The translations under genes and the position numbers were made by a program. From positions 1 through 31,643 of the IMG/VR virus record IMGVR_UViG_3300020404_001579: a stretch of 31,643 bases of DNA; one strand, 5' to 3'. Position 1 is the first letter of the stretch; every line of letters starts with the position of its first letter. This document shows positions 1 to 31,643 of this stretch, piece by piece. Origin of the DNA: a virus. The notes below the pieces were generated by a model. It saw nothing but the letters and a program-made list of their open reading frames with translations. It was not told where the DNA came from and ran no database searches.

Positions 1-619
1 CTTTTTCAGTCATAGGGTAGAAAAATTCATCTAAAATTTCTTGTTCAAATCTTTTAGGGTCACCATATGCTGCCATACCCATAAGGATATATTCGTCTTC
101 TTGTGGTTTTAGACCTATACGTTGTGTCATAGCACTATACCACAATCCTATACTATGTGGATATGATTGTTTATAGATGCATTTTAAGGTTGTGTCCACT
201 GCGTCCCAGATTGTGAGAGTGTCGAATTCGCCCATACTATCAACAACCATAATGGTAGCAGCAGATAACCCACTAGTATAATATCCACCGGCAGCATGGG
301 ATCTATGATGACCAATATAATTGATAGGACAATCAATCCCATAGTTTTTAAGATACGTTTTAATATTGTTCTTTTGCCAGTAACCAAATCCTTGTCCTGC
401 TCTAAGTTGTCTAAGTGTTTTGAGTCCGGGTCTCTCATACCATACTACCTCCTCTGGTTCGCCCCATTGTTTAGCGTATTCAATAAGTTTGTTATTAAGA
501 TGAGCATCATTTTTTAATCCGCTGAACCGTTCACTGTGGCTTGCAAATTCTAAACCATCATCTGTAAATACTGCTAATGCAGCATCATGACTATTGCCGC
601 TTATTCCCCATGTGATCAT
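1..619 (-). CDS. Carbamoyltransferase, NodU/CmcH family (N-terminal part)
   Basis: About 206 residues of the N-terminal, Kae1-like domain are visible; the rest runs off the left edge. Residues 4-15 read WGISGNSHDAAL, the nucleotide-loop motif of the family, and further on come IGHHRSHAAGGYYTSG, with the His residues that bind metal and ATP in TobZ/NodU proteins, then VVDSMGE and the segment ending LMGMAAYG. Known members use carbamoyl phosphate to place a carbamoyl group on a sugar or antibiotic hydroxyl. The ATG overlaps the stop of the 33-residue ORF upstream (ATGA), which implies translational coupling with the primase operon. The substrate is unknown; a glycan is a reasonable inference given the sugar genes elsewhere in the window. 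Confidence 0.88.
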   Translation of the reverse strand, partial: MITWGISGNSHDAALAVFTDDGLEFASHSERFSGLKNDAHLNNKLIEYAKQWGEPEEVVWYERPGLKTLRQLRAGQGFGYWQKNNIKTYLKNYGIDCPINYIGHHRSHAAGGYYTSGLSAATIMVVDSMGEFDTLTIWDAVDTTLKCIYKQSYPHSIGLWYSAMTQRIGLKPQEDEYILMGMAAYGDPKRFEQEILDEFFYPMTEK

Positions 620-717
620 GCAGCGTCTATTGCCTGTTGTATTATTTTTTCCGGTAATCTACATACCCATACATAAGGCAACCAAAAAATTATATTCCAC
701 ATAATTATATCTATCAT
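616..717 (-). CDS. Tiny hydrophobic protein, 33 residues
   Basis: A 33-residue ORF that starts MIDIIMWNIIFWLPYVWV and ends in a short polar tail. Both ends use 4-base ATGA overlaps: its ATG overlaps the stop of the 64-residue gene, and its TGA overlaps the ATG of the carbamoyltransferase gene. Two exact overlaps in the same strand are hard to explain by chance. The first ~18 residues could form one membrane segment. No function can be assigned. It might instead be only a translational bridge to the next gene. Confidence 0.6.
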   Translation of the reverse strand: MIDIIMWNIIFWLPYVWVCRLPEKIIQQAIDAA

Positions 718-908
718 TGTTTATTTTGCTCCTTATGCACCATTTCCCAATATTCATCATTAGTCATACGTGGGCGTTTTGCATTTTCTGCTTCTTTACG
801 TTTCTGTTCTTTCATGGCTTGACGTATACCATACCTAAACCACAGCTTCCAAAATATAGGACCTGTTGTGTTACTGTGCATTATGTAATCAAGAATTTTT
901 TTCTTCAT
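714..908 (-). CDS. Small basic protein of unknown function, 64 residues
   Basis: The protein starts MKKKILDYIMHSNTTGPIFW and has a highly charged, Lys/Glu/Arg-rich middle (residues ~30-50), probably helical. Its ATG overlaps the stop of the 37-residue ORF upstream and its TGA overlaps the ATG of the 33-residue ORF downstream, so it sits in a run of coupled genes after the primase. I do not recognise the family. The charged helix could bind nucleic acid, but nothing shows that directly. Confidence 0.65.
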   Translation of the reverse strand: MKKKILDYIMHSNTTGPIFWKLWFRYGIRQAMKEQKRKEAENAKRPRMTNDEYWEMVHKEQNKQ

Positions 909-1018
909 TTGTAAATAAATGGATCCTTTTTCCTAAGTTCCTTTAATCTTTTCCTAAAGCGTATTTCTTCTTTTATACGTCTATAAGGCCATGTAATTAT
1001 ATTTTTTAACCAAACCAT
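905..1018 (-). CDS. Tiny basic protein, 37 residues
   Basis: The ORF encodes a peptide beginning MVWLKNIITWPYRRIKEEIR and ending KKDPFIYK, with 14 Lys/Arg in 37 residues. It starts inside the last codons of the primase gene (13-base overlap, in another frame) and ends in an ATGA overlap with the next small gene. The combination of a hydrophobic start and a basic amphipathic helix suggests a membrane-surface or nucleic-acid-binding peptide, but this is inference. The position and coupling are the main reasons to call it. Confidence 0.55.
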   Translation of the reverse strand: MVWLKNIITWPYRRIKEEIRFRKRLKELRKKDPFIYK

Positions 1019-1983
1019 TTTTTTGCTTTCAACCTTATTTTTAATGGCGATGTTTCTGCACTAGCTACAATATTATATAATGTATACAATCTACCGTGGC
1101 GTGTAACACACTCGCCTATATCATTTATATCTGCATCCCAGTCTGGCAAACTTACACCCCAACCTCGGTCTATTGCTTGTTCAACTAGTTTGCTTCCTGC
1201 TTTATCTCTATCAGGTATAACATATATATCTTTTCCTAGTCTATTCAACAACAGAGCTTGAGCATCACCTATATCACTTCCTGTTAACGCACAACCTTCA
1301 ATATGTAATGCATCAATTGGTCCTTCGCAAACCAATGTAAATGTTTTCTTTTCACGTTGTTCATCTAAACCATACACAAAACCAGGTTGACTATCAGTTA
1401 GATACTTAGGTTTGTTTTCCCCTACTGTGCGGGCTGTATATCCAACTATACGCCCCTCGTAGCGGAAAGGGATAATCAACCTTTCTCTATATCCTAACTG
1501 CGGTGACCAATAATAATCTGTGTCATCTATATTTAAATTACGTGCTGCCATATATTCTAATACAGATAAACTGTGTTTATCAAAATCTTTTATATCTGCG
1601 ATACGTATACTGTCCTCAGGCAAATGCACTGTGCCAAATGTAGGTAATTCAACTTTGCGTTGTTGAACTTCTACACCTTCATTTTCACGCATAACATCTA
1701 ATGCTAGTTTTGTAATATCAGCATCTGGTGTGCCTAGCCATTCTAATAATTTTTTAAGTTTGTAACTTAGATTACGTCCTGGTTGCCAACTTGCTTTATA
1801 TCCACAGTTAAAACAATGATAGCTTACATTTTCACCTTCATATATAACACCGCCGCGGCCTCTAGTATCAGCGTTTTCATTGTTATGCACACAACAAGGC
1901 GCATTAAAACTAGTCCACCCACTAGGTGTAGTTTTGCGCTTGCCAGGCAGATATAGGGTCAGGATGTCAGAAACGATGCTCAT
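1006..1983 (-). CDS. DNA primase, T4 gp61-like
   Basis: This 325-residue protein should make the RNA primers for lagging-strand synthesis with the phage replicative helicase (gp41), which is not in this window. The N-terminus has a zinc-binding region: CC at 30-31, His33, and CFNC at 57-60. The C-terminal half has a TOPRIM domain with CEGPIDALH (219-227) and the acidic motif IPDRDKAG (256-263). The length fits T4 gp61 (342 residues). The start ATG is clear, 31 bases after the preceding gene. Three tiny genes and the carbamoyltransferase gene follow with overlaps, so they are likely co-transcribed. Confidence 0.9.
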   Translation of the reverse strand: MSIVSDILTLYLPGKRKTTPSGWTSFNAPCCVHNNENADTRGRGGVIYEGENVSYHCFNCGYKASWQPGRNLSYKLKKLLEWLGTPDADITKLALDVMRENEGVEVQQRKVELPTFGTVHLPEDSIRIADIKDFDKHSLSVLEYMAARNLNIDDTDYYWSPQLGYRERLIIPFRYEGRIVGYTARTVGENKPKYLTDSQPGFVYGLDEQREKKTFTLVCEGPIDALHIEGCALTGSDIGDAQALLLNRLGKDIYVIPDRDKAGSKLVEQAIDRGWGVSLPDWDADINDIGECVTRHGRLYTLYNIVASAETSPLKIRLKAKKWFG

Positions 1984-2014
1984 AGCATTATACTAGCATC
2001 ATATCAGCAACTTG

Positions 2015-2863
2015 TCAATCTTTTTCTATAAGACTCATTATTTGTGTATCAGTTATATTTTCTTTACCAAATAAACGTTGAGAAGCTTTGTCAGCAAGTT
2101 TATAGTATTTTCCAGACATTTCATCTAGAAAATTTTCTAAGTGGCTTGAATCAGGTATTTCACCTTTTGCTATCATCTGATTAACAACAGTTATATATCC
2201 TTGAACTTCAAGCAATGCCACCTGTGGATGCACACCATATTGTTGCATATATTCTATAGTGCTAGTTGATGCACGACCGCCATCCATCAAGTTCCGATAC
2301 ATTAATTCAAACCCACGTCTTACATGATGTTGTTTTTCGCTGTTTTCAAAATCTTGTTCTGTCCAGTCATCTACATTATAATTTTCTTTAAGATTGTTAT
2401 ACGCATTTATAAGTGTTGCAATGTCTTTGAATGAACCATTTATTTTGCTTTCTAACATTTCTATATTTACAAATGCAGATCGAAGCTTTGCATTTGATAC
2501 TCCGTCATCTGGATTTTCTAATAATTTTTGTTGAAGTTTTTCAATCTTTTTTAATGCTCTAGCATGACTAACTTGAGCTTGTGCTAATGCACCTTTACGT
2601 TTTTCTGTCTCAGCAAGGACTTGCCTCATAACACGCATTGGAGATTGTCCATTCAGCATTGTAAGACTCATCATAGTAAGTGTTGATTGTGAATTGTTTC
2701 TATCGAAAAATTTTGTTTTATTTTCTAGTTCAGGTAAAAATTCATTTACAATAGCAACAGCTTGTGGATTAATTTTACTAGAAGATATAGGTGTGATTCC
2801 AAATGTAACTGGATCAACCTGTGTAACTTGTGTGTTAGATTTAGGCTTATCAACTTCTGTCAT
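2015..2863 (-). CDS. Conserved-looking hypothetical protein with coiled coil, 282 residues
   Basis: I do not recognise a named family. The N-terminal ~30 residues are Thr/Val/Pro-rich and probably disordered. Residues ~80-135 form a long helical stretch rich in Ala, Lys, Glu and Gln (ETEKRKGALAQAQVSHARAL and onward), compatible with a coiled coil. The C-terminal part is mixed helical with acidic residues. It lies between the fibre block and the primase and could be virion-associated or a DNA-metabolism accessory; neither is shown. The start ATG is preceded by an AT-rich stretch without a strong ribosome binding site. Confidence 0.8.
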   Translation of the reverse strand: MTEVDKPKSNTQVTQVDPVTFGITPISSSKINPQAVAIVNEFLPELENKTKFFDRNNSQSTLTMMSLTMLNGQSPMRVMRQVLAETEKRKGALAQAQVSHARALKKIEKLQQKLLENPDDGVSNAKLRSAFVNIEMLESKINGSFKDIATLINAYNNLKENYNVDDWTEQDFENSEKQHHVRRGFELMYRNLMDGGRASTSTIEYMQQYGVHPQVALLEVQGYITVVNQMIAKGEIPDSSHLENFLDEMSGKYYKLADKASQRLFGKENITDTQIMSLIEKD

Positions 2864-2888
2864 AATAATACTTATTGATAATTAATTT

Positions 2889-4835
2889 TTAAGAAGCAGA
2901 TCCTGAACCAGCTGATCCATAGAGATGATTTGTATCTGTTACATCACTTAAATCAGTAGCATTACCTGGTGTTTGAATTGTTACATATTCATTACTCAAT
3001 GCATCTGACCCAACACCAAAAATTAATCCTCTAGTATTATTAGATGTAGCTCTATTGGTATATCTGGCGTAATCATTATCTGTCAAATTACCAAAGTCGG
3101 TTGCATTACCAGTTGTATCCATAGTTACATATTGTATTCTATCTGTAGGTGGTATACTACTATTTTCTAATCCACCTAACCATAATCCTCTTGTTTCATC
3201 TGATGTTGCACTTAATTCAAATATATTAGTATATAAATCGCCAAAAGAAGTAGAGTTACTAGGCGTATCTATTGTAACATATTCTATTCTATCCTCGGGC
3301 ATATTACTAGCTGCATCACAGCCACCTGTTAATGCTCTGGTTGCACTTGAACAAGCTGCTCCGTATCTACTATGTCCTGAAGCAATATCACCAAAATCAG
3401 TTGTTCCAGCTGGGTTTGCAGGATCAAAATATTGTATTGTATCTACTCTAGAACTTGAATTATATTGATATCCGCCAAATATTATCGATCTAGTTGTATT
3501 TCCAGCAGCCGTAGCACCATATGTGTAATAATCTAAATTACCGGCATCTGTAGCATTACCCAAAGTTGCTGTGGTAATATAATCTAATCTATTATTATCA
3601 TCTGTCTCTGCTGTATTACCAGTTTGTCCACCTACAGCAAAAACTCTAGTTCCATTAGATGCTGCACAAAGATTATTTCTGCCTTTAGTCAAGTCACCAA
3701 AATCGGCTGTATTACCTGTGGTTGTCATGTTTAAATATGAAATAGTAGTAAGTCGAGCCCCATAATATCCTCCCAGATATATTCCTCTATCACCACCCCA
3801 AAATGACGAACCACCTCCACCGCCGCCAGCACCACCTGATGTAGCAGCAGCTGATTCGTTTACTGCCAGCAAATCACCAAAGTCACTGGCGTTGCCCGGA
3901 GTAGCAACAGTAACATAATCTATTACATCCAACGTTACATTTGAACCAGTGTTTGTAGAACCACCTGAGAAGGTAGCTCTAGTTCCATTTGAATTACCAG
4001 CTGTATTATCCTTAAACCTACTTAGGTCTCCAAAGTCAGTTGCGTTACCAGTAGTTGCTACTGTGATACGGTCTATGTTTTCAGTCCAACCATTTGCATT
4101 TCCACTACCGGCTCTTCTACCACCTGCAAACAATGCATATGTAGCATCACCTGCTCCTGATGCTCTGTTCCAAGTATCAGTCATATCACCAAAGTCAACG
4201 GCATCACCTGCACTTGCTATTGTGATATAGTCTATTACATTTGATTGAGTTGCTCCGTCCGGATCACCGCCAGCAAATACAGCCCTAGTGGAGTTGTTCC
4301 ATCCTGCAATTAAAGATCTTCCTTGAGTCAAATTACCAAAGTCGCTTGCATTACCTGTAGTAGCAATAGTAAAACTATCTATAGTATCTAAGTAAAAGTT
4401 GACTGTGTTTGATCCACCGCCTGCAAAAATTCCTGTAGTTGCATCTGAAGCACCTGCAAGACTTGATCTTGCTTGACTTAGATCTCCTAGGTCTTGGGCA
4501 TTACCTGTGGTTGCCACTGTGATATAATCCATTGTGTTGTAGTATGTGGTAAAGCCATTGAATCCTCCGCCTATTACAGCCCTAGTTCCGCTTGACAATC
4601 CTGCTGTTCTTGTTGGAGCATAATTCAAATCTCCAAAATCTTGTGCATTTCCGGGTGTGGTAATATCATAATATTGAATTACATTTGAACCTGTGCTTTG
4701 TCCACCTGCAACTAGACCTCTATCGCCGCCCCAAGTAAATGAGCCGCCGCCACCTCCGCCGCCTCCGCCGCCGGTGCCAGGTAATACTACCCTGCTGTTT
4801 GCAAATCCTGCACTTATTGCTGCTAAAAATGGCAT
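2889..4835 (-). CDS. Twelve-repeat beta-propeller-like structural protein (kelch-like)
   Basis: The 648-residue protein is made of twelve repeats of ~45-53 residues. Each has the pattern TRxxFxGG, then IDYITVATTGNATDFGDL or a close variant, then a short loop ending in a small-residue turn. They fall into two sets of six. Each set is preceded by a glycine-rich linker that ends WGGDRG (residues ~21-40 and ~333-351). Kelch/RCC1-type propellers have blades of this size, so two six-bladed propellers are likely. The first ~20 residues are hydrophobic and may be an assembly or attachment segment. A ribosome binding site AAGGAATT lies 6 bases before the ATG. It follows the fibre genes, so a distal adhesin or tail-tip protein is the best inference. 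Confidence 0.85.
   Translation of the reverse strand: MPFLAAISAGFANSRVVLPGTGGGGGGGGGGSFTWGGDRGLVAGGQSTGSNVIQYYDITTPGNAQDFGDLNYAPTRTAGLSSGTRAVIGGGFNGFTTYYNTMDYITVATTGNAQDLGDLSQARSSLAGASDATTGIFAGGGSNTVNFYLDTIDSFTIATTGNASDFGNLTQGRSLIAGWNNSTRAVFAGGDPDGATQSNVIDYITIASAGDAVDFGDMTDTWNRASGAGDATYALFAGGRRAGSGNANGWTENIDRITVATTGNATDFGDLSRFKDNTAGNSNGTRATFSGGSTNTGSNVTLDVIDYVTVATPGNASDFGDLLAVNESAAATSGGAGGGGGGSSFWGGDRGIYLGGYYGARLTTISYLNMTTTGNTADFGDLTKGRNNLCAASNGTRVFAVGGQTGNTAETDDNNRLDYITTATLGNATDAGNLDYYTYGATAAGNTTRSIIFGGYQYNSSSRVDTIQYFDPANPAGTTDFGDIASGHSRYGAACSSATRALTGGCDAASNMPEDRIEYVTIDTPSNSTSFGDLYTNIFELSATSDETRGLWLGGLENSSIPPTDRIQYVTMDTTGNATDFGNLTDNDYARYTNRATSNNTRGLIFGVGSDALSNEYVTIQTPGNATDLSDVTDTNHLYGSAGSGSAS
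2900..4735 (-). repeat. Twelve ~145-base tandem repeats coding for propeller blades
   Basis: The coding sequence repeats with a period of about 135-160 bases. A recurring core on the plus strand reads like 'caaagtcggttgcattacc', the complement of the GNATDFG codons. The glycine-rich linker at about 3786-3839 divides the array into two groups of six. The repeats have diverged at the nucleotide level, so they are old rather than newly expanded. Confidence 0.8.
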
Positions 4836-4844
4836 ATCAATTCC

Positions 4845-7800
4845 TTATGAATAAGATGTTAGCTGTCCTAACACTGTGTAGCTACCGCTTGACTGTGTGA
4901 TACTAAAGCTGACAATGTCTGTTCCGCTTGACGTTCCGCTTGGTGGGCTACCGCCTTGCCATAGTATAGTTTGTCCTGATCCACCTATTTGCACTGCTGT
5001 TGGAATATATGCTGTTCCGCCTTGTGCAAGTATCAGTGATACCATTGTTCCGTGGTCGTTTGTTAGGCCTAAGTTTGTAAAGTTTGCAGTAAAATCTGCT
5101 GCAATGCTTGCATGTTTAAAAATATGTCCATTAGCACAATCATGCGTAACAACTCCTGTTGCACCTGTTAGATCGCTAAATCCTTCAATTACACCACCTT
5201 CAAATGTTGCAGTTCCAGCAACATTAATACTTTGATTAGCACCATCAATTATGTGCATTGTTCCACCCATGTTAGCATGTGAAGAACACTGATAATAAAG
5301 TGTTGAAGGTGCGCTCATTGAAACTTTAAATGTAACCACACCAACTGTATTGTTGTTTGTTACACCAGTATTGTATGCTGCTCCGCCTGCACCAGCTTCA
5401 CTTTGAATTTGGAATGGATGAGCACCTGATGTATTATTGAATGCATATGTTTCACCTCTACGCAAATACAATGTAGGATCATTTTCAGTAGTTGGAAACC
5501 AATGATTAGCACTATCACTAAATGTGTAATGATTTGTGCCATCGGCACCTATGTTAAATGTAGCTTTTACATAGCCGTTTATGTCATCAGCAGTTAGATC
5601 GCCTACTGTAATATTATTTGATGTAGTTGCTCCTCTACCTGTAACAGTGTCTAGAGTATCTGCTTCAGCTGTTAAATACGAACTAAGATCAGGTGGTGTA
5701 AATGTAAATACACCTGTAGAATCATTGTATGCTATAGATCCTGATCCACTTGCACTTGCTGGTGATCCAACACTTAAATCTGTAAGGGCAATACCGCTAC
5801 CGCCGCCTGCGATTGTTATTGTTTTAGTTGCACCAGTTCCGCTTGCTGTTACACCTGCACCAACAAAGTTTAGAGTTGTAGCTGCTGTTGATAATGGTGT
5901 GCCTTCATCTTGGATAGTAAGACTTGAACCGCCTGATACACCTGTTAGGTTTGAACCGTCACCATAATATGTTGTTGCATAAACATCACCGTCTACATCA
6001 AGTTTACCTTGAGTTGGATATTTGCCTACACCTACTTTATCATCACCAGCATCTGTAACAAATAGTGTTGCATCACCTGATCCAGCTACAAGGAAGTCAA
6101 CTTCTGCATTACTGTTTGGATTTACACTAATACCACTCTTACCTGTTGAACTACCTTTGATTTCAAAAATCTGTGTCAATGCACCTTGAACTCTTGTGCT
6201 CCATGTAACTTCACCGTTATCATTGTAAGCATCTGGACCTGTTTTGAATTCTATTTTGTTATAGTCAACTGTGGCAGTTTTTGCTGTGACACTACCAAAT
6301 ACTTCGCCTGTTCCAGTTACAGCTTTTTTAACCAGTATGTTATTACCATTGGTATCTAAGTCGCCACCTAACTGAGGTGTTGTGTCATCTAACAATTCTT
6401 CTAATGTGTTTCCAGTATTATGATGTCTTACAAATACATATTCATTAGGGTTCTTGTAACCTGTATCTGAAAAGTAAACCAGTTCATACATCTCATAGCG
6501 TCCTGCTTTTGCAGTTGGAGCTGAACCTCCAGCCCATTCTACTCTTACATCTCTGCCATCGATTTTAACACCTATAAGTCCTACACCAGGTGAACCATGT
6601 TCTGTAGAACCGTAGGTGCCTTCTGTTAATCCTAGTTTTGTGTTTCCAGTTCCTGCGCCAATCGTTAATCCAGTTTCTGTTGACCCTACTGATTCTCCTA
6701 CAATTCTATAATTTGCATTTCTATGATACTGAGCTCTTACACCAGGTATAGTGGCTTCATTAATAAGGTCTGTTATACCTCTTACACCTCTTGATTTGTA
6801 AGTTGCATCCATTGTTAGAGTTTGACCATTGATAATAATAGTCTCGCCAATGTCAATACCGCTTGGTGGATATATTGTGTCAATTCTTGTTTCGTTTCGC
6901 ACGTTGTTATCAACAACAAGAGTAAATGTGTTAGCACCATTAAGCGTTTCTGAATTGCCTTGATATAAACCGTCTGGATAGATTGCATCTTCGAGATCTG
7001 CTACAAAATTATAATCAATTGATTCAATGAACCAAGCACCACTGTTACCAGTAGGTGTGCCGGAGGTTTGATTAGAGTTATCTAAACTTAGCGTTAGTGT
7101 ATCTCCATCGGTTCCTGTGTATATTGTTTCGTCCCAATATATAGTTTTTCTAACCCCTCCTTTTTCAGTTCTTATACCTTGTTTGAAGTAAATATCTTTT
7201 CTATGTTGAGTAGTTGCTTCCCATTTTGAAGTTCCAGAATCATATTCTAAAAATGAACCATCAACAGGAGTAGGATTACCACTGTTTGCTAAAACATCAA
7301 CATCATTTAAACTAGCAAGTGTGCCTGATGCTCCTGTTAATAATGTTCCATACCAAGTTTCATCTGATCCGCCGTTTCCTCTAAAACAATAGAATTCGTA
7401 AATATCATATACATCAGCACCGCTGACATTTGGTGCTGTGCCGTCAATTGTATTAGTCCAATTAACTGTTTGTGCGACACCGTTGCGTTGTAGTCCGCTA
7501 ATGTAACCTTTGTCTGAGTAGAAATTGCTTGAATTATCAATAATAATTCTAAAATAAGTTGATGTATTGATGTTTACAGGACCAGGAGTAAGGTTAGCAA
7601 TAAAGTCTGTTTGTGGGTTATTTATTTGCCATTCAATACCATAATTACTACCGCCACTAAAATTAGTTGGGAAATCGATTACATCTCCCGAACTTATTGA
7701 GCCTACAGTAATAACACGGTTTTGTAATTCTATAAATCTATCAGTTCCTAAGCCACCCATAAAACGTTTGGTGCTATTAAAATAAACAGGTTCATTAACC

Positions 7801-8357
7801 CAATTAGATCCATCCCATTGCAAGTGATCACCGGTGCTAGGAGTAGGTGAATTAGTGTCTGACAAGTCATTAAAAGCAGCATCTAGATTTACTGTAAGTG
7901 TATCGGACCCATCTGCTACACTTATACCTGTGCCTCCAGCAATAGTAATATCATCGGTGCCTGTTGCGTTACCTGATGCGGTTAATCTAATAATACCACC
8001 AGTTTCTGTGCTAAGTGAATATTGTGAATCTAGTGCGTTAACTGTGATATCATCACCAGCAACAGCAAGTGTTAAGTTACTTCCTGCAACCAAAGAGAAC
8101 GTGTCAGTTGACGCATCGCTACCACTTAAGGTAATGTCTGCGTTGGCTGCATTTTGAGCTACACCTACAGTGTATGTTGTGTTGGCATCAGCACCACTTG
8201 GTGTGAAGTAACTGAGGCTACTCCATGCAGTTGTGCCGTCTCCTATTTTCATAAAGCCGGTGTCGGATTCCCAACCCATTTCACCTGCGCTCAATACAGT
8301 GTTGGCACTTGTCCAATTTGCTGCTGTATCTCTTCTAACTTGTATTTTTGTAGCCAT
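4845..8357 (-). CDS. Large tail-fibre-like protein with Mtd-type N-terminus and cupredoxin domain, 1170 residues
   Basis: The N-terminus (KIQVRRDTAANWTSANTVLS, then GEMGWESDTG and KIGDGTTAWSSL) matches the N-terminal domain seen in Mtd and many phage fibres, and resembles that of the next gene upstream. The long middle is Gly/Thr/Asp-rich, typical of beta-structured fibres. Residues ~928-1038 form a cupredoxin-like domain with His980, Cys1024, His1027 and Met1030. The last ~100 residues are a separate beta module ending TVLGQLTSYS. The gene overlaps its upstream neighbour by one base (TAATG), with a GGAGGTGG ribosome binding site inside that neighbour's last codons. It is probably a virion fibre or decoration protein that contacts the host. 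Confidence 0.85.
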   Translation of the reverse strand: MATKIQVRRDTAANWTSANTVLSAGEMGWESDTGFMKIGDGTTAWSSLSYFTPSGADANTTYTVGVAQNAANADITLSGSDASTDTFSLVAGSNLTLAVAGDDITVNALDSQYSLSTETGGIIRLTASGNATGTDDITIAGGTGISVADGSDTLTVNLDAAFNDLSDTNSPTPSTGDHLQWDGSNWVNEPVYFNSTKRFMGGLGTDRFIELQNRVITVGSISSGDVIDFPTNFSGGSNYGIEWQINNPQTDFIANLTPGPVNINTSTYFRIIIDNSSNFYSDKGYISGLQRNGVAQTVNWTNTIDGTAPNVSGADVYDIYEFYCFRGNGGSDETWYGTLLTGASGTLASLNDVDVLANSGNPTPVDGSFLEYDSGTSKWEATTQHRKDIYFKQGIRTEKGGVRKTIYWDETIYTGTDGDTLTLSLDNSNQTSGTPTGNSGAWFIESIDYNFVADLEDAIYPDGLYQGNSETLNGANTFTLVVDNNVRNETRIDTIYPPSGIDIGETIIINGQTLTMDATYKSRGVRGITDLINEATIPGVRAQYHRNANYRIVGESVGSTETGLTIGAGTGNTKLGLTEGTYGSTEHGSPGVGLIGVKIDGRDVRVEWAGGSAPTAKAGRYEMYELVYFSDTGYKNPNEYVFVRHHNTGNTLEELLDDTTPQLGGDLDTNGNNILVKKAVTGTGEVFGSVTAKTATVDYNKIEFKTGPDAYNDNGEVTWSTRVQGALTQIFEIKGSSTGKSGISVNPNSNAEVDFLVAGSGDATLFVTDAGDDKVGVGKYPTQGKLDVDGDVYATTYYGDGSNLTGVSGGSSLTIQDEGTPLSTAATTLNFVGAGVTASGTGATKTITIAGGGSGIALTDLSVGSPASASGSGSIAYNDSTGVFTFTPPDLSSYLTAEADTLDTVTGRGATTSNNITVGDLTADDINGYVKATFNIGADGTNHYTFSDSANHWFPTTENDPTLYLRRGETYAFNNTSGAHPFQIQSEAGAGGAAYNTGVTNNNTVGVVTFKVSMSAPSTLYYQCSSHANMGGTMHIIDGANQSINVAGTATFEGGVIEGFSDLTGATGVVTHDCANGHIFKHASIAADFTANFTNLGLTNDHGTMVSLILAQGGTAYIPTAVQIGGSGQTILWQGGSPPSGTSSGTDIVSFSITQSSGSYTVLGQLTSYS
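5244..5576 (-). other. Cupredoxin-like domain with intact type-1 copper ligands (within fibre protein)
   Basis: This is the coding region of residues ~928-1038 of the 1170-residue fibre protein. It contains TLYLRRGETYAFNN, then GAHPFQI, then TLYYQCSSHANMGGTMHI. The His in AHPF plus the C-x2-H-x2-M cluster supply the His, Cys, His and Met expected for a blue-copper site. The fold assignment is from motif pattern only; copper binding is inferred. Confidence 0.7.
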
Positions 8358-9541
8358 TATGCGCCACCTCCGTCTAATTCTAGATCACCACTTGTATATA
8401 TCGCTGTTGCCGTTCCTCCGTCAACTAAATAGACATCACTTCCGTTTGTAGCTGGCACCCATTCGCTTGCCGATGCGCTCCATGCTAATACTTCGCCATC
8501 AACTAAACCTGTCACGTTAACGTTAGCTAATGTTTCAATATTTTCGCCTGTGATATCTAAAAGATATGATTGTAAATCACTGATTTGTGATTCTGTTATG
8601 CTCAACGCTGCTTGATGTTGAGTTACACTTGATTGTGTTATGTTTGCGTCTGGAACATTTGCCCAAACTACTGCTGCTGAAAGATCATTTATTTCAGCAG
8701 TCAAATATGCTGACAAGTCACTAATTTGTGATTGTGTTATACTCAATGCTGCCTGGTGTTGTGTTACTGCTGATTGAGGAACATTTGCATCAGGTATATT
8801 TGCCCATACAACAGCACTTGATAAATCATTTGTTTCTGTAAAACTTGTTAGATATGGTTGTAAATCACTTATTTGTGATTCAGTAATAGTCAATGCTGCT
8901 TGGTGTTGTGTTACGTTGCTTTGTGCAACATTACTGTTTGCTAAAGCACCATCGATTACACTTGCAGGAATTAAACTGTTTACACCGTCAACTAACAGAG
9001 TGCTATCGTCTCCAAATACACTCCCTGTCAAATCTCCATCTAGTCCTGTGTCTAACAGTGGTGAAAAATCTATGTCAAAAGAACTAGCATCGTCTCTTGT
9101 GAATGTGGCAATATATGAATCTGGATTCATTTCACCACTTACAAGTCTTGATAAATTTGTATCATCTAAATATGAAGTTAAGTCAATAGTTGTTACAGTT
9201 CCGTCTTCGTCTGTGTATTGAAGATCATTTCCTACTTTTGCAATGCTTGTAGTTGTTTCTAAACTTGGTATATCTGGTGGCGTGTAAGTAATTGAAGCAG
9301 TGTCACCGTCGTATGTAACTGCACCTGAACCACTTGCTGCTGCTGGTGTGCCTACTGTAATGTCAGCTACTGTGCTTCCACTACTAACATTATATGGTTG
9401 TGAATTCCAAGTAGTGGCACCATCGCCGACTTTTATTTTGCCGGAATCTATTTCAAGTCCTAATTCGCCTTCTTCAAGAACAGTATCAGCTGCTGCCCAT
9501 TGTGCTGCGGTTCCACGCTTTAATTTAATAGTAACTGCCAT
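8357..9541 (-). CDS. Tail-fibre-like protein with Mtd-type N-terminus and three internal repeats, 394 residues
   Basis: The N-terminus reads IKLKRGTAAQWAAADTVLEE, then GELGLEIDSGKIKVGDGATTW, the same module as at the start of the downstream fibre protein. Residues ~195-340 hold three tandem copies of a unit with core VTQHQAALSITESQISDLQ followed by a YL-containing linker. The C-terminus ends GDLELDGGGA, similar to the tail of the gene upstream (ADLVLDGGAP). The repeats look like a trimeric coiled-coil or shaft segment. One-base TAATG overlaps join it to both neighbours, so the three fibre genes are probably translated together. Role: virion fibre, exact position unknown. Confidence 0.85.
   Translation of the reverse strand: MAVTIKLKRGTAAQWAAADTVLEEGELGLEIDSGKIKVGDGATTWNSQPYNVSSGSTVADITVGTPAAASGSGAVTYDGDTASITYTPPDIPSLETTTSIAKVGNDLQYTDEDGTVTTIDLTSYLDDTNLSRLVSGEMNPDSYIATFTRDDASSFDIDFSPLLDTGLDGDLTGSVFGDDSTLLVDGVNSLIPASVIDGALANSNVAQSNVTQHQAALTITESQISDLQPYLTSFTETNDLSSAVVWANIPDANVPQSAVTQHQAALSITQSQISDLSAYLTAEINDLSAAVVWANVPDANITQSSVTQHQAALSITESQISDLQSYLLDITGENIETLANVNVTGLVDGEVLAWSASASEWVPATNGSDVYLVDGGTATAIYTSGDLELDGGGA
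8540..8965 (-). repeat. Three tandem ~145-base repeats inside the fibre gene
   Basis: Three copies of a block, recognisable on the plus strand by 'atttgtgattctgttatgct' or close variants, begin near 8580, 8724 and 8868. They code for the VTQHQAALSIT/SQISDL units. Spacing is close to 144 bases and copies differ at a minority of bases, more alike than the propeller repeats downstream. Confidence 0.8.
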
Positions 9542-11223
9542 TATGGAGCTCCTCCATCAAGAACTAAATCTGCGCCACCTGTATATACTTGTGGAGCAAG
9601 TGCAATTCCTTGCCATTCTCCTGCAGAGTTGTTATATGCTAGAACATTGTTATTAGCAGGACTTGTGATATTTACTTCTGATATATAATTGAAATCAAAA
9701 TTGCTTACTGTTGATGTATTAAAATTTATACTTGAAGTGTTGTAATTTACAGCAGATGCACCAAAATTTACTGTGCTGCTATTGTCTATACTGATATTTT
9801 GACTTGCATCTATAGTTAAAGCATTATTGAAACTTATAACACTTGCAGCATCTATTGACATTGCATTTGTTGCAGTAGCGGCTACTGTAATAGCATCAAC
9901 GCCTCCTAAGCTCAGATTTGAACTTGAATCAACATCAAATACATTGACTGTAGCCTCAGCACTTATTGTCATGCTATCACCGCCACCTAATGTAAGGTCA
10001 CCATTTGTTGCGACTTCAATTGCTGTTACTGCTGATTCTGCTATGCTCATTGCACTGCCACCTAGTGACAATAATCCTGATGCATTTATATCAATAACGT
10101 TAGTAGCACTTGCATGGACACTGATTGCAGGGCCTGCGCCGATTGTAACAAGGTTGTTTTCATCTATTGTTATACCAGCAGTTGCAAGTCCGTCAACTGT
10201 AATTGCTCCGCCGCCTATATCAATATCACCGTTAATAGCAATAGTAAATTCGCTGGCAAAATCAATAGCACCAGTAACACTAAATGTTCCAGTATTTGCA
10301 TTTAAAGTAATATTACCGTCAGTAGCACCAGTGCCGGCTGAAATTGTAACACTGCCACCTTGGGCATTATTAGATGCATCTGTTGCAGTGATTGTAATAC
10401 CACCGCCTACTAAGTCACCACCGCCTACTAATGTAGGTCCTTGTATTTGTGTATTAACATTTACAGTATAATCACCTAAGAATATATCACCAATTCTAAA
10501 TGCATCAGCAGGAGGTGTATACGTAAATGCCATAGGTCCAGTTTGTGTAATATCTCCGTTGCCACTTGGCGAGTTTTGCGTGATTTGTAATATTGGTGGA
10601 GTATATGATATAACACCTCCAGTATATGTTAATGCACCATTACCACTATTAGCAAACTGCTGAACACTAAAACTATTATGTATAGTTGTTATGTTTGTAG
10701 CAAACTCGGCACCAGAAAAATCAATAATAGTTCCGCCGTTTGGAAGACGCAAATTACCATCTTGTTGGAACACCCATGTATAACTGTTAGTGCTGTTATC
10801 GGTTATAACATTTAATGTTTCACTGTTATCAATAATTGTGTTAGTTGTGTTTATGTCAACATCTACTGCTGTTATGTTAACAGTTGTATCGCCGCTGTTA
10901 ATATCAATATTAACGCTGTTGTCTACATTTATGTTAAAATTCACAGCAATATTCATTGTTACACTAAAATTAATATCGATAATAAAATTATTGTCAATAT
11001 CAATATTCAATGCTACCATTGTAATATTTGAAGTATTTTGGATTTGAATTTGTTGTGTTATAATTAATGTGTTGTTTACATTTACTGTAATTACGTTTTG
11101 TGTAATACCTGTAACTGCAAATATATTTGTAAAGTTTTGATTAACTTTTACAAACGCATCATAGATACATTCCCCGTCTGTTGCGAGTCTACCTGATCCT
11201 ACATTTATTAATTCAAAACTCAT
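9541..11223 (-). CDS. Tail-fibre-like protein, Asn-rich beta-repeat, 560 residues
   Basis: The start SFELINVGSGRLATDGECIY then DAFVKVNQNFTNIF is a module common at the N-terminus of T4-like marine fibre proteins. Residues ~45-145 are extremely rich in Asn, Ile, Val and Asp (for example NIDIDNNFIIDINFSV), suggesting a stacked beta solenoid. Residues ~360-520 contain ~33-residue repeats with the core LSLGG or LTLGG followed by ITV/ISA. The C-terminus ADLVLDGGAP resembles that of the next gene. A TGAGGA ribosome binding site overlaps the stop of the preceding gene. It is probably a virion fibre; which one cannot be told. Confidence 0.82.
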   Translation of the reverse strand: MSFELINVGSGRLATDGECIYDAFVKVNQNFTNIFAVTGITQNVITVNVNNTLIITQQIQIQNTSNITMVALNIDIDNNFIIDINFSVTMNIAVNFNINVDNSVNIDINSGDTTVNITAVDVDINTTNTIIDNSETLNVITDNSTNSYTWVFQQDGNLRLPNGGTIIDFSGAEFATNITTIHNSFSVQQFANSGNGALTYTGGVISYTPPILQITQNSPSGNGDITQTGPMAFTYTPPADAFRIGDIFLGDYTVNVNTQIQGPTLVGGGDLVGGGITITATDASNNAQGGSVTISAGTGATDGNITLNANTGTFSVTGAIDFASEFTIAINGDIDIGGGAITVDGLATAGITIDENNLVTIGAGPAISVHASATNVIDINASGLLSLGGSAMSIAESAVTAIEVATNGDLTLGGGDSMTISAEATVNVFDVDSSSNLSLGGVDAITVAATATNAMSIDAASVISFNNALTIDASQNISIDNSSTVNFGASAVNYNTSSINFNTSTVSNFDFNYISEVNITSPANNNVLAYNNSAGEWQGIALAPQVYTGGADLVLDGGAP

Positions 11224-11232
11224 ATTCTATCC

Positions 11233-11664
11233 TCAGTGGTTCATCTTTATACTGTTTATTGTTCCATCAGTCCAATTAGAAATAAAGGCACGTAGCCATG
11301 TATAGTTGCCTATAAAATTATATACTAAAATGTCTGTCACTGGTTCATCATATTCTAACTTGAATGGAACCTTACGTGATGTCCATAGCCCTGTTGTAAG
11401 CACACATGTTGCTTCTTCAATTACTACAGGTGCCCAATCTGTTCCATCATTACAATTTGTATAAAATGGATCTTGTGGATCTACACCCAATGTGCCTTCT
11501 ATTTCTATACAGCCTATAAATCCTGTCAATACTATTTGCACAGTATGCAAACCATCATCTCGGCTATAAAAGCCATCGCCTTTGTATTTCTCACCTCTTA
11601 ACACCTGAACGCTGCTATCGCCAGGATGTGTTGTTAACGGGAGTAGTGTTTCACTGTTTGCCAT
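11233..11664 (-). CDS. Structural beta-sandwich protein, 143 residues (paralogue of the 269-residue protein)
   Basis: Residues ~38-60 (LHTVQIVLTGFIGCIEIEGT) and the C-terminal ILVYNFIGNYTWLRAFISNW pattern match the C-terminal half of the next protein upstream (VHTAQFY, VKIQGTL, FKGVFSYLRF). Both therefore share a domain, likely a small beta-sandwich. The gene sits at the head of the fibre run, behind a TATAAATA late-promoter-like box 15 bases before its ATG. Role: probably a fibre-attachment, neck or baseplate-associated protein; this rests on position only. Confidence 0.78.
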   Translation of the reverse strand: MANSETLLPLTTHPGDSSVQVLRGEKYKGDGFYSRDDGLHTVQIVLTGFIGCIEIEGTLGVDPQDPFYTNCNDGTDWAPVVIEEATCVLTTGLWTSRKVPFKLEYDEPVTDILVYNFIGNYTWLRAFISNWTDGTINSIKMNH

Positions 11665-11679
11665 AGTAATATTTATCCA

Positions 11680-11687
11680 TATTTATA
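11680..11687 (-). promoter_or_regulatory. Late-promoter-like box TATAAATA
   Basis: The minus strand carries a perfect T4 late -10 sequence, TATAAATA, in the gap between the 269- and 143-residue structural genes, with a second near-match (GATAAATA, 11677 to 11670) just downstream. T4 late promoters use this box with gp55/gp33; related marine phages use a similar one. AT-rich DNA raises the chance of a coincidental match. Confidence 0.45.
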
Positions 11688-11689
11688 TT

Positions 11690-12499
11690 TTAGTTCCTAA
11701 CTAATATTTTTAACAATTTATCAGTTGGATCGGCATCTGCTTCAAATCTCAAATAGGAAAATACACCTTTGAAATTATTAAACACGGGTCTTTCTTCTGT
11801 GCCATCAAAAGCAACAGTGTCAATATCATACCAGTCGTTTTGTCCTGTGATTTGGTTATCTAGTGTTCCTTGTATTTTTACATTTCCTACATAACCATTA
11901 CCATTAACTGCATCTGTATAAAACTGTGCAGTATGAACAGCTTCGTTTTTGTTTATTTTTGGCTGTGCAGTAATCTTGTTTAAACTATCATAACCAGCAT
12001 ACCAAAAATCTCCAACAGCTAGGAAGTTGTTTATAGTTTGACTTGATCGTATAGTAGGTTGTGCGCAGTCGTCTATGTAAATTGTTCCACATGCTCCGAA
12101 TTGTCTATCTGAATAAGATACAACTCTTTGGTCACAAGTTTCTTTTTGAAACACTGTATAAGTTAAGTATTGGCTAGGCAAATTAAGTAAATCGTTTTCT
12201 GTAATGTTTACAAAAAACATTCCTTTGGTTGATTTAGTTGATCCGTCATCTTGAACCACGGCATTGTATTGCAGCACTTGATCTTTTTCGTCATCGTATG
12301 CTGTAAATTCAATTTCTTGGCCCGCTATGTCTATAGGCTTTTGATCTGGATTCAACATGCGAAATTGAATCTTATTATCAACGCCTTTATATATTTTTAA
12401 GTTTCTACTATACACTGGTCTATACTCCACAACAAATCCTATATCGTTTGAAATAACGTCGACTAAATTTTTGTATAAATATCTAGGTATTAATTGCAT
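11690..12499 (-). CDS. Putative virion structural protein, 269 residues
   Basis: The N-terminal ~130 residues include YRPVYSRNLKIYKGVDNKIQ then DIAGQEIEFTAYD, a layout like the immunoglobulin-like domain of phage baseplate/fibre connectors. The C-terminal ~90 residues repeat the fold of the smaller downstream protein (GNVKIQGTLDNQ, NDWYDIDTV, FSYLRFEADA). Cys pairs occur near the middle (CDQR, CGTIYIDDC). A TGAGGATC ribosome binding site precedes the ATG, and a GATAAATA late-like box lies 22 bases upstream. It opens the structural block. Function is inferred from neighbours. Confidence 0.8.
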   Translation of the reverse strand: MQLIPRYLYKNLVDVISNDIGFVVEYRPVYSRNLKIYKGVDNKIQFRMLNPDQKPIDIAGQEIEFTAYDDEKDQVLQYNAVVQDDGSTKSTKGMFFVNITENDLLNLPSQYLTYTVFQKETCDQRVVSYSDRQFGACGTIYIDDCAQPTIRSSQTINNFLAVGDFWYAGYDSLNKITAQPKINKNEAVHTAQFYTDAVNGNGYVGNVKIQGTLDNQITGQNDWYDIDTVAFDGTEERPVFNNFKGVFSYLRFEADADPTDKLLKILVRN

Positions 12500-12514
12500 A
12501 TAGGATCCTCATTT

Positions 12515-12529
12515 ATATAAGTATTTATC
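12515..12529. promoter_or_regulatory. Back-to-back late-promoter-like boxes between divergent genes
   Basis: In the 33-base gap between divergent genes, the plus strand has TATAAGTA (12515-12522), pointing to the 122-residue gene, and the minus strand has GATAAATA (12529-12522), pointing to the structural block. The two share one base. The minus box sits at a normal distance from its ATG; the plus box would leave only a ~5-base leader. Confidence 0.4.
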
Positions 12530-12532
12530 GGC

Positions 12533-12901
12533 ATGTTATTAAAAAATATAGAGAAAAATTTTCCATTCATATCAGTAGTCGCTTATGGCGGGCAAGAATA
12601 TGTTGGAGTGATTGTAAATCAAGATACCACAGTTACAACAATGTATATCTACACAAAGTTGAAAACTGATGAGGACAAAAAACTTTTATTAGAACTTGGT
12701 GAAATATGGTGGTGGGAATCAAACAGAATGATACCTATCAATATATTTTTACGTAAAGAAATAACACCGTTAAATTATGCTATGATGACAATGAATACTA
12801 AAGATGTTAAAGTAAGTGTTGGCCCGTGTGTAAATTTAAACAATTTAAGTTTAAAAAGAGTAAAAAGAAAAAGCGTTCAAGTTATGAGACGCTCTCGTTA
12901 A
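12533..12901 (+). CDS. Hypothetical protein, 122 residues, lone plus-strand gene
   Basis: The protein starts MLLKNIEKNFPFISVVAYGG and has Trp-rich EIWWWESNRMIPINIFL in the middle, then a basic C-terminus (KRVKRKSVQVMRRSR). I recall similar proteins in T4-like cyanophages but know no function. The N-terminal half looks like a small beta barrel. No good ribosome binding site lies before the ATG. Its last 20 bases overlap the end of the convergent mini-polymerase gene. It is divergent from the structural block, with late-like boxes in the gap. Confidence 0.8.
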   Translation: MLLKNIEKNFPFISVVAYGGQEYVGVIVNQDTTVTTMYIYTKLKTDEDKKLLLELGEIWWWESNRMIPINIFLRKEITPLNYAMMTMNTKDVKVSVGPCVNLNNLSLKRVKRKSVQVMRRSR

Positions 12902-13451
12902 GTTCCTCACAAATTAAATTCATATGAACAACACATGACATAGCATAAGCTATAGCATGTGCCTTCTTAAAGTAATAACTTTTATCCTCTGGTTTTTTCC
13001 AGACTTCTGTTTCGATTGTTTGCCAAGTTTCGTTGACAAGATGCCTCTTTGCAGGCCGAATTATCGCTAATACGGCTGCTAATTGTTCCACTGACTTTGG
13101 CTGCAACTTTCGTAAGATGTTGCCATGACCGTTGACGTGAAAGAGCAAGTTGGTGAAATCGTCGTGCTCCAATAGTTGCCATTCTGGTTCCTTTCTCATT
13201 AGTTGTTGTAAATGTTCTTCGTTTTTCACTTTGCTATATATAGATACATTCAAAAAATCTAATTTAAAGTAACCTCGTTCTTCTGCTACTTTGTAATCTA
13301 TTGTTGCTAAATTATCAACAGGATTGTGCGGACATTCAGTAACATACACACCTGTATTATGTTTTTTACCTGTGTCAAGTTTAGCTGTAATATGTTGTAT
13401 CTTATCTAATACAATATTTCTATCAGCAAAATCTATATCAATATCAGGCAT
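12882..13451 (-). CDS. Miniature DNA polymerase III alpha (DnaE)-like protein, 189 residues
   Basis: Segments match DnaE catalytic motifs in order. MPDIDIDFADR (1-11) resembles PDFDVDF with its two metal-binding Asp residues. HNTGVYVTE (31-39) resembles HAGGVVI. GYFKLDFLNVS (60-70) resembles LVKFDFLGL, with the third catalytic Asp as Asp65. LLFHVNGHGNILRKLQP (102-118) then AAVLAIIRPA (125-134) resembles the fingers segment VFQLES..MKDLIKRLQP..ALFRPG. KKAHAIAYAM (162-171) resembles KSHAAAYAL. The usual protein exceeds 1000 residues; here PHP, thumb, OB and tau-binding regions are absent. An AGGATAAG ribosome binding site precedes the ATG. Polymerase activity is not established; a degenerate or regulatory role is possible. 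Confidence 0.75.
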   Translation of the reverse strand: MPDIDIDFADRNIVLDKIQHITAKLDTGKKHNTGVYVTECPHNPVDNLATIDYKVAEERGYFKLDFLNVSIYSKVKNEEHLQQLMRKEPEWQLLEHDDFTNLLFHVNGHGNILRKLQPKSVEQLAAVLAIIRPAKRHLVNETWQTIETEVWKKPEDKSYYFKKAHAIAYAMSCVVHMNLICEELNESVS

Positions 13452-13461
13452 ATTACTTATC

Positions 13462-13743
13462 CTATAATAAAAATAGTTGCATCATTGCGATTGAATTCAT
13501 GACTACAAACCATGCACATAATACAATAGCAAATGCTGCCTTACGTATCACTGTGCTTATAACTCCAAGAATACTTCCTGCCAAGTATAATGGAATAAAG
13601 ATTTTTGTTGCTGGATCTAATACTGTCCATGTCAAAATAGCACTAGCTGCTATTAATATTGTTGTTTCTACTAGTTCACAATAAAAAGCTACAGGAGATA
13701 ATCTGTAACTTTCTTTACAAAAATCTACAATGTATTTAATCAT
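13462..13743 (-). CDS. Small membrane protein, 93 residues
   Basis: After a charged start (MIKYIVDFCKESYRLSP) the protein has about three hydrophobic segments at ~24-42, ~48-66 and ~70-92, so three membrane passes are likely. No enzyme motif is visible. Its ATG overlaps the stop of the 60-residue gene by 4 bases, and the mini-polymerase gene follows after 10 bases. It probably sits in the host inner membrane; the role is unknown. Confidence 0.78.
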   Translation of the reverse strand: MIKYIVDFCKESYRLSPVAFYCELVETTILIAASAILTWTVLDPATKIFIPLYLAGSILGVISTVIRKAAFAIVLCAWFVVMNSIAMMQLFLL

Positions 13744-13922
13744 ATTGCATCTACCTTACTCCAATGCTTTTCGCCTTCAGTAGGTGTGTTACCAATATAC
13801 TCTTCTCCTGTCTCTCTGTCAACCAATTTCCACTTCATAGGACATTTAGTTTTGACAACTAGTTCTACAGACTCTTCAAGTTCATAAACTTGCACACCGT
13901 TTTGAAGTTTTCTAAAGTTCAT
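13740..13922 (-). CDS. Hypothetical protein, 60 residues
   Basis: The ORF starts MNFRKLQNGVQVYELEESVE and contains CPMKWKLVDRETGEEYIGN, a pattern suggesting a small beta domain. ATGA overlaps join it to both neighbours (zinc-finger gene upstream, membrane protein downstream), which supports it as a real coding gene. No family is recognised. Confidence 0.7.
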   Translation of the reverse strand: MNFRKLQNGVQVYELEESVELVVKTKCPMKWKLVDRETGEEYIGNTPTEGEKHWSKVDAI

Positions 13923-14599
13923 AAGTTTGCTTCTTTTACTATTTGTTTTGCTAATTCAACATCTTTGGGTTGTCTTTTAAATCTTAGTGCCCAGTGCTTC
14001 GGATCTAATACTGAACCTAACATTCCAAGTTGTTCATCATTTAGTTTAGATAATGCTTCTTTACCACTAGCACAATTTAAAACTAACCAAGGAGATATCT
14101 TGCCATCTTTTATATCCCATGTCATTCTGTTTGTGCTTACATATAAAAAATAATGATTGTATGTAGAATCTTTTTCAGATGCCCATTCTATCATTGTTTG
14201 TATACTTCTTTCTAAAGCTGTTTCTACACCTTCCTTACGTATTAATTCAACAGCATATTTTTCATACATTTCATCTCTGCACCAGTGATCTAATTTGACA
14301 CCACTAGTGACCACATAATCAATATAGCGATCAGGGTATAAAGGTCGAACATTAGATACAAAACTGCCGAACTTAACGAACGCATTATAAAAACTGCTTT
14401 TGACAAAATCTTCATATATTTTTTCCTTTTTATGCCCTGCACTTAATTTATAAAATCTTTGAAATGCATAAAAACCTATTGTAACACGTTTTTCATCTTT
14501 TTGCAACCAACGTCTTTTTGGCTCGCACATGTGAGCCATTAGTGTGCTTTCTTTCATATAACTTTTGTTGCAATATTCGCATGTGTATTTAGATGTCAA
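13919..14599 (-). CDS. Zinc-finger protein of unknown function, ~226 residues
   Basis: The N-terminus has a zinc finger, YTCEYCNKSYMKESTLMAHMC: C-x2-C-x12-H-x-C. The rest is mostly helical, with FYAFQRFYKL, NAFVKFGSFVSNV, LYPDRYIDYVV and an Arg/Lys-rich C-terminus. No ATG lies before the finger. I chose TTG at 14599, which gives an 11-base overlap with the upstream gene. A TTG at 14662 has a better ribosome binding site (GAGGT) but would give a 74-base overlap and a longer Lys-rich start. I recall similar proteins in T4-like cyanophages. A DNA- or RNA-binding role is plausible because of the finger. Confidence 0.72.
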   Translation of the reverse strand: MTSKYTCEYCNKSYMKESTLMAHMCEPKRRWLQKDEKRVTIGFYAFQRFYKLSAGHKKEKIYEDFVKSSFYNAFVKFGSFVSNVRPLYPDRYIDYVVTSGVKLDHWCRDEMYEKYAVELIRKEGVETALERSIQTMIEWASEKDSTYNHYFLYVSTNRMTWDIKDGKISPWLVLNCASGKEALSKLNDEQLGMLGSVLDPKHWALRFKRQPKDVELAKQIVKEANL

Positions 14600-15059
14600 C
14601 TTTTTCGTAACCGTGTTCTTTGGCGAGCTCTTTGATTTCTTTTTTTGTAGATATTCTAGCAAGTGTTTCTACCTCGTCCATTTTCATTTCTGGATAAATT
14701 TGTGCTAACAAATTTACTGCTTTACTGCTGTCGTCTTTTTTCTTTTTAAGTCCTATCCAAGGATGGAACTGTTTCTTTCCTGTTTTACCTGCAACACATA
14801 ATAGTTGCCATTGTAGTTTTACATGATTTGTGCCGCCTAACACATTCCAGTTTTTATTATAGTATTCGTTCACCTTAAACACTGCTAGTGCAGTTTTTTC
14901 ATAGTTGCCTTTTACACTGCTAATATAACGGTTTAAGTTCCATAAGTCAAGTTTTATATCTTTCTTGCCATCTTCACCGGCAGCATCATACAGCTCTTTA
15001 AAGCCCATGTCAATGCTTGGAATAAGTTCTTTAAATAAGTCTAGTTCTTTGTTTGCCAC
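14589..15059 (-). CDS. Hypothetical protein, 156 residues
   Basis: The start is GTG (MANKELDLFKELIPSIDMGF) with GGAG 12 bases upstream, inside the end of kdsB (19-base overlap). The protein is mixed helical with LDLWNLNRYISSVKGNYEK and a C-terminal part that looks like a small helix-turn-helix or SAP-like motif (EVETLARISTKKEIKELAKE). It is paired with the zinc-finger gene and probably acts with it. No function is known to me. Confidence 0.75.
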   Translation of the reverse strand: MANKELDLFKELIPSIDMGFKELYDAAGEDGKKDIKLDLWNLNRYISSVKGNYEKTALAVFKVNEYYNKNWNVLGGTNHVKLQWQLLCVAGKTGKKQFHPWIGLKKKKDDSSKAVNLLAQIYPEMKMDEVETLARISTKKEIKELAKEHGYEKVDI

Positions 15060-15706
15060 TTTTCTAAATCTCCAGGCGTGTTTATTTCTATTCCATCAAA
15101 CTCAACTTCTACTACACCAATCTTTACACCATTCTGTATCCAACGAAGCTGTTCTAGTTTTTCAATATCTTCTTCAGGAAATTTTTTGCTAGTGGTATAC
15201 ATAATTTTTGCTTCTCTGTTATAACCGTAGATACCTAAATGATGGTCACCATACGTTAGGCTTGCACGTAGGAACCAATGTGCTCTACCTCGACTATGTA
15301 TCATTTTAACACTGTTTGGATCATTTCGCAAGTCAAAATCCATTGGCGTAAAAGCTGTAGCTACATCACTACGTTGTAATTCTGATTCCACTGCACGTAT
15401 TATCTCAGGTGTAATATCTGGCATATCTCCTTGAACATTAATATACCTATCGTATTCTAAAACTTCATCAATAACTTGCATACAACGTTCAGTGCCGTTT
15501 TCTGCTTCTTGTGTCATAATACATTTGCCAGCACCCATATGATTATATACTTCTTGTGCATCTGTAAGCACATACGTATCTAATCCTGTAGCTGCACATT
15601 TGTTATAAACGTGTTCAACTAATGGCACATTGTTTAGTAATGCCATCATTTTGCCTGGATAGCGTGTGCTTGCATATCTAGCGGGTATTAGAATTGCTGT
15701 TGTCAT
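15041..15706 (-). CDS. kdsB: CMP-Kdo synthetase (3-deoxy-manno-octulosonate cytidylyltransferase)
   Basis: It should couple Kdo to CTP to make CMP-Kdo, the donor for Kdo transfer. Visible motifs are IPARYASTRYPGK (7-19, nucleotide binding), HVYNKC, NGTERCMQV, YINVQGDMP (the family usually has GDEP), HHLGIYGYN and EKLEQLRWIQNG. At 221 residues it is a little shorter than bacterial KdsB (~245). The start ATG lies 29 bases inside the end of kdsA, so the pair is translationally linked. The Glu-to-Met change in GDEP is unusual, but the other motifs suggest an active enzyme. Confidence 0.92.
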   Translation of the reverse strand: MTTAILIPARYASTRYPGKMMALLNNVPLVEHVYNKCAATGLDTYVLTDAQEVYNHMGAGKCIMTQEAENGTERCMQVIDEVLEYDRYINVQGDMPDITPEIIRAVESELQRSDVATAFTPMDFDLRNDPNSVKMIHSRGRAHWFLRASLTYGDHHLGIYGYNREAKIMYTTSKKFPEEDIEKLEQLRWIQNGVKIGVVEVEFDGIEINTPGDLEKWQTKN

Positions 15707-16469
15707 AATGATATCCTATAATTTCTTTTACTATATACTCAAAGTCTTTTAAGTATAACATGTTTGGACCATCGCTTGGTGCGTTATCTGGATCAGGATG
15801 AATTTCTAAGAAAAAACTACTAATCCCAAGAGCGGACCCAGCACGAGCAAGATGAGGAACATAACTACGATCTCCACCAGACGTGGTGTCATTTCCCCCC
15901 GGTCTTTGGACTGAGTGCGTAACGTCATATACAAAGTTGGTGCCAAGAGAGCTAAGGAGGTCGTGCATACCAGTGAAATCATTAATAAGACGCCCATAAC
16001 CAAAACTAGTTCCTCTTTCTGTTATCCAAACTTCTTTTGCATGTGTTGTTTTAGTAAGTATGCCTTTTATATCGTTAGGTGCCAAAAACTGGCCTTTTTT
16101 GATATTAACAATTTTATCTGTAGAACATGCTGCTAATATCAAATCAGTCTGTCGGCACAAAAATGCTGGTATTTGTAAAACATCAACTGCATCATTAAAT
16201 TCTCTAGATATACGATTTACTTGAACGTAATCATGCACATCAGTTAAGGTTTTAACTCCTAGTGTTTTTTTCATAGAAAGGAAATCACGTAACGTTGCTT
16301 CCATTCCCATTCCACGTTTGCTAGACATACTTGTTCTATTAGCTTTATCGTAACTTGCTTTGAAATAATAGTCAATGCCAAACTTGTTGCATATTTTTTT
16401 GCAATGTTTTGCTATTTCGGCACTTTCGGCTAAACTTTCATGTTGGCAAGGTCCAGCTATAATTCTCAT
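15678..16469 (-). CDS. kdsA: Kdo-8-phosphate synthase
   Basis: It should condense phosphoenolpyruvate with arabinose 5-phosphate to give Kdo-8-phosphate. Clear motifs are IAGPCQHES (4-12), YFKASYDKANRTS, TERGTSFGYGRL, DVTHSVQRPGG and LEIHPDPDNAPSDGPNML. The Cys in AGPC is the residue found in metal-dependent KdsA enzymes such as that of Aquifex; the E. coli type has Asn there. The length of 263 is close to the normal ~270-285. An ATGA overlap joins it to the 90-residue gene upstream. The phosphatase KdsC is not present, so the host enzyme would be needed. Confidence 0.95.
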   Translation of the reverse strand: MRIIAGPCQHESLAESAEIAKHCKKICNKFGIDYYFKASYDKANRTSMSSKRGMGMEATLRDFLSMKKTLGVKTLTDVHDYVQVNRISREFNDAVDVLQIPAFLCRQTDLILAACSTDKIVNIKKGQFLAPNDIKGILTKTTHAKEVWITERGTSFGYGRLINDFTGMHDLLSSLGTNFVYDVTHSVQRPGGNDTTSGGDRSYVPHLARAGSALGISSFFLEIHPDPDNAPSDGPNMLYLKDFEYIVKEIIGYHYDNSNSNTR

Positions 16470-16738
16470 TTTGTATCCTTCAGCATATAATATGTTGTAA
16501 CAAGTTTTTTCATTTGACTTTTTAAAGTAGGATAATCTTTTGCTAGTTCCATCATTTCATGCCACTCACTATAGCTAAACAAATTTCCTTGTGCTTTACT
16601 CACACTTCTTTCTTCGCCACCAACTATCCATTTAGGTATTTTGTTATGTGGCGGGTCTCTATATCTTGCATATAAAACACCTTCCTGACGTTCATATATC
16701 AATGCTGCACCAGCGATTAGTTTATGTTGCTTTGCCAA
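16466..16738 (-). CDS. Hypothetical protein, 90 residues
   Basis: The best start is TTG, with AAGGAC 4 bases upstream and a 17-base overlap with the cupin gene. The protein contains AALIYERQEGVLYARYRDPP, then KIPKWIVGGE, then a helical C-terminus with Lys and Met. The beta-rich first half might bind a ligand, but no family is recognised. An ATGA overlap joins it to kdsA, so it may be tied to the sugar block. Confidence 0.7.
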   Translation of the reverse strand: MAKQHKLIAGAALIYERQEGVLYARYRDPPHNKIPKWIVGGEERSVSKAQGNLFSYSEWHEMMELAKDYPTLKSQMKKLVTTYYMLKDTK

Positions 16739-17066
16739 CTGTCCTTCTCACAATATCGTTATGATTAAATTCTGCCCAATACAGTTCAAATGCAACACCA
16801 TCTTCGAGTCCTTCAAACTGATGAATTACGCCAGGCTTTACTTGTGTAAAATCTCCTGCTTCCAAAATTGTTTCATCAACTAAGTCATAATCTTTTTGCC
16901 AAACACGAACAAGCATTTTGCCTGACTCAACAAAAAAGCCATTCCACTTAAATTGATGTTCGTGTTCACTACATTTGTAACCGCCTTTGAATTCAATACG
17001 ATGAAACTCTAATACACCGTTAGCGTGGATAAGTTCTGTCTGTCCCCAAATCTTTCCTGCTTTCAT
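16722..17066 (-). CDS. Cupin-fold protein
   Basis: A 114-residue single-domain cupin. The first motif is YKCSEHEHQFKWNGFFVESG, with His35, His37 and a likely Glu as metal ligands; the second is GDFTQVKPGVIHQFEG, with His82. Small cupins in sugar gene clusters are often isomerases or epimerases, or act as sensors; which applies here is unknown. A GGAGAG ribosome binding site sits 5-6 bases before the ATG. The gene heads the cupin-orf90-kdsA-kdsB block, so a step in Kdo or related sugar metabolism is a reasonable inference. Confidence 0.8.
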   Translation of the reverse strand: MKAGKIWGQTELIHANGVLEFHRIEFKGGYKCSEHEHQFKWNGFFVESGKMLVRVWQKDYDLVDETILEAGDFTQVKPGVIHQFEGLEDGVAFELYWAEFNHNDIVRRTVGKAT

Positions 17067-17075
17067 ATTACTCTC

Positions 17076-17582
17076 CTATAACAACTTTCCAAAGTCAACA
17101 ATCTCACATTGTCTACTTATGTCCTTTACAAAAAACGCACATGGTGGATTTTCGTTATCACTAATAGGCACACTTAATAATTGTCCGTTTTTCATTTTTG
17201 GGAAATACCATTTTACATCATTGTAAAAATTTACAATTTCAATACTTCCAAAATCTGGTTTGTAACTTTCTAATGGATTAAAAAGAAATGCTTCAAATCC
17301 ACGTTCATTCAGACTTGTTAACGGCAATACTTCTAAGTCACTTCCTGACTGACTACAACCAACAGCCATACACCAGTCTAAGGGCATTGTTACTTCGTTA
17401 CCATTTACACTTAATACTACTGCTGGAGAATTAAATGATTCTAAAAAGATAAGTGGCACAAAATAGAAATCAGGATCTTGTGGATTACTATTATCTAACA
17501 CACTAAATCTCATAGTGTCGTCTACTTCTTCAGGTAGTGCATTTAAATTAAAACTTTTGTTTTCTAATGTTAATATTCTCAA
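17076..17582 (-). CDS. Hypothetical protein downstream of uvsW, 168 residues
   Basis: The start appears to be TTG, 1 base after the uvsW stop, with GGAA in the uvsW tail as a weak ribosome binding site. It contains LPEEVDDTMRFSVLDNSNPQ, PLIFLESFNSPAVVLSV and MPLDWCMAVGCSQSGSD. It is beta-rich, with no membrane segment. I recall a similar protein beside uvsW in T4-like cyanophages, without a known function. An ATG at residue 24 would be an alternative start. Confidence 0.75.
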   Translation of the reverse strand: MRILTLENKSFNLNALPEEVDDTMRFSVLDNSNPQDPDFYFVPLIFLESFNSPAVVLSVNGNEVTMPLDWCMAVGCSQSGSDLEVLPLTSLNERGFEAFLFNPLESYKPDFGSIEIVNFYNDVKWYFPKMKNGQLLSVPISDNENPPCAFFVKDISRQCEIVDFGKLL

Positions 17583-17583
17583 A

Positions 17584-19047
17584 TTATTTCCAATCCACTT
17601 TCTCTATTGTGAATGGGTATTGTGCTTCCTTATAAAACTTTTTACGTTGGGTAAGGTGCCGCTTCGCAAACTTACATGTGCTTGTAAGATCCCATATTTG
17701 CACGAAGTCTTTGTCCTTTGCCTTTCTAACGCCTCTACCTATACTTTGAATAACTCTAACAAAACTCTTTCCAGGCTCAATAAGAACAAGATTGAAAATC
17801 CTAGGAATGTTTATACCAACAGAAGCAACACCGTAAGTGGCAATAACCACATGATTAGTTCCTTCGTTGATTTCGTCATACGCATCTTTTCTATCCTTTA
17901 GTTTTACGTCTCCTTTTACAAAGACACTTCCGGGTATAAGTTCTTGTAACATTTCGCCTGCACTAATTCTATCTACAAGTATTAGAGTATTGCCTGATTC
18001 TTTTATTGTGTTTAAAAGTTTGCCTAAATAATTTAATCTGTCAGCATTTGTAACTAGATATTTTAATTCTTCTTGATAACCTCTGTGTGCTACAGTATCA
18101 AGTAGTTGAACAATGTTAACATGACACTTTGAAAGCACACCTTTATCTTGTAATTCTTTTGCCGATATTTCTCCAATCACTGGACCTAAACTAGCATGTA
18201 TACTTTCAAATTCAAATTTTTCTTTTGGTATAGTGCCAGTAAGTCCCCAACGAATAGGTGCATTTTTTAAATTGCGTGTAAGCAAATTCTTTAGCACTTC
18301 TGCTTTTGCTTGATGCACCTCGTCTACAATAATCGTGCTCACACCATCTAAGAACTCAGCAAGTGATAACACTGCGTCTCCGTCCTTGTGCTTCTTGTCC
18401 AGTATATTCAGTGACTGCCAAGTGCAGATGGTGTGAGTCTTACCTAACTCTTTTCTATCTCCAAAATAAACTCCAACATCTAATCCACAGTTTATATAGT
18501 CTTCTTCTGTTTGTGTTACAAGTGATTTATTTGGAACAATTACTAAACTACGCCCATACTTTTCGCTCATATGAGATAATGTTGCTGTTGTAATTGTTTT
18601 GCCTGCGCCAGTAGCAATTTGTTGTAAACTTTGTGGATTATTAGCAAAGTTGTTTATTGCTTCTACTTGATAGTCACGCAGAATTATTTCTTCTCCTTCA
18701 GCTGGATGACCCTTAGGCCAATGCACTCCTTGATCTGCCCAATAACGTTCTGTAATTTGTGGAAAGTCTAATTGTATAGGATGGCGTTTATCTTCAATGT
18801 CAACTATCTGAACATTGTTTTTTGCCAATACTTCTGTAACTGTATCTAAATGATTTACATACCCACTACCACCTATACCAAAAAAAGCAACCTTTCCATC
18901 CCAACGGCCTAGTTTATATTGAGGCATATATCGTGCATATGGCACTTCAAACTTAAGAGCATTTGATAACTTTCGACGGACATCTACATCTAAACCTTCA
19001 AGTTTGATGTTTACTTCGTCTTCTATTATAAGTTTACAACTTGCCAC
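17584..19047 (-). CDS. uvsW: UvsW-like recombination and R-loop helicase
   Basis: A 487-residue superfamily 2 helicase that in T4 unwinds R-loops, migrates branches and helps shift replication to recombination-dependent mode. The N-terminal ~110 residues match the UvsW DNA-binding domain in layout (RYMPQYKLGRWDGKVAFF). Motifs: LRDYQ (Q-like, 123-127), IATGAGKT (144-151, Walker A), DEVHQ (242-246), LTGT (269-272) and QSIGRGVRK (434-442, motif VI). Length is close to T4 UvsW (~500). The start is GTG, with GAGGATAA just upstream overlapping the previous stop. Confidence 0.95.
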   Translation of the reverse strand: MASCKLIIEDEVNIKLEGLDVDVRRKLSNALKFEVPYARYMPQYKLGRWDGKVAFFGIGGSGYVNHLDTVTEVLAKNNVQIVDIEDKRHPIQLDFPQITERYWADQGVHWPKGHPAEGEEIILRDYQVEAINNFANNPQSLQQIATGAGKTITTATLSHMSEKYGRSLVIVPNKSLVTQTEEDYINCGLDVGVYFGDRKELGKTHTICTWQSLNILDKKHKDGDAVLSLAEFLDGVSTIIVDEVHQAKAEVLKNLLTRNLKNAPIRWGLTGTIPKEKFEFESIHASLGPVIGEISAKELQDKGVLSKCHVNIVQLLDTVAHRGYQEELKYLVTNADRLNYLGKLLNTIKESGNTLILVDRISAGEMLQELIPGSVFVKGDVKLKDRKDAYDEINEGTNHVVIATYGVASVGINIPRIFNLVLIEPGKSFVRVIQSIGRGVRKAKDKDFVQIWDLTSTCKFAKRHLTQRKKFYKEAQYPFTIEKVDWK

Positions 19048-19049
19048 TG

Positions 19050-20201
19050 TTATCCTCTTCTGTAAAACATACTTGGCTCTGCATCATAGAAAATTAGTAA
19101 ATCACAATTGAATCTAATATAATGTTCTACATTAGTATTAGAACGATAGCTATTCAATCCAAGTGCAGTGATTGGCTTAAAGCCACTATTAAAAATAATC
19201 TTAGGTAGCTGACTCTTTTTAATATACACTATTTGTGTATCTTTGTCAACCCAGTTATTTAATTTATGTTCTTTTATATAATCATTTACATTATAATTAC
19301 CTTTTGTTTCGTCTCTAAACAAAACACTTTGTAAATCATTTGGTATATAACTAAATGCTTTATGTATTTCTGTAACTTGTTCTAAGTAACTATCTGCATC
19401 TACAAGCATTAGTATAGGAAATCGTTGCAGCTCTTTCATAGACTCTGCCACATCTGTTAATCTATAATCATTAGGATCTACATAGTAATCTTGTTTTTTT
19501 CTATACGCTATAGATTCAGTTAAATTGCTAGGCATATGTGCTTTTACGTTATATTGGTGTGAAAAACTTCTATCAGCTATTATCAAGTCGCTTGCACCTT
19601 GTAATTTTTCTTGCACTTCAGTAGGAACATTAAAAAATGTTTTATCATAAAGTGAAATATAATCGTCTTTACGTTCTACAATTTGTTTACATTTTTCATA
19701 ATATTCATAAACGTTTTTATCAATCTTAAAATTACTATCTTTAAGAGTGTCAACTACTGTATATACAGCATCATTCATAACTCTAAAATAATGTATATGA
19801 GATCCTTTTTTATGATAATAATTTGTTTGTCCGTTACGCATTTTGTGTTTGAGTTCATCAATTTTAATAATTGTTTTTTTATGAAATGGAAATCTAATCT
19901 TGACCCAAATCCAATCTTGCTTTGCAAGGTTAGATGTGTGAAAGCCATCTATTTCACTGTTACTTGCAAACTTAATATATTTGCTACGATCTATTTTCCT
20001 TAACGGTAACTTTAATGGTTCGTCACCAGAAAAGTTTTCTAATTTTTCTAATAATTTTTCTTTTACAAGTGCATACTGTCTATCAGTCAACGCTATTCCT
20101 CTGCGGCATTGACTGTTTATACTTTCAAGTATTTGTTTATTATTATCGTTTACACCTACATCTTCAACATAGTAGTGTAAAAAATCTTCTAAATATTGCA
20201 T
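19050..20201 (-). CDS. Unknown protein upstream of uvsW, 383 residues
   Basis: I do not recognise this family. The N-terminal third is helical and basic (CRRGIALTDRQYALVKEKLL is a DNA-associated-looking segment). The middle has FPFHKKTIIKIDEL and HKKGSHIHYFRVM. The C-terminal third has alternating strands and helices (FPILMLVDADSYLEQV, DTQIVYIKKSQLPKIIF, FNCDLLIFYD) like a Rossmann or helicase second-half fold. No Walker A loop is visible. The stop codon is 3 bases before the uvsW GTG, so it is probably co-translated with uvsW and may act with it in recombination or replication. Confidence 0.8.
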   Translation of the reverse strand: MQYLEDFLHYYVEDVGVNDNNKQILESINSQCRRGIALTDRQYALVKEKLLEKLENFSGDEPLKLPLRKIDRSKYIKFASNSEIDGFHTSNLAKQDWIWVKIRFPFHKKTIIKIDELKHKMRNGQTNYYHKKGSHIHYFRVMNDAVYTVVDTLKDSNFKIDKNVYEYYEKCKQIVERKDDYISLYDKTFFNVPTEVQEKLQGASDLIIADRSFSHQYNVKAHMPSNLTESIAYRKKQDYYVDPNDYRLTDVAESMKELQRFPILMLVDADSYLEQVTEIHKAFSYIPNDLQSVLFRDETKGNYNVNDYIKEHKLNNWVDKDTQIVYIKKSQLPKIIFNSGFKPITALGLNSYRSNTNVEHYIRFNCDLLIFYDAEPSMFYRRG

Positions 20202-20218
20202 ATTGTTATATTAACAAA

Positions 20219-21076
20219 TTAAAAGCAGTTTGTCAATCTTTTCAATGGGATACCATCAGATATTTCATCCAATGTATATTCTGTCCATGCATAATAATTA
20301 AGCCATTGTTTTCTATTAGGCTTTGCAGGATTATTAATATGTTCTAATAACTCTATATCATTGCCAACATCATATGCTAAACTATCTTTGCTTACAAAGG
20401 CAGGCACACCATTTATTATACCCTGTGGACCAGGATTGCTACTATAACTTATTATTGCATGAACTTTACTAAATGATAAGTTATAATCATCATATGTTCC
20501 TACCAAGTGCCTTGGTTCATCTCTATACACATTTTTATATTGACGTTCTATATGTTCGAGTCTACAACGAGGATGAGGACGAAAAACAATAGGCATATCT
20601 GTATGCTTTTGTATTGTTTCAATAGTGTCCATAACCCAATGACTCATACGTGGCATATTTTCCCATTGTAAACTTTTATCATGTTGTCCACAAATTAAAA
20701 CATATTCTCCTTGTTCTTTCCAAGGTTTTAGTTCTAGTCCGAGTTTTTTTGCTCTTGTCTGATCTTCTGTCGTATCACCGAAATTGGCAGCTCTGTTGAT
20801 GCCATTGATCGCAACTTTCCACGTTGTGCCTCTATCGATTCCTCCGACTTCAAGGACGATGACTGGTCTGTTAGCCCTTCTAGCATTTTCCCAAATGTTT
20901 TTGTTAGGAGCCATTCTACCGTTAAAAAGAACGCTCCAAATAACGTGACAGTCACTAGCGTGAATATCGTTAGAATCGCAAATATTGTAGCCGGCACTGA
21001 GAATGCTATGACGAAAAGCATCAAAAACAGGTTCCGCATTTCTAGCTCCAAATTCTTTCCATAATCTAAACTTCAT
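20219..21076 (-). CDS. Capsule-type (KpsC/KpsS-like) glycosyltransferase paralogue 1
   Basis: A 285-residue protein with GEYVLICGQ (~142-150), IVFRPHPRC (~183-191, the RxHP loop) and HAIISYSSNPGPQGIINGVP (~228-247). This order matches the C-terminal nucleotide-sugar-binding half of capsule synthesis proteins. Three more genes at 23073-25721 have the same layout, so this is a phage gene family. This member lacks the GxAW tail of the second and third. Nothing here shows which sugar donor is used. The start ATG has only a weak AGG-type site, and an inverted repeat lies just upstream. Confidence 0.72.
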   Translation of the reverse strand: MKFRLWKEFGARNAEPVFDAFRHSILSAGYNICDSNDIHASDCHVIWSVLFNGRMAPNKNIWENARRANRPVIVLEVGGIDRGTTWKVAINGINRAANFGDTTEDQTRAKKLGLELKPWKEQGEYVLICGQHDKSLQWENMPRMSHWVMDTIETIQKHTDMPIVFRPHPRCRLEHIERQYKNVYRDEPRHLVGTYDDYNLSFSKVHAIISYSSNPGPQGIINGVPAFVSKDSLAYDVGNDIELLEHINNPAKPNRKQWLNYYAWTEYTLDEISDGIPLKRLTNCF

Positions 21077-21079
21077 ATG

Positions 21080-21100
21080 TAAATACCTATAGTGTATTTA
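21080..21100. promoter_or_regulatory. Inverted repeat between divergent sugar genes
   Basis: A perfect 7-base inverted repeat, TAAATAC (21080-21086) and GTATTTA (21094-21100), flanks a 7-base centre. It fills most of the 37-base gap between divergent genes. Each arm read 5' to 3' contains TAAATAC, like the core of a late promoter box, and each points towards one of the two genes. It could be a divergent promoter or an operator. Confidence 0.4.
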
Positions 21101-21113
21101 ACAAGGATAATCT

Positions 21114-21959
21114 ATGAAAACTATAAGTGTGGTAACTACATTCCATCCTGAAGGAATGGAAAAATACGGACAAAGATTTCTAAATAGTTTTGCAAACATG
21201 GTAGATAAAAATATTAGTATGGTAGTGTATGCTGAAAATTGTATGCCACATACTAATGATCCAAATCAAATAAAAATAATTAATGCAAAAGAAGTTACAA
21301 AACTAAACACATTTAAGGAGCGTTGGGGTAAAGTTCCAAAAGCAAATGGTATACCACCTGATGATATTAAAGCTCGCAGACCAAGAGATTGGCATAAAGC
21401 ATTTAAGTGGGATGCAGTTAGATTTGCTAACAAAGTATACGCTGTGTTTCATGCTGCTGAAACATGTGGCACTGATTGGCTTGTGTGGATGGACGCAGAT
21501 ACATTTGTGCATAGTAATTGGACATATAAACAATTTGCAAAACTTTTGCCAGATGATAAATGGCTAACATATGTAGGTAGAGGTAAAGGTTCACAAACTT
21601 GGCCAGAGTGTGGATTTTATGGTATGAATTTGAAACATCCTATGTGTATACAGTTTTTAAAAGAATTTGAAAGATTTTATGAAGATCCTAATAACGGAAT
21701 TTTTGAACTTGAAGAATGGCATGATAGTTTTGTGTTTGGACACATACTGAATCAAATGACTCTTATAGATAATAATGTCTTAGATTACAGTGCTGATATG
21801 TATATTAAAAGTGCTAAAACAGGAGGAGGTGGTCATCCTCTTATAAATACTGAACTAGGCACATGGATAGATCATATGAAAGGTGCAAGAAAAGACAAAG
21901 GTAAAAGTTTGTCTAAAGACATAATTGTCAGTAGGAAGGAAGCATACTGGAATGGATGA
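21114..21959 (+). CDS. GT-A type glycosyltransferase
   Basis: This 281-residue protein has MKTISVVTTFHPEGMEKYGQ at the start, AVRFANKVYAVFHAAET and WLVWMDADTF (DxD at 127-129, metal and nucleotide-sugar binding) in the middle, and EEWHDSFVF with a C-terminal HPLIN region. The stretch around DxD is close to that of the minus-strand gene at 29365-30075, so the two are paralogues. An AAGGATAA ribosome binding site is 6 bases before the ATG. It is followed directly by a methyltransferase gene on the same strand. The sugar and acceptor are unknown. Confidence 0.85.
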   Translation: MKTISVVTTFHPEGMEKYGQRFLNSFANMVDKNISMVVYAENCMPHTNDPNQIKIINAKEVTKLNTFKERWGKVPKANGIPPDDIKARRPRDWHKAFKWDAVRFANKVYAVFHAAETCGTDWLVWMDADTFVHSNWTYKQFAKLLPDDKWLTYVGRGKGSQTWPECGFYGMNLKHPMCIQFLKEFERFYEDPNNGIFELEEWHDSFVFGHILNQMTLIDNNVLDYSADMYIKSAKTGGGGHPLINTELGTWIDHMKGARKDKGKSLSKDIIVSRKEAYWNG

Positions 21960-22545
21960 ATTACCTAGCCATCTAGGAGGACATAAGAATAAGACACACT
22001 TAGATGACGGCGCCTTAAATTACATAATTAAAAAATTCAGACCAAAGTCTTTTTTAGATATAGGATGTGGACCAGGCGGAATGGTAAAACTCGCTTCAAA
22101 CAAAGGATTGAAAGCAAAAGGTATTGACGGAGATTGGATAGTAGAAAGAGATAAAAGTCTTGAACATAAAATACATATCCACGATTATACAAAAGGACCA
22201 AGCAAAATTGGTGGAAAGTATGATCTAGTTTGGTCTACAGAATTCTTAGAACACGTAGACGAACAATATCAAAAAAACTATATGACAGATTTTTCAAAAG
22301 GAAAATGGGCATTAGTTACATTTGCTCCTCCAGGTAAAGGCGGACATCATCATGTAAATTGTAAACCTTCTGAATATTGGATTGATATATTTTCTAATTA
22401 CGACTTTGAGTATGATGATATTACTACACAAACTATAAGAAAAGCAACCACAATGGGTAGAGTAAAAACATTAGAAGATGGAACAAAAGTTGACAAACAT
22501 AGATTTGTAGCCAATAACGGATTATTTTTTAGGAAACTTAGTTAA
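21952..22545 (+). CDS. SAM-dependent methyltransferase
   Basis: I chose the ATG at 21952 (197 residues), which overlaps the end of the glycosyltransferase gene by 8 bases and follows AGGAAGGA. A TTG at 21925 would add nine residues. The SAM-binding motif is SFLDIGCGPGGMVK (33-46), followed by KGIDGDW and DLVWSTEFLEHVDEQY, the class I methyltransferase pattern with a Glu-His pair. The family methylates sugars or small molecules; the pairing with a glycosyltransferase suggests a glycan substrate. Its 3' end overlaps the convergent sulfotransferase gene by 24 bases. Confidence 0.85.
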   Translation: MDELPSHLGGHKNKTHLDDGALNYIIKKFRPKSFLDIGCGPGGMVKLASNKGLKAKGIDGDWIVERDKSLEHKIHIHDYTKGPSKIGGKYDLVWSTEFLEHVDEQYQKNYMTDFSKGKWALVTFAPPGKGGHHHVNCKPSEYWIDIFSNYDFEYDDITTQTIRKATTMGRVKTLEDGTKVDKHRFVANNGLFFRKLS

Positions 22546-23076
22546 ACTATCTTTTTCTAATGCTGAAACAATGCATTCTTTACTATCATAATGTATACGT
22601 CCGAATAAGTATCTTTGCATTAAATCTATTTTATTTACATTGCAATCTTTGAGATCTTTAAATTCAATAACAAAACATCCTTTTTGTCTAGCCCAATGAT
22701 TTTTACCATTGTGCGCATTCCAAACTGCTTCATGAGATTTTATTTTTCTAGCATTAGTTTCGCCTTTGTGCCAACGCTTCCAACTTTCTAATCTTTCTTT
22801 GTAAGGACGTAAAACAATAATTTTTTTGAAATCACGTAATCCTTCATAAAATTCTGTAGTTGCAGATATATGTGTAACTGCAAATTGATTATCTTTAATA
22901 CGTTTTATTGATTCTAAAAAAGGTTTTTGTATTCTTCTATATAATTTTTTGTTTTGATAGATTTCATATCGCCATTCACTTAAATGCATTGGTAATTGTG
23001 TCAAGCCAAATTCTTTTAAAAGGTTTGCACACAAATAAGTTCCTGCCTTAGGTTGGCTTATAATAATCGTTCTCAT
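22522..23076 (-). CDS. Sulfotransferase (PAPS-dependent)
   Basis: The ATG at 23076 overlaps the stop of the upstream gene (ATGA) and gives a 184-residue protein starting MRTIIISQPKAGTYLCANLL. PKAGT (9-13) is the 5'-phosphosulfate loop; the classic form is PKSGT. KKIIVLRPYKERLESW (84-99) keeps the 3'-phosphate-binding Arg90 and Ser98 at the usual R-x7-S spacing. Such enzymes move sulfate from PAPS to a hydroxyl, often on a glycan. The protein is short for the family (~250-300), so only the core is present. The phage would depend on host PAPS. Confidence 0.75.
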   Translation of the reverse strand: MRTIIISQPKAGTYLCANLLKEFGLTQLPMHLSEWRYEIYQNKKLYRRIQKPFLESIKRIKDNQFAVTHISATTEFYEGLRDFKKIIVLRPYKERLESWKRWHKGETNARKIKSHEAVWNAHNGKNHWARQKGCFVIEFKDLKDCNVNKIDLMQRYLFGRIHYDSKECIVSALEKDSLTKFPKK

Positions 23077-24020
23077 GTAAAATAAACAGGTCGTAAATGT
23101 GCCCATGCTTTTCCTGTATGGACTTCTTCTTTGTTCCAGATAGTATAGGCAATTTTATTTTGCCATTTTTCTAACGAAATATTTGTATTCAAAGATTCTA
23201 TATTATGTAAACCTTTTTGTGATATTTCGTGTGTAAGACTATAAGGATCTAAACTATAAAATGGCACACCTCTTGTTGCACATTCTATAGCACTATTACT
23301 ATTCCAAGTAATTACACAATATGCATTATTCAAATCTTTATCTAAACCTTCGCCGCCTTGACTACCTAAACTAGTAAAATTTTCACTTATAGAAACACCT
23401 TTCATACCTACACCTTGTGTGATACGATGTGCCGATTTCATGCCTCTAGTAAGATTTTTTGGATGAGGACGTATCCTAATTGGTCTATCACTCCATCTAC
23501 GTATATCTCTTATAATTTTTTCCATCCATGCATACATACTAGGCCATCCATCTGCATATAATTTTCTAAGGCTGCTATCACCTTCTTTTTGTCCAATAAA
23601 AAGAATGTAATCACCACGGGGTCCAAAATCTTTAAAACTTATTCCTGTTTCATTGGCAAATTTATTCCATCTATCTCTTCCTACCTTTTCATTATTAAAG
23701 TTGCCATCATACAGATAACTATGCCATCCGAATCTAGTATATCCTCCAAATTCTCTAAAAGGATTACTTTCACTAACAATCCAAGGCTTTCCGCTTTCAA
23801 TTATATGCAAATATTTTGCACCTATATTATCTGCATTATTATCGTGTAAAAATTTACTTTTTAGCATGTTAGTTTGATACCAACAATCTGCATAACTAAC
23901 TTGCCAATTAGGATCTTCTACTGTAATATATTGATCTCCGTGTGCTTCTACACCTTTTTCCCAATGGTAATATGTTTTACTTACAGGCGGTTCAAAGCCT
24001 TTCATTACTACCTTACTCAT
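23073..24020 (-). CDS. Capsule-type (KpsC/KpsS-like) glycosyltransferase paralogue 2
   Basis: A 315-residue protein with the same order as the first paralogue: GDYILFIGQKEGDSSLR, SDRPIRIRPHPKN (RxHP), NAYCVITWNSNSAIECATRG and VPFYSLDP. The C-terminus ends GKAWAHLRPVYF, as in the third paralogue. The N-terminal ~130 residues differ from the others and may set acceptor choice. An ATGA overlap joins it to the next paralogue. The pattern N/S-S-A-x-E-x-x-x-x-G-x-P is typical for capsule synthesis transferases. Confidence 0.75.
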   Translation of the reverse strand: MSKVVMKGFEPPVSKTYYHWEKGVEAHGDQYITVEDPNWQVSYADCWYQTNMLKSKFLHDNNADNIGAKYLHIIESGKPWIVSESNPFREFGGYTRFGWHSYLYDGNFNNEKVGRDRWNKFANETGISFKDFGPRGDYILFIGQKEGDSSLRKLYADGWPSMYAWMEKIIRDIRRWSDRPIRIRPHPKNLTRGMKSAHRITQGVGMKGVSISENFTSLGSQGGEGLDKDLNNAYCVITWNSNSAIECATRGVPFYSLDPYSLTHEISQKGLHNIESLNTNISLEKWQNKIAYTIWNKEEVHTGKAWAHLRPVYFT

Positions 24021-24952
24021 TCAATATACCCTCTCATATGACTCCATGCTTCTCCTGATTTTAGTTCGTCAAAGTTCCAATGAAACATGCTTATCCTTTG
24101 TAACCATGCTTCCCTATCAAAATCTAAAGGTTCTTCTATATTTTTAAAATTATGGTGGCAAACTTCTGAGCATTGACTTCTGCCCGGATCAGTAATAAAA
24201 GCAGGAAAGCCATAAATTATAGGCCCTACAATACTACTGCTATTGTGATTTACAACAGCATGTGCTTTTATCAAATCATCTTCTAATCGTCTACCAAACG
24301 TGCTTACTTTTACATTATCTAATTTACGGATTCTACTAAATCTATCTAGCAAATATTCTGGTGCTCTTTTGTCACCAGGATGTGCTCTAAGTAAAATTGG
24401 TCTATCACTAAATTTTCTAATTTTTTTAACAGTATGTGCTATCCATTCTGTTACACTTAAACCGTCCATACTCCAGCCACCATTTCTTTGCAAGCACAGT
24501 AAAATATGTGATCCACCTTTTTTACGTTCGTGTAAATTTAATTTTATAGTGTTGCTAATACGCATCCAACGTTTTGGATTTGGTTCAGTGTCACAATAAT
24601 TTCCTGTATTTGGAAATACACCATCAAAACTATATCTTAAATATCCCCATGGATTTTCTTTGTTGTGAAATAAAAATAAATTAGCATCGCAAGCAATAAC
24701 ATGCTTGTTTTGTTTTTTATACATTCTAATAACATTTTTTCTAACTTGCAAATGTGGTGCTTTTGTATTTTCATGCACCCACCCTTGTATAACACCTACG
24801 TCGGCATTGACATCAAGATCTCTTCCAGCATGTATAAATCCACGATCAGGATGTTTTATACCTGCTACAAAATATCTTAAGAGTAGTTCTTTTTGACTAT
24901 TACTACCAAGGCTTCCTGCCGGCACACTATTTAAATAACTAACTACTTTCAT
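24017..24952 (-). CDS. Capsule-type (KpsC/KpsS-like) glycosyltransferase paralogue 3
   Basis: A 311-residue protein with GGSHILLCLQRNGGWSMDG, SDRPILLRAHPGDK (RxHP), KAHAVVNHNSSSIVGPIIYG and FPAFITDPGRSQCS, then a C-terminal ELKSGEAWSHMRGYIE. The order matches the neighbours. It overlaps paralogue 4 by 14 bases upstream and paralogue 2 by 4 bases downstream, so the three form a tight tandem set. The intact RxHP and Ser-rich loop suggest an active transferase. Confidence 0.75.
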   Translation of the reverse strand: MKVVSYLNSVPAGSLGSNSQKELLLRYFVAGIKHPDRGFIHAGRDLDVNADVGVIQGWVHENTKAPHLQVRKNVIRMYKKQNKHVIACDANLFLFHNKENPWGYLRYSFDGVFPNTGNYCDTEPNPKRWMRISNTIKLNLHERKKGGSHILLCLQRNGGWSMDGLSVTEWIAHTVKKIRKFSDRPILLRAHPGDKRAPEYLLDRFSRIRKLDNVKVSTFGRRLEDDLIKAHAVVNHNSSSIVGPIIYGFPAFITDPGRSQCSEVCHHNFKNIEEPLDFDREAWLQRISMFHWNFDELKSGEAWSHMRGYIE

Positions 24953-25721
24953 TCATCAATATCCTATATGCAGTTCCATCCTTCATTTCAGTAATATGAA
25001 ATTGTCCATATGCTAAATGATGAGCCCATGCACGTAATTTATCTTTATGCTGTAATGTTGGATTTTCCAATTTACGCAAGTCCTTGTCACATACTGGATC
25101 AGCTGCTGTTGGTGCAAGTGTAAATGCAGGCACGCCACTAATAACACTTTCTACTGCTGCAATGCTTTGATATGTAACCAAAGCCCAACAATCTTTCAGA
25201 TCATCATATATTGAATTATTTAACCTGACATGTCTTGCTTGTTTTTCTCTTATCTTTATAGGCCTGTCTGTGAATCTTTTAATTTTAAAAATAGTTTCTT
25301 CTGTCCACTCATCTAAATCTATATCATAAAATTTGCAAGGTTTTGCACTAGGTAAAACTAAGAGTATGTGTTTGCCCATACGTTTATTTTGTTTTACTTC
25401 TAAACCTAATCGATCCCATCTATCGCTAGGCCTCTCTGTAATTTCATTATGTTGTAAATTGTTTTTTACTATTCTATGCCAGTATTTGTGTCCTGACAAA
25501 TTTAGATGATATTTGTGATTGCCTAAATATCCGCTATCCATATAAAAAAAGTTTCGACCATTATCCCAACAATCGTGCATAATTTCTTTTTTCATAATAC
25601 TGCGTATTAATAAATCGCCTTGTTGTGGGTATTCTTCATTATAATCATATATAGGAAAATCCATACCCTTAGCAAACATATTGATATATTCGTCAGTTTT
25701 ATTTTTACTTAAACATATCAT
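24939..25721 (-). CDS. Capsule-type glycosyltransferase paralogue 4, RxHP motif lost
   Basis: I chose the ATG at 25721 (260 residues, MICLSKNKTDEYINMF), with GGAAAAA upstream and a 17-base overlap with the upstream glycosyltransferase; an ATG at 25772 would overlap by 68 bases. The region TDRPIKIREKQARH stands where the other three have RxHP, so the His and Pro are gone. The later part is kept: CWALVTYQSIAAVESVISG then VPAFTLAP, and MKDGTAYRILM near the end. It may be inactive, regulatory or use another donor. Confidence 0.72.
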   Translation of the reverse strand: MICLSKNKTDEYINMFAKGMDFPIYDYNEEYPQQGDLLIRSIMKKEIMHDCWDNGRNFFYMDSGYLGNHKYHLNLSGHKYWHRIVKNNLQHNEITERPSDRWDRLGLEVKQNKRMGKHILLVLPSAKPCKFYDIDLDEWTEETIFKIKRFTDRPIKIREKQARHVRLNNSIYDDLKDCWALVTYQSIAAVESVISGVPAFTLAPTAADPVCDKDLRKLENPTLQHKDKLRAWAHHLAYGQFHITEMKDGTAYRILMNESS

Positions 25722-26376
25722 AAAGTTCGTTTTTCCAAAGTTGCGCATATTCACAATCCCTGTAATTTTCAAACCAAGGACCGCCTTCTGTATAATGTAT
25801 CAAATTTGGTGTTTCAATATCGTCATATACTCCAACAAGATAGTTCCATGTATGATGTAACTCTCCTATTTCAAAATCATTGAGCCAACTAAATCTGTGC
25901 AAGTATGCACCATTTATTTCAGGATCATTAACTAAACTTTGTGTAAGTTTACGATTAGCATGATGACCACAGTTGAACAACATTACACTACTCCAATTTT
26001 TCCTTGGATATATTGTTTGCTTTTGGCCATCCATCTTAACACCAGCTTTAGGTGTATAATCATGTTGAACACACATTAATGCATATTTGTCATCAGCCTG
26101 ATCAAATAGCTCTTTAATATCAGTAGTAAGTATCATATCACAATCCATGAATACAGCCCAACCTTTAAAGTCGGTAAGTTCGGGTATTAGAAAACGTGTA
26201 AATGTAAACTCTGTGCTTGCAAGTTTATCTATATCTCTCTTATACCAACCTGATTCACGTAATTCTTGTTGCTTTAATGGACGCACATCCGCTGCTGGTT
26301 GTTTACTTAATATACTGTGCTTGCAAACTTGATATGCAATATCTTCTCTTGTATCATATCCTACAAAAACTTTCAT
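25705..26376 (-). CDS. Glycosyltransferase, GT-A fold with DCD motif
   Basis: A 223-residue protein starting MKVFVGYDTREDIAYQVCKH, a start seen in phage and bacterial proteins related to GT8. WAVFMDCDMIL (73-83) carries the DxD at 78-80. WSSVMLFNCGH and a C-terminal LIHYTEGGPWFENY (with His) fit metal-dependent transfer. Its ATG overlaps the stop of the nucleotidyltransferase-cupin gene by 4 bases. The donor sugar is unknown. Confidence 0.85.
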   Translation of the reverse strand: MKVFVGYDTREDIAYQVCKHSILSKQPAADVRPLKQQELRESGWYKRDIDKLASTEFTFTRFLIPELTDFKGWAVFMDCDMILTTDIKELFDQADDKYALMCVQHDYTPKAGVKMDGQKQTIYPRKNWSSVMLFNCGHHANRKLTQSLVNDPEINGAYLHRFSWLNDFEIGELHHTWNYLVGVYDDIETPNLIHYTEGGPWFENYRDCEYAQLWKNELYDMFK

Positions 26377-27137
26377 TTATCTCTCCGTTCTATATCTGAC
26401 TCTTCTAAAATATCTCCAAACCATGTTTCTATTATCTTTACTGGCTCTGCCGTATTATTATGAGGCCTATGCCAAACGTCAGGACCTATATCAAAACTTT
26501 GTTGTGGTTTAACATCATTTGTTTGTATTATATTGTTCCAATCTGTATCTATTGTTACAATGCCTTGAACAACATGCCAATGTTCTGATCTATGTTTATG
26601 TCTTTGATAAGATAAACTTTTACCTGGCATTATTGTAAGTTCTTTTACTGCCCATCCTGGTCCTTTATCTAAGACTCTATAAAATCCCCACGGACGTTCT
26701 GTTTTTGGAGATTTCCAATCATTCAATATCCAACTACTTGAATTTTTTTTGTTTTCTCCACCTACACCAAATGCAAATTCTACATGTGCATGTTCTCCAT
26801 AGGTTTTATATTCTGGTGAATTTGTTTCTGTTCTATCTCCACCGTTAGCAAATACTAATGTGCATCTGCCGTGTGTTGCCATTACTTTATAGATTGCACC
26901 GCAAGCACTATTATCACTATCGTCAAATCCTATAACTTGATCTACACATGCTAATGATTCTATTATTGCAGCACGTTCTTGAATAGGCATAAAAGGTCTA
27001 CCCTTTTTACGTGTCAACCATTCGTCACTGTTAATACCTACAACTAATTTATCTCCAAGCGTCCTTGCTTCTTTAAAATATTCAATATGTCCAGAGTGCA
27101 GAGGATCGAATCCTCCAGTAACCAATACTACTTTCAT
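26373..27137 (-). CDS. Fused nucleotidyltransferase and mannose-6-phosphate-isomerase-type cupin
   Basis: Residues 1-~140 match the cytidylyltransferase fold: VTGGFDPLHSGH (6-17, with HxGH), VGINSDEWL (33-41) and IQERAAIIESLACVDQVIGF (52-71), as in RfaE/HldE C-terminal and TagD-type enzymes. Residues ~147-254 match the C-terminal cupin of ManC-type proteins: RPWGFYRVL, KELTIMPGKSLSYQRHKH and SEHWHVVQG, with His ligands, and a last His-containing segment VWHRPHN. The fusion suggests activation of a sugar phosphate and an isomerisation in one chain. A TATAAATA box lies 4 bases before the ATG, with no clear ribosome binding site. Confidence 0.85.
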   Translation of the reverse strand: MKVVLVTGGFDPLHSGHIEYFKEARTLGDKLVVGINSDEWLTRKKGRPFMPIQERAAIIESLACVDQVIGFDDSDNSACGAIYKVMATHGRCTLVFANGGDRTETNSPEYKTYGEHAHVEFAFGVGGENKKNSSSWILNDWKSPKTERPWGFYRVLDKGPGWAVKELTIMPGKSLSYQRHKHRSEHWHVVQGIVTIDTDWNNIIQTNDVKPQQSFDIGPDVWHRPHNNTAEPVKIIETWFGDILEESDIERRDK

Positions 27138-27157
27138 AAGGTATTTATATGCTACTA

Positions 27158-27727
27158 TTATGATTGTTTGATTGTTTTGATATAATCGTCAAATCTGCAA
27201 GTTTCAAACTCAATACTATTTTTTATATACCAAGTTTCGTATAACTTGTTTTTATCAGGCTGCAAGTAAACATCAGTGACAGCAATTTTGTAACCTTTGT
27301 CTATAAGATATTTGTCTACTTTATATCTTATATCTTTTTTACTTGTGTATAAATCATGTTCAAATGTAATACATTCAAAATCAATACCACTATCTATAAC
27401 ATGTTTTAGTGCTTGAAAAGTTGCGGTGTTAGGTTCTATATCACAGCTAAGGTAACCAAAACTATTTGTCATCCTAAGTGTTTGTATAGCTTGTTCATAA
27501 TTAAATTTCATTGCATCTGCGAAATAAATTTTATTTGAGCGTTTACTGTTTTTCCAACTAGTCTGCCATTTTTTAGAATATTCTATACTAAAACCTTTGA
27601 ATCCTTTTTTCTCCAATAAGAATGTATTGTTTCTTTTTATTGGACGATTGGCTCCTATTTCTATATAGGTTTTATTTTTACAAATCTGTAGTGCGAAAAT
27701 ATCTTGATATGATTGACTATATGTCAT
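27158..27727 (-). CDS. FkbM-type methyltransferase 1
   Basis: A 189-residue protein with SQSYQDIFALQICKNKTYIE, IGANRPIKRNNTFLLEKKG, FKGFSIEYSKKW and YLSCDIEPNTATFQALKHV, the order of the FkbM family, which methylates hydroxyls on sugars and lipids. The SAM loop is IEIGAN. The start ATG overlaps the end of the dehydrogenase gene by 11 bases. The second FkbM-type protein in the window (30077) is only distantly alike, so their substrates likely differ. Confidence 0.78.
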   Translation of the reverse strand: MTYSQSYQDIFALQICKNKTYIEIGANRPIKRNNTFLLEKKGFKGFSIEYSKKWQTSWKNSKRSNKIYFADAMKFNYEQAIQTLRMTNSFGYLSCDIEPNTATFQALKHVIDSGIDFECITFEHDLYTSKKDIRYKVDKYLIDKGYKIAVTDVYLQPDKNKLYETWYIKNSIEFETCRFDDYIKTIKQS

Positions 27728-28517
27728 CTCTCATACCGTTGAAAACTGTTTTCTTAAATTTATGATTATCTTGCTGCACACTTTGTAATAACGTATAATC
27801 TAAATCAAGTTTTTCAAATAAATGATTTATAGCAGAAACATCCTTTGGTAAACACATACCACCATAACCACGTAAATTATTGTTTACGTCTAAATATAAA
27901 TCATTTGTTTTTCCAGTCTTTACATATGCATCTTTTATTGCTGTGTAATCGCAATCAAACTTTTCACACAACTCAAACATTACATTTGCAAATGTTATAC
28001 GTAAAGCTGCATATAAATTGTTGTAATATTTTAATATTTCTGCTTCGGAAGGTGTAAGCATTTCACATTGACTTGGCAGATTGCCGTGAGCGTTTACTAC
28101 CTTTCTATATATTGTAATATCGTTAGTTCCGACTGCTAACAATTTGTGATTTTCTATGAAATCTTTTTCAGCACATCTTTCTCTTAAAAATTCAGGAACA
28201 AAACATATTTTCATGTGTGAATACAGATCAATGTTATATTGGGTATATCCGGGCTCTACTGTGCTACGTATTGCAATTATACCTTTGTATTGATGCAAGT
28301 CTAATTCAAAAATAACATCATTTATTATTTCTGTATTACAACTACCATTTTCTGCTTTAGGAGTTGGCACACATATAAACACAATTTCTGCAGATAATAC
28401 ATCATGTATACTTGTGCCAAGTTTAATATCATGGACAACTACATCATGTCCTATATATTCAAAACCTTTTTTATTGGCTGTTCCAACTGTGCCTAAACCA
28501 ATTATACCTATCTTCAT
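27717..28517 (-). CDS. UDP-glucose/GDP-mannose dehydrogenase-like protein, short form
   Basis: Residues 1-12 (MKIGIIGLGTVG) form the NAD-binding loop; CVPTPK, STVEPGYT, FVPEFLRE (107-114) and LKYYNNLYAALRITFANVMF (162-181) are family motifs, and GYGGMCLPKD (217-226) holds the catalytic Cys222. Normal enzymes are ~400-440 residues; here the chain ends at 266, without most of the third, UDP-sugar-binding domain. It overlaps the epimerase gene by 4 bases. It may oxidise a sugar nucleotide to a uronate, or accept a different substrate because of the missing domain. Confidence 0.85.
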   Translation of the reverse strand: MKIGIIGLGTVGTANKKGFEYIGHDVVVHDIKLGTSIHDVLSAEIVFICVPTPKAENGSCNTEIINDVIFELDLHQYKGIIAIRSTVEPGYTQYNIDLYSHMKICFVPEFLRERCAEKDFIENHKLLAVGTNDITIYRKVVNAHGNLPSQCEMLTPSEAEILKYYNNLYAALRITFANVMFELCEKFDCDYTAIKDAYVKTGKTNDLYLDVNNNLRGYGGMCLPKDVSAINHLFEKLDLDYTLLQSVQQDNHKFKKTVFNGMRDDI

Positions 28518-29380
28518 ATTAAACTTTCAACAGTTTTCTTTAGTCCACTATAAATGCTAGTGTAGTTTTCAAAGCCTGTAAGTTCCTTTACAAGACTTGT
28601 ATCAGGACATCTGCGTTTTGCACTACCTTTAGGACCAGGATGTATAATTAATTTATCAGGATCAATATCCATAATATCCATAATAGATTTTGCAACAGTC
28701 TCTATTTTAGTTTCTTTTTGTCTACCTATATGCACTATTTTGTTGCTGGTTTTCTCAACCAGCCTGTGTGTCATTTCTATAGCATCGTCAATATAGCAAA
28801 AACTACGTGTGTCATTTCCTTTTATATAATATTCACCTTTTTGACAACGTTCTACAAATTCACTTATAAAATGATCTTTTTGTCCAGGTCCATATATATT
28901 GAAATATCTAATTATAAGATATTCTAAGCCGCTGTTTGCAACTAAGTTTTCGCCGAGAGCCTTTGGAATACTATAACTCCATCTTGGATTTTGAATGTCT
29001 TTAAACATAACCGGTGTTTGCTCATCAGTTGGAATAGTGTAATAACCCGCATCTATTGCTCCATTAAATATCTCACAGGTGCTTGCAAAAACAAATTTTG
29101 TATTTGTGTTCCTGTATCTTTCTATTAAATTTATTGTTGGTATTGTGTTATTAATTAACACATCAGTTGGATTTTCGTAAAACAACCTAGTGCCATTTGT
29201 TGCTGCTAGATGTATCAATATATCTGTTGCAGGTAAAGTTTCTACTTTTTTCTTATCAGCTAAATTATTATTATTTTCATCATCTTTATCTAGCCCTAAT
29301 GTTTTATATTTTGGTTCTAAATAATTATAATAATGAGAGCCAATAAATCCTTTATGTCCTGTAACTATCCAGTTTTCCAT
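28514..29380 (-). CDS. NAD-dependent sugar epimerase/dehydratase
   Basis: An extended short-chain dehydrogenase of 288 residues. The NAD-binding loop is TGHKGFIGSH (7-16), followed by LIHLAATNG, FVFASTCEIF (active-site Ser/Thr near 100-101) and YSIPK (136-140, catalytic Tyr and Lys). IRYFNIYGPGQ and RSFCYIDDAIE are typical of nucleotide-sugar epimerases and dehydratases. It overlaps the glycosyltransferase gene upstream by 16 bases. The exact reaction (epimerisation, dehydration or reduction) cannot be told. Confidence 0.9.
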   Translation of the reverse strand: MENWIVTGHKGFIGSHYYNYLEPKYKTLGLDKDDENNNNLADKKKVETLPATDILIHLAATNGTRLFYENPTDVLINNTIPTINLIERYRNTNTKFVFASTCEIFNGAIDAGYYTIPTDEQTPVMFKDIQNPRWSYSIPKALGENLVANSGLEYLIIRYFNIYGPGQKDHFISEFVERCQKGEYYIKGNDTRSFCYIDDAIEMTHRLVEKTSNKIVHIGRQKETKIETVAKSIMDIMDIDPDKLIIHPGPKGSAKRRCPDTSLVKELTGFENYTSIYSGLKKTVESLI

Positions 29381-30075
29381 GTTATTTTAGACTCACCTTT
29401 ATTGTGCCGCATTTTACCTCTAAATACTTTATTGAAATGACTTTTATCAACATTTTCTGCAAGATTGTAACCTACTACATCTCCATTAACTTCAAATTGT
29501 TTTCTTACAATATCAAATACATGACAATCTAAATGTCCTCGCAAATTGTAAATTGCATCTGTGTCATAATACATTTTCCACATCTCAAAAAACTCTTGTG
29601 CAAATTTGTTAGTCATATCAAATTGCAAATATCCAGTTTCGGTATATTTTGGTTCTCTGCCTAAGTAACTGCAAAAGGCGCCGGAAGGAAGTTGCCGTTT
29701 AAAAAACCTTGTTGATAACGGACTTAGACACACTGTATCAGCATCTAGCCATACCAATTGCTTTGTTGTGCAAGTCATTGCAGCGTGACATATTGCATAG
29801 CTTTTATGCGAAAATCTTACTGCATCTTTTATAAATCCACGCTTGCCAGGTTTCAATGGCTTGTGACCATTACGTTTTTTAAACTCAACTAAATCAGGAC
29901 AACAATCATTCAGTATTAAATTATGCCAATTCTCTTTTCTAAAATTTTGTTGCACATCTGTATACATTACTACCTTTACACTAGGGTCAGCAAAACGTTT
30001 CAATGTGCTTACAAAATGTTTTGCGTAATCTGCATAATTTCCAGGACTATATGTAGAAATAACTGTGATACCCAT
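29365..30075 (-). CDS. GT-A type glycosyltransferase (paralogue of the plus-strand gene)
   Basis: The ATG at 30075 follows GGAG by 6 bases and lies 1 base after the stop of the FkbM gene; it gives 236 residues, MGITVISTYSPGNYADYAKH. KDAVRFSHKSYAICHAAMTC then QLVWLDADTVC (DxD 111-113) closely match the plus-strand gene at 21114-21959. A C-terminal HLDCHVFDIV has the His and Asp seen in the paralogue (EEWHDSFVF). Role: transfer of an unknown sugar in the island's pathway. Confidence 0.85.
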   Translation of the reverse strand: MGITVISTYSPGNYADYAKHFVSTLKRFADPSVKVVMYTDVQQNFRKENWHNLILNDCCPDLVEFKKRNGHKPLKPGKRGFIKDAVRFSHKSYAICHAAMTCTTKQLVWLDADTVCLSPLSTRFFKRQLPSGAFCSYLGREPKYTETGYLQFDMTNKFAQEFFEMWKMYYDTDAIYNLRGHLDCHVFDIVRKQFEVNGDVVGYNLAENVDKSHFNKVFRGKMRHNKGESKITWKTG

Positions 30076-30076
30076 T

Positions 30077-30706
30077 TTATGCTCCAAATCCAAATATGTA
30101 ATCTTTTCTTACATTACCTAATTCAACAGCACCAATTACATCTTTTATGTATTCACCTGCATTGTAATCTGTATCAGGGTGTTGTTCGCATATAATAATA
30201 GGTTTGTATTTTAATATTGTTTCTTTCGCACCTTGTAACACTTGTAGTTCATGTCTTTCACAATCAATTTTCAACATACCAAATTTAGGCAAATCTAATT
30301 CATCGAGTTTTTTGATTTCTATTGTGCCTGATCCTATTTCTGTTATATGACTGTTACCTGTGTTTATAGGATCCCATTGCATTTCTACTTTACTGTTAGT
30401 GTTTCCTAATGCAAACTTATGTATTTCTACAGGCAAATTTTCTGTATTTTTTTCTAAGCATTTATACACTTGTTCCATAGGTTCAAATGCTATAACTTTT
30501 TTAAATTTTTGTGTAAGAGGTTTTGCCCATAATCCTACATTTGCGCCTACATCAATAGCTAGGTCAAAATCTTCGACATACTTGTATGCCATATCTCTTA
30601 CATCATCTTGGTATTGTGGTGGACCGCCGTTATTGACTCTTTTGTTTATTAAACGCTCAAAGTGATTATCACTATCAGGCATCCAATATTCAAACACTTT
30701 CTTCAT
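30077..30706 (-). CDS. FkbM-type methyltransferase 2
   Basis: A 209-residue protein with a clear SAM motif, LAIDVGANVGLWAKPL (~49-64), then VIAFEPMEQVYKCLEKN, and the family signature FGMLKIDCERHELQVLQGA (~141-159) followed by PIIICEQHP. FkbM proteins methylate hydroxyls of sugars or lipids. An ATGA overlap joins it to the end of uvsY, so the sugar island begins directly after the recombination gene. It is closer to the classical FkbM form than the copy at 27158. Confidence 0.9.
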   Translation of the reverse strand: MKKVFEYWMPDSDNHFERLINKRVNNGGPPQYQDDVRDMAYKYVEDFDLAIDVGANVGLWAKPLTQKFKKVIAFEPMEQVYKCLEKNTENLPVEIHKFALGNTNSKVEMQWDPINTGNSHITEIGSGTIEIKKLDELDLPKFGMLKIDCERHELQVLQGAKETILKYKPIIICEQHPDTDYNAGEYIKDVIGAVELGNVRKDYIFGFGA

Positions 30707-31158
30707 AACGTAGCATCTTCCATTCCTGCAACTCTTAACTTTACTATATTAGTTATCTGCCATTGCTTTTGGTCAAGTGCCTTTAAGACTCCTAACCATT
30801 TATTACGTAGTAAAGCAAATTCATTTATAATCTTTTCATAGTCAACAACGTCTGCTTCACCGTCAACATATTTTTCAACGTCGCGGCTGGATAAAGCTCT
30901 TTGATAATTTTCTAAATACTTCTGAAAAAATGAGCTACGTAACCTACGTAGCTCTATGTTTAAATATTCTAGAATAGCTTCAATTTCTTGTAGTTGATTA
31001 AATCTATGTTCAACTATACCAGGCATTTCAGAAGCTTGTTTTTCAACATTGCCTTTTAGCTTTACTTCTGTTTTTGCTTGTAATAGTTCTGTTTCAAAAT
31101 GTTGTATAGCCGCTGGTATTTGACTTATGTCACGACTTACTTGACTATACCATCCCAT
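30703..31158 (-). CDS. uvsY: UvsY-like recombination mediator
   Basis: A helical 151-residue protein. The C-terminal half follows the T4 UvsY pattern: LRSSFFQKYLENYQRALSSR, then DVEKYVDGEADVVDYEKIIN, then LLRNKWLGVLKALDQKQWQI and a final MRAFEAG-like VAGMEDA. UvsY loads the recombinase UvsX on single-stranded DNA coated with gp32. Length is close to T4 UvsY (137). The similarity is in pattern rather than identity; the nearby uvsX end and uvsW support the call. The ATG is directly after the stop of the 73-residue gene. Confidence 0.8.
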   Translation of the reverse strand: MGWYSQVSRDISQIPAAIQHFETELLQAKTEVKLKGNVEKQASEMPGIVEHRFNQLQEIEAILEYLNIELRRLRSSFFQKYLENYQRALSSRDVEKYVDGEADVVDYEKIINEFALLRNKWLGVLKALDQKQWQITNIVKLRVAGMEDATL

Positions 31159-31380
31159 TTACTCATCCCATTCATCAATATATTCGTTATCCATTTCTAA
31201 ATAATACTGGATGGCAGCATCTAAGTGTTTATCCGTTCCAAGTAAATCTTGTAAACGTGTATCGTCAACACCATAATCAATTAGTGTGTCAACATACTTT
31301 TCTGCTGCCAATCCAATATGTTTCTTGTCGAAATATTCTAGCATTAACATCCATATATCGGCAATGAATTCGTCGTTCAT
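31159..31380 (-). CDS. Small acidic protein between uvsX and uvsY, 73 residues
   Basis: A helical, strongly acidic protein (MNDEFIADIWMLMLEYFDKK to a C-terminal EYIDEWDE). Its ATG overlaps the uvsX stop by one base (TAATG) and its stop abuts the uvsY ATG. It is therefore in one unit with both. No family is recognised. An accessory role in recombination is an inference from position. Confidence 0.78.
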   Translation of the reverse strand: MNDEFIADIWMLMLEYFDKKHIGLAAEKYVDTLIDYGVDDTRLQDLLGTDKHLDAAIQYYLEMDNEYIDEWDE

Positions 31381-31643
31381 TATTCAGCAAACTCCTCGTT
31401 ATGATCAATTACAGCTTCTTCGGCTGCATTGTCGATATTTACCATTTGAGCTTCTTTTGCTGGCAAATCGGCCATGATCATCTCGAGTTTTTCACCTGTC
31501 CAATTCTTACGATATTCTAATGTTTCTTCACCTACGCTATCTATATACTTGTAGCGATTGCCTTGTTTTTCAAGTAAGCCTTTTGCTTCTAACAAATCAA
31601 ACATACCTGAATATGGATCCATACCTGTTTCATATGGAATCTT
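31380..31643 (-). CDS. uvsX: UvsX recombinase, C-terminal fragment
   Basis: Only the last ~87 residues are in the window; the 5' part lies beyond the right edge. The visible GMDPYSGMFDLLEAKGLLEK matches T4 UvsX GIDPYSGLLDMALELGF, and SVGEETLEYRKNW matches DEETGEMIREEKSW. UvsX is the RecA-like strand-exchange protein of T4-type phages. The acidic tail ending HNEEFAE is like the acidic C-terminus of T4 UvsX. An internal ATG at 31622 should not be taken as the start. Confidence 0.85.
   Translation of the reverse strand, partial: KIPYETGMDPYSGMFDLLEAKGLLEKQGNRYKYIDSVGEETLEYRKNWTGEKLEMIMADLPAKEAQMVNIDNAAEEAVIDHNEEFAE

Follow-up and report, generated by a model that had tools for sequence, protein, structure and literature searches.

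A conserved viral protein matching the C-terminal, metal-binding half of a split, minimal DNA polymerase III alpha

The stretch of viral DNA analyzed here (the window; 31,643 nucleotides) carries on its minus strand an open reading frame (ORF) at 12882–13451 that encodes a 189-residue protein, hereafter F2. An earlier note, made from the sequence alone, had recognized in this ORF the motifs of the DNA polymerase III (Pol III) alpha palm and fingers; our analysis confirmed both the ORF and the order of the motifs. A PHROG profile search assigned F2 to PHROG 11778, annotated as 'DNA polymerase' (E 1.7e-62), with a weaker match to PHROG 405, a phage DNA polymerase family of 1190 positions (E 8.5e-8). 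The sole Pfam match was to the Pol III finger domain PF17657 and stayed under the cut-off (E 0.015). With a profile built from cultured-phage homologues only, F2 scored 233.7 bits, compared with 10.2 bits for the best of 1000 shuffled sequences, and its dN/dS was 0.05–0.12 against homologues at 72–84% identity. The F2 ORF is a real gene under purifying selection. Homologues with 32–54% identity were present in 63 phage records, mostly of jumbo phages and including RaK2, 121Q, CBB, PA5oct, Atu_ph07, Phosso, and SCTP-2, and at least 547 viral-contig stretches encoded a relative. An intein in the window protein was considered and rejected, as most homologues begin directly at MPDIDIDF.

The surroundings of F2 are conserved as well. 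A convergent gene on the plus strand (12533–12901) shares 20 bases with the 3' end of F2 and encodes a 122-residue protein of PHROG 11637 (E 5.2e-31), a family without assigned function in PHROG, whose product gave no Pfam match. A homologue of this gene, always convergent, was present at 141 of the 144 F2 loci with room for it, making its product a possible partner of F2; RaK2, 121Q, CBB, Atu_ph07, and Phosso have a convergent gene of similar size at the end of F2. Upstream, on the minus strand at 13919–14662, lies a member of PHROG 11058 (E 2.6e-63; conserved at 133 of 135 loci) with a C2H2 zinc-finger-like N-terminus, for which the PF00096 match remained under the cut-off (E 0.0011). The F2 block in relatives comprises UvsW, the C2H2-like protein, gp61, and gp41, and the order in the window, with a UvsW-like helicase at 17584–19047 and a primase at 1006–1983, matches that of the relatives. 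The F2 locus is surrounded by T4-type replication genes, as in T4-like myoviruses. Elsewhere in the window, two minus-strand ORFs at 15041–16469 resemble, and may encode, a KDO-8-phosphate synthase and a CMP-KDO synthetase; this putative pair is located near a larger glycan gene cluster at about 20–31 kb. The start of a carbamoyltransferase gene (2–619, minus strand; PF02543, E 8.9e-19) runs off the window end.

Profile and structure alignments placed Asp3, Asp5, and Asp65 of F2 at E. coli D401, D403, and D555, and Asp7 at D405. The triad proposed previously (Asp5, Asp7, and Asp65) was correct for Asp65, but its first two members were shifted by two residues; by these alignments and the predicted structure, the catalytic aspartates of F2 are Asp3, Asp5, and Asp65. 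F2 has three catalytic aspartates in a Pol-beta-type palm, as is characteristic of the C family. The opening MPDIDIDF aligned with E. coli SMPDFDVDF, and its DIDID strand, carrying Asp3, Asp5, and Asp7 (13431–13445, minus strand), was invariant in 59 relatives. Using hhalign, residues 30–135 were aligned with E. coli DnaE 510–642, residue 30 corresponding to 510. Within this segment, the invariant His31 (13359–13361, minus strand) corresponds to the histidine of E. coli GKHAGG and marks where the palm resumes past the deleted thumb, and Lys63-Leu-Asp65 (13257–13265, minus strand) corresponds to K553-F-D555 and supplies the predicted third metal ligand. A shortened fingers region follows, from Arg132-Pro133 (the RPG segment) to His165 (the NKSH segment), at 12957–13058 on the minus strand. 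Asp3, Asp5, Asp7, Lys63, Asp65, Arg132, Pro133, and His165 were invariant in the 59 aligned relatives and likewise in 22 relatives reaching 32% identity, and the patterns D[IV]D[IV]D and KxDxL were found in 152 of 152 F2 homologues.

The AlphaFold2 model of F2 had a mean pLDDT of 91.3 and a pTM of 0.82. Structure comparison revealed matches to Taq Pol III alpha 461–841 (Z 9.9), M. tuberculosis DnaE 419–811 (Z 9.7), and E. coli Pol III alpha 400–809 (Z 8.7); strong matches were confined to C-family polymerases, and no unrelated chain exceeded Z 3.2. At the sequence level, matches to PDB chains needed a profile, and a single-sequence search of those chains with F2 gave nothing useful. The C-family match of the model runs from the catalytic aspartates onward and takes in the latter part of the palm along with portions of the fingers. 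Approximately 20 residues of F2 stand in place of E. coli 407–509, the stretch that holds the thumb in the crystal structure. The kinship to the Pol III alpha palm and fingers was therefore borne out by sequence, profile, and predicted structure: the relatives conserve the three aspartates and the model resembles DnaE, the two points on which the earlier note had let its proposal depend.

The reported absence of the PHP, thumb, and OB parts also proved right, and the reduction goes further, since most of the fingers, the half of the palm that bears the GRGS motif, and the HhH domain are missing too. Pfam searches found neither PHP nor HhH domains in the 189 residues of F2. Supply of these domains from elsewhere in the genome was considered and dismissed, as in a whole-genome search of 15 related genomes neither HHH_6 nor PHP gave a match over the cut-off; among control genomes, HHH_6 exceeded the cut-off in 10 of 14 and PHP in 14 of 14.

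For triphosphate binding, Pol-beta-type polymerases depend on a glycine-serine loop. In DnaE this loop is the GRGS motif (E. coli 361–364), upstream of the aspartates, and it is absent from the F2 chain. Searching whole related genomes with PF07733 revealed that GRGS is encoded there by a second, distant gene, hereafter F1, which belongs to PHROG 11127, specifies a protein of 170–185 residues, and retains GRGS in 121 of 121 cases. The earlier description of F2 as a miniature C-family core consequently holds for family identity and fails for completeness: F2 is no stand-alone core because GRGS is lacking from it and is encoded by a second gene in the relatives. The window, a fragment of 31.6 kb, yielded no F1, and the presence of this gene in the window phage is presumed from the relatives. 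An F1 query from phage Phosso matched zero viral contigs.

The two proteins correspond to adjacent stretches of Pol III alpha. F1 terminates with '...GVGRGSSVASYVLYLIGVHKINSIQYGLDWREFLR' followed by the stop codon and F2 starts with 'MPDIDIDF', while the E. coli counterpart of this junction reads '...ERFLN-PERVS-MPDFDVDF'; the end of F1 corresponds to the 'ERFLN' of Pol III alpha, and F2 starts six residues on. On PF07733, F1 covered positions 18–96 and F2 positions 96–196, and profile alignment placed the end of F1 at E. coli 393. Structure comparison matched F1 residues 81–185 to E. coli 279–393 and residues 76–185 to M. tuberculosis 304–413, the N-terminal 80 residues of F1 being predicted with low confidence. 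Together, F1 and F2 tiled the same crystal chains without overlap and about six residues apart (E. coli 279–393 and 400–809; M. tuberculosis 304–413 and 419–811).

F1, F2, and a family B polymerase (PF00136) were jointly present in each of the 12 named jumbo phages whose genomes were searched whole, and likewise in six large environmental contigs; the expectation that a family B polymerase exists alongside the C-family protein was thus upheld in the relatives. F1 was present in 59 of the 60 listed phage records with F2, the exception being a 109-kb partial record. Three large contigs contained F2 and lacked F1, and because the family B gene was also missing from them, contigs with one half only are read as fragments. 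None of the fetched loci had both genes, whether fused or adjacent. Protein distances of F1 and F2 were correlated (r = 0.89, 15 genomes), a value that shared descent alone can give; this correlation is no proof of binding because the two genes share the history of their phages.

A gp44 clamp-loader gene was located near F1 at 44 of 50 and 14 of 14 loci. Downstream of F1 lie genes for an uncharacterized protein of approximately 127 residues and then a GroES-like protein (for example, L089 1759–2553), found at 67 of 68 and 64 of 65 environmental loci, respectively, and at 14 of 14 RaK2-type loci. In many genomes, a gene for a DnaQ/RNase T-type exonuclease also maps no more than about 5 kb from F1 or F2, in varied arrangements (G001 185787–186266; L092 7619–8182; XacN1 118830–119339; RaK2 109954–110460). 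The exonuclease is a possible proofreading partner of F1 and F2; it was left out as a subunit, at least two of these genes differing in sequence and setting.

Considering the observed homology, complementary tiling, co-occurrence, and invariant catalytic residues of both halves, we infer that F1 and F2 associate and are active together. We favor, with a probability of roughly 0.7, the reading that F2 is the C-terminal subunit of a two-piece minimal C-family polymerase, joined with F1 and accessory to the family B replicase. The invariant metal ligands of F2 and the GRGS of F1 suggest one active site made from two proteins. F1 would contribute the opening portion of the Pol-beta-type palm, including GRGS, the loop to which the triphosphate of an incoming nucleotide binds, and F2 would bring the DxDxD strand, the third aspartate, and the shortened fingers region; binding in trans, they would rebuild a single two-metal nucleotidyltransferase site. 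With no thumb left in either protein, the grip on the primer-template would have to come from elsewhere. Such a complex would be poorly processive and would work alongside the family B replicase that the phage itself encodes. A processive replicase is unlikely because the thumb, PHP, HhH, OB, and clamp-binding parts are lost, and the related phages have a family B replicase; the likeliest role is that of an accessory, low-processivity polymerase beside the replicase, one that synthesizes short stretches, for example to fill gaps, extend primers, or bypass lesions. A more specific picture, in which F1 and F2 form a C-family polymerase of two subunits, about 375 residues in all, that operates with a shared active site and without thumb, PHP, or clamp-binding parts, possibly held on DNA by a third conserved partner such as the PHROG 11637 protein, is tentative, and we rate it somewhat below an even chance.

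Retention of the active-site residues in both halves, when the thumb that holds the primer-template and most of the fingers are gone, could also reflect an active nucleotidyltransferase that performs no templated polymerization and adds nucleotides to ends, protein, or RNA. However, the RPG and KSHA finger segments are retained and both genes adjoin replication genes, and we regard this reading as unlikely. The earlier note had offered three roles, a repair polymerase, a decoy for host parts, or a regulator; repair or accessory synthesis fits best, and the other two are disfavored because both halves keep their catalytic residues strictly conserved. Small proteins homologous to the host replicase might indeed bind host Pol III partners (clamp loader, epsilon) without catalysis, yet the parts lost are exactly those by which Pol III alpha binds epsilon (PHP), the clamp, and tau, and such a function has no need for invariant metal ligands and GRGS across two genes, which makes a decoy or regulator very improbable.

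Severe domain loss might instead point to a structural scaffold or to the decaying remnant of a captured dnaE. This is scarcely credible given a dN/dS of F2 as low as reported above, more than 500 related viral-contig stretches, and catalytic residues that stay invariant down to approximately 32% identity. Least plausible is the idea, raised at the outset, that F2 is an active mini polymerase by itself: it contains all three metal ligands, but GRGS lies in the second gene, which co-occurs with F2 in every complete genome examined. The two-piece accessory polymerase is accordingly the reading we retain. If it is a polymerase, the F1–F2 pair would be, to our knowledge, the smallest C-family polymerase known.

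The split enzyme itself was predicted in 2021, in a study of 224 jumbo phages that described a minimal Pol III alpha in separate proteins encoded by distant genes in its group 2.2, whose members also have a family B polymerase, and that argued that such split minimal forms may resemble the ancestral module (PMC7824862). Atu_ph07, a group 2.2 phage in that study, has the F1 and F2 homologues analyzed here, and F2, a C-terminal protein in a separate ORF with the Mg-binding aspartates and a template-binding part, has the composition by which the split system was described (PMC7824862). As far as the window extends, its phage differs from that system in nothing essential; it is an added member with structural support, and no new system. 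In 2017, the phage CBB paper reported a 'truncated' Pol III alpha of 172 residues, CBB_328 (PMC5259590), which is F1 of the same two-gene system; the CBB homologue of the window protein is gp287, named 'DNA polymerase' in RefSeq. A 2022 study of marine jumbo phages names PF07733 among the markers of one of its phage genome clusters (PMC9123017). No experimental study or assay of the F1–F2 pair was found in the literature. The present analysis adds the tiling of both halves on solved structures, a map at residue level, the conserved neighbors, and a large set of environmental relatives; an unusual small protein becomes one half of an enzyme that can be tested. If active, the pair would indicate how little of Pol III alpha suffices for nucleotide transfer, would provide a two-subunit palm to study, and would call for an explanation of why a phage that already encodes a family B replicase has a second polymerase.

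Compared with bacterial DnaE and PolC, as represented by E. coli Pol III alpha, F1 and F2 share the Pol-beta-type palm with GRGS, the counterparts of D401, D403, and D555, and the KxDFL, RPG, and KSHA segments. E. coli Pol III alpha is a single chain of 1160 residues, whereas F1 and F2 total about 375 residues in two chains and are without the PHP, thumb, HhH, OB, and tau-binding parts and most of the fingers. The DnaE of Tenacibaculum phage Larrie is broken at the same linker as F1 and F2, between ERFLN and PDIDxDF (L182 3146–4693 and 4696–6726). In contrast to F1 and F2, this enzyme is nearly full-length, retains PHP, full fingers, and HHH_6, and is encoded by two adjacent genes. It could be an intermediate state; besides the ancestral reading, a break at this shared site is also compatible with reduction of a full-length enzyme. 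On both Larrie halves, short extensions next to the break are possible split-intein remnants, with no Pfam intein match. A full-length DnaE of 1065 residues was found in the unverified record of Staphylococcus phage SA 1306 Kay (L183 1931–5128) and probably stems from bacterial DNA included in that record, not from the phage. Family B polymerase matches fell in two open frames each in Atu_ph07 (NC_042013 212336–213688; 418 and 578 residues) and PAC2 (PP408249 202949–206726; 825 and 379 residues), and the family B polymerase of these phages may be split too.
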